From: Candidatus Binatia bacterium
GTDB taxonomy: Bacteria; Desulfobacterota; Binatia; HRBIN30
Assembly (NCBI GenBank): GCA_026415395.1
Contig: JAOAHD010000001.1
Span: forward strand, 62,001 to 126,000
Reading direction: 5' to 3'
DNA length: 64,000 bases
The notes below the pieces were generated by a model that was not told the origin of the DNA, ran no database searches, and saw nothing but the letters and a program-made list of their open reading frames with translations. Positions 1-64,000 of this stretch are shown here, piece after piece. Numbering within the stretch: the first letter of the stretch is position 1; each line of letters begins with the position of its first letter. A program made the translations under genes and the position numbers.

Positions 1-553
1 CGTGGTAATAGCCGCGAATCTCTAGGTTACGGCCGACCAGTACGAAGCGTTCGCTGTGCACGATCGGTTCTTCCGCGCGGGCATTATTCTCTTGCACGGC
101 CAGACGGAAGCCGTTCGTGACTAACCCGTACACGGCATCACGATCTCCCGTCAGAAACGACCAGCGCGGCGTTACGGCTCCCCGCTCCTCTGCATATCGT
201 TGCAAAACTTCAGGAGTATCATGGCGGGGATCTACGCTAAACGACACGAGCTCCACGGCACGAGCCGCCTCGCAGTTGTCTGCGAACCAACGCAGGTGCT
301 CGGTCAGCGCCGGGCACACGCCACGGCAGCGAGTGAAAATGAAGTTCGCCACCCACACTCTGTTCCGCAAATCCACCGATCCGAATGGCTTTCCGCGGGC
401 GTTTACGAGCGAAAATTCCGGCAATTGACCTAGGACCGGCGGCGGTGGCTGCATCCACTCGCGAATGCGTTTCAGGCCAACCACAAGCGGTACGGCGACG
501 GAGACGAGGAAAAACGCCAACGCCAATAAGCGTTGCCAACGGGAAAGCGTCAT
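1..553 (-). CDS. SCO1/SenC family copper chaperone (3' end outside window)
   Basis: SCO-type thioredoxin-fold protein that delivers copper to, or maintains the thiols of, the CuA centre of cytochrome c oxidase, anchored on the periplasmic face of the inner membrane. The reading frame starts at an ATG at 551-553 and runs off the window edge after 184 codons. Residues about 8-27 form one hydrophobic anchor. The copper motif CRGVCP gives Cys76 and Cys80 (CxxxC), and a histidine in IVHSERFVLV near residue 170 fits the third family ligand. It points the same way as ctaB and ctaA further along, supporting an oxidase-assembly role, although a xylanase gene and a HEPN/MNT pair lie between them. Only the C-terminal tail is missing. 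Confidence 0.9.
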   Translation of the reverse strand, partial: MTLSRWQRLLALAFFLVSVAVPLVVGLKRIREWMQPPPPVLGQLPEFSLVNARGKPFGSVDLRNRVWVANFIFTRCRGVCPALTEHLRWFADNCEAARAVELVSFSVDPRHDTPEVLQRYAEERGAVTPRWSFLTGDRDAVYGLVTNGFRLAVQENNARAEEPIVHSERFVLVGRNLEIRGYYH

Positions 554-572
554 ATCGCCACAACATGGCGAA

Positions 573-1370
573 TCAGGACGAGCGCTTCAAAGCAGCGGTG
601 GCAAGTGCCGCGCGCACACCAAAGTATGCTGGCTTCGGCCTCCAGGATTCATCGAATGGTAGCGGCCAGTCGGTGATCCCGAGGAAATCACGAATCCAAC
701 TGTAACGGTCGGAAAGCCCCCAAAAGGTCACTCCCGTGCATCGCGACACCCTCGTGCAGGCTTCGACTACCTGCCGGTAATAATCTCCCTGGAACTCCAG
801 CCGGCCCGGCAAATCCCCGACAGGAAACAAAAGGGTAACGTCGAGCTCCGTCAACTCGACATCGAGGCCCAGGTCCGAAAATCGTCGCAGCGATGCCTCC
901 ACGGTGCGGCTGTCTGGATACTGACCCATTGGGATCAGACCCAGGTGTGCCTGGAAGCCGACACCGTCGAGCGGAACTCCCGCAGCAAGCAACTCCTGCA
1001 CAAGTGCAAAGAAGCGGTCTTGGCGCGGCCCTGGTGCCTCAATTCCGTTCTCGTTCAAGAATAGCTTCGCCTCGGGATCGGCCGCCCGCGCAAGATGGAA
1101 TGCCTCCGCAATGTATCCGGGACCGAGCAAGCGCCGAAACACGTTGTCGTCCAGTCCGTCCTCGGTCGGCGGCTCCCCCATTGCAGACAGAGGCTCGTTG
1201 AACACGTCCCACTGGGCAATGCGGCCACGCCAGCGGCCCACAACGGCGGCTATGTGACCCGCCAGCAGAGTGCGCAACACGTCAGCCGTCGGCGCATTTT
1301 CGACGTAAGGGGGTAGCTGCATCGCCCCCCCAGACGAGGGTGTGCCCGCGCAGTCTCGCCCCGATGGCAT
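573..1370 (-). pseudogene. GH10 endo-1,4-beta-xylanase, C-terminal part after frameshift
   Basis: Catalytic part of a glycoside hydrolase family 10 enzyme, which cleaves beta-1,4-xylan with retention. The acid/base glutamate is in WDVFNEP (about residue 59 of this frame) and the nucleophile glutamate in LTELDV (about residue 175); FWGLSDRYSW is the conserved end of the barrel. It continues the reading frame that starts upstream at 2169. The two frames are separated by one extra G in a run of seven Gs (seven Cs on the plus strand near 1325). With six Gs the join reads GHTLVWGAMQLPPYVE, the expected family sequence. The break is either a homopolymer sequencing slip or a real inactivating or phase-variable frameshift. 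The start given is only the first possible start of this frame; it has no biological meaning if the gene is one unit. Confidence 0.75.
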
Positions 1371-2169
1371 CCGCTAGAGGGACAACTGCGTCCGCGGCAG
1401 CAAAGCTGTACACGCTGGGCAGCGGGTGAATTGGCTCCCACTTCATCGCGTTCTCAGCGGTCAGCGAGTTCAGCTCACGTTGCAGTAACCAAGCATGACT
1501 CGCGTCCGCCGCGACCTCCTCTGGCTCCACCGCCGCACCAATGAACATGCCGATCTCGTCCCCTAAGTTGCGGAGGCTGCGTGATGTGGCCTCGCCAATC
1601 ACTCCCCCCGCAATGCGGAACAAAACTTCAGCAGCCTCCTGAGGAGTTGCTAAGCCCGCGCATTGCAAGGGGAAGGTCCGCGCTAGTCGTAGCTGCGTGC
1701 GGGCTACAACTCTTCTCCGAGCTTCGAGTGCCCCAGCACGCCGGCGCACAAACGCCCGCTCGCTCAACACCGCACGGGCACAATTTCCCGCTAAGGCGGC
1801 AAGCAAACGGCTCCGGCACACGTCGCTCGCCGGCAAGTCACTGGCACCTGCGCTCACGGCGGCTGCTAGCCTCTGCCACAGAGCGTCCAACTCCGCAGTG
1901 GTTGCGGCACAACGGCCGCTACCATCCAGCGCTTCCGCAGCATTCCACGCCCGCTCCAGTCGGCTGAACGCCTCAGCCAGCCGAGTGTCACGTCGCGCGG
2001 CATCGTGGTCCGAGATGAACCGCGACTCCGCAGCGAGTACACTCCGGCAAGCACGTGCCGCCGCGGCGATCTTTCGTGCAGCGCACACCACTTCTGGCGG
2101 CTCGGCGGCTCCCACCGCGCTTGCCATCGCACCCAATGTAAGAAGTACAACGAGCAGGGAGCGCTCCAT
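1282..2169 (-). pseudogene. GH10 xylanase, N-terminal part with signal peptide and Cys-rich helical region
   Basis: First part of the frameshifted xylanase gene. I chose the ATG at 2167-2169 because it begins a typical Sec signal peptide (MERSLLVVLLTLGAMASAVG); an ATG at 2214 would add 15 non-signal residues. After the signal comes about 170 residues of Ala/Arg-rich helix with spaced cysteines (VVCAARK, ARACRSVL, GRCAAT, DVCRSRL, GNCARAV). I recall similar Cys-spaced helical segments in secreted proteins of uncultured deltaproteobacterial-type genomes, but it has no family name I can give. The GH10 barrel then starts (EIGMFIGAAV, LTAENAMKWE, GHTLVWG) and the frame breaks just after the last motif. 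A secreted xylanase with an unassigned N-terminal domain is the likely ancestral product. Confidence 0.75.
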
Positions 2170-2311
2170 AACGCGCCCCCACATTCTGAACCAAGAACGG
2201 AGCGAAGCAAGCAAAACTGTTAATGCTCTGGTGCGGACGTACCGACCAGAGCGAGTGGTTGTGGAAGTGCCCTCAGATCAGCCGATGGCCCCCGCACTCA
2301 GCGGGATTCGG

Positions 2312-2644
2312 TTAAATCGGGACCGCCTCCCGCTCGATGCTTGCAAGCAAAGGATGGCCTGCAGCACGGGCGCGTTCAAGTTCCTCTGGAGTGAGTACGA
2401 TCGGCTCGATGGGGAGGTCGGTTCGCCGCAAAATCTCCCCGATCCGCTCGACCATGCGCCCAGGAATTCTTCCTACGATCAGTAAATCGATGTCGCTACC
2501 CTCGTGCTCTTCCCCGCGTGCGAATGAGCCAAAAATGTACACCTGCTCGACGTTCAGCTCGCGGCGCAAGACGGCGGCAAGCTCTCTCAGCCTGGCCAAA
2601 ATCTCTTCACGTGCTCGAGGATCGAGTGAGCAAACTCGATGCAC
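2312..2644 (-). CDS. MNT-type minimal nucleotidyltransferase (HEPN/MNT module)
   Basis: Short 110-residue protein of the minimal nucleotidyltransferase superfamily. The signature GSFARGEEHEGSDIDLL spans residues 39-55; Gly39-Ser40 and Asp51/Asp53 are the expected nucleotide and metal ligands. Its start overlaps the end of the upstream HEPN gene by 58 bases, so the two are translated together. In characterised HEPN/MNT pairs the MNT protein acts as antitoxin, in some cases by adding AMP to a tyrosine of the HEPN partner. Whether this pair is an active toxin-antitoxin system cannot be seen from sequence. The pair sits between the oxidase-assembly genes sco and ctaB, which suggests insertion of a mobile module. 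Confidence 0.85.
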   Translation of the reverse strand: MHRVCSLDPRAREEILARLRELAAVLRRELNVEQVYIFGSFARGEEHEGSDIDLLIVGRIPGRMVERIGEILRRTDLPIEPIVLTPEELERARAAGHPLLASIEREAVPI

Positions 2645-2994
2645 TGTTCTGCGTCCTTTTTATCGTAATACCTGGCCGGGGGAACTTCTTGGTCGAGGCC
2701 ATTGGGATAGCGGGTGGCAATGTAGTACTGGTCGAGAAATCGGCAGGCATCGTCGAGCTGTGCAAATGCCGGGTGCTCCCCCGCGCATTCCTCTCGGAGG
2801 CGGCGTAAACTGTGCGTGATAATCGAGGTGCGCCCGCGACCGTAAAGAAACGCTTTGAGCGCCTTCTCTCCCGCCTGTTGTGCCTGAAAACACGCCCATT
2901 CGTAGTGCCTTGCCGCAGCGCTGTCCTGCGCAGCAGCAAGGTCGGCCTCAGCCTGTTCGAGCCATGTTCGCGCAATCTCAGCCCGGCCAGTCAT
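2587..2994 (-). CDS. HEPN domain protein, partner of the MNT protein
   Basis: Helical HEPN protein of 135 residues counted from the ATG at 2994 (an upstream start at 3054 would add 20 residues unlike the family). Family landmarks are HYEWACFQAQQAGEKALKA in the second helix and QYYIATRYPNG in the last. The RNase signature Rx4-6H of toxic HEPNs is not evident in the last helix; the only R-x6-H (REECAGEH) lies in what looks like a loop. It may therefore be a non-nuclease member or use other residues. Its stop overlaps the start of the MNT gene, the usual two-gene arrangement with HEPN first. Confidence 0.85.
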   Translation of the reverse strand: MTGRAEIARTWLEQAEADLAAAQDSAAARHYEWACFQAQQAGEKALKAFLYGRGRTSIITHSLRRLREECAGEHPAFAQLDDACRFLDQYYIATRYPNGLDQEVPPARYYDKKDAEQCIEFAHSILEHVKRFWPG

Positions 2995-3196
2995 GCATGG
3001 GAGGTTGGCACGGAGTGGCGCTCGCGTGCAAGCCAGCCGAGCTTGCTCCCTCAACCGCGGTTCAGGGCCAGCCGATCGTCATCGTTTTTCGCAAGGCCAC
3101 ATGGCACAGGATGCTGCCCGCCAAGCAAGATCATGCCTGCCGTCGTTCAAGTCCACGGGCAGATTTACACCCGCCGGTTCGCTGACTCGGCACTTC

Positions 3197-4114
3197 TCAA
3201 GGAAGGAGCCACCGGCGATCGAAAGCCATCGCACCCAAAACCAAGGGCAGGTATATCAGCGAAGCGAACAATAATGCACGGGCACGGTCCCGTGAAGGTT
3301 GGTGTGCAAACGCCACGCTCACGGCGACAAACCCAAGGCCTGTCAACACGGCCGTGCCCAAGTACAGCCACCCTGTCATCTCCAGCGGCGTTGGCAACAG
3401 AGCCACCAGCGCAAGGGCAACCGTGTGCATGACTGTTTGCCGGGCAGTGACCTCTGTGCCCGCCTCCACAACGGGCAACACCTTCAAGCCGGCCGCTGCG
3501 TATTCGTCGCGATAAAGCTGGGCAATCGCTAGCGAGTGCGGGAGCTGCCACAAAAACAGCATCGTGAATAAAACTCCAGCTTCCACACCCACCGTCCCCG
3601 ACGCCGCGGCCCAACCAGTCACTGGTGGTAACGCACCAGGGATCGCCCCTACGATCGTGCAAAGTGGCGAGCGCCGTTTGAGCGGGGTGTACAAACCCAA
3701 GTAGGTCACAATGGTCAGCGCCGTGATGGCCGCTGGGAGCGAACCCACAGTGAGCGCAAGCCAGAGAACCCCAATCACGCTGAGCGCGACACCGTAGACG
3801 GTGGCCTCGATTAGGCTTAAACGTCCCTCCGGTAAGGGACGCTGACTAGTCCGAACCATCAGCGCATCTGTGTCGCGCTCTAAGACCTGGTTTAACGCCA
3901 GCGATCCCGTGGCTGCCAAGGCAGTCCCCAAAATTGTTGGCCATAGAAGAGCCAGATCGCTCGACTCGTGAGCGCCGAGATAAAAACCCACTGCCGTGGT
4001 GACCAATACCAGGAACATCAAGCGGGGCTTGCCCAGTTCGATGTAGTCCAACACACGGCGAGCTAGCCGTGCGGCGCTAATTGGCTCCGCTCGACTGGAA
4101 GGGGTTAAGTCCAT
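3197..4114 (-). CDS. ctaB: protoheme IX farnesyltransferase (heme O synthase)
   Basis: Integral membrane prenyltransferase that adds a farnesyl group to protoheme IX to give heme O, the precursor of heme A. The 305-residue product has the UbiA-family motif NQVLERDTD (Asn75, Asp81, Asp83) followed by RTSQRPLP, and a second Asp region near LYRDEYAAAG; seven to nine hydrophobic helices are visible. The ATG at 4114 was chosen because GGGAGG lies about ten bases upstream and because it overlaps the end of ctaA by only ten bases. The ctaA-ctaB pair forms one heme-A synthesis operon that would supply the oxidase served by the nearby SCO protein. Confidence 0.95.
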   Translation of the reverse strand: MDLTPSSRAEPISAARLARRVLDYIELGKPRLMFLVLVTTAVGFYLGAHESSDLALLWPTILGTALAATGSLALNQVLERDTDALMVRTSQRPLPEGRLSLIEATVYGVALSVIGVLWLALTVGSLPAAITALTIVTYLGLYTPLKRRSPLCTIVGAIPGALPPVTGWAAASGTVGVEAGVLFTMLFLWQLPHSLAIAQLYRDEYAAAGLKVLPVVEAGTEVTARQTVMHTVALALVALLPTPLEMTGWLYLGTAVLTGLGFVAVSVAFAHQPSRDRARALLFASLIYLPLVLGAMAFDRRWLLP

Positions 4115-5052
4115 GCCTTGCTGGCCTCCCCGAGCGACCAACCCGAGCGTACCCACAACCACCGTACGCGAGCGAGCCGCAAAGCGAACACGAGACTACT
4201 ACCCCACACCAAGGTTCCCGTAATTCGGTGAGCGGCAAGTAAACTCAGACCAACTCCGTACGGCAACCGCAAATGCAGGTCTGTAAAATGCCAGAGATAC
4301 GCCATCAATCCCAGGCTCAACTGCAAGCTCACGAGCCCAGCCAAAGCAAATGCAGGCGTGCGCAACTCCGCCACCTGCGGCACAACGCGCATAACCCACA
4401 CCAACACTGCAACGGTCAAGACCGCAACGAGACACGCTAGGAAGATATGCTCCCACACGGCTTGGCCCCGATGGGTGAGAAATGCCCCCAAAACAAGTTG
4501 CGCGTAAACCGCCGCCGGCAACGCCATCCGCAAAAATGCTGCAAACCACGAGGACTCAACCATTCCAGCCTTCTGCTCGAGCCGATCCCAACTCGGGCTG
4601 GTGACGACCCACAAACCAACAAGCAGCCCGAAAAACGCCTGCGCAAAACACCCGTGTACAACGGCGAGTCCGTGTTCGAGCAACACAACCCGCATCCCGC
4701 CGAGCACTCCCTGTACAATCACGGCCGCAACCGCTCCGAGGGCCAACCACCGGACCCACGACCGCTGTTCCCAACGCCATGCAGCCACCGCCAAAATGAT
4801 CGTCAGGAACCCCACCACGCTTCCCAACAAGCGATGCGAGTGCTCGTACAAAACACCTCCGACCCATTGCGAGGGCGGGTAAGTGAACATGTTGTACCCA
4901 AAAGTTGTGGGCCAATCTGGCACCGCCAGGGCGGAGCCGGTGTTCGTCACCAGCCCTCCGAGGGCCACAAGCGCAAGCGTCGAGCCAACCGCGGCGGTGC
5001 AGATCCAGTGCAACCTACGTTGCAGACTCATCACCTGTTTTTCAGGCCTCAC
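4105..5052 (-). CDS. ctaA: heme A synthase (COX15/CtaA)
   Basis: Membrane enzyme of 315 residues that oxidises heme O to heme A. Four conserved heme-ligating histidine contexts are visible: EHSHRLLG (residues 70-77), VVHG, WEHIF and AHRITG, distributed over the two four-helix halves of the family fold. TNTGSALAVPDWP near residue 36 matches the extracytoplasmic loop conserved in CtaA. The gene is the first of the ctaA-ctaB operon; its promoter should lie in the 374-base space upstream. Confidence 0.94.
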   Translation of the reverse strand: MRPEKQVMSLQRRLHWICTAAVGSTLALVALGGLVTNTGSALAVPDWPTTFGYNMFTYPPSQWVGGVLYEHSHRLLGSVVGFLTIILAVAAWRWEQRSWVRWLALGAVAAVIVQGVLGGMRVVLLEHGLAVVHGCFAQAFFGLLVGLWVVTSPSWDRLEQKAGMVESSWFAAFLRMALPAAVYAQLVLGAFLTHRGQAVWEHIFLACLVAVLTVAVLVWVMRVVPQVAELRTPAFALAGLVSLQLSLGLMAYLWHFTDLHLRLPYGVGLSLLAAHRITGTLVWGSSLVFALRLARVRWLWVRSGWSLGEASKAWT

Positions 5053-5426
5053 ACTGCCTCTCCTCTAGTAAGCTCGCGTACCATCGCAAAACCCGGGGAC
5101 GAAGAAAACCCTTCACCTTCTTTCCGAAACGCGGCCTGCAACAATCGTGCGCTCGGACCGCTGCTTTTAAAGCAATTCAGGCCAATCGCCCCTTTTCTCG
5201 CTTTCGCGAATCCATCGGATGTCATGGCTCCGGATAGAACCGCCCGTTCGTTCCGACCGGCGCTTACCAGGAGCCCTTCTCGTGCTCGGAAACGCTCGGC
5301 ACTTTCTCGCTGCCTCCCGCAGCACCCGGGCAGCCCCAACCGTGCAGCGCATGGCCGCGGCCATCGGCTGCTGGCCGGGCTGCTCTCCCGGCTGCGGCGC
5401 TTGGGCTCATGGAGGTTGTAACCCTT
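5053..5426. other. intergenic region between malQ end and ctaA start
   Basis: No credible gene. It must hold the ctaA promoter and the end of the malQ transcript. A six-pair inverted repeat (GCCGGG at 5374-5379, CCCGGC at 5387-5392) could be a transcript-end hairpin but has no T-run. A possible 96-codon minus-strand frame at 5049-5339 has no recognisable domain and is judged chance coding in high-GC DNA. Confidence 0.5.
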
Positions 5427-6938
5427 TCAATCGGACTTTGCGGTACTCGTGGCGAGCCGACCGTAAAGCTCGCTGAGGCTCCGCAGCCGCTGCCATACGG
5501 CGTCGGTAAGCTGGCCCGGCTCCAGGCGCCAACGCCAATTCCCTTCTGCCCGGCCAGGGTAATTCATGCGCGCTTCGGAGCCGAGGGACAGCAGATCCTG
5601 CGCGGGCACAATGAACGTGTCCGCCACGGAACCCATGCCCAAGCGAATCAAGTCCCAGGCGATGTCGCGACCGGAGCGGCCGAGGTAACGTCGCGCATAG
5701 CGACGCTCGGCTGGCGGCGCACTACGGAACCAGCCGACGGTCGTATCGTTATCGTGGGTTCCGGTGTAGACGATAAAGTTGGCAGTGTAGTTGTGAGGCA
5801 AGAACCGATTGCTTGCATCCGATGAGAAGGCAAACTGCAAAACCTTCATCCCCGGTAGGTCGAATTGCTCGCGCAGGGCATCCACCTCGGGCGTGACCGC
5901 CCCCAGATCCTCTGCCACCAGCGGCAACTGACCCAAAGTTTTGTTGAGCGCAAGGAGAAAATCCGCGCCTGGACCTGGAAGATAGCGGCCCGTTTCAGCA
6001 GTAGGGGCACCGGCCGGGATTTCCCAGTACCGCACAAAACCGATGAAATGGTCGATCCGAATGAGATCTACGAGCTCGAGAGTTGCGCGGATCCGATCGA
6101 TCCACCAGCGGTAGCCATCGTCCGCCATGCGCTGCCAGCGGTACAACGGATTCCCCCAGAGTTGCCCGGTAGCGCTGAAGTAATCCGGCGGGACACCAGC
6201 AACAACTGTTGGCTTGCCACGTTCGTCGAGAAAGAACAGCTCTGGATGCGCCCAAACGTCAGCGCTGTCGTAAGCGACGAAAATTGGCACGTCTCCGAAA
6301 ATTCGCACCCCGCGGGTGTGGGCGTAGCTGCGCAAGGCCTGCCACTGCTCGAAAAAGAAAAACTGCCACGCGGTGTATGTGTCGATCTCGCCGCGCAGTC
6401 GGTCACGCCAACGCTGCAATGCAGCCGTGTCCCGGGCAACGATGTCGGCATCCCATTCGCTCCAAACCTTCCCGCCGAACACGTCCTTGAGCGCAGAGAA
6501 CAGCGCATAATCCTCGAGCCACCAGGCGGCACGTTGGCAAAAGCTTTGGTAGCGCTCCAACAGCGCTCCTTGCGCGGAGCGCAGCCGCTCGGCTGCTCGC
6601 CGCAGCCAAGTCCGTTTCCACGGGATCAGGCGCCCGAAATCCACCCGACTGGCAGGAAACGCAGGCACTGGCTCCAGGTCATTCTGTGAAAGCAGTCCCG
6701 CTGCCATCAAATCCTCGGGCGAAATCATCCAAGGATTTCCAGCAAAGGCGGAAAAGCACTGGTAGGGCGAATCGCCGAATCCCGTGGGCCCCAGCGGCAA
6801 GATTTGCCACCAACGTTGCCCCGCGGCGGCGAGGCAGTCGACCCACTCCCGTGCCGCCGGACCGAGGTTACCGATTCCAAACCTGGAAGGCAAACTTGTT
6901 GGGTGCAGGAGCACTCCGCTAGCGCGCGGCAACCTCAT
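5427..6938 (-). CDS. malQ: 4-alpha-glucanotransferase (GH77 amylomaltase)
   Basis: Cytoplasmic disproportionating enzyme that transfers 4-alpha-glucan segments between maltodextrins or onto glucose. At 503 residues it has normal GH77 length. Seen: the N-terminal signature SGVLLHPTSLPSRFGIGNLG, the donor-site loop GFGDSPYQCFSAFAGNP, the nucleophile motif LIRIDHFIGF, the acid/base motif VAEDLGAVTPEV, and GTHDNDTTVGWF. The start gives the family N-terminus directly. It lies 39 bases downstream of glpD on the same strand; together with the pentose-phosphate operon upstream it makes this a carbohydrate-metabolism block. Confidence 0.96.
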   Translation of the reverse strand: MRLPRASGVLLHPTSLPSRFGIGNLGPAAREWVDCLAAAGQRWWQILPLGPTGFGDSPYQCFSAFAGNPWMISPEDLMAAGLLSQNDLEPVPAFPASRVDFGRLIPWKRTWLRRAAERLRSAQGALLERYQSFCQRAAWWLEDYALFSALKDVFGGKVWSEWDADIVARDTAALQRWRDRLRGEIDTYTAWQFFFFEQWQALRSYAHTRGVRIFGDVPIFVAYDSADVWAHPELFFLDERGKPTVVAGVPPDYFSATGQLWGNPLYRWQRMADDGYRWWIDRIRATLELVDLIRIDHFIGFVRYWEIPAGAPTAETGRYLPGPGADFLLALNKTLGQLPLVAEDLGAVTPEVDALREQFDLPGMKVLQFAFSSDASNRFLPHNYTANFIVYTGTHDNDTTVGWFRSAPPAERRYARRYLGRSGRDIAWDLIRLGMGSVADTFIVPAQDLLSLGSEARMNYPGRAEGNWRWRLEPGQLTDAVWQRLRSLSELYGRLATSTAKSD

Positions 6939-6977
6939 GCTCGTCTCCTGTCGTCGCCCAATCCTGTGCCCGCGCCG

Positions 6978-8552
6978 CTACTGCGGAACGTAGCTTGCCG
7001 CTAACGCACAAAACGCCTCGACCTCCCGCTGTACCCAGTGCTCGTCGCGCCCCAGTTCTTTCGCCATCAAGCGAGCCACGGTCGGAGCCATGGCCATTGC
7101 GGCGCGCGCGTTCAAAAACGTGGCGCGCAACCGCCGCGAGAGCACGTCTTCCACCGTCCGTGCAAATTCGTGACGAACTGCCCACACCACCTGCACCGCC
7201 CGATACGGCAGTGCCGGATGCAAGAATTCGCCCAGTTCGGGAGCAGCGAGCATCAGGCGCTGCAATACCACGGCGTCCGACCCATACGGAGCGAGGTCAC
7301 CGAACCGCTCGGCGTTGAGGTGATAACCGTGCAAGTTGAGCACGCGCGTCACGCACGGGCGTTCCTCTAGCTCGGCAAGCATGGCTGCGTGATTCACACA
7401 GTCCTCGGCCATGTTTCGGTACGTCGTCCACTTCCCTCCAGTGATCGTGAGCAAGCCGTTCTGATCGACGTGAATCTTATGGTCGCGCGACAACGCCGCC
7501 GTGGACTTACCGTTGCCCGAGCGCACCAGCGGTCGGATACCAGCAAACATGCTGAGTACGTCGTCGCGCGTCGGCGCTTTATGAAGGTAAAGTGCCGCCG
7601 TGCTCAAAATGAAGTCGATTTCCGCCGCTAAGGGGCGCGGCTCAGGGCTGACTTCTGAGATTGGTGTGTCGGTCGTGCCAATTAGCGTGTGACCGCACCA
7701 CGGGATCGCGAAAAGAACGCGGCCATCGCTCGTATGTGGCACCATGATGGCTACGTCGGAGGGCAGAAACGAGCGGTCGAACACGAGATGAATGCCCTGA
7801 CTCGGGGAGATCAGCGGCGACGCATTGGGATCCGCGAGGCGGCGGACCTCATCGACAAACGGCCCCGCGGCATTGACGACAACCTTCGCCTGTACTGGAA
7901 ACTCTTCTCCGGTCTCGGCATCGCGGGCCCGCACGCCGCGCACGACACCGTCAGCCCCGCGTTCGAGCGCGACGACACCGCAGTGATTCAAGATCACCGC
8001 CCCTTGCTCCGCCGCCGTCTGTACCAGCGCCACGAGGAAGCGCGTATCGTCGAACTGGCCGTCATAGTACAGCACGCCACCGCGCAGACCTTCCCGCCGA
8101 ATCGTCGGCAAGAACTCCAACGTTCTTTCCTTCGAAAGATTGCGCGACTTACCGAAACCGTAGCGGCCCGCCAGCAGGTTGTAGACCCGCAAGCCGGCAC
8201 CGTAAAACGGTCCTTCCCACCAAGCGTAAGTGGGAACGACAAAGGCAAGATCGGTCACGAGATGCGGAGCGTTTTGTCGCATAATCCCCCGCTCGCGCAA
8301 CGCCTCCATCACCAGCGGCACGTCACCCCGCTCGAGGTAGCGCACCCCCCCGTGTACCAACTTGGTGCTGCGACTGGATGTACCCTGTCCAAAATCCCCA
8401 CGCTCGAAAAGAACAACGTCGTAACCTCGCGCGGCAGCGTCGAGCGCCACTCCGACGCCGGTCGCGCCGCCGCCAATGACAACAATGTCCCAGGGGCGAC
8501 TGCGTCGCCGCACAGCGTCGAGAAGTTCTTCGCGGGATGGAAGGCGATACAT
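6978..8552 (-). CDS. glpD: FAD-dependent glycerol-3-phosphate dehydrogenase
   Basis: Membrane-associated flavoenzyme that oxidises sn-glycerol-3-phosphate to dihydroxyacetone phosphate and passes electrons to quinone. The 524-residue product has the FAD-binding GGGATGVGVALDAAARGYDV near its N-terminus, TSSRSTKLVHGGVRYLE, FAIPWCGHTLIGTTDTP and ITGGKWTTYRNMAED, followed by the C-terminal helical domain. The ATG at 8552 was preferred to one at 8627 because the family begins close to the Rossmann strand and because GGAG precedes it. The product could feed glycerol or phospholipid-derived glycerol phosphate to the triose pool used by tpiA. Confidence 0.95.
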   Translation of the reverse strand: MYRLPSREELLDAVRRRSRPWDIVVIGGGATGVGVALDAAARGYDVVLFERGDFGQGTSSRSTKLVHGGVRYLERGDVPLVMEALRERGIMRQNAPHLVTDLAFVVPTYAWWEGPFYGAGLRVYNLLAGRYGFGKSRNLSKERTLEFLPTIRREGLRGGVLYYDGQFDDTRFLVALVQTAAEQGAVILNHCGVVALERGADGVVRGVRARDAETGEEFPVQAKVVVNAAGPFVDEVRRLADPNASPLISPSQGIHLVFDRSFLPSDVAIMVPHTSDGRVLFAIPWCGHTLIGTTDTPISEVSPEPRPLAAEIDFILSTAALYLHKAPTRDDVLSMFAGIRPLVRSGNGKSTAALSRDHKIHVDQNGLLTITGGKWTTYRNMAEDCVNHAAMLAELEERPCVTRVLNLHGYHLNAERFGDLAPYGSDAVVLQRLMLAAPELGEFLHPALPYRAVQVVWAVRHEFARTVEDVLSRRLRATFLNARAAMAMAPTVARLMAKELGRDEHWVQREVEAFCALAASYVPQ

Positions 8553-8928
8553 CTGCACCCGACTCCAATCGGCTTGTCTAACCAAAATTTGCCTCAGCGT
8601 CACACCTGTTTCTCGCAGCCTGAACACCGAGACCTGCCATCACCCGGCAGACGCCTGGCAACGGCGCTTCTCCCCCAACGCTCGGCACGGAACAAAGCGG
8701 AAAGAAGTCGCGGGGCTTCGCTCACTATGGCGGCCACGCTCGATGGCTCACTAAATTGCCGGCAAACCTGCCGTTCGGCGATGAAGGACAAGCACCAGAA
8801 CGACGTAATCGAGATCTGCCTCCACCGAGCGATCCAGGGAGATGCGCAAGCCCCCTTGAGCGTCACAACGAGAACACAACCACCGAGGGTTTGTTTCCTC
8901 GGAGCAAGCCTTCCGGAATCCAGCTCAC
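8553..8928. other. intergenic region between pgl end and glpD start
   Basis: No gene recognised. It should contain the 3' end of the tal-pgi-gnd-zwf-pgl transcript and the glpD promoter, both reading leftwards. An inverted repeat lies close behind pgl (see terminator entry). Confidence 0.5.
8883..8902 (-). terminator. possible transcript-end hairpin after pgl
   Basis: CCGAGG (8883-8888) and CCTCGG (8897-8902) form a perfect six-pair stem with an eight-base loop, 27 bases behind the pgl stop codon. On the minus strand it is followed by a T/G-rich stretch rather than a clean T-run, so factor-independent termination is uncertain. Confidence 0.35.
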
Positions 8929-9675
8929 CTAACCATCGAGTCGCCTCGCTGCGGCCTCGTCGAGAAACCAAACAAGCTCCCCGTCGTGCGGGCAAACGCC
9001 ACGTGCCGGCACCTCTTCCACTGCGCCAGTGGGGCTGAACACGCGGGCCACAGCCTCGGCCTTGTCTCGGCCCGTAACCAAAAACAGCACACAGCGCGCT
9101 GCGTTGAGCACCGGGTACGTCATCGTGAGTCGGGTTGTGCGGAGCTGCGGAACGGGGTTTGCCACAACCCAGTGGCGACGCTCCTGCAGCGCCACCGTGC
9201 GAGGAAACAGCGACGCTGTGTGGCCATCGGCTCCCAAGCCCAGCAACACCAAGTCGAACCGCGGTGGGTGGCTCTTCCACTGGACGCCAAATGCGCGCGC
9301 CATTTCTTCCTCGTACGCCCGGGCCGCAGCGGGAAGGTCGAGATCCTCACCGCGCATGCGGTGAATTTGCCCAGGGGCAATCCCAAGAGGTTGGAGCAGC
9401 GCCTCCGAAGCCATGCGATAATTCGAGTCCGGATCCGTGGGCGGCACCGGGCGCTCGTCGCTCCAAAAGAAGTGCACCTGTCCCCACGTCACCATCGGGC
9501 GAAACTCATCGCCTGCCAGCATTTGGTACATTCGTTTGGGCGTACTCCCACCCGAAAGCGCAACAAACGTGGTCGCGTTGCGCGAACGATCGGCAATTTG
9601 TCGCACGAACTCTTCGGCTGCCGCACGGCTTGCGGCCTCGTGGTCGCGGGCAACGTGCACGCGGGCGGCAGTCAT
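8929..9675 (-). CDS. pgl: 6-phosphogluconolactonase (DevB/Pgl type)
   Basis: Hydrolyses 6-phosphogluconolactone, the second step of the oxidative pentose-phosphate pathway. The 248-residue protein shows the family motifs ALSGGSTPKRMY, HFFWSDERPVPP, SNYRMASEALL and LLGLGADGHTASLFP, the last containing the catalytic His. The ATG at 9673-9675 overlaps the zwf stop as ATGA, indicating translational coupling; longer frames upstream lie inside zwf. It is the last gene of the tal-pgi-gnd-zwf-pgl unit. Confidence 0.95.
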   Translation of the reverse strand: MTAARVHVARDHEAASRAAAEEFVRQIADRSRNATTFVALSGGSTPKRMYQMLAGDEFRPMVTWGQVHFFWSDERPVPPTDPDSNYRMASEALLQPLGIAPGQIHRMRGEDLDLPAAARAYEEEMARAFGVQWKSHPPRFDLVLLGLGADGHTASLFPRTVALQERRHWVVANPVPQLRTTRLTMTYPVLNAARCVLFLVTGRDKAEAVARVFSPTGAVEEVPARGVCPHDGELVWFLDEAAARRLDG

Positions 9676-11234
9676 CCCTCTTGCATCGACTCTGTTGCCG
9701 CTCGAGGCAGCGCCTCTACCAGCGGGCGCCATCGATGCCCTTGGCGCGCGAGCATGGCATCTGCCTCCGTTGGTCCGGGGCTGCCCGCAGGATAAAACAC
9801 CAGCGGCACGGCTCCCTGGGCCCAGGCTGCCTCGATCGGATCGATGATTTGCCACTGTGCTTCCACTTCATCCCCGCGGGTAAACAACGTGGCATCGCCG
9901 CGCATGGCATCGAGCACGAGCACGACATAAGCATCCGGCAGCCGCACACCAAAGGCGCGCTGGTAATCGAACTCCATATGCACGGTGCTCGTGCGCATCT
10001 CCGGACCCGGCCGCTTCGCGCCGAACGAAATCGAAATCCCCTCTTGCGGTTGGATCCGTAACACGACGGTATTCGGCTCGATGAAGTCGCGCGGCGTGCG
10101 GGCAAAGAGCGCTTGTGGCGTGCGTTTAAAGTGCACGGCAATTTCCGTCAGCGTTGCCGCCAGTCGCTTACCGGTGCGCAAATAAAAAGGCACGCCCGCC
10201 CAACGCCAGTTCTCGACGCGCAACTCCAATGCAGCGAACGTCTCGACCATGGACTGTGGGGCGACGTTCGGCTCTTCCCGGTAACCGGGAACCTCCTGAC
10301 CTGCGATCGTTCCGCGGGTGTACTGCCCGCGCACGGTGCGCTGGCGAATGTCCTCGATCGACCACGGCCGAATCGCCTGAAGCACCTGTACCTTTTGGTT
10401 GCGGACCGCGTTTGCTTCGAACGCCACGGGTGGCTCCATGGCTGCCAACGTCAGGAGTTGAAGCATGTGGTTTGCCACCATATCGCGCAGGGCTCCCGCC
10501 TCTTCGTAGTAGCCCGCACGCGTGCCCACTCCGGAACTTTCCGCCGCGGTGATGGACACATACTCAACGTAATTCCGATTCCACACAGGCTCGAACAACG
10601 CGTTTCCGAAGCGAAACACCAGGATGTTTTGCACGGTGTCCTTACCCAGGTAATGATCGATGCGAAACACCTGGTCCTCGCGGAATACTCGGGTCACCTG
10701 TTGGTTCAAAGAACGCGCCTCCGCGAGGCTCCGGCCAAACGGTTTTTCCAAGACGATGCGCGCCCAACCGTTTTCATCCCGTGCCAAACCGCTGGCACCC
10801 AGCTCGTTGAGGATGGGCAGGGCGAGTGAGGGCGGGACAGAGCAGTAGTACAGGCGATTCGCTGGGCGTTGCCGCGCAAGCTCGATTTCCTGCAGCCGCC
10901 GGCTCAACTGCGTATAAGTCGCTGGATCGCCCAAGTCGCCCGAGACGAAGTGCAACGAAGGGGCAAATTTCTCCCACTGCTCGCGGGGGACGTGCGGCAT
11001 CGCCGAACGCATTTGCTCCCGATACGCCGCGTCGTCGAAGTTACGCCGAGCAACGCCAATGACGTCGAAGCCCTGACTGAGACAACCCTCGCTCGCGAGG
11101 GTGAACAAAGCCGGAATCAGCTTGCGCCGCGCCAGGTCACCAGCAGCCCCAAAGATGACCACCGTGCACGGCTCCGCCGGCGGTAAATGAAACTCCGGGC
11201 ACGGCTCCACCGCCGCACGAACAACGATGCTCAC
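9672..11234 (-). CDS. zwf: glucose-6-phosphate 1-dehydrogenase
   Basis: Oxidises glucose-6-phosphate to 6-phosphogluconolactone. The protein is 520 residues when started at the GTG at 11232-11234, which overlaps the gnd stop as GTGA; the frame is open upstream but would run inside gnd. Motifs: coenzyme-binding FGAAGDLARRKLIPAL near the N-terminus, catalytic FRIDHYLGKDTVQN, and LRTGKRLAATLTEI. Coenzyme preference cannot be read from sequence with certainty. Coupling to gnd and pgl on both sides makes the three oxidative steps one translational unit. Confidence 0.96.
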   Translation of the reverse strand: MSIVVRAAVEPCPEFHLPPAEPCTVVIFGAAGDLARRKLIPALFTLASEGCLSQGFDVIGVARRNFDDAAYREQMRSAMPHVPREQWEKFAPSLHFVSGDLGDPATYTQLSRRLQEIELARQRPANRLYYCSVPPSLALPILNELGASGLARDENGWARIVLEKPFGRSLAEARSLNQQVTRVFREDQVFRIDHYLGKDTVQNILVFRFGNALFEPVWNRNYVEYVSITAAESSGVGTRAGYYEEAGALRDMVANHMLQLLTLAAMEPPVAFEANAVRNQKVQVLQAIRPWSIEDIRQRTVRGQYTRGTIAGQEVPGYREEPNVAPQSMVETFAALELRVENWRWAGVPFYLRTGKRLAATLTEIAVHFKRTPQALFARTPRDFIEPNTVVLRIQPQEGISISFGAKRPGPEMRTSTVHMEFDYQRAFGVRLPDAYVVLVLDAMRGDATLFTRGDEVEAQWQIIDPIEAAWAQGAVPLVFYPAGSPGPTEADAMLARQGHRWRPLVEALPRAATESMQEG

Positions 11235-12250
11235 GGCTCGGTCCTCGCCCGAGGTTCTTGATGCCTGCCAAACTCGAAGCGCAGCGCCGACAAAACTCGG
11301 TTGGCGAACTCTGCGTTGCCGCGCGAAGCAAACCGCGAAAACAGCGCGGCAGCAAGCACAGGCACCGGCACACCTTGGCGAACGGCAGTTGCGATGGTCC
11401 ACCGGCCCTCACCCGAATCGCCCACCACACCGGCAAAGGCGTCCAAGGTCTCATTCCGCGCTAAGCTCATGGCTGCCAAGTCCAGCAACCACGAACCGAT
11501 CACGCTGCCCCGCCGCCAAAGCTCGGCAATCTCCGCTAAGTCGAAATTAAACCGGTATTCTTCGTGGCCAGGCACAGCCATGGACTCGGGATTTTCCGCT
11601 GGATCCTTGGAGACACACGCTCGCCGCAACAGATTGAATCCTTCTGCATAGGCAGCCATAAGGCCGTACTCGATGCCGTTGTGGACCATCTTGACAAAAT
11701 GGCCAGCACCGTGCGGCCCGCAATGCAAATAGCCGTGCTCGGCCGAGCTCGTGCGCTGCCGCAGCGGATTGGCCGGTGCTGCTTCTTTACCCGGCGCGAG
11801 AGCAGCCAAAATCGGCTCGAGGCGCTGTACAACCGTGGGCTCGCCGCCCAACATCAAGCAGTAGCCGCGCTCGAGTCCCCACACGCCCCCGCTGACTCCG
11901 CAATCGACATATTCAATGCCGAGCGGTGCCAAGCGACGTGCCCGTTGGATATCGAGTTCGAAGTAAGTGTTGCCACCGTCCACCACAACATCGCCGCGTT
12001 GGAGATGGGGCAATAGCGCCTCGATCGTGGCATCCACCACATCCACTGGTAGCATCAGCCATACAACACGCGGCGGGCTCAGCTTCTCCACTAGCTCTGC
12101 CAACGAAAACGCCCCCATTGCCCCTTCTGCCACCAACTGCTGCACCGGCCCTGCGCTCCGATTGTAAACCACGCACTGATGGCCCTTACGCAACAAACGC
12201 CTGGCCATGTTTGCCCCCATCCGGCCTAAACCGACGATGCCGATCTGCAT
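11231..12250 (-). CDS. gnd: 6-phosphogluconate dehydrogenase, decarboxylating, short form
   Basis: Converts 6-phosphogluconate to ribulose-5-phosphate and CO2. The protein has 339 residues, about 130 fewer than the classical enzyme, and matches the short GndA/YqeC-type subfamily, several members of which are NAD-dependent. Seen: MQIGIVGLGRMGANMARRLL (Rossmann fold), DCGVSGGVWGLERGYCLMLG (substrate site) and GHFVKMVHNGIEYG with the catalytic Lys and Asn. GAGGAG lies eight bases before the ATG. It is placed between pgi and zwf, overlapping the zwf start. Confidence 0.94.
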   Translation of the reverse strand: MQIGIVGLGRMGANMARRLLRKGHQCVVYNRSAGPVQQLVAEGAMGAFSLAELVEKLSPPRVVWLMLPVDVVDATIEALLPHLQRGDVVVDGGNTYFELDIQRARRLAPLGIEYVDCGVSGGVWGLERGYCLMLGGEPTVVQRLEPILAALAPGKEAAPANPLRQRTSSAEHGYLHCGPHGAGHFVKMVHNGIEYGLMAAYAEGFNLLRRACVSKDPAENPESMAVPGHEEYRFNFDLAEIAELWRRGSVIGSWLLDLAAMSLARNETLDAFAGVVGDSGEGRWTIATAVRQGVPVPVLAAALFSRFASRGNAEFANRVLSALRFEFGRHQEPRARTEP

Positions 12251-12296
12251 ACGGTTCTCCTCGTTGTCCGTGCAACACTACTCGAACGCAACAACG

Positions 12297-13943
12297 TCAC
12301 AGCTTCTCCCGCTGTGCCGCGCGGGTGCGGCGTTCGCGGAAGTACAAGATCCATTCGTTCGTGGAGGGGTCGTGTTGCGGCTCGGCATCACCACACAGTT
12401 CCGGGGCGATGCGCTCGGCGAGCTCCTTGCCCAACTCTACCCCCCACTGGTCGAACGAGTTGATATTCCAAACCACACCCTGCGTGAACACGGCATGCTC
12501 ATACAGCGCAATCAATGCCCCGAGGCTGCGGGGAGTGAGTTTCGGCGCCATGAGAATGGTCGACGGGCGATTTCCAGGGAAAGTTCGGTGCGGCACTAAA
12601 CCAGTGGCAACTCCGCGAGCTGCGACTTCCTCCGCGCTTCGCCCGAAGGCCAAGGCCTCTGCTTGCGCCAACATGTTGGCAATCAGCAGGTCGTGATGAT
12701 GCTGCAGGTCCGTTTGCGGCTCGCAAAATCCGATGAAGTCGCAAGGCACCAGCACCGTGCCTTGATGCAAGAGTTGAAAAAACGAATGTTGGCCGTTGGT
12801 CCCCGGTTCGCCCCACACGACCGGCGAGGTCGACCACTCCACTGCCTCGCCCTGAATCGTGACGGACTTCCCGTTGCTCTCCATGAACAACTGTTGGAGA
12901 TAGGCTGGAAAGCGCCGCAAGCAGTGATCGTACGGTACCACCGCCCAAGTTTGGCAACCGAAAAAGTTCACGTACCAGACACCGAGGAGACCGAGGAGAA
13001 CCGGTAGGTTGCGATGTAAGGGGGCACTACGAAAGTGTTCGTCCATGGCGTGAAAGCCGGCGAGGAAGTCCCGAAATCCATCGGGCCCGATGGCAATCAT
13101 CAGCGACAGGCCGATGGCGGAATCCACCGAGTAGCGGCCACCCACCCAGTCCCAAAACGCAAACATGTTTTCCGGCGCAATGCCGAATTCCCGCACGGCA
13201 GCCTCGTTCGTGGAAACGGCCACAAAGTGGCGGCTGATCGCGCGCACATCCCCGAGATGACTCAGCAGCCATTCGCGCGCGCTTCGTGCGTTCGTCATCG
13301 TCTCCAAGGTCGTGAACGTCTTCGAGGAGACGATAAAGAGAGTCTCCGCCGGATTCAGGTCGCGCACGGCCAACGTCAGGTCGGAGCCATCGACGTTGGA
13401 CACAAAGCGCACCTGCAAGTTCGGATCGGCATAAAAGCGCAGCGCTTCGTACGCCATTGCCGGCCCCAAGTCGGAGCCGCCGATCCCGATGTTCACTACA
13501 GTGCGGATGCGCTTGCCGGAGTATCCCTTCCACGCTCCGAGCCGCACGCGCATGGCAAAATCGGCCATGCGATCCAACACCTGATGGACCTGCGGCACAA
13601 CATCCTGATCGCCGACGATGAGCGAACGCGAACGCGGCAACCGAAGAGCGATGTGCAGTGCAGGGCGGAACTCAGTCGTGTTGATGCGTTCCCCGCGAAA
13701 CATCGCCTCGCGCCGCCCTGGCAGACCGCACTCTTCGGCAAGTTGCACGAGGAGCCGGACTGTGTCTCGGGTGACCCGATGCTTCGAAAAATCGGCACGC
13801 CAACCCGCGGCTTCGAACGTGAGTTGGCGGGCGCGTTGCGGGTCTTCCGCAAACAGTTGTCGCAGATGGCACGCCGCTAGCTCCGCGTAGTGTCGCTCGA
13901 GCAAAGTCCAGGTTGGAGCCGCAGTCGGAAGGCGCATGCCCAT
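12297..13943 (-). CDS. pgi: glucose-6-phosphate isomerase
   Basis: Interconverts glucose-6-phosphate and fructose-6-phosphate. The 548-residue protein is the long type. Seen: [82 protein letters not shown] and [17 protein letters not shown]. It is the second gene of the operon, 25 bases behind tal, and links glycolysis with the pentose-phosphate branch. Confidence 0.97.
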
Positions 13944-13967
13944 ACGGTCGTTCTCGCGTGGGGAAAC

Positions 13968-15053
13968 TTACACGGCCGCACGCAGCTCCGCCTCACGGAC
14001 ACTCAACCGCTCAAGCAAAGCACGCCAAGACTGCTGGAAGGCTTCCGCACCCTCTTTTTGCAACCGTTCAGCGAGCGCCCCTACGTCCACACCAGCCGTC
14101 GCGAATTCTGCCAAGAGCTCTTCGGCGCCGCGGCCGTCAACCGGCAGAGGCTCTCCTACCCGACCGTGATCCACAAACGCGAGCAACGTTTCCTCCGGCA
14201 TCGTGTTGATGGTGTTCGGAGCGGCCAACGCCTCGATGTAAAGGACATCGGAGGCAGCCGGATCTTTTGTTCCCGTGCTCGCCCACAGGAGTTTTTGCGG
14301 GCGCGCACCTTCCGCTGCCAAACGCTGCCAACGTTCGCTGGCAAGCAACTCGTTGTAGGCCCGGTACGTTTTCAACGCCACCGCGTAACCCAAGCGGTTG
14401 CGCAGCCGCTCCGGCACTTTGCCCAAGACCGCCTTGTCCCAGCGGCTGACGAACAGCGACGCTACCGAAGGAATGCGCGGGTCGAGCCCAGCCGCGATGC
14501 GCCGCTCGACTCCTTTCATGTATGCCTCAGCCGCGGACAGGTAGTGCTCCCAGGAAAACAGCAGCGTAACGTTCACGGGCACGCCGCGAAAAATACTCTC
14601 CTCGATCGCGGGCAGGCCGGGAGGGGTACCCGGAATCTTGATAAAGAGATTTGGCCGCTCCGCCGCCTGCCAAAGCTCGGAAGCCGCGCGGATGGTAGCC
14701 TCAGTGTCATAGGCCAGCTCAGGCGAAACTTCTAAAGAAACGAATCCGTCAGTTCCTCCCGACGCCTCGTACGCTGGCCGGAAGAGGTCTGCCGCTTCGC
14801 GCAGGTCCTCCAGCGCCAGGGCAAGGAACAACTGCTCACCGTGAAGGCCGCGGCGCATCCCCTCAGAAATCGAGGAATCGTAGTCGCGAGAGTTCTTGAT
14901 GGCGTTGTCGAAAATCGTCGGGTTCGAGGTCAATCCGCTGACCCCAAACTCCTCGATGTACTTCCGCAACGTGCCTTTACGCAGCAACGAACGTGTGATT
15001 TGGTCCAGCCAAACACTTTGCCCGAGGGCGCGCAAACGATGAGTCGGGAGCAT
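13968..15053 (-). CDS. tal: transaldolase
   Basis: Transfers a dihydroxyacetone unit between sugar phosphates in the non-oxidative pentose-phosphate pathway. The protein has 361 residues, the longer actinobacterial/cyanobacterial-like type rather than the short 220-residue type. Motifs: VSGLTSNPTIFDNAI, FIKIPGTPPGLPAIEE and PVNVTLLFSWEHYL. The ATG at 15053 follows a strong AAAGGAGG; a TTG a few codons earlier lies inside that site and was rejected. It is the first gene of the five-gene operon; the promoter lies between it and the divergent sulfatase gene. Confidence 0.93.
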   Translation of the reverse strand: MLPTHRLRALGQSVWLDQITRSLLRKGTLRKYIEEFGVSGLTSNPTIFDNAIKNSRDYDSSISEGMRRGLHGEQLFLALALEDLREAADLFRPAYEASGGTDGFVSLEVSPELAYDTEATIRAASELWQAAERPNLFIKIPGTPPGLPAIEESIFRGVPVNVTLLFSWEHYLSAAEAYMKGVERRIAAGLDPRIPSVASLFVSRWDKAVLGKVPERLRNRLGYAVALKTYRAYNELLASERWQRLAAEGARPQKLLWASTGTKDPAASDVLYIEALAAPNTINTMPEETLLAFVDHGRVGEPLPVDGRGAEELLAEFATAGVDVGALAERLQKEGAEAFQQSWRALLERLSVREAELRAAV

Positions 15054-15149
15054 CGATCCTTCCTCCTTTCGCAAGACGGCAACTTATCCCTTTCCTGTGC
15101 TGAGAAACAGACCTTTCCGGGACGCGGCTGCTGCTGGGCTTCCGCCACC

Positions 15150-16604
15150 TTGAAGGGGTCTCGTCTAGCGAAGTGGTGCCCAGGCTTCATCATCATCATC
15201 ATTGCCCTTGCTCTCGTTCCTCTGCTTCCACGGATTTCGCTGGCCGCTCGGCCACATGTCGTTTGGGTGGTGGTCGACTCGCTTCGTTGGGACCACGTTG
15301 ACGTTTACGAACCGTCGGCTCATCTCACGCCGTCGCTTTTGCAGCGCGCCCAGTCAGCCACCGTGTTCTGGCAAGCTTACGCGCCCTCGTCGTGGACGGT
15401 CCCCTCAGTGGCGTCGTTGTTCAGTGCCAAGTATCCCTCGTTGCATGGGGCCACCCGGTTTGGCGCTGCACCTACCTTCGACGACAACTCCGCGGCATTG
15501 GCCTTCGCGCGCAGCGGCTACCGCACCTTAGCGATCTCTGCCAACGCATTTGTCGCGCGCTCCTCGATCTTTTCTACCGGGTTTGCGACGTTCGTCGACA
15601 CTAAGGATCTTCTCGGACCAGACCGCAAGGGGAAGGTGCGCGCGGAAGAAGCGCTGCGGGTCTTGGACCAGTGGCTCTCGGAACACCAGCACGGGGACTC
15701 GTCCCCGCTCTTCCTTTATTTGCATCTGATGGATCCCCATTGGCCTTATGGCCCGAAAGACGAGTTTTTCTCCCAGGTACTGCCCCGTTACGGTGAGCCG
15801 GAGAGGCTGCGGAAACTCACTGGCGAACTGTACTTCGGGCAGCTTCGTTTGGATGGCAACGTCCCACCCGAGGCCCGCAACGCGGTGCGCGCCCTTTATG
15901 CCGGCGAGGTGCTGGCCACCGATCGGGCCCTCGCCGACCTTTTTGATGTGCTCGAACGCCACGGGATTGCGAAGCACATGCTCCTCATCATCACTGCGGA
16001 CCATGGAGAAGAGCTCTTCGACCACGACCACATCGGCCACGGGCGCACGTTGTACGAAGAAGTCGTCCGCGTTCCTTTGCTCACCTGGTTTCCTGGGCAA
16101 AAGCAGCGGGTGGACGTCCACACCCCGGTCTCCCTGATTGACATTCTGCCAACATCATTAGAGGTCGCGGGCGTACAACGGCCGCGCGCGTCGCTCAAGT
16201 TCAACGCGATCTCGCTTGCCGGCTGTGCTCCCGCGAGCTCGTGGCTGTCTCGCATCCGGAAGTGGATCGCGCGGGAGCGCTGTGGCGAGCCCCACCGCGC
16301 GGTGTTCGCCGAGTTGCTCCCGCTAAGAGCCGCACCCGCCGCCGCGCCTAAGCACCGCGCCGCGGTCGTTCAAGGCCGGTACAAACTGCTCATCGCACTT
16401 GACAGGACCATAGCCGCATTCGGTCTCGGCAATACCCTGCAGGAGGTGGACGGTACTGTCGTACCGGCCGAACGTTTGGAGGAACTCAAGTCCGCTTGGA
16501 CAGCTTTCCAAGAGCAGCTCGCGGCCGCACCTCGAGCGGTTCCCATCGTCACCCCAGATGCTGCCACACGCGAGCAACTCCGTGCGCTAGGCTACGGCGA
16601 TTGA
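15150..16604 (+). CDS. sulfatase/alkaline-phosphatase superfamily protein, membrane-anchored or exported
   Basis: Alkaline-phosphatase-fold hydrolase with metal-binding motifs VVVDSLRWDHV at the N-terminus and ITADHGEELFDHDHIGHG (residues about 285-302). The position that in sulfatases carries the formylglycine Cys or Ser (C/S-x-P-S-R) reads SSWTVPSVASL, so the canonical modification signature is absent. The substrate could be a sulfate ester or, as in related transferases, a phospho-substrate; this is undecided. A hydrophobic stretch with five consecutive isoleucines precedes the domain. The start is uncertain: TTG at 15150 gives a compact signal-anchor; ATG at 15039 would add 37 residues and overlap the divergent tal start; the frame is open back to 14841 inside tal. 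Confidence 0.8.
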   Translation: MKGSRLAKWCPGFIIIIIALALVPLLPRISLAARPHVVWVVVDSLRWDHVDVYEPSAHLTPSLLQRAQSATVFWQAYAPSSWTVPSVASLFSAKYPSLHGATRFGAAPTFDDNSAALAFARSGYRTLAISANAFVARSSIFSTGFATFVDTKDLLGPDRKGKVRAEEALRVLDQWLSEHQHGDSSPLFLYLHLMDPHWPYGPKDEFFSQVLPRYGEPERLRKLTGELYFGQLRLDGNVPPEARNAVRALYAGEVLATDRALADLFDVLERHGIAKHMLLIITADHGEELFDHDHIGHGRTLYEEVVRVPLLTWFPGQKQRVDVHTPVSLIDILPTSLEVAGVQRPRASLKFNAISLAGCAPASSWLSRIRKWIARERCGEPHRAVFAELLPLRAAPAAAPKHRAAVVQGRYKLLIALDRTIAAFGLGNTLQEVDGTVVPAERLEELKSAWTAFQEQLAAAPRAVPIVTPDAATREQLRALGYGD

Positions 16605-16663
16605 ACGCCACGAGCGCGGTAACGGCGTTGCTCCTCTGAGCTCCGCTCGGTACAAGCCGGCGG

Positions 16664-17914
16664 GTGAGTGACTTAGGCCGGTATGACATAGCGGTGATTG
16701 GGGCGGGAATTGTGGGTTTGGCGACCGCGCGCGCCTTGCAACGTTTACGCCCGCAAGATCGCATCCTCGTGCTGGAGAAAGAACGGACGGTTGCGGCGCA
16801 CCAAACTGGTCACAACAGCGGCGTGATTCACGCCGGGATCTATTACAAGCCGGGCTCTTTGAAGGCGAAGCTGTGCGTGGACGGCGTACGCAAGATGAAG
16901 GCGTTTTGTGCCGAGCACGGAGTGGCCGTGGACGAATGCGGAAAAGTCGTGGTTGCCACGAACGACACCGAAGTGCCCCGCCTCGAGGAGTTGTTCCGGC
17001 GTGGCCAGCAAAACGGGGTGCCCGGCCTGCGCTTGATTGGCCCGCAGGAGCTCCGAGAAATTGAGCCCCATGCGAGCGGCGTCAAAGCAATCCACTCTCC
17101 TGGAACCGCAATTGTTGATTTCGCCGCGGTCGCGCGCGCAATTCGGAGCGAGATCGAAAGCCAAGGGGCACTGGTGCAACTGGGCGCCCGGGTGGTTGGG
17201 GGAGCAGTAGAACAAAACGAAGTAGTGCTCGACACCACGGCGGGCTCCTGTCGCGCCCGCTTGGTGGTGAGCTGCGCCGGTCTTTACGCGGACAAGGTGG
17301 CTACACTCTTAGGGCACAAACCAGACGTTCAAATTGTTCCTTTTCGTGGAGAATATTATCGCTTGCGGCCGGACCAGCAGCTTGTTCGGGCGCTCATTTA
17401 CCCTGTACCCGACCCCCGCTTTCCCTTCCTCGGAGTGCACTTTACGAAGCGAATTAATGGCGAGTATGAAGCTGGTCCCAACGCCGTGCTGGCGTTTGCT
17501 CGGGAGGGATACAGGCTCCGGCAAGTGGCTTGGGGGGAGCTGGTCGAGGCCCTGCGCTTTCCCGGGTTTCGTCATCTCCTGATCCGCCACTGGCGCACAG
17601 CACTGGGAGAACTTTATCGTTCCGCGAGCAAGCGTGCATTTTGCCGCGCCCTGCAAAAGCTCGTACCCGAAGTGCGCCCTGAAGACTTACTTCCTGGGGG
17701 AGCCGGCGTCCGCGCCCAAGCAGTGGCTGCTGACGGCAGGCTAGTCGACGACTTCTCCATCGTTATGGCAGCACGGGTCGTGCACGTGCTGAACGCGCCC
17801 TCCCCGGCGGCAACAGCATCGCTTGCGATTGGCGAGTACATTGCCCAGCGGATCGCCACGGAATACGGCTGGGATATGCCCAACAACGCGGCCAACCCAA
17901 TCACGGCAGCGTAG
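16664..17914 (+). CDS. lhgO: L-2-hydroxyglutarate oxidase/dehydrogenase (FAD)
   Basis: DAO-family flavoprotein of 416 residues that oxidises L-2-hydroxyglutarate to 2-oxoglutarate. Seen: FAD motif DIAVIGAGIVGLATARAL (residues 7-24), AAHQTGHNSGVIHAGIYY with the HNSGV signature of the LhgO group, KLCVDG, VSCAGLYAD, and GGAGVRAQAV near the C-terminus. The GTG at 16664 begins just before the Rossmann strand; no better start is visible. It lies 59 bases after the sulfatase gene on the same strand, perhaps co-transcribed, but no functional link is evident. Confidence 0.92.
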   Translation: MSDLGRYDIAVIGAGIVGLATARALQRLRPQDRILVLEKERTVAAHQTGHNSGVIHAGIYYKPGSLKAKLCVDGVRKMKAFCAEHGVAVDECGKVVVATNDTEVPRLEELFRRGQQNGVPGLRLIGPQELREIEPHASGVKAIHSPGTAIVDFAAVARAIRSEIESQGALVQLGARVVGGAVEQNEVVLDTTAGSCRARLVVSCAGLYADKVATLLGHKPDVQIVPFRGEYYRLRPDQQLVRALIYPVPDPRFPFLGVHFTKRINGEYEAGPNAVLAFAREGYRLRQVAWGELVEALRFPGFRHLLIRHWRTALGELYRSASKRAFCRALQKLVPEVRPEDLLPGGAGVRAQAVAADGRLVDDFSIVMAARVVHVLNAPSPAATASLAIGEYIAQRIATEYGWDMPNNAANPITAA

Positions 17915-18010
17915 TACCCAGCCGCCGTTGACCATCGCCTGACGAGATTCCGCGAGCGATCAGGGCCGCAGCTACCCGAATACCCGCAACCCGCGCGCAC
18001 ACACTCGTTG

Positions 18011-18412
18011 CTAGCGGTTCGATGCCTGAGGACCCTCTCCTTTCGGAATGAGAGAAACCTGGATCACTGGAGGGTCGAGTTCGTAAAAGGCCCCGCTGGA
18101 CAAGTCGACCAGCATGCCCAGCACCATGCCGCCGGCCAATAGGTTCCAATAAACCTGGTTGTTCGTCCGGCGGCTGATTTCTCGCTGGGCAGGCTCGTAA
18201 CCGTCTTTCTCGATGGTCACGCGATACGAAGTCTTGCGCGAAAGTTCCACGGTGGCTGGCGTCGTCACCTCCCGCACACCAATTTTGGCCACTGCCCCTG
18301 GCGGGTCTGAAACAATCTGCACCCGTTGGGTCGGGCCAGAAATCAGTGTGGCGCAGCCACTCAGGATAAACCCTAGGACCGCATATAGCCCTTTCTCAAT
18401 GCGTGGTTTCAC
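18011..18412 (-). CDS. small lipoprotein with PEGA-like domain
   Basis: 133-residue lipoprotein: a short signal ends in the lipobox LSGC (Cys at about residue 20), followed by TLISGPTQRVQIVSDPPGA. The segment from VQIVSDPPGA to YRVTIEKDGYEP is typical of PEGA domains, small beta-folds found on bacterial surface proteins. After it comes a conserved-looking hydrophobic piece (LLAGGMVLGMLVDLSSGAFY) and a beta-strand tail. Proteins with this layout are widespread and of unknown role. It is 15 bases downstream of another lipoprotein gene, so the two are probably made together. Confidence 0.85.
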   Translation of the reverse strand: MKPRIEKGLYAVLGFILSGCATLISGPTQRVQIVSDPPGAVAKIGVREVTTPATVELSRKTSYRVTIEKDGYEPAQREISRRTNNQVYWNLLAGGMVLGMLVDLSSGAFYELDPPVIQVSLIPKGEGPQASNR

Positions 18413-18427
18413 AACTGAGCCTCCTTC

Positions 18428-19060
18428 CTACTGTTGATTTTGCGCTACCGGTGCCGCTGGCACCGGAACCGACGCGAACAATGCGGTGAGCTTGTTTGCG
18501 ACATCCTGCAGCCCCGCGTTGATGATCGGGGCAAAGTCATCCTCCCCCGGAGCGTTCAATGCCCCTGCACGCCCTCCCTCTCCCGCGTAGGAACCAAGAA
18601 CCGTGCGGCGCATCAGAAGGCGGCCGTCACAGTCCGAGACAATGACCCGCAAAGGTAACTCCACATGCCCCCGCGCTCCCTCCCGAAAACCCGTATCCCA
18701 TCCCATGGCGAGCGTAGGACGCGCCGCCCAGTCCACCCGCACGAGAACGGAAGATGACTCCGCGCAGCGCTCTCCCTCGAATACGCGCGCGAAACTTACC
18801 TGGGCGGCCCGACGAATCGTTTCCCTTAAAGAGGGCCCATAGGATACCGTGAGGTGCACCTTGCCCAAGGTGGCGTATGCGAACGCGGTTTCATACGTTC
18901 CTTCGCTTAAAGAGGGGTCCACCCACAGTGTGACAGCAACCGGCTTCCGGTCGCCCACCCTTTGTGCATCCCCCGGGGACACCGGGACACGGACCGGCTT
19001 CGTGCAGCCCATGAGTCCAAGGAGCCCAGCCAGCCCCCAGTGAACGCAGGACAACACCAT
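18428..19060 (-). CDS. predicted lipoprotein, function unknown
   Basis: The ATG at 19060 is preceded by GGGGGAG and begins a lipoprotein signal ending in LLGLMGC, so I prefer it to an ATG 75 bases upstream. The mature 190 residues are mostly strand-like (KPVAVTLWVDPSLSE, GKVHLTVSYGPSLRE), with two further cysteines (ERCAESS, SDCDGR) and a C-terminal helix plus Pro/Ala tail ending in Gln-Gln. No family is recognised. The overall shape resembles small periplasmic lipoproteins of transport or assembly machines, but this is only impression. It pairs with the PEGA lipoprotein downstream. Confidence 0.75.
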   Translation of the reverse strand: MVLSCVHWGLAGLLGLMGCTKPVRVPVSPGDAQRVGDRKPVAVTLWVDPSLSEGTYETAFAYATLGKVHLTVSYGPSLRETIRRAAQVSFARVFEGERCAESSSVLVRVDWAARPTLAMGWDTGFREGARGHVELPLRVIVSDCDGRLLMRRTVLGSYAGEGGRAGALNAPGEDDFAPIINAGLQDVANKLTALFASVPVPAAPVAQNQQ

Positions 19061-19541
19061 TCGTCTCCCCCAATTGTCCCCGGAGCCGTAGTTCAAGGCG
19101 CTTTTCTTGGGCATCTGCTCCTGCCTCCTGCTCATATGGTTCTTCCTGCGGCCAAATTCCCGAATCTAAAACCTTGCCAACTCGACTGACCTTGAGTTCT
19201 CAGGCGCTTTCCCCTTGGAGCAGGGTTGAGCCACTCACTCTGAGTGAGCGGGCCACTCACTTTGATTCGGGGACCCATCACTTTGATTCAGGGAAGAACC
19301 CGGAAACGAGGGTGCGCTGGCAATCGATGCCAGGCGGATGAACTCTCCAAACAGGACATCGAGTCACTCTACTCGCCCGGCCGGGTCACCTGAGCTCTCC
19401 ACCTTCCCAAGGCACCGAACTGGCAAAGGTCGCCGCATCCCAGGCCACTCGCCTGATTTGTGCTTGGTTCTCTCCATCCCGCTCACCCAGGTTCGCCTGC
19501 TTGCATCCGGGTAGAGAGCTGCCAGGATGGGCGGGTCCGCA
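19061..19541. other. intergenic region with IS-end-like repeats
   Basis: About 480 bases between the divergent lipoprotein and exonuclease genes. It contains the tandem 21-base repeat described separately at 19231-19294, but no transposase-like reading frame. Both flanking genes need promoters here. Confidence 0.5.
19231..19294. repeat. tandem 21-bp repeats resembling IS21-family terminal repeats
   Basis: Two adjacent copies, 19253-19273 and 19274-19294, share the core TCACTTTGATTC and GGGA and differ at three positions. A half copy starts at 19231 (CCACTCACT) followed by a small palindrome CTCACTCTGAGTGAG. IS21-family elements carry several such direct repeats at each end, often with a CACTTTGA-like core, so this may be the scar of a lost element. 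No transposase remains. Confidence 0.45.
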
Positions 19542-20420
19542 ATGGAACTCTACCTCGTCGACGGCACTTACGAGCTGTTTCGTGCCTACTATGGAGCGCC
19601 CCGTCGGCAAGACCCTACCGGAGCTCGGGAGGTTGGCGCCGTCCATGGCATGCTGGCGTCGCTCCTACCGTGGCTGGCCACCCTCCGCGGCCAGGCCATC
19701 GCTGTGGCGACGGATCATGTGATCGAGTCCTTCCGCAACCACCTGTACCCCGGCTACAAGTCCAGCGCGGGGGTGCCACGCGAACTTCTCGATCAGTTCT
19801 CGCTTGCCGAGGATGCCCTGCGAGCGCTCGGGCTTGCCGTGTGGCCGATGGTGGAATTCGAAGCCGATGATGCGATGGCGACTGCCGCAGCGCGATTTCG
19901 CGCCGCCGCCGAGCGCACGCTTCTTGTGTCCCCCGACAAGGACTTCGCCCAGTGTGTGCGCGGCCAACGCGTGATCGTGTTCGATCGCCACCGCGACCGC
20001 TTGACGGATGAAGCCGCAGTCGTGGCACGGTTCGGTGTTTACCCGGAGAGCGTGCCCGATTGGTTGGCCCTGGTGGGTGATCCGGCAGATGGAATCCCAG
20101 GCATACCTGGCTTTGGTCCCCGCAGTGCAACCGCGGCTCTGCAAGTCTTTCGCCACCTCGAGCACGTGCCGCTCGACGCCACACGCTGGCCTCGGACGCT
20201 GCGCAACAAGGAGCAACTTGTGCAGAACTTACGGATCCACTGGAGCGAAGCGCTGCTGTTCAAGACCCTCGCCACGCTGCGGGTTGACGCACCACTCCCC
20301 CAAGTTCGGCTCGAGGAGCTTCGCTGGTTAGGTGTTGATCATCGCCGCTTCCAGCGATTTTGTGCGCAGTGGGGATTCAAAAAACTCGCCCAGCGAGCGC
20401 AATCGTTGTTTCCGGCGTAA
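19542..20420 (+). CDS. 5'-3' exonuclease (flap-endonuclease family, stand-alone)
   Basis: Protein of 292 residues related to the N-terminal 5'-3' exonuclease domain of DNA polymerase I and to T5-type flap endonucleases. Seen: LYLVDGTYELFRAYYG (first metal Asp), FEADDAMATAA and LLVSPDKDFAQCV (acidic metal sites), and the helix-hairpin-helix GDPADGIPGIPGFGPRSA. The family usually begins at the LYLVDG strand, so I prefer the ATG at 19542; an ATG five codons earlier is possible. No polymerase domain follows; the frame ends normally. A likely role is RNA-primer or flap removal in repair or replication. Confidence 0.9.
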   Translation: MELYLVDGTYELFRAYYGAPRRQDPTGAREVGAVHGMLASLLPWLATLRGQAIAVATDHVIESFRNHLYPGYKSSAGVPRELLDQFSLAEDALRALGLAVWPMVEFEADDAMATAAARFRAAAERTLLVSPDKDFAQCVRGQRVIVFDRHRDRLTDEAAVVARFGVYPESVPDWLALVGDPADGIPGIPGFGPRSATAALQVFRHLEHVPLDATRWPRTLRNKEQLVQNLRIHWSEALLFKTLATLRVDAPLPQVRLEELRWLGVDHRRFQRFCAQWGFKKLAQRAQSLFPA

Positions 20421-20453
20421 CCGAACCGCGGCCTCTTCGTTCCGACTCAGCAG

Positions 20454-21278
20454 TTAGTTGCCCAGCGTTTGCAGCTTCTGCTTGGCCTGCTCCGCTTCTT
20501 CGGTGCGCGGGTACTCGCTGACGATTTTTTGAAGCACCAACTTGGCGTCGGTAGTCTCTCCGTTTGCAGCAAAGGCGTCGGCCAACAAAAGCAAGGCGGC
20601 CGGCGCTTTATCCCCTTTTCGGTAACGGAGCATCACTTCCGTGAGCTCGGTAACTGCTTTTGCGTACTCCTTTTGGTTGAAGTAACAAGCGCCGATCCAG
20701 TACTGAGCGTTATCCGCCAAGTCGGAGTTCGGGTTTTTCCGGATGAAGTCGCGCAATCGTGCGGTTGCTTGCGCACATTGGCCCTGACGAACTAGCGCCA
20801 ACCCCTCCAGCAAGTCGGACGCACCAGACTTGCCTTGCAGTGCCGCCTCTTCCTTCGCGAGCGCGGCTTCGAACGGGCTCAACGGTCGCGGTGGCGGTGC
20901 AGCCGTGCCTGGCACTGCTGCCACCTCCCCACCTGTTGGCGGCACACCCGCTGGAGGCGGCGCCGGCACGCCCGCCAATGCGCGTGCTTGTTCCAACGCG
21001 GTAATGCGCGCATCGAGCTCGGCCAAGCGCTGTTGCAGGTTGGCGGGGACGCTTCCCGGACGGCCTCCGCGGGAAATGTCCGCAACTTCCTGCCGCAAAA
21101 TGTCCAGGCGGCGGCGCATGCCCTCGATGGCTACGTTCTGGTCGGCAACGAGCGCACGGAGCTCACGCTGATCCCGTTGGATCTTGTCGACTTGGGCGCG
21201 GGTGGCGCAGCCTGCGCCCAACACACACCCTGCGGCAACCAGTAGCCCTCGAACAATCAATCGTTTAGGAACCGGCAC
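20454..21278 (-). CDS. cpoB: Tol-Pal accessory protein CpoB/YbgF
   Basis: Periplasmic coiled-coil/TPR protein that in other bacteria links Tol-Pal-driven outer-membrane constriction to peptidoglycan synthesis. The GTG at 21276-21278, two bases after the pal stop, opens a signal ending in LGAGC, making it a probable lipoprotein here. Then come a trimer-forming coiled coil (about residues 25-75), a Pro/Ala linker and a C-terminal TPR domain with the YbgF pattern FIRKNPNSDLADNAQYWIG and SEYPRTEEAEQAKQKL. It is the last gene of the tol operon. Confidence 0.93.
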   Translation of the reverse strand: MPVPKRLIVRGLLVAAGCVLGAGCATRAQVDKIQRDQRELRALVADQNVAIEGMRRRLDILRQEVADISRGGRPGSVPANLQQRLAELDARITALEQARALAGVPAPPPAGVPPTGGEVAAVPGTAAPPPRPLSPFEAALAKEEAALQGKSGASDLLEGLALVRQGQCAQATARLRDFIRKNPNSDLADNAQYWIGACYFNQKEYAKAVTELTEVMLRYRKGDKAPAALLLLADAFAANGETTDAKLVLQKIVSEYPRTEEAEQAKQKLQTLGN

Positions 21279-21279
21279 T

Positions 21280-21795
21280 TCAGTCGCCCAACAAAACAAA
21301 ATGCGCGCGCCGGTTCTTGGCCCAGCACTCTTCCGTGTGTTCCGTGCAGAGCGGAAGTTCCTCGCCGTAGCTAATCGTGGTCATCCGTTCAGGCGCGATG
21401 CCTAGACTTACGAGGTAATCCTTCACTGCACGCGCTCGCTTCGCACCGAGGGCAAGGTTGTACTCAACCGTGCCGCGCTCGTCACAGTGGCCCTCAATCT
21501 CCACCTTTTCGCGCGGGTTATCCTGCAGCCAGTCGGCATTTTCTCGCAAGATAGCACGCGCCTCATCGTCGAGCTCGTAGGAGTCGAAGGCAAAGTGAAC
21601 ATCCTTGAGTGGACCACTATCGGCGGCAGGTTTCTCACCAGCTTTGAAGCGCTCGAGGCTGCCAGCCGTATCGATGCCGCGCTCCTCCAAGCCCGCGCCT
21701 TCACCGGCCGCACCCGGCGCTTTCTTGCGCCCTGGGCATCCGGGCAGCACGACAACCAGTGCCAATGCGGCCACGATCAGCACGCGGCTAGCCAT
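21280..21795 (-). CDS. pal: peptidoglycan-associated lipoprotein Pal
   Basis: Outer-membrane lipoprotein that grips peptidoglycan. The ATG at 21795 follows GGAGGAGG and begins a lipoprotein signal ending VVVLPGC. The OmpA-like domain is complete: [35 protein letters not shown] (meso-DAP-binding loop) and [17 protein letters not shown], ending [11 protein letters not shown]. 171 residues, normal length. It sits between tolB and cpoB, as in most proteobacterial tol operons. Confidence 0.97.
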
Positions 21796-21848
21796 TATGC
21801 TCCTCCTCCCCGCGAAGTCCACAGGATCCGCTCCATCGTTCCGAGCCT

Positions 21849-23162
21849 TCACTCCAGCCACCGAGACCAGGCCGGACTGGTATCATCACCGCCCCCATGA
21901 GTCAATTGAACTTGGCTCATCCCTTGGGCATCCATCACGTACAGCTTCTTCCGGCCCGTGCGGTTGGAACTGAAAACGATGTAACGGCCGTCGGGCGACC
22001 AACTCGGGTCCTCATTGTTGCCAGCAGCCTGCGTAAGCTGCCTCAAATCGCTGCCATCCGGTCGCACCGTGAAGATGTTGAATCCACCCTCGTACCGCCG
22101 CACAAACGCAATGCGATCTCCCTTCGGCGACCAAGTCGGCGCGGTGTTGTAATCACCCTCGAACGTGATGCGACGCACACCAGTGCCGTCGGCATTCATC
22201 ACATAAATTTGGGGAGTGCCCGAACGGTTCGAGCAAAAGGCAATTTGCCGACCGTCCGGCGACCAAGACGGCGAGACATCGATGGCCCAGTGGTCCGTAA
22301 GTTTTTGAAGTAGTTCCCCGGTGCGGTCGAGCAACACGATTTCAGAGTTCGCACCTTCCTCCAAGGTCATCGCGATGGTCGAACCATCAGGCGAAAACCG
22401 ACCGCCGAGGTTCAACCCGGCGCGACGCGACAAAGTCAGCTCCCGACCGCTCAAGGTGTCGAGCAGAAACAAATCCGGGTTGCCTTTCTTGTACGACGTG
22501 TAGAGGAGGTAGCGAACATCAGGGGACCAGGACGGCGACACGGTGATGCTTTGCGCCTTTGTGACCTGCTGCAGGTCGCCGCCATCCAAGCTCATCGTGT
22601 AGATTTCCTTGAAGCGTCCATCGCGGTTCGACACGAAGGCGATGCGCGAGTCAAACGGCCCGCGCTCGCCCGTGAACTGGAGCATAATCTCATCAGCAAA
22701 ACGGTGCGCCATGCGCCGCAACAAATCTGCTGGGCCACGGTAGCGCCGCCCCACGAGCTGCCGGCGCTGCGCCACGTCAAACAACTTCGCTTCGACGGTC
22801 AGGATGTCTCCCTCGAGTTGGAACGTACCTTTGACCAAACCCAGCGCCCCAATCGCGGCCCAACTGTCGAAATTGATGTTTTCCGCCTCAGTCCCAGAGG
22901 TCTCGGGTTGCTCAATGTGAGCGGAGCGGTCAATTAAGCGAAAATAGCCCGATAAGACCAAGTCGCGCTCGAGAATGTCTGCAAAGCGCGTCCCTAGTTC
23001 ACGCCCGACCGTTGTGTCCGACAAGTTGCGGAGCGGCGAGACCGCAATTGGGTAGCTCCGTGCCCCCGGGCCGAAAATCGTTCCTCGCACTTGTGCGCGC
23101 GCATCCCCAGGCGCGAGCAGGAAAACAGCAACCGCAATCCACCACGTACCGAGGGTCTTCAT
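21849..23162 (-). CDS. tolB: Tol-Pal system beta-propeller protein TolB
   Basis: Periplasmic 437-residue protein with a Sec signal peptide ([20 protein letters not shown]), an N-terminal alpha/beta domain ([15 protein letters not shown]) and a six-bladed propeller of repeats reading [18 protein letters not shown]; five or six copies are visible from about residue 170. TolB connects TolA/Pal and helps maintain the outer membrane during division. Gene order between tolA and pal supports the identification. Confidence 0.97.
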
Positions 23163-23180
23163 GGCGTTCCTCCCCGAGGG

Positions 23181-24263
23181 TCAGTCCTGCATCGACTTTG
23201 CATTGAACGTGTACTGCACGTCGCCAAACAAGTCCCGGTAAGCCTCCGGTGGTGGTGGCATCGGGTCGAGAGCTCGCACCGTACGCTCGACGGACAGATC
23301 AAAGCTACGGTCGCCACTGGATTTCACAATGCGCACGTTCGTCACTTTGCCGTCCGGCAAGATACTGAAACCCACAACTGCCTCCAAGGCATCGTTCGTG
23401 CCCGCCCATGCCCAATTTTCCTTGAGCTTGCGCTCGAGCTGGCCAAGGTACAGCACGTAGTCAATGCCCATGACCTTCCCACCGGTGCCCTGCCCGGGCC
23501 CAACCGACAATGGCCCGCCGGCGCTGGCCACTTTTTGCGGTCCGCTCCCCGCGCCTCGCTCTCCCGCCTGCTCTTGCAGCCGCTTGGCCGCGGCAACGAT
23601 CCGTTGCTCGATTTGCTCGCGCTGTTTGGCCTCAGCCGCGGCGGTGGCAGTGGCTTGCGCCTGCACCTTCTTTTCCATTTCGGCAGTGGCCGCCCGGCGC
23701 TTGGCTTCCTCTTCCCTTCGCCGCCGCTCCGCCTCTTCCGCTTGGCGTCTCGCCTGCTCTTGCTCCGCCGCGCGGCGCAGTTGCTCAATCACGGCGGGCG
23801 GGAGCGGTGTGGCCGTTGGAGGCACTTTCGCTGCGGCAACGGCAACCTGAGTCGGGGTCTCGGTCGGCCGAACCTTGGTGGGTGTAGCTGGTGCAAGCGC
23901 CACTGCCTTCTCCGGCGGTTCCTTTTCACTAGCTTCCGCGGCTGCTTTGACCGGAGGCTCGGGCCCACGGGCTTCCTCGCGCGGCTGGGGCGGGGGTGCA
24001 GGCGGCTCCGCAGCCGCCATCGTTTGGCCTTGGGTGCGACCTCTCCCTCCCTCGATCAGGTTCGTGCCGCCGAGCTGCTCAGGCGCCACAAGATCAACGG
24101 TGTAAGAAACGAGCGGCGGCGCATTGCGGAGGAACCAATCCTTCGGAACCAGGAGTGCGAGCATGACGATGGCCGCATGGACCAAGGCAGACAGCGCGAT
24201 CATGCCCCATAATGCCGGCTCCCACCGTCTTTCGGAGGAGAAATGCCGCTCGCTGCTCCACAC
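23181..24263 (-). CDS. tolA: TolA/TonB-like energy-transducing protein
   Basis: Inner-membrane anchored protein of 360 residues: one TM helix (about 19-40), a long Pro/Ala/Glu-rich and then charged helical stretch (EAERRRREEEAKRRAATAEM), and a C-terminal TonB-fold domain (YLGQLERKLKENWAW, VVGFSILPDGKVTNVRIVKS) ending with the conserved R-x-L-DPMPPPP stretch. In the tol operon between tolR and tolB this is the TolA role, spanning the periplasm to reach Pal/TolB. The C-terminal domain is nearer the generic TonB/TolA model than E. coli TolA. Confidence 0.9.
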   Translation of the reverse strand: MWSSERHFSSERRWEPALWGMIALSALVHAAIVMLALLVPKDWFLRNAPPLVSYTVDLVAPEQLGGTNLIEGGRGRTQGQTMAAAEPPAPPPQPREEARGPEPPVKAAAEASEKEPPEKAVALAPATPTKVRPTETPTQVAVAAAKVPPTATPLPPAVIEQLRRAAEQEQARRQAEEAERRRREEEAKRRAATAEMEKKVQAQATATAAAEAKQREQIEQRIVAAAKRLQEQAGERGAGSGPQKVASAGGPLSVGPGQGTGGKVMGIDYVLYLGQLERKLKENWAWAGTNDALEAVVGFSILPDGKVTNVRIVKSSGDRSFDLSVERTVRALDPMPPPPEAYRDLFGDVQYTFNAKSMQD

Positions 24264-24285
24264 GACTCCGCACCGTTCCGCGAGG

Positions 24286-24714
24286 CTACCGCCGTGGTTC
24301 CTCGCGTGGCGGCTCCGTCACCATCCCCAGCCGTTCCACACCTGCCGCCTTTACCGCGGCAACGACCCGCATGACTTCGCCGTAGCGGACGTTTTGATCG
24401 GCGCGCAGATACACCTGCTTCTGCGGCTGCTCCCGTAAAATCGCCTGCAACTTCGCCCCCAAATCCTCGATCTGGATGGCAACGTCGTTCAAATACACCT
24501 GCCCGCGAGGGTCGACGGTGACGACCAGTTGTCGCTCCTCGCCCGGCAATGAAGCCGCTTTTACCTTGGGCAAACTCACAGCCACGCCTTGCTGCAAAAT
24601 GGGTGCAGTGACCATGAAGATCACCAGCAACACCAGCATGACGTCGACAAGCGGCGTCACGTTGATATTGGCAATTGCCCCGTTTGTGCCCGAGGAGGAG
24701 TCATCGAACGCCAT
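24286..24714 (-). CDS. tolR: Tol-Pal proton-channel subunit TolR (ExbD family)
   Basis: 142-residue ExbD/TolR protein with one N-terminal TM helix whose conserved aspartate lies in [18 protein letters not shown], the proton path shared with TolQ, followed by the periplasmic domain. The ATG at 24714 was chosen (GGAG upstream, and 14 bases behind the tolQ stop); longer frames would run into tolQ. Works with TolQ to power TolA. Confidence 0.95.
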
Positions 24715-24728
24715 CTCGGATCCGCTCC

Positions 24729-25490
24729 TCACTTTAGAAAGTGCCGCTCGGCAATGTTGAGAAATTCCGAGGCGAAGTTCTCCATTTCGGCGGTAAGCAC
24801 TCGGATTTGCCGAGCAAAGTGATTGTAGCCAATGACGGCGGGAATGGCAGCGACGAGGCCAGTGGCGGTGGCAATCAAGGCTTCTGCAATACCGGGCGCC
24901 ACCGCTTGAATGCTCGACGATTGCGTCTGCGATAGCCCCAAGAATGCGTTCATGATCCCCCAAACAGTGCCGAAGAGGCCGATGAACGGCGTCGCACTCG
25001 CGGTTGTTGCCAGAAACGTGAGCGCCCGCTCCAATCGCGTTACCTCCTGGCGGATCGCCCTCCGCATCGCACGTTCCACATTGTCGACACCGCCGAGATC
25101 GGTGTCTTCGAGCGAGTTGACCCCACCCGGCCGCCGGGTGCGCGTCAGCCGCACTAGCTCCTGATAACCGGCCCGAAAGACCTGCGCCACCGGACTATCG
25201 CGCAGTTCCTGACTTGCTGTGTGGATCGCAGTGAGATTTTTCGTATCCCAAAAGATCTCGATAAACCGCGCCGTTTGGCGCCGCGCTATGCGAATTTGCC
25301 GGAGTTTGAAGAAAATCGTTCCCCAACTGGCAATGGAGAACAGCACCAAGATGTACAGAACGCTTTGAACAACCAGGCCCGAGTGGGTGAGGATGTGCCA
25401 GACGTCCATCTGTGGCGTCGGGCTCGCCGCTACACCCTGGGCCCACGCTGGCCGGCTAGCCAGCCAAACCAACCACATTCCCATCCTCAT
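24729..25490 (-). CDS. tolQ: Tol-Pal proton-channel subunit TolQ (ExbB/MotA family)
   Basis: Three-TM ExbB/TolQ protein. The family part begins at [16 protein letters not shown] and contains [37 protein letters not shown] and [20 protein letters not shown], the hallmark of the last two helices. Starting at the ATG at 25490 adds 27 residues that look like a signal peptide ([19 protein letters not shown]); starting at 25409 gives the usual length but without a ribosome site. It is the first gene of tolQRAB-pal-cpoB; the promoter shares the 132-base space with the divergent pgk gene. Confidence 0.93.
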
Positions 25491-25622
25491 CACACGCCAC
25501 GCCTCAGACCGCAACAGCGAAGCGACTCGATCCTCACGGCGCAAGAGGAACACACCTTTGCGGGTGCGAATTTTCACGGTACAAGGGCACAGCTCGTTGA
25601 CCATCGAGGAGGAGCGCTGTTC

Positions 25623-26795
25623 ATGCGGGTGATCACGGATTTGCAATTAGCGGGCAAGCGTACCTTTGTGCGCGTGGATTTCAACGTCCCACTGTCCTCA
25701 GGCAAGGTTGCCGACGATACCCGGATTCGCGCCTCGTTGCCGACCATTCAGTTGGCGCTGAACCAAGGTGCGCGTGTGATTCTTGCCTCTCATCTCGGGC
25801 GTCCCAAAGGGAAACGCCTGCCGGAGGCAAGTCTCGCCCCGGTCGCCGACGCCCTCTCGCAGCTCCTCGGTCAAAGAGTTGTCTTTGCCCCGGACTGTAT
25901 TGGTCCCGAAGTGGAATCTATGGCCAGTGCTCTCGGTGTCGGCGAGGTGTTGTTGCTGGAAAATCTGCGCTTTCACGCCGGGGAGGAACAAAATGACCCT
26001 GAATTCGCCCGTGCGCTTGCTCGCCTCGCCGATGTTTACGTGAACGACGCCTTCGGAACAGCGCACCGAGCTCATGCATCGACCGTAGGGATGGTGGCCT
26101 TCGTGCCAGAGAAAGCCGCGGGCTTGCTCATGCAGCGCGAGCTCGAGTACTTGGGGAAAATTCTCCACCGACCTGAACGCCCTTTGTATGCCCTACTCGG
26201 TGGCGCCAAGGTTTCGGACAAACTCGCCGTGCTGGAGAATTTACTGGGCGTCGTTGACGGAATGCTGATTGGCGGCGCCATGGCCTACACCTTTCTCCGC
26301 ACCCGCGGCGTCGATGTGGGCGCCTCCCGGGTCGAGGAAGACCTCGTAGCCACGGCAGAGCGCCTCCTGCAGCGTGCACAGTCCGAGGGCAAAATCTTTC
26401 TCCTTCCAGTGGACCACCGCGTGTCCACCGCTCTCGATGGTTCGGCCCCAGTGCAAATCAGCACTCCGGGAATTCCCGCAGGTTGTTACGGAGTGGACAT
26501 CGGCCCGCAAACTGAAGAGCTTTTTGCCCAGGAGCTATCCAAAGCGCGCACGATTTTTTGGAACGGCCCCATGGGAATTTTTGAAGTCGATGCCTTTGCC
26601 CACGGCACGTTGGCCATGGTCGACGCCTTAGTCCGTACCAACGCGATCACGGTAGTGGGTGGGGGCGACTCCGCTGCCGCGGTTGCACGGTCCGGCAAGG
26701 CCGATCGCATTTCCCACGTCTCGACCGGGGGCGGCGCCACGCTCGAATTTCTCGAAGGCCGCACGCTTCCTGGCGTTGCCGCTTTGGAGGATTGA
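25623..26795 (+). CDS. pgk: phosphoglycerate kinase
   Basis: Glycolytic/gluconeogenic kinase interconverting 1,3-bisphosphoglycerate and 3-phosphoglycerate. The 390-residue protein shows [79 protein letters not shown] and the C-terminal nucleotide motif [15 protein letters not shown]. The ATG at 25623 follows GAGGAGGAG. First gene of pgk-tpiA-secG. Confidence 0.98.
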
Positions 26796-26799
26796 GCCG

Positions 26800-27564
26800 A
26801 TGCGAACCCCGCTGATTGCCGGCAATTGGAAGATGCATGGGCTTGCCGCCGAAGCCCGCGCCTTGGCGCAAGCGATGCGCGATGGCGCACACGGCCTCAC
26901 CGACCGCGAGGTGGTGCTCGCACCGCCGTTTACGGCCCTTCATGTGGTGCGCGAGGTGTTGCACGGTTCGTCGATCGGACTCGCCGCTCAGAACATGCAC
27001 TGGGAAGACCGTGGTGCCTTCACCGGGGAAATTTCGCCGCCCATGCTCGTCGACGCAGGCTGCCGGTACGTGATCTTGGGCCACTCCGAGCGGAGGCAAT
27101 TCTTCGGGGAGAACGACACCACGGTCCAACGCAAAGTGCATGCTGCGTTACGGCACGGGCTTGTGCCTATTGTTTGCGTTGGGGAAACACTGGGCGAGCG
27201 CGAAGCGGGTCGCACGCTCGATGTCGTGGCCGCACAAGTGCGCGCTGCGTTGCTGGGCTTGGATGCCGCTGCTATACGCGCCGTCGTTGTGGCGTACGAA
27301 CCGGTGTGGGCAATTGGCACGGGGCGCGTGGCAACGCCGCAACAAGCCCAAGAAGTCCACAGTTACATTCGCGGCCTCCTACGCGAGCAAGCTGGCGAGG
27401 TTGCGACTGAAGTGCGGATTTTGTACGGGGGCAGCGTGAAACCGGATAACATTGACGATTTGATGAAAGAACCCGATATCGATGGTGCACTGGTTGGCGG
27501 TGCCAGTTTGGAGGCGCAGTCGTTCCTGCGCATTGTCCGTTTCTCGTCGCGTGCGCGGGAGTAA
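26800..27564 (+). CDS. tpiA: triose-phosphate isomerase
   Basis: 254-residue TIM-barrel enzyme joining dihydroxyacetone phosphate and glyceraldehyde-3-phosphate. Motifs: PLIAGNWKMHG (Asn/Lys), VILGHSERRQFFGE (His) and VVAYEPVWAIGTGR (catalytic Glu), then LYGGSVKPDN and GALVGGASL for phosphate binding. It starts four bases after the pgk stop and ends three bases before secG. Confidence 0.98.
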   Translation: MRTPLIAGNWKMHGLAAEARALAQAMRDGAHGLTDREVVLAPPFTALHVVREVLHGSSIGLAAQNMHWEDRGAFTGEISPPMLVDAGCRYVILGHSERRQFFGENDTTVQRKVHAALRHGLVPIVCVGETLGEREAGRTLDVVAAQVRAALLGLDAAAIRAVVVAYEPVWAIGTGRVATPQQAQEVHSYIRGLLREQAGEVATEVRILYGGSVKPDNIDDLMKEPDIDGALVGGASLEAQSFLRIVRFSSRARE

Positions 27565-27567
27565 AGC

Positions 27568-27984
27568 ATGCACACGGTGTTGATTGTCATCCACGTAATC
27601 ACCTGCCTTCTTTTGGTCGGCGTGGTGCTGCTCCAGCAAGGCCGCGGGGCGGACATGGGGGCAGTTTTCGGTGGTGGCAGCAGCTCGACGGTGTTCGGCT
27701 CCTCCGGGGCTGGCAACTTCCTCACCCGCCTGACCGCCGGGCTGGCAACGGTGTTTATGCTCACTGCCGCGGGGCTGACCTACATGGGCGCCTATCGCGT
27801 AACCGGCACCGTTTTCGACGAAGCTCTTCCGGAGCCACCTCCTCTCGAAGCACCTGCAGCGCAATCACAAAGCACCGGCGCTCCCGCTGTGGCCCCCGAG
27901 GCTGCGCCCCAAGGAGAAGCAGCTGGGGCAGAGTCGGGCGGAGCCGCTGCCCCTGCAGCAGAGCAACCGGCTCCACCGCAGTGA
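27568..27984 (+). CDS. secG: protein-export membrane protein SecG
   Basis: Small subunit of the SecYEG translocon: two TM helices flank the conserved loop VVLLQQGRGADMGAVFGGGS and SSTVFGSSGAGNFLTRLTA. At 138 residues it has a long Pro/Ala/Glu-rich cytoplasmic tail (last 50 residues) typical of many deltaproteobacterial SecGs. The order tpiA-secG-tRNA-Leu is a known arrangement in several Gram-negatives. Confidence 0.95.
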   Translation: MHTVLIVIHVITCLLLVGVVLLQQGRGADMGAVFGGGSSSTVFGSSGAGNFLTRLTAGLATVFMLTAAGLTYMGAYRVTGTVFDEALPEPPPLEAPAAQSQSTGAPAVAPEAAPQGEAAGAESGGAAAPAAEQPAPPQ

Positions 27985-27997
27985 AAAGTTTTCTCGT

Positions 27998-28081
27998 GCG
28001 AGGATGGCGGAACTGGCAGACGCGCTAGTTTGAGGGGCTAGTGGGGTAACACCCGTGGGGGTTCGAGTCCCCCTCCTCGCA
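27998..28081 (+). tRNA. tRNA-Leu (anticodon GAG)
   Basis: Cloverleaf with acceptor GCGAGGA (27998-28004) paired to TCCTCGC (28074-28080) and discriminator A at 28081. The anticodon stem CTAGT/GCTAG (one G-T pair) holds the loop TTGAGGG, anticodon GAG, reading CUC/CUU. The variable arm is long (TGGGGTAACACCC), as in class II tRNA-Leu, and the T arm is GGGGGTTCGAGTCCCCC. CCA is not encoded. It lies 13 bases behind secG, the same neighbour as E. coli leuU, and is probably co-transcribed. Confidence 0.96.
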
Positions 28082-28549
28082 CTTTCTCGCCGGCTGCTTG
28101 CAAACGCGCCTTAAACCAGCCGGGCCGCATGGATGGGCCTCAGCAGTGAACGAGCAGGAGCGGCGAAGCTTCATCCACGCGCCCCGTTTCCTGCTCTTGC
28201 GCCGTCATCGTCCCACGGAGCGGTGCGCGCATCCCCGTTCCAGCCCGAGCCGCGAGCTCCCGCAGGCTCAGGACGCGCAAAGCCTCTGCAAACCACGCTC
28301 GCAAAAACCTGCCTGCTGTAGATGCGCGCTTGGTCCCGGGCGCCCTTGCCTGCGCAAGCCCAAACGGCAGCGCATCGCTCCGGTGTAAGAACTGTTGATC
28401 TCGCCCGACAAAACGCGACGCCACTGGCCACATGTGTCGACAGTATCCAGAGCCAACCGAGAACCATGACCTTCTCACAGTCTCGCAAGAACATTTCACT
28501 TCGGACGGTAACCGTGACAGAACGGGCAGCAGTCGCAAGGTGGAAGGGA
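28082..28549. other. intergenic region between tRNA-Leu and the sigma factor gene
   Basis: No gene recognised on either strand. CCGGCTG (28090-28096) and CAGCCGG (28117-28123) can pair across a 20-base loop just behind the tRNA and may end its transcript; there is no T-run. The remainder must hold the sigma-gene promoter. Confidence 0.45.
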
Positions 28550-29177
28550 ATGAATGGCAAGCTCGATCGTGGCGCAGAATTTTCTGCTCCGCGGGGAAAA
28601 CCTGCCAACTGGGATGAATCCTTCTTGCGAGAGATTCGAGCGCAAATGCTCAAGTTCGCAAGCTTGTACTTGGCCGACCCAGATGCAGCGGAAGACGCAG
28701 TCCAGGAAGCTCTCACCGCTGCGATGGCAAACGCCTCTTCGTTTGCGGGCGGCTCTGCGTTCAAAACCTGGGTGTTCGCCATCCTCAAGAACAAGCTCGC
28801 CGATGCATTGCGCCGGCGCAGCCGCCTCGTGCAAGCAAGCGAATTGTTGCGCGAGTCCGACGAGGAAGCAGTGCGCGATTTGTTCGACGAACAAGGATAC
28901 TGGCGCGTCGAAGAACGGCCGAAATCCTGGGGTGATCCGGAACAAACGTTTTCCAACGCGGAGTTTTGGCGCGTTTTCGAGGTGTGTCTGGACCACTTGC
29001 CGGCAAGGCAAGCACGGGTGTTCATGATGCGCGAATTCTTAGAGGATGGAAAGCGAAGAGATTTGTTCGACGCTGGGGCTCAGCGTCAGCAACCTGCACG
29101 TCCTTCTCCACCGCGCGTGGCTTCGCTTGCGCGAGTGCATAGAAAATCGTTGGTTCAGTCGAGAGGAGACATGCTGA
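28550..29177 (+). pseudogene. ECF-type RNA polymerase sigma factor, frameshifted in region 4
   Basis: Small sigma-70 family factor. Region 2 is intact: MLKFASLYLADPDAAEDAVQ and FKTWVFAILKNKLADALRRR. Region 4 begins LPARQARVFMMREFLE, then the frame is lost near 29045. In the next frame the text continues MESEEICSTLGLSVSNLHV and LLHRAWLRLRECIENRWF, exactly the rest of region 4, ending at the TGA at 29175-29177. One extra base therefore breaks the gene; left uncorrected, the frame runs on into the zinc-finger gene behind it. The ATG at 28550 follows GGAAGGGA. Expected partner: the zf anti-sigma protein overlapping its stop. Confidence 0.8.
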
Positions 29178-29368
29178 ACTGTTTGGAGGCCACCCGTTTG
29201 ATGTCGGAGGGCCATGAGCGAGCCCTATCGCTGCAAGAGCGGCTGTCGCTACGCCTGCACACAGCGATGTGTGCCGGCTGCCGCAACGCGCGCGCCCAGT
29301 TTGAAGTTTTGCGAAGGGCTGCGCGCGCCTATGCCCGAGGCTACGGTGACCCTTCGCCTCACCGTTAA
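29171..29368 (+). CDS. small zinc-finger (zf-HC2-like) anti-sigma-type protein
   Basis: 65-residue protein starting at the ATG inside ATGCTGA, where it overlaps the corrected sigma stop. Seen: MLNCLEATRLMSEGHER and LSLRLHTAMCAGCRNARAQF, giving the His-x3-Cys-x2-Cys pattern of short zf-HC2 anti-sigma-like proteins that accompany this class of ECF sigma factors. No membrane segment. Likely binds the upstream sigma factor. Because of the sigma frameshift the two appear as one continuous reading frame from 28322; I treat them as separate genes. Confidence 0.75.
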   Translation: MLNCLEATRLMSEGHERALSLQERLSLRLHTAMCAGCRNARAQFEVLRRAARAYARGYGDPSPHR

Positions 29369-29761
29369 ACGCGTACCTCACGAATAAGCGCGAACCGCGC
29401 GAATTCACCTCCGGCGCAGCGAACCGCCCCTCCCTGGGCGGCCTGTCAATGCCTGCCATCAAGCCACGAGCAGAAAGTTTTGGCTCGTTCGAAGACCAGC
29501 GGTTCGACACGAGCATACGAATCTGGCGTCGAGCGATCGTGCGAGCCGTTCGGGGCTCGGCTGCCCCGAGTGCAACGGAACGCCAGAACCATAAGCGGTT
29601 CTGCGCCCCGCTGCTCCCCACTCTTTGTTTCACCCCACGAAGTGCGCGTGTTCGTACCAATTCCGGCCCCACGCGCAATTCACATTCCCGACACTGTAAG
29701 GAACCGAGGTTCGGTGCCGACCAACCGTACGAACGCACTACTTCAAGAGGAGAACCTTTCC
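29369..29761. other. intergenic region upstream of arsS
   Basis: About 390 bases. Open frames on both strands lack any recognisable domain. It should contain the promoter of the arsenosugar cluster; I see no clear ArsR-type palindrome. Confidence 0.45.
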
Positions 29762-30748
29762 ATGCACAACACCGCTCCGTTGCTCGCAAGCACGGACTTT
29801 CCTCCGCTCCACCGCGCGCGCCTGGCGACGTTGCAAGTCAACCTCGGCTACCGCTGTAACCAGTCTTGCGTACACTGCCACCTGAACACCGGGCCCCAGC
29901 GCAAAGAGATGATGGACATGCGTACACTCGCGCTGATTCCGCGCGTGCTGGCCGCTCGCCACATCGCAATCTTGGATTTGACCGGGGGTGCACCTGAGCT
30001 GCACCCCGGCTTTCGCGACCTGGTAATGGCGGCGCGACACCTCGGTGTCCATGCCATCGATCGATGCAACCTCACCGTGCTACTGGAACCTGGGCAGGAG
30101 GATCTGGACGCATTTCTCGCCACCCACCAGGTCGAGGTGGTCGCCTCGCTCCCTTGCTACAACCCTGAGAACGTCGAGCGCCAGCGCGGCAAAGGGGTGT
30201 TCGAAAAAAGCATTGCCGCCCTGAAAACGCTGAACGCGCTGGGCTACGGAATGCCCAACTCGCCCCTCAAGCTCAACCTCGTTTATAATCCCGCCGGAGC
30301 CACCTTACCTCCGCCGCAGGCCCAGCTCGAGGCCGATTACAAGCGTTCACTGTACGAACGCTTCGGTATCGTGTTCCGCCGCCTCTACACCCTGACGAAC
30401 ATGCCCATCAACCGCTTTGGCTCGTGGCTGGTCTCGCGCGGGGAGTTTGCCTCGTACATGCGGTTGCTGAAAACGAACTTTTCCCCCGATCTCCTCAAGC
30501 ACGTCATGTGCCGCACGCTCATTAGCGTCGATTGGCAAGGCCGCTTGTACGACTGTGACTTCAACCAGCAACTCGGCCTGCCGCTCGGGGGCAACGCTGT
30601 GCGCCCGCATCTCCGCGACCTGTTGACCAATGACTTTACGGGCGCGCCCCTTGCCGTTGCTGATCATTGCTATGGCTGCACCGCTGGGCAAGGGAGCAGT
30701 TACGGTGGCGCTCTAGTTTCCGACGATACAGCGAGGGCAGCTCGATGA
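29762..30748 (+). CDS. arsS: arsenosugar biosynthesis radical SAM protein ArsS
   Basis: Radical S-adenosylmethionine enzyme, 328 residues, of the family proposed to add the 5'-deoxyadenosyl group to methylated arsenic on the way to arsenosugars. The Fe-S motif CNQSCVHC is at about residues 36-43, followed by LDLTGGAPELHPGF; the C-terminal DUF3641-type half has CRTLISVDWQGRLYDCDFNQ and HCYGCTAGQGSSYGGAL with several cysteines. The ATG at 29762 follows GAGGAG. Its stop overlaps the next start as ATGA. This gene is intact while most of the cluster behind it is damaged. Confidence 0.92.
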   Translation: MHNTAPLLASTDFPPLHRARLATLQVNLGYRCNQSCVHCHLNTGPQRKEMMDMRTLALIPRVLAARHIAILDLTGGAPELHPGFRDLVMAARHLGVHAIDRCNLTVLLEPGQEDLDAFLATHQVEVVASLPCYNPENVERQRGKGVFEKSIAALKTLNALGYGMPNSPLKLNLVYNPAGATLPPPQAQLEADYKRSLYERFGIVFRRLYTLTNMPINRFGSWLVSRGEFASYMRLLKTNFSPDLLKHVMCRTLISVDWQGRLYDCDFNQQLGLPLGGNAVRPHLRDLLTNDFTGAPLAVADHCYGCTAGQGSSYGGALVSDDTARAAR

Positions 30749-32902
30749 ATAAACGCTTCATCGTTGCCGCCGCCGTGCTCCTCGTTGTCGTGGGATTTCT
30801 TGCCGCCGGGGGCCCGAAATGCTCACCCTCAACTCGGTGCAAGTGCACATGGAGCGATGGTCGAGCTGGCGCCACACCTATCCCTGGACAGCATCGGCAG
30901 TGTTCTTCGTGGTGTACGTGGGCACCACCGGGCTCTCCCTGCCCGGAGCTGCAGTGCTCACTTTAGTCGCCGGTGCCCTTTTCGGACTGCTTTGGGGGAC
31001 CATCTTGGTGTCGTTTGCATCCAGCTTGGGCGCACTGCTCGCCTTCTGGCTTTCACGCTACGTCCTGCGCGACTGGGTGCGTGCTCGGTTCGGGGATCGA
31101 CTTCGCACCGTCGACGCCGGCATTCAGAAAGAAGGGCCTTGGTACTTATTTGCCGCGCGTGTCGTACCCATCTTGCCCTTCTTCTTGATTAATCTCCTTC
31201 TAGGCCTCACCCGGATGCGCGCCGGAACCTTTTACTGGGTCAGCCAACTCGGCATGCTGCCTGGAACCTTGGTGTATGTGAATGCCGGCAGGGAACTCGC
31301 CAAGCTATCCAGCACTAGCGACATCCTCTCGGTGCGACTGCTTGCTGCCTTTGCGCTGTTAGCCCTCTTTCCAATCGTAGCACGCGCAAGCGTGGCCAGG
31401 GTTGAGCGGCGTAGGATTTATGCCCGGTGGACCCGACCCCCCCGTTTCGACCGCAACCTGATTGTGATCGGCGCCGGTGCCGCCGGGTTGGTGGCCGCGT
31501 ACGTGGGCGCAGCGGTAAAGGCCAAAGTGACCCTCATCGAGGGGAACAAAATGGGCGGCGATTGCCTCAACTACGGCTGCATTCCCAGCAAGGCGATCAT
31601 TGCCATCAGCCGTTTAGCTGCCAGAACAATGGAAGCACATCGCAAAGGCCTCATTTCGGCACCGCCGCACTTCGTCTTCCGCGCCGTCATGCAGCACGTC
31701 CAGCAAGCAATTTGCAAGGTCGCACCGCATGACAGTGTGGAGCGCTACCAGGGGCTCGGCGTGGACGTGCGGCTGGGGCACGCGCGACTTCTGGACCCGT
31801 GGACCGTGGAGATCACCACAGCCGATGGCAAGCGCGAGCAACTCACGTCACGCGCTATTGTCCTCGCCACCGGTGCGCGACCGTTCGTGCCCGAGCTCCC
31901 AGGCTTGAGCGAAGTGCGATATTTGACCTCCGAGACACTTTGGCAGCGCTTAGCAGAGCTCGACGAACCTCCTCGACGATTCGTGGTCATTGGCGGCGGC
32001 CCGATTGGCTGCGAGCTGTCACAAGCCTTGGCTCGCCTGGGCTCGCAAGTCACACTGGAGGAAGTCGCGGAGCGAATCATGCTCCGAGAGGATCCTGAAG
32101 TTTCCGACTTCGTCCGCACCCGCTTAGAAAGCGATGGCGTGAGAATTTTTGTTCGGCACCGCGCCGTTGCGCTCAAGCGCGGCACCGACGCGAACTGGCT
32201 CCTCGTGCGATCCCCGACGGAGAGCAGGAGTTCGCGTTCGACGCGATCCTGTTCGCTATTGGTCGCCGGCCCCGACTCGAAGGATACGGTCTCGAAGAGC
32301 TCGGCATCGAAACCAAGCGCTTCGTTGTGACCAACCAGTACCTCGAGACCATCTACCCGAACATCTACGCGGCCGGCGACATCACGGGACTGTATCAGCT
32401 CACCCACGCCGCCAGCTATCAAGGTTCGGTTGCCGCCGCCATTGCACTGTTTGGTCGGTTCAAACGACTCAAGGTGGACTACTCGGCCTTGCCTTGGGTC
32501 ACCTTTGTCGACCCAGAAGTTGCGCGGGTGGGGCTCAGCGAGACCAAGGCTAGGGAGCAGGGCATTTCCCATGAGGTCAGTCGTTACCCCACCGAGGAAC
32601 TCGATCGTGCCATTGCGGAAGGTGAAACCGCTGGGTTCGTTAAAGTCCTCACCGTGCCGAAACGAGACCGTATTCTCGGGGTCACCATCGTGGCCGCTCA
32701 CGCCGGGGAAATGTTGGCAGAGTTCGTCCTGGCGATGAAACACGGGCTCGGCCTCGGCAAAATCCTCGGCACCGTTCACTCTTATCCGACGTGGGCAGAC
32801 GCGAACAAACAAGCCGCGGGAACATGGCGGCGAGCCCATACTCCGGAACGCGTGCTTGCTTGGTTCGCCCGATATCACGCCTGGATGCGAGGTGCGGCGT
32901 GA
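30745..32902 (+). pseudogene. TVP38/TMEM64 (VTT) domain fused to FAD-dependent pyridine-nucleotide-disulfide oxidoreductase, two frameshifts
   Basis: Corrected product of about 718 residues. N-terminus MNKRFIVAAAVLLVVVGFL opens the first TM helix; a G5 run near 30806 shifts the frame into the VTT membrane domain (LSLPGAAVLTLVAGALFG, FAARVVPILPFFLINLLLG). The second half is a mercuric-reductase/lipoamide-dehydrogenase-like flavoprotein: LIVIGAGAAGLVAAYVGAAV, the redox motif GGDCLNYGCIPSKA, and FVVIGGGPIGCELSQALARL. A second shift near 32212 (CCCC run) leads to FAFDAILFAIGRRPRLEGYG, IYAAGDIT and the dimerisation domain ending at 32902. Such bifunctional fusions are known. The ATGA overlap with arsS and GTGA overlap with the next gene show it belongs to this operon. 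Uncorrected, the longest piece is 30819-32330. Confidence 0.75.
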
Positions 32903-33670
32903 GCTCCGTTGTTCTCAGGCGCACAAGCGCAACGGGTCGGGTCGCCATAATGGCCGCGATGGTGCTCACCGCACCTCCTTTGATGGCAGATTTCGATCAT
33001 TCTGCGTGGGACCGCTTACTGCGCCGCTACGTACATTGGATCGACGACGGCCACGCCACTGCTGTGGATTACTCGGGCTTGCAGGCAGAAAGCCATGCCC
33101 TCGATGGATACTTGAACCAGCTTTCGGCCGTCGATCAGACAACCTTCGACGGCTGGCCGAAAAGCGAGCAATTGGCCTTCCTCATCAATGCGTACAACGC
33201 CTTCACCTTCTCCTTGGCGGCAACCCTTCGTTCCGTTGCTCGGCGCCACGCGTTCGCTCGACGATATCGAACACGGCCTCATTCGTGGATCTAGGCACTA
33301 CGGAGACCCACGCGTTCACTTCGCCGTCAACTGTGCCAGCATCGGATGCCCGGCATTGCGCCCGGAAGCTTACGTCCGAAAGCAACTCGACTCGCAGCTA
33401 GAAGATCAAGCCCACCGCTCTCTCGGTGATCGGCGCCGCAACCGTCTCGACGGGCAGGTGCTGATCGTCTCGCCTATTTTCAAATGGTACCGCGAAGATT
33501 TCGAAACGGGTTGGCGCGGCGCTTACTCCCTGCCCGTCTTCCTCGCGCTTTATGCGGCCGACCTCGGCCTTGGTGCCACCGAAACCGAGGCCCTGCGCAG
33601 CGGCCGGCCTCGCGTTGGGTTCGATGATTACAATTGGCGACTCAATGATCTCCGGAGGCCAGGGCAATGA
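32899..33670 (+). pseudogene. DUF547 protein, frameshifted and internally deleted
   Basis: Exported DUF547-family protein. The GTG at 32899 overlaps the previous stop (GTGA) and starts a signal peptide (VAIMAAMVLTAPPLMA). The conserved first half DHSAWDRLLRRYVH and KSEQLAFLINAYNAFTF is followed at about 33200 by a frame change to PWRQPFVPLLGATRSLDDIE, then HFAVNCASIGCPALRPEAY and LIVSPIFKWYREDFE. Between FLINAYNAF and PWRQPF the family normally has roughly 20-30 more residues, so DNA appears to be lost as well as the frame. DUF547 proteins often occur in arsenosugar clusters; their biochemical role is unknown. Confidence 0.7.
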
Positions 33671-34340
33671 AACTCTCGATTATTGTTCCCATGCTCAACG
33701 AAGCGGCAGAGTTACCGACTCTCCTACCACATTTAAAATTCTGGGAGGCTAAGGGCTGCGAGATCATCCTTGTAGACGGCGGGAGCCATGATGGTTCGGC
33801 GCAGTTGGCAAAGGCGGCCGGCTCTGAGGTCGTACGGTCCGCCCGCGGGCGCGCCCGGCAGATGAACGCCGGCGCCCGCCACGCCAGCGGGGATGTGTAC
33901 GTATTTCTCCACGCCGATACCCGCCTACCCGTGGATGCGGTAGACGCGATTCGGAAGGGCTTGCGTGCCACCGGTTATGGCTGGGGCCGCTTCGACGTGC
34001 ACGTGCGCGGCAACAGCCGTTGGTTTGCGGTGATCGCTTTCTTAATGAACTGGCGCTCGCGGCTAACGGGCATTGCCACCGGGGACCAGGCGATATTTGT
34101 TCGCAAGGTCGTGTTCTGGGATTGCGGCGGGTTTCCGGACCAGCCGCTGATGGAAGACATTCAAATGTCCCGCCGCCTCAAGCGCTACAGTCCTCCGCTC
34201 TGTCTGCGCACGCGTGCAACGACTTCCGGGCGCCGCTGGGAGGCTTGGGGGTTTGGCGAACGATTCTCCTCATGTGGTCCTTGCGCTTGCGCTACTGGCT
34301 CGGAACACCAGCGGAAAAACTTGCGGACGCTTATCGATGA
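33667..34340 (+). pseudogene. TIGR04283-type arsenosugar biosynthesis glycosyltransferase, frameshifted near the C-terminus
   Basis: Family 2 glycosyltransferase: LSIIVPMLNEAAELPTLLP, IILVDGGSHDGSAQLA, RARQMNAGARHASGDVYVFL (donor-site HAD follows), GIATGDQAIFVRK and QPLMEDIQMSRRLKRYS. After SGRRWEA the frame is broken near 34245 at a G5 run; the next frame supplies GVWRTILLMWSLRLRYWLG and a stop at 34338-34340, which overlaps the next gene's ATG. Without correction the frame runs to 34542 inside the neighbour. The TIGR04283 assignment rests on sequence style and on its pairing with the TIGR04282-type gene, arsS and arsM. Confidence 0.72.
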
Positions 34341-35005
34341 TGCCGTGTCGGATCGTAATTTTTGCCAAAGCCCCGATGCCTGGGAAGTTAAAAACGCGGC
34401 TCATTCCAGTCCTTGGCCCAGCCGGGGCAGCCCGCTTAGCCCACTGGATGTTGATCCACACCGTGCGCCAAGCGCTGGCTGCCCGCCTTGGAGCCGTGGA
34501 ACTTTGCGTGGCTCCCTCGCCGAGCGACCCGGCGTGGTCTGACGCACTTCCGCGCACCCTTGCTGCTACCGTGAGCTGGGAGGATCAAGGCACGGGCAAC
34601 CTGGGAGACAAACTTGCACGCGCGGCGGCGCGGGTGACTTCGGCGGGGCAAGTTGCGCTTCTTGTCGGCAGCGACTGCCCCGCACTGACAGCGCTGCATC
34701 TGCGCCAAGCGGCTCGCCTCATGATCGGCCGCGACGCTGTGCTCGTCCCGAGCTGCGACGGCGGTTACGTACTCCTCGGGCTCCAACGCACCCACCCGAG
34801 CGTGTTTGCCGACATTGCCTGGAGCACGCCTTCCGTCGCCAAAGAAACCCGCGCGCGTCTTACTGCGCTCGGCTGGCGGTGGGTGGAGCTGCCTCCGTTG
34901 CCAGACATCGACGAACCTAAGAATCTCGTTGCCGTACCGAGCTCGTGGATTGCGCGCGCAGCCCGAACCCAGGATTCCTCCCCCGCTCGACCGCGCGTTT
35001 CCTGA
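34337..35005 (+). CDS. TIGR04282-type arsenosugar biosynthesis glycosyltransferase (DUF2064)
   Basis: 222-residue nucleotidyl/glycosyltransferase-fold protein: RIVIFAKAPMPGKLKTRLIP (the signature of this family), LLVGSDCPALTALHLRQA and LVPSCDGGYVLLGLQ. The ATG at 34337 overlaps the corrected stop of the TIGR04283 gene (ATGA). Catalytic role in arsenosugar synthesis is inferred from consistent co-occurrence with arsM/arsS, not from biochemistry. The gene is intact. Confidence 0.88.
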   Translation: MMPCRIVIFAKAPMPGKLKTRLIPVLGPAGAARLAHWMLIHTVRQALAARLGAVELCVAPSPSDPAWSDALPRTLAATVSWEDQGTGNLGDKLARAAARVTSAGQVALLVGSDCPALTALHLRQAARLMIGRDAVLVPSCDGGYVLLGLQRTHPSVFADIAWSTPSVAKETRARLTALGWRWVELPPLPDIDEPKNLVAVPSSWIARAARTQDSSPARPRVS

Positions 35006-35255
35006 GAGCAGCAAAGTCCACGGGGTTGCACCTCGTGACGGCCCAAAGCGTGATGCTTTAAGCCCGTTCCGCACGGCGAGCAGGTAGGGGCACGAGCGCA
35101 GTGGCCTCGGCTTGCTCACAGCCTGCGCTGCCTTTCGTGGGAAAGCGGCCACGTGCCCTCAGGGGCTGATTCGCAGCTCGTCAAGCCGTGCTCTGTGTAA
35201 GAACCAGTCCAGGCCCCCGACAATACCCGCGGAAACCATCCCACGGAGACCGGTG

Positions 35256-36086
35256 ATGCGAACCATCCACGATCAAGTTCGAGAATACTACGGCCAGCGC
35301 CTTAAGCATTCGCGTGAACTCAAGACCAATGCCTGTTGCGACAGCAGCCAACAACCTCCCTGGCTCAAGCCATACCTGGCTCGCATCCACCCCGAAGTGA
35401 TCGAGCGCTACTATGGCTGCGGGCTCGTGTGTCCTCCGCTGCTCGAAGGCTGCCGCGTGCTGGATCTCGGGTGCGGCGCTGGCCGCGACGTCTACTTGCT
35501 CGCGCAACTCGTCGGTGCGCGAGGAGAAGTGGTGGGCGTGGACATGACCCCAGAACAGCTTACCGTGGCCCGGCGCCATCAAGCCTGGCATGCCGACCGC
35601 TTTGGCTTCCAGAATACTTCGTTTGTGGAAGGCTACATCGAAGAGCTCGATACGCTGGGACTCGAGCCCGCGAGCTTCGACGTGATCGTGTCCAACTGCG
35701 TCATTAACCTTTTTCCCGACAAGGCGGCCGTTCTGAAGGGTGCGCGGCACCTGCTCAAACCCGGGGGCGAGCTGTATTTCGCCGACATTTACGCGGACCG
35801 ACGCTTACCGCAGGACCTGCGGGAAGACCCCGTGCTTTACGCTGAGTGCCTCGAAGGCGCGCTGTACTGGAACGATTTTCTCAGGCTCGCTCGAGCAACC
35901 GGATTTGCGGACCCCCGTTTAGTGAAAGACCGGCCGCTCGTTCTAACCGACTCGGAATTGGCCGCGCGAGTCGTCAATATCAACTTCCGTTCCGCCACCT
36001 TTCGCTTGTTCCACATCGACACGGTGGAGGATGCGTGCGAGGACTACCGGCAAGCAGTGATTTACCGCGGCACGGTGCCCGAGTAA
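35256..36086 (+). CDS. arsM: arsenite methyltransferase ArsM, cut short by an in-frame TAA
   Basis: SAM-dependent methyltransferase for As(III). Intact: the N-terminal Cys pair in TNACCDSSQQPP (Cys27/28), the SAM site RVLDLGCGAGRDVYLLAQLV, DMTPEQLTVARRHQ and the SNCVINL cysteine. The frame stops at TAA (36084-36086) after GTVPE, giving 276 residues. Beyond it, in the same frame and without a shift, the family C-terminus continues (PKRFILNKQHVIEVGRVFPV, CGNTYRILFHSRF, HYGLFPGC) to a TGA at 36294-36296. The VCGNT cysteine, equivalent to the third As-binding Cys, is therefore lost. A CAA-to-TAA change would explain it. The ATG at 35256 has GGAG nine bases upstream. Confidence 0.88.
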   Translation: MRTIHDQVREYYGQRLKHSRELKTNACCDSSQQPPWLKPYLARIHPEVIERYYGCGLVCPPLLEGCRVLDLGCGAGRDVYLLAQLVGARGEVVGVDMTPEQLTVARRHQAWHADRFGFQNTSFVEGYIEELDTLGLEPASFDVIVSNCVINLFPDKAAVLKGARHLLKPGGELYFADIYADRRLPQDLREDPVLYAECLEGALYWNDFLRLARATGFADPRLVKDRPLVLTDSELAARVVNINFRSATFRLFHIDTVEDACEDYRQAVIYRGTVPE

Positions 36087-36339
36087 CCCAAGCGATTTAT
36101 CTTAAATAAGCAGCACGTCATCGAGGTCGGGCGCGTATTTCCGGTTTGCGGAAACACCTACCGGATACTGTTTCACTCTCGTTTTCGATCGCACTTCGAG
36201 TTTGTTGGAGATTTCTCTCGCCATTACGGTCTCTTTCCGGGATGCGCGAGCCCCGGCTTCAGCTCAGTCGCGTCCTCTGCCTCCACCTGCTGCTGAGCAT
36301 CTTCCGCCGCTGAACATCGACCCCATCTGAGCATCGACG

Positions 36340-37445
36340 ATGGAGACCGCCCTCGCTCTCGCTCTCGCCGCTCCCTTGCTCCTCGCATTCGCCAACGGGG
36401 GCGAACGATCTCATGAAGGCGTTTGCCACCGTTTGGGGCGCGGGAGCCGCGCGCTACGCCAACGCTTTGCTGTTGGCGACTGCTGCAACGGTGTTAGGTG
36501 CCGTGAGTGCCGTGGCTATTGCACCCGGGCTGGTTGCGCCATTCTCGGGGCATGCGCTGCTTCCCGAAGCTGTCGTCGCACAGTCCGGCTTTCCCGCCTG
36601 CGTCGGTTTTGCCGCATGCCTCGTGGTTTTGCTCGCCAGCCGTTTGGGATGGCCAGTATCCACCACGCACGCGCTCGTGGGAGGCCTTTTAGGCACAACC
36701 TTGGCCAGCGGGGTAGGGGCGGATGTTCCCACCTTTTGAGGAACGGTTCTGCTGCCCATGTTCTTCAGCCCCATCGTTGCGGCCGTGCTGAGCCACACTG
36801 TGACTCGCTACCTTCGCCACTGGACCGGCACGCGTGCTTTTGCGTGTGCATCATGGTGGAGGAAGCAAACACACTAGCGTCGGAGGGCGTGTTGGTGCGT
36901 CGGCTCGCGCTCCCTCGCCTGCTGGTGGCTCACTCCGCGGTGTGCGGAGAGAGCAAGCCAGCAACAGCCTGGAAGTCCCCCGCGAGTATGCAGCACCTGC
37001 ATATCCTATCGGCGGCGAGTATTGCCTTCGCCCGCAGCGTCAATGACGCCCCTAAGCTTGCCGCTCTCGTTCTAGCCTCGGGTGCGTGGCAAGCAGACGT
37101 CCGCACGGCCTTTGTGGGAATTGCCCTAGCGATGACGCCGGCGGCCTGTTTTTTGCGCGACCGGTGGCCGACACCCTCGGCTTTGGCCTGAGCAAGCTCA
37201 GCCGCCCTTCTGGATTGGCGGCGAACTTGACCACCGCATTCGTGGTTTTGATTGCCAGCGTACTGGGTTTGCCAGTCTCGACCACGCACGTGCTGGTGGG
37301 AGCAATCATCAGCGCGGGCGCAAGCGAGCGGCAGATTTTCAGGCAAGGCACAACCCAAGTGCTGTTTGCTTGGCTCATCACCGTTCCAGCGGCAGTGTTC
37401 TTCGCCTGGGCTCTGGCCCTCTCCCTTCTTCCGGCACTCCGCTAG
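36340..37445 (+). pseudogene. PiT-family inorganic phosphate transporter, multiply disrupted
   Basis: Remains of a phosphate-permease (PiT) gene. The N-terminal motif should read FANGANDLMKAFATVWG; a G5 run near 36405 breaks it. The first repeat then follows (GWPVSTTHALVGGLLGTTLA), an in-frame TGA occurs at 36737-36739 before GTVLLPMFFSPIVAAVL, the frame changes again near 36840, and the second repeat (FARSVNDAPKLAALVLASG) is separated by another shift near 37140 from LGLPVSTTHVLVGAIISAG and the C-terminus at 37445. Phosphate carriers also admit arsenate, so its place behind arsM fits an arsenic-related locus. At least four lesions make it non-functional as written. Confidence 0.8.
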
Positions 37446-37862
37446 CCCTGCTCTCCCTCCAGTTCCGACCCGCGTCGTTCGCTCCGGGCGGCTCGATGGC
37501 GCCATTAGACCAACAGGCACCTCAGCCAGATGGTTGCGAAGAATCGATGAGCTGAGAGCTGTGACCAGCAGTTCATCGCTGCGGATCTTTTTCCTCGCGC
37601 GCTCGGCCTCCAGCCCCGAGAGCGGCTCGAACAACGCCGGTGGACGATCTCGAACCCTTCTTCGGCGCTGGCCGGCCGCCAGGAGGATTCCAAACGGCCC
37701 ACGACGTTGCGCGGCCGGTCCAGCGCCTCGCGGCCGCGGATGCCGCCCACCTCGACGTCCTCCGCCGCGGTGTGCGGCGAGCCCAGCGTATCCTACGCCG
37801 ACAGCGAGATCACCACGAGGCAATGGGCCGCCCTAGTGGCGGCGCCCTGTTCGGCCGCTAGC
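37446..37862. other. unassigned degenerate stretch
   Basis: Open frames on both strands are short and match nothing I know. The minus strand directly downstream of the hydrolase relic may hold another decayed gene, but I cannot name it. Confidence 0.4.
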
Positions 37863-38700
37863 TCATTCCCGTGCTCGCGGTAAGCGTGCAACCCATGGAA
37901 GCGACTCGAAGACCTCACGGATCAGCGCGTCGACACGCCCCAGCGATTCCCGCCCGGACAGGTGAGCCGCTCCCTCGAAGATCTGGAGGCACCTGGAATG
38001 TGGGCAGCCTCCGTCCGAACTTCATCGATGGGATAGATGCGATCACAGTCGCCGGAAATACCAAGCGTATGCGTGCGGACCAAGTGCAGCGACAAAGCAG
38101 GCTCAGGGCGATTGAACGCGGCACTCGCGGCGCATCGCCCGAAGCCGGTGCACTCGGCAGTGCGCATCGTGCATTGCACCCTCAGGTAGCGACCCGGAGC
38201 GGCGGCGCGCGCTTCAGGGCCGACCAGGTTGGAAAAGATCACGTTGGCCATGTGGCGCGGAGCGAGTGTCGCCACCGACCTATAGCCCATCCTGGCATTA
38301 AAGCGCTCGACGCCGCCCCACTCGTGGAATGGCGAGTCCATGAGGACGAGACCCACGAAGCGTTCCGGTTGGGCAATTGCGAGCCGCGTGGCAGCCATGC
38401 CAGCCCGCAAATTGCCAAAAACGATAACTCGGGGGCAGGCCAACAGCCCATCGGTTCCCCAGGGGTGGACGGCCGCAGCTTCCAGCGTGAACCGTACAGA
38501 TGGTGCGGGCGCCCTGCCACGCTGCGCGGGGTCGATCACCAGCACGGGGGATTGTGGGCGAACTCTTCAGCCTGCCGGCGGAGCGAGCTACCGTCCCAGA
38601 ACAGGCTTGAGCGCATCCACGACCGGCGAACCGGTGCCCGTTTCCTCTATGCAGAACAGGCAGAGCGATCGAGTCACATGCGCCACGGCGTAGAATCTTC
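37863..38700 (-). pseudogene. alpha/beta hydrolase relic
   Basis: Scattered pieces of one alpha/beta-hydrolase gene on the minus strand: near 38620 TGTGSPVVDALKPVLGR, then VLVIDPAQRGRAPAPSVRF, VIVFGNLRAGMAATRLAIAQ (nucleophile elbow, catalytic Ser replaced by Leu-Arg in the usual GNSxGG), PERFVGLVLMDSPFHEWGG, ISGDCDRIYPIDEVRTEA, and in another frame IFEGAAHLSGRESLGRVDAL with the catalytic His, ending at the TGA at 37863-37865. At least two frame changes and stops interrupt it. The intact middle piece spans 37922-38545. Boundaries are approximate. Confidence 0.6.
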
Positions 38701-38706
38701 CCTGTC

Positions 38707-38742
38707 GGGCTAACGCTAGCGCTCAGCGGCGGTCGTTAGCCC
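38707..38742. repeat. 9-bp inverted repeat at the 3' end of the nuclease gene
   Basis: GGGCTAACG (38707-38715) and CGTTAGCCC (38734-38742) pair perfectly around an 18-base loop; the nuclease stop codon lies inside. The arms contain the GTTAG/CTAAC pattern seen in integron recombination sites, but the structure is shorter than a normal attC and could simply end the transcript. Confidence 0.4.
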
Positions 38743-39666
38743 GTCCGCTGCAGCGCTTTGTTGGGCAGTGTCGGTTCGTGCGATCGCCAGCAACTTCTCC
38801 TCGAAGGTTCGCAGATTACAAACGGTCATTGAGAACAGCGATGAGAGCGCAGAGCAGCGATCATCAGACACATCCGTCAGTACCATCAAAGAATGATCGA
38901 AATCGAGGCCAAGAAGGCGAGCAAACTTGTAGTACTTAACCACGTGTTGCTGGTAATCACCGGACTTGCCTTCGATCCAGTAGACAGACGACCCTATCGC
39001 CGCGAGGATGTCTAGCTCGAAATCGTCACCGTTGGGTAAAGTGATCTGAGGATTGATGAGATACTCGAATGCCAAGTCTCCAGTGACTTCCGAGGCAACC
39101 TGAGCATACACCGCTTTGACCTTCTGGAGAATGAATCGCTCTAACCATTGCCCGCCGAAGAAGCGCTGCGCCCTCGGTAGAGTTGTGGTCTTGGCCTTGA
39201 TCAAGTAAATGGGTGAGCGGAAGTACTGGTACTGCTCAAGGAACGCAACCTCGTGAAGGCGCGTGCAAAACTGGCACGCGGAGCTGATCTCTTGTTGCGT
39301 GCGGTTCTTCAGGCTTTCGGTAATCGGCATTCCATTCTGCATGGCGCGTTTGATCTTGCCGAGAAGCCCCGAAAGAGCATCATAGCGCTCTCCGAGATAT
39401 AGCGACAGGCTATCGATCACGTGGTCGGCTGGGTCATCGGCAGGCTTCGCTTTGATCCGGATTCCCCTGGAGTTAAGAAAGGATTCCAGAATTGAGAGAG
39501 ACCGGGGCCTGGAGTTCCGAGCCGAGGCATCTGCGCTGTTCTCCTCCGCGTCGGCACGACTGTGAGAGCCCTGGGCGAACGCTCCACGGTGACCTGGCTG
39601 CCCGGCTAGTCGCTCCAGTGCAACCGCAATCCGCTCAAGCAAGGCCTCGATCTTGGCGCTGTTCAT
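38716..39666 (-). CDS. predicted PD-(D/E)XK nuclease, DUF1887/Card1-like C-terminal domain
   Basis: 316 residues. A short coiled coil (1-25) and a Ser/Asp-rich linker precede a helical middle region with a Cys pair (SSACQFCTRLHE). From about residue 170 the pattern GGQWLERFILQKVKAVY, then ITLPNGDDFELDILAAIGSS and VYWIEGKSGDYQQHVVKYYK, matches the restriction-endonuclease core of DUF1887/Card1/Can2 proteins (Glu-x-Asp, Glu-x-Lys). There is no recognisable CARF domain and no CRISPR array in the window. Base composition is clearly less GC-rich than its neighbours, and it lies between two palindromic sites beside an integron-integrase relic, suggesting recent acquisition. Target and trigger are unknown; a DNA/RNA-cleaving defence role is inference. 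Confidence 0.7.
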   Translation of the reverse strand: MNSAKIEALLERIAVALERLAGQPGHRGAFAQGSHSRADAEENSADASARNSRPRSLSILESFLNSRGIRIKAKPADDPADHVIDSLSLYLGERYDALSGLLGKIKRAMQNGMPITESLKNRTQQEISSACQFCTRLHEVAFLEQYQYFRSPIYLIKAKTTTLPRAQRFFGGQWLERFILQKVKAVYAQVASEVTGDLAFEYLINPQITLPNGDDFELDILAAIGSSVYWIEGKSGDYQQHVVKYYKFARLLGLDFDHSLMVLTDVSDDRCSALSSLFSMTVCNLRTFEEKLLAIARTDTAQQSAAADGLTTAAER

Positions 39667-39693
39667 CGTTCAATCTGCCCAATTATTGTTTCC

Positions 39694-39755
39694 GTTTAAC
39701 ACCTCGAGGCCGCTCGCTGACGGCCTGAAACACCAGGGTGCGTTCGCAGTTAGGT
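39694..39755 (-). repeat. attC-like integron recombination site (candidate)
   Basis: Read on the minus strand the 62-base segment begins ACCTAAC (RYYYAAC) at 39755-39749 and ends GTTAAAC (GTTRRRY) at 39700-39694, the two outer core boxes of attC sites, with an inner stem AGGCC/GGCCT. It lies 27 bases before the nuclease ATG, the position expected of the preceding site in a gene cassette, and directly after the end of the integron-integrase relic. Pairing of the inner L boxes is only partial, so this is tentative. Confidence 0.4.
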
Positions 39756-39844
39756 TTTGTGCCGGCACTGATCTCAAGCTGTTTCTCCGGTTTCTTCGGG
39801 GTGCGATAAGGTGCTCGTATAATACGCCATTGCTCGCCTCTTAC

Positions 39845-40625
39845 AACCTGTCGGCCTGACTGTGAACACCCCCGCCCCGATTCAAATCGTGAGTATACTT
39901 CGTCGTTGTTTTCACATCCTTATCCCCCAAACAACCCCTGCACGGTACGGATGTCATACCCATCGGCCAGAAGGAGCGTGGCCAAGGAAGGTATGGAAGG
40001 TAGCTCGCTTGGTCAGCTTGGCGTCCCTGACCGCTCGCGCCACGGCCCTCTGCACGACGGATTGATGCACACGATGCCGCACTTGTCGTCCGGTCTCGGG
40101 GTTGATCCAGCGGCGCTCCTGCGGAAAGACCCGCTGCCAGCGCCAGTCAGTTGGGGCGTCGGGATATTTGCGATTCAGGGCGTCAGGCATCGGGACGCAG
40201 CCCCAGCCGTCACGCAGGTCCTTTTCATGGATCGCTTTGACTTTTCGCGGATCGTTCTAGGCCTCTGTTTTCGGTAATTCGGGCAGCATCGTCACGTCGC
40301 TTTCGCGCCCTTGTCATCCCGAACCGTGATTTCGTCTCGGGCGAAGTCAATGTCACGAACGCGCAGCCGTAGGTGTCGCATCAGCCGCAACCCCGCGCCA
40401 TACACAAGCGAACCCATCAGCCACTTGTCGCGCAGGGGATGGCGCGAACCGGCTTGACCTGTTCGCGCGTCAACGCGACGGGCACTTGATCTGCTTTCTG
40501 CTGCGGATCATGTGGCCGAGGTCGCCGACCTCGCGGCCGAGCACACGGCGGTAGAGGAAGAGCAAGGCCGAGAGAGCATGATTCTGCTTCGAGGTGCCAG
40601 CTCGTTCCTTGAGAGCTGTTCTATC
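39845..40625 (-). pseudogene. integron-integrase-type tyrosine recombinase relic
   Basis: Decayed IntI-like gene read leftwards. Recognisable in order: ALSALLFLYRRVLGREVGDL (core-binding domain, near 40550), pieces around the first catalytic Arg, [62 protein letters not shown] (the integron-specific patch region), KLTKRATFHTF (second His box, then broken), ADGYDIRTVQGLFGG, and DVKTTTKYTHDLNRGGG with the nucleophile Tyr context. At least four frame changes and stops occur. The longest open piece is 39954-40190. It identifies a former integron at this locus; edges are approximate. Confidence 0.72.
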
Positions 40626-40732
40626 GCGTGAGGGTGGACGTGGGCGTCCTTGCTGGGTCTCCCCAGGTCATGAACCATGAAAGATCTGGCAAGGCCCCTC
40701 TCTCCGGCGGGCGAACCCTTCTGGCCCCGGGC

Positions 40733-41362
40733 TCACTCCTCCTCGAAGCCATGGCTCGTGAAGCGAAGGGTGCGGCTGTTTTCCGTCACCACCCGAACGA
40801 GCTGCTGCGGCGAGCCGTCGGGAAGCGTGGCCGAAATCTCGAGAACCACCTTCGCTCGAGCGCCCACCTGTGCCACCAGATGCGCGATCACCTCGTCGGC
40901 GATGCGGCTGGCGTCGCGACCCACGCGGGCCGGATCGAGCTCGATGGTGCCATGGAAGCGGCGCGGGCGGGGCGCTGCGGGAGCCGCGCCGCCGGCGGGC
41001 GTGACGGTGGTGCCCTGCGCCGGTGTGGCCTCGCCGTGCGTTTTCTGCGACATCTCGCCGGCTGGTCCCAATCTTGCCCTGGAGCTCTCCGCCTCGAGCT
41101 GTCGCTGAGCCACGTCCGGCTTGACCAGAAGCCCCGCGCTTTCCGTACCCAGCACCACGTGCTGGCCGCCGCGAAGACCCCGGTACCTGCCCGCCGTCGC
41201 GTCGAAGCTCTCCGCATACGCGAACGTCTCCATCCGCCAGGTGAGCAACGCCACACCGTCGGGCGCGGCCTGAAGCACCACCTCTGGGTCACGAAGCCGC
41301 GGCAGGTAGAGGTAGCGGGCGAAGTCCTCCGCCGGGAGACCGGGCGGCCGGGGGCGAGAGGC
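40733..41362 (-). pseudogene. C-terminal fragment of a DUF499-type ATP-binding protein
   Basis: The frame LPAEDFARYLYLPRLRDPEV (near 41330), LLTWRMETFAYAESFD, GRYRGLRGGQHVVL and the end LVRVVTENSRTLRFTSHGFE corresponds to the last 200 or so residues of DUF499 proteins, large ATPases that occur with DUF1156 methylases and helicases in defence islands. The ATPase core and everything upstream are missing; the fragment abuts the stop codon of the S24 segment. There is no start of its own that fits, so it is presumably silent. The family assignment is from memory of the C-terminal signature. Confidence 0.6.
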
Positions 41363-44135
<2,773 letters not shown>

Positions 44136-44601
44136 ACGTTAGCTCCGGCCGCTCGCAACGTCTGCTTCACACGATTTGTGATCCGCGCGAAGCCCGCCAG
44201 TGCTCGGCACTCTCTGCGCGGGGTTCGTTGGTCAAAACACTAAAAAAACCCACTCCAAACACGCACGCAACCTGCTCCCAAAAACCTTTCACCACAAAAA
44301 AAAGATCCCCGTGCAAGCGCCTTCTACCCTCAGACGGGCCGCAGAGAGTATTCTGAGCATGCTATCTCCCCGAGTCGTCGTGGCGGCGGTGAAATGCTTC
44401 CGGCCCTCACTCCCCAAGGACAGCGGGAGAAAGCTCGTTCGAGGTACAAATAAGCATCCGCCGCAGACACCGCGCAGTGGAACCAAGGAGTCTCACGAAT
44501 CCCCCTGCTAGCTGTCTCGGTGCCTCCTTCACCTTAAGCAACCTCCCGAGGCTTCCCATGCGCCGAGGAATGTGTAAGCGAGCAACAAAAAGGAGGCACG
44601 T
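44136..44601. other. intergenic region between hsdR remnant and helicase gene
   Basis: No gene recognised. The middle (about 44230-44310) is unusually A-rich on the plus strand (AAAAAAACCC, CACAAAAAAAAGATC), unlike the surroundings, and may mark the truncation scar of hsdR and the promoter of the downstream helicase gene. Confidence 0.45.
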
Positions 44602-46725
44602 GTGTCATTGTCGGAAATCGAGCTTAATGCTGGGCAAAAGGACTTTTGTTCTTTTCCCGAGGGGACTATCCGACTCCTTGCGCCCGCAGGCTGCGGCAAG
44701 ACGTACTCGCTGCTTTATCGCTGCAAAGCCCTCAGTGAGGCAGCCAAGAGCTCGCGCCTGCGCTTTCTCGTATTCACCTTCACCCGCGCGGCGCGCGATG
44801 AACTGCGCGATCGGCTAAACAAAACAACCACCTTTGCGTCGGTGGCGCCGTTCGTCACCATTACTACGCTCAACTCGTGGGGCTTCCGGATCATCAAACA
44901 GCGCGTCTCTCACCCGCGTCTCGTTACCAAGCGAAACGATCGTTTCTTTTGCATCAACAACGTGCTGCGTCGGGTGTGGAGCAATCACGCACGACTCAAG
45001 CTCCTGCTCGAAGACGGCCGCCGCATCGGCCAGGTCGCCACGGAGATCTGGGAGCTCATGCAGTTTCTCAAGTCGATGGGCTTGCGGCACGACCGTCTGC
45101 CCGAAGCCAAGCACTTCGCCGAGGAGTTGCGCGCACTCCAGTCGTGCCAACTCGGCAATCAAATCCGGGCGTTCTTCCGCCGCCTAGAGGATCTCGAATT
45201 AATTTCTTCCGACCCGCCATCGATCGAGGAGGCATACGAGCACTTCGTGGTCTTTTGGACGCAAGCGACGCACGAGCTCGGTCAAGCCGCACTGTTCTCG
45301 CTCGAGGACCAGAAGTACTGGGCGCGCATTTTCCTGGAAGACGACATCGCAGCCGGACGAAAGCCCACCGGCCAAGCGCGCTACGACCACATCCTGGTCG
45401 ATGAGTTCCAAGACATCAATCCACTCGACCTTGCCCTTCTGCGCGCGCTTGCACAAATCCATGATGCTCCGCTCACGATTGTCGGCGATGACGACCAGGC
45501 AATTTACGAATGGCGTGGAGCCACGCCGGAATTCATTTTAAATCCGGAACGGCACCTTGGAGCCCAGTACACCACCTGCATTCTGGACCGGAACTACCGC
45601 TCCCCCCGCAACATCGTGGAAATGTCGTTGAAGCTCATCGCCCACAATCGGCGGCGGGTGCCGAAAAACGTGGTCCCCGTACGGCGCGAACACGCCGAAG
45701 TGCAGGTACTTCGCCACCCCTTAATTGCCGACGCAGTCGATGCGACGGTCGATCTCGTCAAGCAGTTACTGCGCCGGCCAGATCAACCTACGATTGCGCT
45801 CATCGGCCGCAAACGAAGCCAGATCATTCCCTACCAAATTGTCTTTGCGGGCGAAGAGATTCCCTTTTACGCTGCCGAAGATCTGCACGTGCTGCTCAGC
45901 GAAGCCTTTCAAGAGCTTCGCACCATTTTGGCCATCCGCGGTCGTCAGTCGATGGGTCCATACATGGACATCGATCCGATCAGCGACCTCCTGCGTTTGT
46001 GCGACAAGATCAAGCGTTATCCTCTCTCCAAGAAAGACCGCGAGGCGCTCCGCACCTACCTCTACAAGCAAAACGTGGCTGATTTGCGCGAAGCGGCTAA
46101 AGCGTTGGAACGATACCAAGGCCCATTAAAGGGCACTAACGAAGGCGGACGCATGAGCGCTGCCTTTGCTCAAGCAATCCTGCAACTTCTGGAGGCCAAG
46201 ACGGTAGCGCAAGCCATTGGCACCATCAGCGATCACTTCGAAGGACTGCACAAGGATTATGGCAAATCGCTCGACGACATTTTTTACGCGGACCCGCCGT
46301 TCCTTTATCTGGCAGAATTCGCCGAACGCTATGGAACCGATTATGACCGTTTTTACCGCGATCTCGATCGCGCCATGAAGACGCTGGCGCGGGTGGTGCC
46401 CGACGAGGAATCGTTAACCGACGAGAACGAGGACGGCGTCGTACCCAAAGAGCGTCTCCATTTGATGACCGCCCTGCGCGCCAAGGGCAAAGAATTCGAT
46501 GCGGTCATCGTGCTCGACGCCAATGCTGGTATCTGGCCCAGCCGCTTTGCCAAAGAGGAGAACGATCTCGAACAGGAACGCCGCTTATTTTACGTGGCGG
46601 TGACGCGTGCACGGAAGTTTCTCTACTTCGTGTTGAGCGACGCTTTCCTCGACGAGGTTCACCAACCAACCCCCTACTTGGCCGAAATGGGAATCGAGGT
46701 TCCCCCGGTCCAACGGTTGCTCTAG
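44602..46725 (+). CDS. UvrD/Rep-family superfamily 1 DNA helicase
   Basis: 707 residues. Motif I APAGCGKTYSLL (residues 27-38), motif Ia VFTFTRAARDELRDRL, motif II HILVDEFQDINPLDLALL, motif III TIVGDDDQAIYEWRGATPE, motif IV CILDRNYRSP, motif V MTALRAKGKEFDAVIVLDA and motif VI ERRLFYVAVTRARKFLYF are all present, so it should be an active 3'-5' helicase. No nuclease or PLD domain is fused. The GTG at 44602 follows AGGAGG. It borders the decayed restriction remnants; whether it belongs to that defence locus or to housekeeping repair is open. Confidence 0.92.
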   Translation: MSLSEIELNAGQKDFCSFPEGTIRLLAPAGCGKTYSLLYRCKALSEAAKSSRLRFLVFTFTRAARDELRDRLNKTTTFASVAPFVTITTLNSWGFRIIKQRVSHPRLVTKRNDRFFCINNVLRRVWSNHARLKLLLEDGRRIGQVATEIWELMQFLKSMGLRHDRLPEAKHFAEELRALQSCQLGNQIRAFFRRLEDLELISSDPPSIEEAYEHFVVFWTQATHELGQAALFSLEDQKYWARIFLEDDIAAGRKPTGQARYDHILVDEFQDINPLDLALLRALAQIHDAPLTIVGDDDQAIYEWRGATPEFILNPERHLGAQYTTCILDRNYRSPRNIVEMSLKLIAHNRRRVPKNVVPVRREHAEVQVLRHPLIADAVDATVDLVKQLLRRPDQPTIALIGRKRSQIIPYQIVFAGEEIPFYAAEDLHVLLSEAFQELRTILAIRGRQSMGPYMDIDPISDLLRLCDKIKRYPLSKKDREALRTYLYKQNVADLREAAKALERYQGPLKGTNEGGRMSAAFAQAILQLLEAKTVAQAIGTISDHFEGLHKDYGKSLDDIFYADPPFLYLAEFAERYGTDYDRFYRDLDRAMKTLARVVPDEESLTDENEDGVVPKERLHLMTALRAKGKEFDAVIVLDANAGIWPSRFAKEENDLEQERRLFYVAVTRARKFLYFVLSDAFLDEVHQPTPYLAEMGIEVPPVQRLL

Positions 46726-47078
46726 CGGTCCCCGGTACCGTGCTGCTCGACCGGCGCTTGCTCCTAGTACACGCATGACCCGTGTGGCCTGCGCGATGGA
46801 ATGGCCGACAGCAGAAGGATTTGCTGACCCACGCAGCATTGATTACCACGGCACGCGTGGTCCCCGAGGACGCGCACATGCAGGAACGAACACATACCCG
46901 CCAGCGTAACAATCGGGAATGTACGGACTTGCTGCCCGGGCTGCTGTGACGGCAAACTACGAGCGCCGGGCAGTCGGCACTTTGTGTGCAGCCGCTCTGG
47001 TTGCACCGCTCTGTGGCCCAACAAGGCCATTGACGTAGCGCTGCGCTCAGTTCACAAACAGCTCGATTCGGTCGAGCG
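46726..47078. other. intergenic region between helicase and hydrolase genes
   Basis: Nothing recognised. A minus-strand open frame across 46505-47089 has no domain and overlaps the helicase end. Confidence 0.45.
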
Positions 47079-47990
47079 ATGTCGCGCATCAGCGTTCAAC
47101 GGGTGGAGTTCGTCGGGTTCCGTGGCGTACGCTTGCGCGGCGAATCCTGGGGTTCGCCGTCGGCAGCGCCGGTGTTGTTTCTTGCCGGAGGCGGGCAAAC
47201 CCGGCACGCCTGGGGCGACACAGCCGCGCAGGTGGCTGCACGTGGCTGGCGCGCGATTACGCTCGATCTCCGCGGCCACGGGGAGAGCGACTGGGCGGAG
47301 GACGCGGATTACAGCATAGAAAGCTTCGTGCAGGATTTGCATGCAGTCGTGCAGTCGTTGGGTCAGTCGCCAGTGCTCGTTGGCGCGTCGCTGGGTGGCA
47401 TCACCGGCTTGCTGTTAGCTGGTGAGCGCAATCCGCAAGCGTTCTCCGGGCTCGTGTTGGTGGACATCGCCCCGCGCATGGAGCCAGATGGCGTGCAGCG
47501 CATTGTCGATTTCATGCGCCGCCATCTGGATGGATTTGCCTCGCTCGAAGAGGCTGCGGATGCCGTCGCCTCTTACCTGCCGCACCGCCCACGGCCGAAA
47601 GACCTCTCGGGTCTGGAGAAGAATCTCCGCCGCGACCCCTCAGGGCGCTACCGCTGGCATTGGGATCCCGAGTTCGTCCTCGGACCAAAACGGCCGGATG
47701 CCTCGCGGCAACCAAAGCGACTGCTCGCTGCTGCTCGGCGCCTAACCATTCCTACGTTACTTGTGCGCGGGCGCATGAGCGATGTCATCAGTTACGACAG
47801 CGTACGGGAATTCTTGGAGGCTGTGCCTCACGCGCGGTATGTGGACGTCGAGCAGGCTGGCCATATGATCGCTGGCGACCGCAACGACGTGTTTTCCGCT
47901 GCCGTCATCGACTTCCTCGACAACGGCCTGCAACCTCCGCCGCGCTCAGGCAACACTTTCGGCACCGATACGGAGTCACCTCGAGGGTGA
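47079..47990 (+). CDS. alpha/beta-fold hydrolase
   Basis: 303 residues, complete: oxyanion region LFLAGGGQTRHAWGDTA, ITLDLRGHGESDWAED, nucleophile elbow VLVGASLGGITGLLL (Ser), a cap segment, TLLVRGRMSDVISYDSVREF with the acid, and VDVEQAGHMIAGDRNDVFSA with the catalytic His. The family contains esterases, epoxide hydrolases, C-C hydrolases and haloperoxidase-like enzymes; the sequence does not choose between them. No signal peptide, so cytoplasmic. It stands alone, convergent with the lipoprotein gene downstream. Confidence 0.88.
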   Translation: MSRISVQRVEFVGFRGVRLRGESWGSPSAAPVLFLAGGGQTRHAWGDTAAQVAARGWRAITLDLRGHGESDWAEDADYSIESFVQDLHAVVQSLGQSPVLVGASLGGITGLLLAGERNPQAFSGLVLVDIAPRMEPDGVQRIVDFMRRHLDGFASLEEAADAVASYLPHRPRPKDLSGLEKNLRRDPSGRYRWHWDPEFVLGPKRPDASRQPKRLLAAARRLTIPTLLVRGRMSDVISYDSVREFLEAVPHARYVDVEQAGHMIAGDRNDVFSAAVIDFLDNGLQPPPRSGNTFGTDTESPRG

Positions 47991-48197
47991 AAGCCGGTCG
48001 GCCACGACACACCGAGGCGGAACGGCATCAGTCCACCACCATCTGCAGCGCCGCCCAATATCAAAGCTGCAACCGCCGCGGGTTCAGTGCCCGCCCTATC
48101 CGCCCACCAAGGCAGCAATTGTGCAACAGGAAGCTAACGGGTGCGGAACAAGTCGGTCCGCCTTCACATCATGCCGCACGAGAGTGTCGGACGAGCA

Positions 48198-48977
48198 TTA
48201 GGATCCGTGAATCGGCAGGGATAATTCGAGTTTTTCCCCTCCGCGGCGCACCACCAACCGCACCTGCGCGCGGCCCTTGGCGCGATCCATGGCGGCAGAA
48301 AATTCATCCACGTTGCGGATCGCGGCGCCATCGATGGCCACAATCTGGTCTCCACTTTTCAACCCTGTTTCTCTTTCCGCGGCGGTGACAATGACCCCAA
48401 CGCCACTCTCCAAGCCAAAAAACTGGGCCAGTTCAGCGTCGAGGTTTTGGACCGTGATCCCGGCGCGGATGCGCAGCTGCGGCTCTCCGCGTTCTGGGAC
48501 CCCGGCTTTGCCTTGTTCTTCCATGAGCGAACGGGCAACGTAGATCGGTTTCTCACAGCGGATGGCGAGAGCGATGGCATCACTCGGCCGGCTGTCCACC
48601 TTCACCGCGCCCCGCTTTCCAGTCATGTGGATTTCCGCGAAATACACCCCCTCTTTGAGCGAAGTCACGACCACTTTTTCCACTTCCGCGCCCGATTCCT
48701 GTAGCAGCCGTTGCAACAAATCGTGCGTAAGCGGGCGAGGCGGCGTCATACCCTCGAGCTTCATCGCAATCGCCTGCGCCTCGCTCGGGCCGATCCAAAT
48801 CGGGAGTTGACGCGTGCCCCCCTTTTCCACCAGCACGACAACGGGCGACTGGCTGGAAACATCGAACGCCACACCTTTCACTTGCACGAGCACTTCTGCC
48901 GGTTGCTTCTCCTTACACCCCGCCACGAGGAGGAGGGCGCAAACCCACGGTGTCAGTAACGACCAACGCCGATTCAT
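48198..48977 (-). CDS. lipoprotein with bifunctional-nuclease (BFN/DUF151) domain and PDZ domain
   Basis: 259 residues. The signal ends in the lipobox LLVAGC (Cys21). Residues about 28-155 are a BFN/DUF151 domain: VKGVAFDVSSQSPVVVL, LPIWIGPSEAQAIAMKLEG, RPLTHDLLQRLLQESGAEVE and VDSRPSDAIALAIRCEKPIY. Residues about 175-255 form a PDZ domain: FFGLESGVGVIVTAAERETG, LKSGDQIVAIDGAAIRNVDE. BFN proteins are usually cytoplasmic; a lipid-anchored, PDZ-tailed version would act outside the inner membrane, so nuclease activity there is doubtful and a scaffold or ligand-binding role is possible. Confidence 0.85.
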   Translation of the reverse strand: MNRRWSLLTPWVCALLLVAGCKEKQPAEVLVQVKGVAFDVSSQSPVVVLVEKGGTRQLPIWIGPSEAQAIAMKLEGMTPPRPLTHDLLQRLLQESGAEVEKVVVTSLKEGVYFAEIHMTGKRGAVKVDSRPSDAIALAIRCEKPIYVARSLMEEQGKAGVPERGEPQLRIRAGITVQNLDAELAQFFGLESGVGVIVTAAERETGLKSGDQIVAIDGAAIRNVDEFSAAMDRAKGRAQVRLVVRRGGEKLELSLPIHGS

Positions 48978-49031
48978 AGCGTCACAAGCGCATTCATCTT
49001 ACTCGCCGCAAGCGTGCGAAGGCAACGCATT

Positions 49032-51683
49032 TTAAGAGCCAGCCGCAGCCCGCACCGGCGCTCCCACAGATTCCACCACGGCAAAGCGCAAATGTCGGGC
49101 AAGGCGCTCTTGCAGCGCCTCGAGTTCCGCAAAGCGCGCGCCGCGTTCCACCACCCGCTCCTTTCGGTCGCCCACCAACGTCACGTACCCCAGTTCGGCG
49201 TAACGTTGCACAGCGTTCTCGAAAGTGACGGAAGAATTGCCTTCAGGGCGTCGCACTTCCCCGAGCAACAACGCGGTGTCGTAGCGCTTGCGTGCTTGCG
49301 CGAGCACGGTCTTCAAGGGTTGCCCTGTCGGCGGCAGCAATGCCAGGGTGCGGGCCATCACCCAATACGCTTCGCAAAAGTTGTCCAGTAACCCTTGCGT
49401 GGTGTCGACAAACGGGTGGCTCGGGTCCATGCGTCCCTGCCCCTCCGGATCCCACGCGCCCTCTTCGCGGTAGTACGCCAACACTTCTGCCACTTCCGTC
49501 GGCACGGTTTGTTTTTCCGGCAGAGGGAACTCCCAGCGATAAAAATCCAGCCACCACGACACCTGCTGCTCGAGTTCTGCGCCGCGGAAGCCTTGCAACA
49601 AGGCGCGCGACACCAGCGCTGGCATGAGAAAGAAATGAATGATGTTGTTCTTATAAAAATCGAGGGTCATCCGTTTGTCGGCTGGCACATGGATGACCAC
49701 TTCGTCGCCGCGCAGGCGGCGGATCAAACCACCATTTTCCAAGAACCCCAGGTTCTCGAGAAAGTCGTTGGCATTGCGCTCGAGGGACGCGGTGAGGGTG
49801 ACCTTGCGATGGCGGAGAAACTTCACCAACGCTTGGGCTCGTTGCAGAAACTCCTGATACCGCCAGGCAGCTTCGGCGCGGCTGAGGAGCACCGTGGCGC
49901 TCACCGCCGTTGCCCCGGCAACCGCAACTTCGTTCACTGCGCGCAAAATCCGAAAGCCAAGTTTCTGGATGAAGCGGCGCTTCTCTTCTTCTACTTGCGG
50001 GTCGCCCGCATGCTCGCGGAAGCGCTCCAAACGGTCGCCGAGGGCCTCGCGCAGGGAAATCGGATCAGCAAAGGTGACGTACACTGTGCCCCGGTTCTGC
50101 CGCAGCACCGTGCGCGCCCGAATCAGCGCCCACAACGATTCCTTTTCCTTCTCGGCGCCGAATAGCTCGCGCTTGTACGATTCCTCTTCCACCACGCGGC
50201 CATACTGGATGGAGACTGGCACGAGGTACAAATCGCGCCGTACGCCGGAGATAAAGGCATTCACGATGGCCGAGAGCATGCCGAGCTTCGGCGTGAGGAT
50301 TTTGCCCGTCCGGCTGCGCCCGCCCTCGATGAAGAACTCCTGCGTATATCCCTCGCGAATCAGGAACTTCAGGTAACTGCGAAATACCGCCTTGTAGAGC
50401 GGATCATTGTCGAAACTCCGGCGGATGAAGTACGCACCGGCGCCGCGAAACAGGGGCCCCAACGGCCAGAAGGACAAATTGATTCCAGCAGCAATGTGCG
50501 GGGGGCTCATGTAGTTGATGTGGAACAAATACGAGAGAATCAGGTAATCGAAGTGGCTACGGTGGCAGGGGACAAGAACGACCGGATGCTGTTTGACGCA
50601 CTCGATCACCTTATCGAGACCGCGGTAATCAACGCCCTGGAAGATCCGCGGCCAGATGCGGTTAAAAGCGAACTCCAGGATGGCGAAAAACGCGCCCTGG
50701 TAGTTGGCAGCCATCTCGTCGAAGTACTTCTCTGCCGTGCGCCACAACTTGGATTCTGGCTGGCCGGTCTGCTGAGCCAGTGCGCGCACCGTCGACCTAA
50801 CCTCGTCCTCCCCCAACACAATTTGCCGTACGACTCGCTTCGGCAACAGCGTCGGCCCCCAGACCAATTTTTCTTCCCGGTACAAGAAAATCTGCAGTGC
50901 ACGCGCTACTCGACGAACGACGCGCTCTTCTCCCTCCGCACGATATTGCGCCAGCATTTCCTGCACGGAGACATGCCTGCCCACAGTGATGCTGGTTTCC
51001 TTGGCGTTCCACCACAAGGACAACAGCCGCTTGAGCTCGCCTGGGGCCTCTTGCACGCTGTACACCAGCGTCGCCAAGCGGGATTCTTTACGGCGAAAGC
51101 CGCGGCCGCGCAGCACCGCCAAGGGCACGAGAAACACTTCCTGCCCGTGCGTTGCCGCGGTGTGCACGATCTCCCGCAAATAATCCGTGCCGCTGCGCGC
51201 CTGACGAATTGCGGCGCGCCGGCTTTGACGGAGCGGCAGCCCGCGTACGTGGCCGCGCATGAAAATCAGCGCGGGCTGCCGGTTGCGCACCACTTGTTGA
51301 AGCCGGCTGAGATCCTCCAAGTGGCGCGTGCCGCGGGTGTGCCAGCGCCCACTGCGGAGTCGCTCCCAAAGCGTGCGGAAAATTTCGCCCACCGGACGGA
51401 GGAGCAAACTCGGAATGTCCGACACGAACGCTGGCAACGGTAAGCCCTCGCGCAACAACACGAACGCAACCAGCATGTAATCGACCAGCGAGCGGTAGCG
51501 CATCACGTACACCACCGTGCCCTGTTGGCTGAGATTGCGGATGTGTGCCACCGCTCCCGGGTCCAAACGAATATGGGCCAAAAACCGCTCGCAAAACCAG
51601 CGTGGCAACCAGCCCAGGCGTTCCATCGGCCCGGGCTCGCTCCACCAATCGTTGCCTGCACGGGCTGCGAGTTCTTCGTTCAT
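49032..51683 (-). CDS. plsB: glycerol-3-phosphate 1-O-acyltransferase PlsB
   Basis: Large membrane-associated acyltransferase (883 residues) that starts phospholipid synthesis by acylating sn-glycerol-3-phosphate. The acyltransferase block is clear: LVPCHRSHFDYLILSYLFHI (HX4D), INLSFWPLGPLFRGAGAYFI, FIEGGRSRTGKILTPKLGML and VPVSIQYGRVVEEESYKREL, followed by the PlsB C-terminal region. A second, degenerate-looking block near the N-terminus (VVYVMRYRSLVDYMLVAFVL) resembles the half-copy seen in other PlsB proteins. It lies downstream of a fatty-acyl-CoA ligase gene on the same strand, which could supply its acyl donor. Confidence 0.94.
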   Translation of the reverse strand: MNEELAARAGNDWWSEPGPMERLGWLPRWFCERFLAHIRLDPGAVAHIRNLSQQGTVVYVMRYRSLVDYMLVAFVLLREGLPLPAFVSDIPSLLLRPVGEIFRTLWERLRSGRWHTRGTRHLEDLSRLQQVVRNRQPALIFMRGHVRGLPLRQSRRAAIRQARSGTDYLREIVHTAATHGQEVFLVPLAVLRGRGFRRKESRLATLVYSVQEAPGELKRLLSLWWNAKETSITVGRHVSVQEMLAQYRAEGEERVVRRVARALQIFLYREEKLVWGPTLLPKRVVRQIVLGEDEVRSTVRALAQQTGQPESKLWRTAEKYFDEMAANYQGAFFAILEFAFNRIWPRIFQGVDYRGLDKVIECVKQHPVVLVPCHRSHFDYLILSYLFHINYMSPPHIAAGINLSFWPLGPLFRGAGAYFIRRSFDNDPLYKAVFRSYLKFLIREGYTQEFFIEGGRSRTGKILTPKLGMLSAIVNAFISGVRRDLYLVPVSIQYGRVVEEESYKRELFGAEKEKESLWALIRARTVLRQNRGTVYVTFADPISLREALGDRLERFREHAGDPQVEEEKRRFIQKLGFRILRAVNEVAVAGATAVSATVLLSRAEAAWRYQEFLQRAQALVKFLRHRKVTLTASLERNANDFLENLGFLENGGLIRRLRGDEVVIHVPADKRMTLDFYKNNIIHFFLMPALVSRALLQGFRGAELEQQVSWWLDFYRWEFPLPEKQTVPTEVAEVLAYYREEGAWDPEGQGRMDPSHPFVDTTQGLLDNFCEAYWVMARTLALLPPTGQPLKTVLAQARKRYDTALLLGEVRRPEGNSSVTFENAVQRYAELGYVTLVGDRKERVVERGARFAELEALQERLARHLRFAVVESVGAPVRAAAGS

Positions 51684-51821
51684 GGCTCGTTCCTCTCAGG
51701 CAACCTTAGAGCGAGTCGCCACCTTCGCCAACACACCACCTCAGCCTCGGACGGCGAGTAGACACAATTTCGATCGAGGCCGCTCTCGCGTTTCTAGCCG
51801 AACACGTAGCCGCCTTTCTTC

Positions 51822-53441
51822 TCACTTGCTCGGCCAGCGATAGTCGCGAAAGCGCTCGCGCAATTCGCGCTTGGCAATTTTTCCCACGCTAGTTTTCGGC
51901 AACGCATCCAGAAACACGACGTCGTCGGGCAGCCACCACTTCGCAACCCGCGGCTCCAAAAACGCCAGGAGTTCTTCCTTCGTAAGAGTCTCTCCCGGCT
52001 TGACGACCACACAGGCAAGCGGTCGCTCCTGCCAGCGCTCGTGTGGCAAGCCAATCACGGCGGCCTCGGCGACTTTCGGATGAGCCATGATGGTGTTTTC
52101 CAGTTCGACGCTCGAAATCCACTCACCGCCGCTCTTGATCACGTCCTTGGCGCGGTCGGTAATTTGCAGGTATCCGTACTCGTCGATCGTACCGATGTCA
52201 CCAGTTTTGAACCAGCCGCGGTCGAACGACGCAGCCGATCGCTCGTCCTTGTAGTACGATCCGACGATCCACGGTCCCCGTACCTGCAGCTCACCCACAC
52301 TTTTTCCGTCCCACGGCTGTTCGCTGCCGTCTTCGGCAACGATGCGCATGTCCACAAACGGCAGCGCGCGCCCTTGCTTGGCCCGCACTTTGAGTTTGCG
52401 CTCTGCAGGCCAGTCGGACATGACCGACAGCGGGTGTGACACGGAAGCCAACGGCGAGGTTTCCGTCATTCCCCATGCTTGCACCACGGTGATGCCTAAC
52501 GCATCGAAGCGCGCCAACAAGCTCTCTGGCACTGCGGAACCTCCGCAAGGGATACAGCGCAAACTGGAGAGGTCGTACGGGTGCTTCTCGACCGCGGCCA
52601 AAATGCCGAGCAACACTGTCGGCACCCCGGCAGTTACAGTCACGCGATGCGTTTCAATGAGCTGGCAAATGTCCTCCGGCGTCGGTTGCACACCAGGATA
52701 TACCTGGGTCGCTCCGATCATCGTGGCCCCATAAGGCAAGCCCCAGGCGTTCGCGTGGAACATGGGCACCACGGGCATCACCACGTCCGACTCGCGAAGA
52801 CCGAAGGCATCCGCCAGGCACTGGCCGAACGTATGGAGCACAAGGGCACGGTGCGAGTAGAGAACACCTTTCGGGTTACCGGTGGTACCCGACGTGTAGC
52901 ACATTGCCGCGGCTGTTTGTTCGTCCAAGCGCGGAAACGGGTCGCTCGTCGGTGCGTGCCGGAGCAAGTCTTCATAACCATAAATCGGAGACAAGCTGGT
53001 TTGCGGCGGAGGCCCATCGTCCATCACCACATAGGCTCGCACCGAACGCAACTCCGGTGCGAGCTTCTCGAGCTGAGGCACCAAGGACCGATCGACAAAA
53101 ATCACGGCATCTTCAGCGTGGTTGACGATGTAAGCAATTTGCTCCGGGAACAGGCGAATATTCAGCGTATGCAACACGCGTCCACTCGCGGGCACGCCAA
53201 AATACAGCTCCAGGTGCCGGAATGTGTTCCAGGCGAACGTGCCGACTCGTTCACCGGGCCGGATTCCAAGCGTTTTCAGCACGTGCCCTAATTGGCAGGC
53301 GCGCCGGTACAGATCCGCGTACGTGTACTCGGCAACCCCGTACTGGGTGCGCGACAAGATTCGCTTCTCCCAAAACAGCCGGGCAGCACGGCGCACCAGA
53401 TGGGTCAGCAGCAGGGGTTCGTCCATCATCAGGCCGTTCAT
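51822..53441 (-). CDS. fatty-acid/acyl-CoA ligase (AMP-forming)
   Basis: 539-residue ANL-superfamily ligase forming acyl-CoA through an acyl-adenylate. Seen: the P-loop [100 protein letters not shown] and the catalytic lysine in [14 protein letters not shown]. This pattern is that of medium/long-chain fatty-acid ligases. The ATG overlaps the murE stop (ATGA), so the two are translationally coupled although functionally distinct. Confidence 0.92.
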
Positions 53442-54997
53442 CGTTCATCCTCCCTTGCACCTTGTGCAGAAGAACTGCGCGCCCGCCAAGCCCCTTGCAA
53501 GGCGCCCCGTGCGCGCAGTGCCTCGCGGGCCACAGCGCAATCGTCGAACGGAAGCTTCTGCCCGCCAAAAATCTGGTAGGTTTCGTGCCCTTTTCCCGCG
53601 ATCATCACAAGATCGCCGGGCTTCGCTTCCCTGATCGCGCTTGTGATGGCGCGCCGCCGGTCAACGTCAACGCGCAGTTTACTGGCGTACTCTCGCGGCA
53701 CCCCCGCAACGATCTCCGAAATGATTGCTTCGGGATCTTCGTCGCGCGGATTGTCCGACGTTACCACCACCACATCGCTCAGCCGCGCGGCTACCTCGCC
53801 CATCAGCGGGCGTTTGCCGCGATCGCGGTTACCGCCGCAACCGAACACGGTGATGATCCGCCCTCGTGCAAGGCTGCGCGCCCCCGTCAGTAATCGCTCC
53901 AAGGCGTCGGGCTTGTGGGCGTAGTCGACGATGACCAAAAACTCCCCTCCCGGGTTCACTACTTCGAAGCGGCCTGGAACCTGCGGCACCGCAGCGAGTC
54001 CCGCAACCACAGTGTCCCGTGGCAACCCAAGCGCGATGCCGACCGCAAGCGCTGCCACTGCGTTGGCCACTTGGAACGCACCGGGAACCGGCAAACGCAC
54101 TTCGCACGGGCCGAGTGGCGTCATCGCAGAAAACCACGTGTCCGTGGGAGAGATGCGTGTTTCCACCACGCGCACGTCCGCGCGGTCCCCCTGGCCATAA
54201 GTCAACAGCCGGCCGCGGTTGACTTCTATCATGTACGGAGCCGCGGCATCGTCGATGTTGATCACCGCGATCCCGTCTTTGCCGCCGCTCGCTAGCTCCT
54301 CGAACAAGCGTCCCTTGGCGCGGCGGTAATGGTGCATGTCGGGGTGAAAGTTCAGGTGGTCGCGTCCGAGGTTGGTAAACACCCCAACGTCAAACGCTAC
54401 CTCCGCCACGCGCCGCAGCTCCAGCGCATGTGAGGACACCTCCATCACGACCGCACGACAGCCAGCGTCGACGGCTCGCCGCAGCAAGGCTTGCAGCTCA
54501 TGAGCTTCCGGCGTTGTCTGCCGTGCTGGATACACCTCGCCGCCGATACGATGCTCCACAGTGCCGAAGCGGGCAGTGGGCCAACCCGCGTTACGCAACA
54601 CCGCATCCACGAAGTACACTGTCGAGGTTTTCCCGGAGGTGCCCGTGACGCCGACGACCACGAGGTCGCGAGATGGCTGGCGGTAGAACCGGCTCGCGAT
54701 CTGTGCATGCGCCAGCCACACGTCGGGCACGCGCACAACCGTGACTCCCTCCGAGACAGTCACGGGCCGCTCCACCACCAACGCCGCGGCTCCCCGCGCA
54801 ACCGCCTCGGGGATGAAATCGTGGCGATCGGCCCGGGTTTCACCGCCCTCGGTGCGGTAGCCAGTCAGGCACACGAAGAGACTACCTGGCTCTACCTCCC
54901 GCGAGTCGGCAACGATGGAGGACACCTGAACGTCCCAGCGACCTTGCAATAACTCGTGAGGCGTTCCTTTCAGGAGAGATTGCAGCGAATGCGACAC
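53438..54997 (-). CDS. murE: UDP-N-acetylmuramoyl-tripeptide synthetase MurE (meso-DAP type)
   Basis: Adds the third amino acid to UDP-MurNAc-L-Ala-D-Glu. The 519-residue protein has ADSREVEPGSLFVCLTGY, the ATP site VVGVTGTSGKTSTVYFV, TTPEAHELQALL, VMEVSSHALELRRVAEVAF, IVDYAHKPDALERLL and GGNRDRGKRPLMG. VVTSDNPRDEDPEAI carries DNPR, the signature of enzymes using meso-diaminopimelate. The GTG at 54997 was chosen because it lies just after the previous gene's stop and fits the family N-terminus. No other mur genes are in view. Confidence 0.95.
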   Translation of the reverse strand: MSHSLQSLLKGTPHELLQGRWDVQVSSIVADSREVEPGSLFVCLTGYRTEGGETRADRHDFIPEAVARGAAALVVERPVTVSEGVTVVRVPDVWLAHAQIASRFYRQPSRDLVVVGVTGTSGKTSTVYFVDAVLRNAGWPTARFGTVEHRIGGEVYPARQTTPEAHELQALLRRAVDAGCRAVVMEVSSHALELRRVAEVAFDVGVFTNLGRDHLNFHPDMHHYRRAKGRLFEELASGGKDGIAVINIDDAAAPYMIEVNRGRLLTYGQGDRADVRVVETRISPTDTWFSAMTPLGPCEVRLPVPGAFQVANAVAALAVGIALGLPRDTVVAGLAAVPQVPGRFEVVNPGGEFLVIVDYAHKPDALERLLTGARSLARGRIITVFGCGGNRDRGKRPLMGEVAARLSDVVVVTSDNPRDEDPEAIISEIVAGVPREYASKLRVDVDRRRAITSAIREAKPGDLVMIAGKGHETYQIFGGQKLPFDDCAVAREALRARGALQGAWRARSSSAQGAREDER

Positions 54998-55007
54998 CGA
55001 GCCGCGT

Positions 55008-56441
55008 CTATAGCACGCGCACAATCATCGAGCGCGACGGCCCAACATTCCCGTCCACATCGCGCAGCCGAACGGTAATCAACGTCTCGCCCGTCGGGAA
55101 CGCGATGGCAGCGTCCACCATCGCGCAGAATTGCACTTGGCTCTCCTGGCTCGCAAAGCCGTAGTCCCCGCTCGCAAGCAGCATGCACTGCTCGCCTTCG
55201 TAACGGCCGAACGGCTGATCCTGCCCATCGCGGAAGCGGCACGCAAAGTCGTTGACGCGCGCAATGTTGTCTACGCTCAGCTCAAAGTTCACCGGATTCG
55301 TTGCGGGCACGCCGCCACCAGCGACCGGCGTGGCCCCGGGGCGCGCCTCGGCACGATCGCACACTTCTGGACTGCCGTTACCCAAGTCGCGCGAGGTCCA
55401 AATTTGCAAGTCGGGAAAGGTCACCAAATCAGGTTGGAACGTGCGCGGGCTGACGGGCTTTCCGCTCGTGCCGGGCTTCCCTTCGATCACCAGGCCAAAA
55501 CCGAAGCCACCCCGCCTAGTGTAGACAGGGGTGCCGTCGTCGGTCACGTCCGTAGGCTCCACTAGCGTACCGTCCGCCCGGGTGATTCCCAGGAAGGTTA
55601 CCACCGGCCCCTGCGCCGACACCGGCGGAAGCGTGGGCGTGGCCGTGGGGCTTGGAGGAGCAGTGGCTGGGGGCTGCACGCGCACAACGATCCGCGCAGT
55701 GGGTCCCACGTTCCCCAAAATGTCGCGCAGGCGAACGCTGAGCACGGTATCTCCGACGGGGAAGCTCATCAGACGCGAAACTTGCGCGCAATACTGCACA
55801 GTGCTGGCCGGGTTCACGAAGCCGAAGTCGCCCGAGGGAAATAACGTGCAAGCGTCTGCCGGGCCGACGCCCGAGGGCTTTCCTTCGCCATCGCGGAAGC
55901 GGCAAGCAAAATCGTTAATGGCCGCGGTGATCTCCGGGGTGGCTGAGAAATCTGCCGGCTCCACCGCTGGCACACCGCCTCCCGGTGGCGACACATCGCA
56001 CACCGCTAAGCTCCCATCGCCGAGCGCGCGGGAGGCTACGATTTGCAAGTCCGGCAAGCTCGCGAGATCCTCCTGAAAGGTGGACAGACCTACCGGCGCG
56101 CCACTCACCCCAGGAGCGCCTTCCACGACAATGTAAAAGCCAGCGCCGGCTGGGCGCACGTAAATCGGAACACCCTCCTCGTTGGTACCGCTCGGTTCGA
56201 GGACGACACCATCCGCCCGTGCCAGGGCGAAATAAGAGACACGCGGACCAATTGTTGGTGCGGGTGTGGCGGTGGCAGTAGGACTGGGCGACAGGGTCGG
56301 CGTGGTCAGCACAGGCGCCGTCCAAGTCGGCGACGGAACCAAGTTCCCGAGTTCATCGTCATCACCGCTGCAGCCCGCCAAAGCGCTCAAAACAGCAACC
56401 ACCCACCCGACAACCCACCACCGCGCCCCAAGCCTCGTCAT
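55008..56441 (-). CDS. lipoprotein with two copies of a four-cysteine domain (unknown family)
   Basis: 477 residues. A lipoprotein signal (MTRLGARWWVVGWVVAVLSALAGC, shown here to its Cys24) is followed by a Thr/Pro linker and two domains of about 190 residues (roughly 66-256 and 280-477) joined by a short PPSPTATPTLPP linker. Each domain reads: SYFALARADG or TFLGITRADG, then GVPIYVRPAGAGFYIVVEG, PDLQIVASRALGDGS, VCD, GGGVPA, NDFACRFRDG, ACTL or QCML, QYCA or QFCA, and FPxGDTxxxVRLRD. The same domain occurs three times in the next gene. Surface location is likely; I recognise no enzyme motif. Confidence 0.82.
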   Translation of the reverse strand: MTRLGARWWVVGWVVAVLSALAGCSGDDDELGNLVPSPTWTAPVLTTPTLSPSPTATATPAPTIGPRVSYFALARADGVVLEPSGTNEEGVPIYVRPAGAGFYIVVEGAPGVSGAPVGLSTFQEDLASLPDLQIVASRALGDGSLAVCDVSPPGGGVPAVEPADFSATPEITAAINDFACRFRDGEGKPSGVGPADACTLFPSGDFGFVNPASTVQYCAQVSRLMSFPVGDTVLSVRLRDILGNVGPTARIVVRVQPPATAPPSPTATPTLPPVSAQGPVVTFLGITRADGTLVEPTDVTDDGTPVYTRRGGFGFGLVIEGKPGTSGKPVSPRTFQPDLVTFPDLQIWTSRDLGNGSPEVCDRAEARPGATPVAGGGVPATNPVNFELSVDNIARVNDFACRFRDGQDQPFGRYEGEQCMLLASGDYGFASQESQVQFCAMVDAAIAFPTGETLITVRLRDVDGNVGPSRSMIVRVL

Positions 56442-56853
56442 CTCTCCGCCCTCCCGTCTCGCCGGCCTTTGTTCACGATGCCGTCGTTTCCTACCGCGAA
56501 TGGCTTAAAAGTACAACGCTCGCAGCGCGGTCTGAAAGCCGCTGGATTCCGGCCGAGGGACTTCAGCGGTCAGCACCGCGACGGGCGCACGGCGCTACTT
56601 TCTCCGTCCTATGACCGGGCACGTCGAGACACTCCCGATCCAAGAAGCCCATCGGCCATAAGTGTGGATCGTCGCTGCAGCCCCTCCAACGTCCCTCGCT
56701 GCCTGCCGGTGAGCGCCTGGATCCCCAGATCGAGGGCAGCGAGGTCGGCGCGCGCTGCGGCTCTTTGATCGTTCCATCGTGGCGCCACCACAAGACCTCG
56801 GAACTCCCCCGCCCGGCCCCTCGGCACCCGGGCAGGGTGCGTCCTTCGCTTTG
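56442..56853. other. region between the two four-cysteine-domain genes
   Basis: About 410 bases with the promoter of the 55008-56441 gene. A low-confidence small open frame (56609-56857) overlaps the end of the larger gene; otherwise nothing is recognised. Confidence 0.45.
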
Positions 56854-56857
56854 TCAC
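56609..56857 (-). CDS. possible small coupled protein, unknown
   Basis: 82 codons opening with a GTG that overlaps the stop of the dockerin-domain gene as GTGA, the coupling style used repeatedly in this genome. The product is Arg/Ala-rich (LAALDLGIQALTGRQRGTLE) with no recognisable domain, and no family support. It could equally be chance coding in GC-rich DNA. Confidence 0.22.
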   Translation of the reverse strand: MTKRRTHPARVPRGRAGEFRGLVVAPRWNDQRAAARADLAALDLGIQALTGRQRGTLEGLQRRSTLMADGLLGSGVSRRARS

Positions 56858-59577
56858 CCGGTCACGCGCACAATCAGTTGGGCAACGGAACTCGTCGCAC
56901 CATTGGTGTCTCTGACGCGTACGCTCATCAACGTGTCCCCCGGGGGGAACTCCCAGGCACGATCGACGAAGGCACAGAACTGAACCGTACTCTCAGCTCG
57001 CACAAAACCAAAGGCGCCCGTCCCGAAGAGAACACAGGCATCTGCCAAGCCTCGGCCTCGTGGTTCATCGGCACCGTCGCGAAATCGGCACGACAAGTCA
57101 TTTACGGCCGCAACGTCATCGAAGCGCGGTGGGTCAGTTGCCGGAACTCCGCCGGCTGTCGGGGGCCGGTAATCGCACACGTCCTCGCTGCCATTGCCGA
57201 GTGCACGGCTGGCCACCACCTGCAGATCGGGCAGCCCCGAAAGGTCTGCCTGGAAGGTCGAGAGTCCTACGGCCGCCCCAGAGGGCCCAGGTTTTGCCTC
57301 GACGACCAGCAGAAATCCTGCACCCAACGGGCGGCTGTAAATCGGCACTCCGCCGGCGCTAACGTTGTCCGGTTGCAGCAACGATCCATCGGCGCGGGCG
57401 ACGCCAAAGAAGGTTACGGTCGGCCCGGGACTCTCCGTTGGGGTTGAGCTCGGCGTGCGCGAGGGCGTACGCGTGGGCGAGGCCGGCACCGTTGTTCGCG
57501 TGGGCTTCGGGCTGTTGCCACCGGTGCCAGAGGTTGGTGAAGGAGAGCCAACCGTCGCCGGAAGCGTCGCCGTTCGCGTAGGCGTTCGCGATCGCGTGGC
57601 CGTTGCGGTTGGAGAGGGAGTCGCCGTCGGTGAGCCACCGCTGCCCACGCGCACGACAATTTGCGCCGTCGGGCCCGGCACACCGCTTCCAGGAGGCGCA
57701 TCGGCGGCTGCTTGATCGAGCACGCGTACGGTCAACACCGTGTCCCCGGGAGGGAACTCCAAGATGCGTGTCACCGGCGCACAAAATTGGACAGACGTAT
57801 CTACGCCGACAAACCGAAAATCCAACTCTGGAGGTACACGCGTGCAAGCTTCTTGGCTGCCACGCCCACGCGGGGTCCCCGCGCCATCGACAAAGCGGCA
57901 GCCAAAATCGTTCATGATACGGATGTTGGTCTCCGTAGGCAGGTAGCTCGGGGGGTCCAGCGCAGGAACGCCGCCGGCGGATGGCCCGCTATTGTCGCAC
58001 GCGGCATCGCTGCCATCTCCGAGCGGGCGCGACGCCACGATCTGCAAATCAGGCATCGCGACAAGGCTCGGCACAAATGTGTCGCTGCCCACTTCATTGC
58101 CACTCGGCCCGCGGGCCGCTTCCACTACGATGTTGAAACCGAACCCTTGCGGGCGCACGAAAATTGGCACTCCTTGCGGAGTCGTGCCCACAGGGTCGAG
58201 GAGCGTATCATCGGAACGCGTAAGCCCGAAATAGCGGATCACCGGCCCGGGCGGAGCAGTTGGCGAGTGCGTTGCCGTGCGCGTGGGCGTCGCCGTCGCC
58301 GAGCGCGTCGGAGTTGCCACGGGGGTTGCACTGCGAGTCCGCGTGCGGCTCGGCGTCGATGTAGGTGTCAACGGGCGCGCCGTGGTTGCTACCGGCAACG
58401 TGGCTGTGGGCGTGCGGGTCGGGACGGTTGTGGCGAGACTCGCCGTTGCCGCTGCTGTGGCGGTGAGCAAGGACACGCTGCCGGTCGGCGAGGCAGTGAC
58501 CGTGGCACTCCCGACGCCCATTGTACGCGTGGCCGTCGCTGTGGGGATCACGATGCTGTGCGTAGGCGTCGGTGAGGGGGGCAATGTATGCGTTCTCGTG
58601 GGCGTGGCAGGCGGGGTGCCAGTCGCAGTGGGCGACGGAGGCCACGTTGCGGTTGGAGTCCGCGTGCGGGAGGGGCTCACCCGCACCAATGTTGCGGAGG
58701 GGCTCGGTGTGGCGGTCGGGGTTGGCTCGGACGGACCGGGCCCGACCCGCAGGCGGATTTGTGTTAGCGGTCCTAAGTTCCCTGCTCGATCGCGTACTGC
58801 CACTGTGACCAGCGTTTCGCCGTCGGAAAAAATCAACTGTCGCGTCACCTGCAGACAAAACTGAACTTGGGTCGCGTCGTTCACAAATGTAGCGCGGCCA
58901 AAGCGATCGCTCGTGCACGCAAATGCCGGAGCCGTCGCGACAGCGAAGTTGCAGGATAAGTCGTTCATCGCATCGGTGATGCGCCGGAGGGGTCGCAAGT
59001 CTGGCGGGTGAACGGCCGGGACTCCTCCATCGCACACTGCCGGACTGCCATCGCCTAGCGGCCGACTCACCAGGATCCACAAATCGGGGCGAACCGTCGG
59101 ATCCCGCGGGTCGCTCGCGAAAATCGTCTGCCCTACAGAAACACCGGCGGCACCCGGGCGCGCCTCGATCACCAGCTTAAAGCCTTGCCCCGCGGGGCGA
59201 GCGTAAACCGGCACACCGGCAATGGTTGCAGTACGACTGAGCGGCGAACCGTCGGCTGCAGCCAGGCCAAGGTAGGTAACCTCCGGTCCGAGCGCGGGCG
59301 GCGCTGCCACCAGCCCAGCGAGTGCAGGGAAATCCGCCGCCGATAGGACTAAGTCGAAGTTTTGGTCAGCAAAGCCGCAAGCGGAGGCCCCACCAGCAAA
59401 CAACCGTTGCGCGGCAGCCAGCAAGTCCTGCCGGTCGACGCTGCCATCGCAATTCACATCGCCCGGCAGTTGCGCCCAGACGGAGGAGTCAGCCGCCAAG
59501 GCACCGACCAGGAGAAGGGCAACCAATATTCGCAAGCCCCATTGCCGCCACCCCTGCTCCGACATTGCCGCCTTCAT
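56854..59577 (-). CDS. secreted protein: dockerin-like repeats plus three four-cysteine domains on Thr/Pro linkers
   Basis: 907 residues from the ATG at 59577 (AAGGAG just upstream). Order: signal peptide ending near VWAQLPG; dockerin-type calcium loops GDVNCDGSVDRQDLL and ADQNFDLVLSAADF (about 38-90); domain 1 (about 97-282); a Thr/Pro/Ser/Arg linker of about 160 residues; domain 2 (about 445-640); a second linker of about 70; domain 3 (about 714-907). The domains share GVPIYSRPLGAGFLLVVEA-like and FPPGDTLMSVRVRD-like motifs and four invariant cysteines (VCD, CRF, ACV, QFCA). They are 40-60% alike by eye to each other and to the two in the neighbouring lipoprotein. Probably exported; a binding or surface-structural role is inference. 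Confidence 0.85.
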   Translation of the reverse strand: MKAAMSEQGWRQWGLRILVALLLVGALAADSSVWAQLPGDVNCDGSVDRQDLLAAAQRLFAGGASACGFADQNFDLVLSAADFPALAGLVAAPPALGPEVTYLGLAAADGSPLSRTATIAGVPVYARPAGQGFKLVIEARPGAAGVSVGQTIFASDPRDPTVRPDLWILVSRPLGDGSPAVCDGGVPAVHPPDLRPLRRITDAMNDLSCNFAVATAPAFACTSDRFGRATFVNDATQVQFCLQVTRQLIFSDGETLVTVAVRDRAGNLGPLTQIRLRVGPGPSEPTPTATPSPSATLVRVSPSRTRTPTATWPPSPTATGTPPATPTRTHTLPPSPTPTHSIVIPTATATRTMGVGSATVTASPTGSVSLLTATAAATASLATTVPTRTPTATLPVATTARPLTPTSTPSRTRTRSATPVATPTRSATATPTRTATHSPTAPPGPVIRYFGLTRSDDTLLDPVGTTPQGVPIFVRPQGFGFNIVVEAARGPSGNEVGSDTFVPSLVAMPDLQIVASRPLGDGSDAACDNSGPSAGGVPALDPPSYLPTETNIRIMNDFGCRFVDGAGTPRGRGSQEACTRVPPELDFRFVGVDTSVQFCAPVTRILEFPPGDTVLTVRVLDQAAADAPPGSGVPGPTAQIVVRVGSGGSPTATPSPTATATRSRTPTRTATLPATVGSPSPTSGTGGNSPKPTRTTVPASPTRTPSRTPSSTPTESPGPTVTFFGVARADGSLLQPDNVSAGGVPIYSRPLGAGFLLVVEAKPGPSGAAVGLSTFQADLSGLPDLQVVASRALGNGSEDVCDYRPPTAGGVPATDPPRFDDVAAVNDLSCRFRDGADEPRGRGLADACVLFGTGAFGFVRAESTVQFCAFVDRAWEFPPGDTLMSVRVRDTNGATSSVAQLIVRVTG
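58245..58735 (-). repeat. low-complexity DNA coding the long Thr/Pro/Ser linker
   Basis: Irregular short repeats encode units such as TPTATP, SRTRTPT and SATPVATPT. The units are not tandem-identical at DNA level, so they look maintained by selection on composition rather than by recent slippage. A shorter stretch of the same kind lies at about 57435-57645. Confidence 0.7.
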
Positions 59578-59823
59578 TCGCTCCTTCGAACAAGGGCGCA
59601 CGTTACCCTACGGTGTTGGGGGACACAACGCGCCTTATGCGCGGCGACTCACCTGCGCGGCCTCGCCCGAGAGCGAGCCAACTTGCCGACCGTTGTCCTC
59701 ACTCGCCCAGCACAGGATGCGTTTCCGCTTGACTCGACAGCCGGGACGGAAGTACAAGACGAACAATTGTTCGGGGAGATCGGGAGGCCCCGGCGAGAGC
59801 AGATACCCGCTGAGGGGGATGCG

Positions 59824-61579
59824 ATGAGGTGGACAAAACAGTGCGGTCGAGGTTTGGTGTGGGTTCTTAGCGTGGTCGTGGCGGCGCCGTGCTTCGGGAT
59901 GCCGATCGACGAAGCGCAAAACTTTCAGTTGCGGCTGCGGGCATACAGCCGGTTCTCCATCAGGGTTCAAGATTCCGACTCGCCGCCCGGTGGCGACACC
60001 GTGCCGGTAACGAAAATGGGCCAAATGGTGGAGCACCGCAATTTCTACAACCCTGAGTTCGAGGGCAAGCTTACGCCGTACTGGCCGAGCTGGCTCGCCG
60101 CATTTAAGCCGGACGATTTGAGTTTCCGAGTTGCTGCTTGGGGTTTTTACGATGGGATATATGACTACGGCCCAAAGCAATTTCGCGACGCGGCACGCCG
60201 CGTGAACGCGGGCTGGCCGCGGCCACTTCGGCTCGGCGCTTTTTACCTCGAGGGACCGGACTTCGTCGACCAACCCACCGGCACGGTAGAAAGCTACTTC
60301 CCGCACGTGGAGGTCCAAAATCCGCGCGACATTTACGCCACCCGACGGCGGATTAACGAGCTGTACCTGAACTTCAGCAAAGGGCCATTGTTTGTTCGCA
60401 TTGGCCGCCAAGCAATTTCCTGGGGCGAGGCGGACACGGTTGCGCTACTCGATCAAAACAACCCCTTCGACGTCACCCTTGGAGCACCGGGAATTTTTCA
60501 AGAGATCGACGAGGCGCGCATTCCCCTGTGGACAATTCGGACTAGCCTGAGCTTATTCGAAACCCTCGGGCCACTCTCCAGCGGCTTTGCGGAAGCCTAC
60601 TGGGTTCCGGGCGACCTCGACGTGAACACGGGCATTTTGCCGCTTCTTGGCGTCAGCCCGTACTCGCCAGGTGGAAAGGACCCACAGCAACTCCTGCGCG
60701 ATCAACTTGGGCCACTGTATGAAGGCGCTCGCGTGCAGTTTGTGCTGCAAGACCTCATCCCGCGCAAGCGGTTCGAAAACAGCCGTTACGGCTTTCGCGT
60801 ACAAACTGTGATTAACCGCTTCTTCACAGTCAGCGGCTGGGTGTACACCACGTTTCCACAACAACCTGTTCCCCTCGGCCGCGGGCTAAGGCGCACGCCT
60901 GAGGGAACATCGCTGTTCATCACCCAGACAGTTCACAATGAGCGCTTCATGGCCTTTGGTCTCGCTAATACGTTCTTCGTCGAGCCGATCGACAGTATCA
61001 TTCGGATGCAGGTCGTCTATTTCGACAACGAGCCTGGGTTCATTCCCGAGATCAACCTGGGGATCACCAAGGATACTCCGAACAACCCCTTGAGTGTGCT
61101 CACGGCGTGCTACCGAGCGGCGGAGCGGAAACAACTGTGCACGATCCCCACTGCGGACGTCATCCGTTGGGAACTTGGGATCGACCGTTTCTTCTTCGCC
61201 CGCTTCCTCAACCCCAGCAACAGCTTCACTTGGATCACAGCATTTGTAGGTTCCTGGAACCTCGACGAAACGAATGCGAAGGACTTCCGCCTAGCAGGTC
61301 AGCGCAAGCCAGGTCGCGCGGCCTTGTCGCCCGACGACTACGTGCAACAAAAGGCGGTGGAAGCGTTTGTGCAAACTCACCTGGAGACGAACTATGCACA
61401 CGGCCGCGTTACGCCCGGAATAACTTTAATCGGCAATGTGCGTGGGACCTACGTAGTCAACCCCGTGATTACCTACCGGATGTTCGACTGGTTACTGTTC
61501 GACCTGAATTACATCCACATCGGCGGCGAGTATCAGCAAGTGGGCTTCTTCCGCGATCGCGATCAAGTGTCGGCACGAG

Positions 61580-61599
<20 letters not shown>
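59824..61599 (+). CDS. DUF1302-type outer-membrane protein
   Basis: 591 residues from the ATG at 59824 (GAGGGGG upstream; the frame is open further back but without a signal). A Sec signal peptide ends near PCFGMPIDEA; the mature protein is aromatic-rich and strand-like throughout (FQLRLRAYSRFSIRV, LSFRVAAWGFYDGIYDYG, ELYLNFSKGPLFVRIGRQ, AISWGEADTVALLDQNNPFD) and ends VSARVTYQLN with the terminal residues of a beta-barrel strand. This is the DUF1302 pattern, usually paired with DUF1329 proteins and linked to uptake of hydrophobic compounds; no DUF1329 gene is in view. Divergent from the dockerin-domain gene, with 246 bases between starts. Its last 20 bases overlap the end of rmd. Confidence 0.85.
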
Positions 61600-63932
<2,333 letters not shown>

Positions 63933-63937
63933 GTCCT

Positions 63938-64000
63938 TCAGCCCCAGTATAAGAGCAGCACGCACACGAGGAGCCAAAGAAAAATATCCACGAGCAGGGG
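63938..64000 (-). CDS. 3' end of an upstream gene, hydrophobic C-terminus
   Basis: The last 20 codons of a minus-strand frame that enters at the window edge: VDIFLWLLVCVLLLYWG then TGA (63938-63940), five bases before the cupin ATG. The strong hydrophobicity suggests a membrane protein ending in a TM helix. The family cannot be told from so little. Confidence 0.4.
   Translation of the reverse strand, partial: PLLVDIFLWLLVCVLLLYWG

What the first reader, a model, noticed from the sequence alone, without database searches (positions are those of the whole stretch)
55008..59577. An undescribed secreted domain in five copies with four invariant cysteines, on two neighbouring genes
Two adjacent genes encode a lipoprotein (two copies) and a dockerin-containing secreted protein (three copies) built from one domain of about 190 residues. 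All five copies keep ADG near the start, a GVPxYxRPxGxGF strand, PDLxIxxSRxLGxGS, then four cysteines in fixed order (VCD, a Cys after the NDF/NDL block, ACxL, QFC/QYC) and FPxGDTxxxVRxRD at the end. Seen directly in sequence. The fixed cysteines imply two disulfides and an extracytoplasmic fold. I recognise no named family. The spread between copies and the Thr/Pro linkers suggest a modular surface protein, possibly held by a dockerin-like partner.
Basis: partly seen in the sequence, partly recalled or inferred. Interest (0 to 1): 0.7.

Follow-up and report, generated by a model that had tools for sequence, protein, structure and literature searches.

The report
Order-specific Ig-like surface domain family
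Two neighbouring genes of an uncultured bacterium carry five copies of a so far unnamed secreted domain with four fixed cysteines, part of a large family that our searches found in one bacterial order only, carried on flexible stalks that look tied to the cell by a lipid or by a calcium-binding docking module.

Summary
Genes 55008-56441 and 56854-59577 (both minus) carry two and three copies of one ~190-residue domain (43-60% identical). Pfam, NCBIfam and PDB sequence searches give only chance-level matches for it. AlphaFold gives a confident model (mean pLDDT 97.3) that looks Ig-like, with a family-specific insertion of ~80 residues; all four cysteines are kept in 107 of 107 distinct full-length copies examined. 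The window's genome has 16 copies in 11 proteins. All 15 genomes held of its order (HRBin30-type Binatia) have 7-17 copies; 0 of 133 other genomes of the class do. Of 65 complete proteins, 40 carry dockerin-like calcium modules, 23 a lipobox, 2 are undetermined, and none is clearly both (one doubtful). The window's module is predicted to have a dockerin fold (Z 9.4). Cohesins occur in 14 of 15 genomes of the order against 6 of 133 outside it; two congeners have triple-cohesin lipoproteins, but the window's genome shows one marginal cohesin only. Best reading: a new Ig-like binding module displayed by lipid or by non-cellulosomal cohesin-dockerin docking. Ligand, disulfide pairing and cohesin binding are untested.

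The parts
56370..56441 (-). Signal peptide with lipobox (SALAGC, Cys24) of the lipoprotein gene
   Evidence: read in translation; motif listed (row L001, the same gene)
56250..56333 (-). Thr/Pro-rich linker before the first copy of the lipoprotein
   Evidence: read
55680..56249 (-). Domain copy P1a (lipoprotein, first copy)
   Evidence: model mbe3257ca7dbd, mean pLDDT 97.3
55611..55679 (-). Short Thr/Pro linker between P1a and P1b
   Evidence: row L001, 22 residues, 64% S/T/P
55011..55610 (-). Domain copy P1b (lipoprotein, second copy)
59476..59577 (-). Signal peptide of the three-copy gene (start taken at ATG 59577; GTG 59601 is also open)
59290..59475 (-). Dockerin-like module with two calcium loops (DVNCDGSVDRQD, DQNFDLVLSAAD)
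   Evidence: Pfam Dockerin_1 E 0.0074, 0.0013 and 0.0006, each below the cut-off score; predicted fold Z 9.4 to 6kge_B; loops (row L004, the same gene)
58744..59289 (-). Domain copy P2a, directly after the dockerin-like module (N-terminal clade)
   Evidence: model m1ae5beea9acc
58249..58743 (-). Thr/Pro/Ser-rich linker, ~165 residues
   Evidence: 60% S/T/P
57643..58248 (-). Domain copy P2b
57427..57642 (-). Thr/Pro/Ser-rich linker, ~73 residues
   Evidence: 66% S/T/P
56860..57426 (-). Domain copy P2c; groups with P1a and P1b in the tree

Best explanation
The repeated unit is an extracellular, probably Ig-like beta-sandwich whose family-specific insertion is pinned by four invariant cysteines (two disulfides, inferred). 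It is a binding or packing module displayed on the outside of the cell. The lipoprotein gene holds two copies close to the membrane by a lipid. The second gene holds a base unit (dockerin-like module plus N-terminal copy, no linker) and carries the later copies away on Thr/Pro stalks; the dockerin would clip the protein to a cohesin at the cell surface, as proposed for non-cellulosomal cohesin-dockerin systems. Shown: the copies, their architecture and selection, lineage restriction within the collections searched, cohesins in the order. Predicted: the two folds. Inferred: disulfides, outer-surface location, cohesin binding, ligand binding (adhesion to a glycan or a partner surface is my likeliest role).
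For: Four cysteines 107 of 107; in 6 copies, which form one clade, two further cysteines appear together, as a third disulfide would. Confident model whose best structural rows are PorU's C-terminal region (Z 8.0, 110 residues), CopC, FN3 modules and Siglec-like adhesins. Anchors look exclusive: 40 dockerin-like, 23 lipobox, 2 undetermined of 65 complete ORFs, none clearly both. All 25 first copies of complete multi-copy dockerin-type ORFs fall in one clade of 27 (SH-aLRT 96) and the first copies of the 8 two-copy lipoproteins fall outside it. Dockerin fold Z 9.4, rmsd 1.8 over 58 residues; five of the six top rows are dockerin or cohesin-dockerin entries. Cohesins in 14 of 15 genomes of the order and 6 of 133 others of the class; triple-cohesin proteins with a lipobox in two congeners. 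Linkers between copies 18-714 residues, 55-73% S/T/P.
Against: The window's own genome shows only one cohesin, barely above the cut-off as a whole protein (24.6 against 24.1 bits; best PDB cohesin E 0.1), on a protein with its own dockerin-like tail, and no triple-cohesin protein was found. G148 has domains but no cohesin found. The cohesin contrast is between one clade and the rest, so it may be a single event. The dockerin-like sequence drifts about as fast as the linkers (dN 0.46-0.48), matches PDB dockerins only at E 0.079 or worse, and 13 of 40 modules show one calcium loop only. No ligand-site evidence. The neighbours seen are mostly housekeeping-type genes and give no functional hint.
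Confidence: 0.55

Rival explanations
1. The dockerin-like module is only a calcium-stabilised structural cap of the neighbouring N-terminal copy; no cohesin is involved and the proteins are simply secreted or held by other means.
For: 13 of 40 modules show one loop only; the module lies within 62 residues before the N-terminal-clade copy in 25 of 25 complete multi-copy dockerin-type ORFs and that copy forms its own clade, as if the two were one unit; one marginal cohesin in the window's genome.
Against: Dockerin fold with both loops in the window copy; three proteins carry the module at the C-terminal end instead; co-occurrence with cohesins by order; no clear case with both dockerin and lipid anchor.
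Confidence: 0.3
2. A carbohydrate-binding module or lectin of a secreted polysaccharide-degrading system (a true cellulosome-like complex).
For: Dockerins, cohesins and beta-sandwich modules are parts of cellulosomes (recalled; dockerins and cohesins also in the passages of PMC9012536).
Against: The six other dockerin-bearing proteins listed carry PPC, weak Matrixin-like, FG-GAP or no further Pfam domain, and no glycoside hydrolase; Pfam shows no enzyme domain in the 11 domain proteins.
Confidence: 0.1
3. A purely structural envelope or appendage building block whose copies pack against each other rather than bind a foreign ligand.
For: Many copies per genome (7-17), strong purifying selection, and a polar set (D85, R117, R173 in P1a numbering) kept in 77-80 of 80 other copies but in only 11-12 of 27 N-terminal ones.
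Against: Length-variable stalks (73 to 714 residues between copies of dockerin-type proteins) do not suit a lattice.
Confidence: 0.2

Closest known systems
Type I dockerin (Pfam PF00404) and cohesin (PF00963) modules
   Same: Calcium loops, mostly DxNxDGxxxxAAD; predicted loop-helix fold (Z 9.4 to 6kge_B); cohesins above the Pfam cut-off in 14 of 15 genomes of the order
   Different: The window module scores below Pfam's cut-off; 13 of 40 relatives show one loop only; 0 of 6 other dockerin proteins of the genome is a glycoside hydrolase
Non-cellulosomal cohesin-dockerin systems of methanotrophic archaea and their sulfate-reducing partners (PMC9012536, PMC10553843; passages read)
   Same: Cohesin/dockerin proteins, multi-cohesin proteins and Ig-like adhesins outside cellulose degradation
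   Different: There common dockerin proteins are ABC substrate-binding proteins, in ANME-2c also S-layer proteins; here a lineage-specific domain is the recurrent partner, in another bacterial lineage
Ig-like modules: C-terminal region of PorU (6za2), HYR repeat (PF02494), Siglec-like adhesins (SrpA, GspB, Hsa)
   Same: Beta-sandwich of about 85-115 aligned residues; weak HYR matches in 2 of 25 rows, best E 0.0025; an Ig tip on a Ser/Thr-rich stalk resembles the adhesins (recalled)
   Different: Insertion of about 80 residues with the cysteines; no HYR match in the window proteins at E up to 1; 3-17% sequence identity to the solved Ig-like structures

Membership tests
Dockerin type I (PF00404) | Two calcium-binding loops with Asp/Asn-type residues at positions 1, 3, 5 and Asp/Glu at 12 | tested here: met
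   Both loops in the window module; by the pattern used 27 of 40 modules have two, 13 have one
Dockerin type I (PF00404) | Curated Pfam score for the window protein | tested here: not met
   16.9, 19.4 and 22.3 bits against 22.9; hence called dockerin-like
Dockerin type I (PF00404) | Dockerin fold | tested here: met
   Predicted model: Z 9.4, rmsd 1.8, 58 residues to 6kge_B; 2ccl_B Z 8.8; local pLDDT 73-86
Dockerin type I (PF00404) | Binds a cohesin | not testable with these tools
   needs a binding assay
Cellulosome | Dockerin-bearing glycoside hydrolases | tested here: not met
   0 of the 6 other dockerin proteins listed for the genome
Cellulosome | Scaffoldin with several cohesins in this genome | tested here: not met
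   one cohesin only (assembly 95.8% complete); triple-cohesin proteins in congeners G153 and G154
HYR (PF02494) and other Pfam Ig-like families | Curated Pfam score for the window proteins | tested here: not met
   no such match at E up to 1 in either window protein; among relatives HYR in 1 of 61 copies (E 0.092) and 2 of 25 rows (best E 0.0025; scores against the cut-off not shown there)
Ig-like beta-sandwich fold | Sandwich topology shared with solved Ig-like domains | tested here: inconclusive
   Best Z 8.0 and 8.8 (PorU), other Ig-type rows at 5-6; Foldseek best E 0.01 and 0.0023

The most novel reading that the evidence does not exclude
The order has a 'cellulosome without cellulases': lipid-anchored multi-cohesin scaffolds on the outer membrane onto which up to 17 copies per genome of a lineage-specific, disulfide-stapled Ig-like module are clipped through dockerins on (perhaps glycosylated) stalks, as an adjustable adhesive coat that marks the order.
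Probability: 0.3. Interest if true: 0.75.

Novelty: new variant of a known kind. Interest (0 to 1): 0.5.

Why it matters
It defines a well-bounded domain family (7-17 copies per genome) restricted, within the collections searched, to one order of an uncultured phylum. The published genome survey of that phylum has no 'dockerin' or 'cohesin' in its main text (PMC8262859, term find only). It gives a marker for the order and a testable case of cohesin-dockerin display outside cellulose breakdown, with sequences ready for expression and binding tests.

Tried and rejected
Distant homologues elsewhere: profile search of 395 genomes of the phylum hit only G000 and G056 (at most 8 candidates scored per genome); a single-query search of 148 gave the same two; plasmids none with P1a; viral contigs 73 pattern matches, none confirmed; 84,980-species collection 112 pattern matches, 31 confirmed, all in 8 genomes, each equal to a genome of the order by an identical domain ORF; those scans need one of two peptide patterns and would miss relatives without them. 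Viral structure library: best E 0.028 (A0A650AJ53, probability 0.89), nothing clearer. Absences from fold lists are not evidence of absence.

Residue coupling: loss of D85 and R117 goes together in N-terminal copies (10 both kept, 13 both lost, 4 mixed, of 27), but pairs independent on the tree are too few for a test, so no salt bridge is claimed. Disulfide pairing could not be measured: no model coordinates are in the script box. Operon logic: P2-P1-murE-fadD-plsB is kept in L055 and, as far as its contig reaches (murE), in L056; plsB lies 4-5 kb from a domain gene in L066, L068, L071 and L073; this gave no functional clue.

Counting limits: the 107 distinct full-length copies come from the loci fetched, against 188 matches listed in 15 genomes; matches not spanning profile positions 8-185 were dropped before the count (for example L098, whose four cysteines I read by eye). 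Copies were found by similarity, which favours conserved columns. A1 leaves out five close congener copies of the 66. The anchor census used regular expressions and was corrected by eye: L024 (false loop) and L069 (missed lipobox) were moved to lipoproteins; lipobox-like matches in L004, L056, L066, L033, L068, L071, L077 and L031 were judged to be other cysteines (of the dockerin-like module, the linker or a neighbouring domain); L011 has a cysteine just before its module that weakly fits a lipobox and is the doubtful case; L016 and L020 stay undetermined. The class search scored at most 22 candidates per genome. The tree is a quick one with SH-aLRT support only.

Full report
What is there. 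Two adjacent minus-strand genes carry five copies of one domain: a lipoprotein (55008-56441, two copies) and a dockerin-type secreted protein (56854-59577, three copies). The copies are 43-60% identical. Between the window and two congeners the domains are under strong purifying selection (dN 0.07-0.19, dS near or at saturation, no window residue of a domain in a gap), whereas linkers (dN 0.41-0.62) and the dockerin-like module (0.46-0.48) drift.

Family and range. For the domain Pfam gives chance-level matches only (five families, one of 61 copies each, best E 0.0097), NCBIfam one chance match over 7 queries (E 0.29, 11 bits against 125), PDB sequences E 0.15 at best. The window's genome has 16 copies in 11 proteins. 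All 15 genomes held of its order have 7-17 copies each, 188 matches in all; 0 of the other 133 genomes of the class have one (up to 22 candidates scored per genome). In a sample of 395 genomes of the phylum only the window's genome and one of its order match (up to 8 candidates scored). In the named collection of 84,980 species a pattern scan confirmed 31 stretches in 8 genomes, each identical in at least one domain ORF to a genome of the order; one of them, of the window's genus, is Bacterium HR30 (HRbin30). I therefore take the order to be the one called HRBin30 in Binatota (name from PMC8262859, passages only).

Fold. AlphaFold with 61 copies gives mean pLDDT 97.3, pTM 0.93: strands 3-11, 28-30, 38-45, 68-72, then a long stretch with one helix and three of the four cysteines (84, 116, 134), then strands 151-157 (holding Cys154), 168-176, 185-189. 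Structural second look: 6za2 (PorU, residues 939-1048) Z 8.0 over 110 residues, then sulfite dehydrogenase, CopC, SrpA adhesin, FN3 and antibody-type domains at 5.0-6.2; Foldseek best E 0.01, and 0.0023 for the second model. This fits an Ig-like sandwich with a family-specific insertion, but at a strength at which a common arrangement cannot be told from kinship.

Cysteines. All four are kept in 107 of 107 distinct full-length copies. Six copies, which form one clade, have two more cysteines, always both together, as expected of a third disulfide. Pairing was not measured.

Architecture. Of 65 distinct complete ORFs, 37 have dockerin-like loops before the first copy, 3 after the last, 23 a lipobox and 2 are undetermined; none is clearly both, with one doubtful case, L011 (corrected by eye as told under Tried and rejected). 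Linkers between copies run from 18 to 714 residues with 55-73% Ser/Thr/Pro. A tree of 107 copies (quick IQ-TREE, SH-aLRT only) puts first copies of dockerin-type proteins into one clade of 27 (support 96), including all 25 from complete multi-copy ORFs; the first copies of the 8 two-copy lipoproteins and the later copies lie elsewhere. In 25 of 25 the module stands within 62 residues before that copy. The ancestral plan may thus be: signal peptide, dockerin-like module plus base copy, stalk, tip copy. P1a, P1b and P2c group together in a 12-row group (support 87), so the lipoprotein gene looks like a local offshoot of the three-copy gene. In the 80 copies outside the clade D85, D113, R117 and R173 are kept in 79, 80, 80 and 77; in the 27 inside it D85, R117 and R173 are kept in 12, 12 and 11.

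Dockerin and cohesin. The window module scores just under Pfam's cut-off and reaches PDB dockerins by sequence only at E 0.079 or worse, but its predicted fold gives cellulosomal dockerins five of the six top places among the PDB rows (6kge_B Z 9.4, rmsd 1.8, 58 residues). Cohesins above the cut-off occur in 14 of 15 genomes of the order; at E 0.001 they occur in 6 of 133 other genomes of the class. Two congeners have a lipoprotein with three cohesins (Pfam E 2e-27 and 1e-26; lipobox read by eye). The window's genome (95.8% complete) shows a single cohesin, marginal as a whole protein (24.6 against 24.1 bits), on a protein with its own dockerin-like tail, and no triple-cohesin protein was found. 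Its six other listed dockerin proteins carry PPC, weak Matrixin-like, FG-GAP or unnamed parts and no glycoside hydrolase, so this does not look like a cellulosome.

Reading. The family is best seen as an extracellular, Ig-like binding module displayed by lipid or dockerin, its later copies on Thr/Pro stalks. Precedents for cohesin-dockerin use outside cellulose degradation, with Ig-like adhesins, are proposed in methanotrophic archaea and their partners (PMC9012536 and PMC10553843, passages). No paper of the library searched holds both 'dockerin' and 'Binatia'; the Binatota survey has no 'dockerin' or 'cohesin' in its main text. Whether the dockerin binds a cohesin, and what the tip binds, is open.

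Noticed in passing
L136:8413-9873 and L136:9911-11242 (own genome, contig C16): Two paralogous secreted proteins with Thr/Pro linker end in PPIPVVPSP, a hydrophobic stretch and arginines, like a C-terminal sorting signal; no NCBIfam hit at E up to 0.1. They lie beside the cohesin-like gene.
   Followed up: partly
L134:5215-7287, L134:7291-9843, L135:4727-7402: Three copies of the domain carry a cysteine-rich insert near the start (such as CVFCCDQRC, CYWCSEPGCLC) followed by a TPTP run, possibly a metal site.
   Followed up: no
L143:2172-4598 and L144:4497-6902: Lipoproteins with three tandem cohesins in two congeners; in L144 a dockerin-like gene (below Pfam's cut-off) follows at 7427-9292.
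   Followed up: partly
window 49032-55024: MurE-like, acyl-CoA synthetase and glycerol-3-phosphate acyltransferase genes follow the two domain genes in the same direction with overlaps or short gaps; the last also lies near a domain gene in four loci of another family.
   Followed up: partly
window 59362-61599: DUF1302 gene divergent from the three-copy gene; the listed ORF start overlaps the latter, so the true start is probably further in.
   Followed up: no
L129:6349-7735: A short single-copy domain lipoprotein, in a clade of 10 from across the order, sits between what looks by eye like an endonuclease III gene and a PKD-like lipoprotein.
   Followed up: partly
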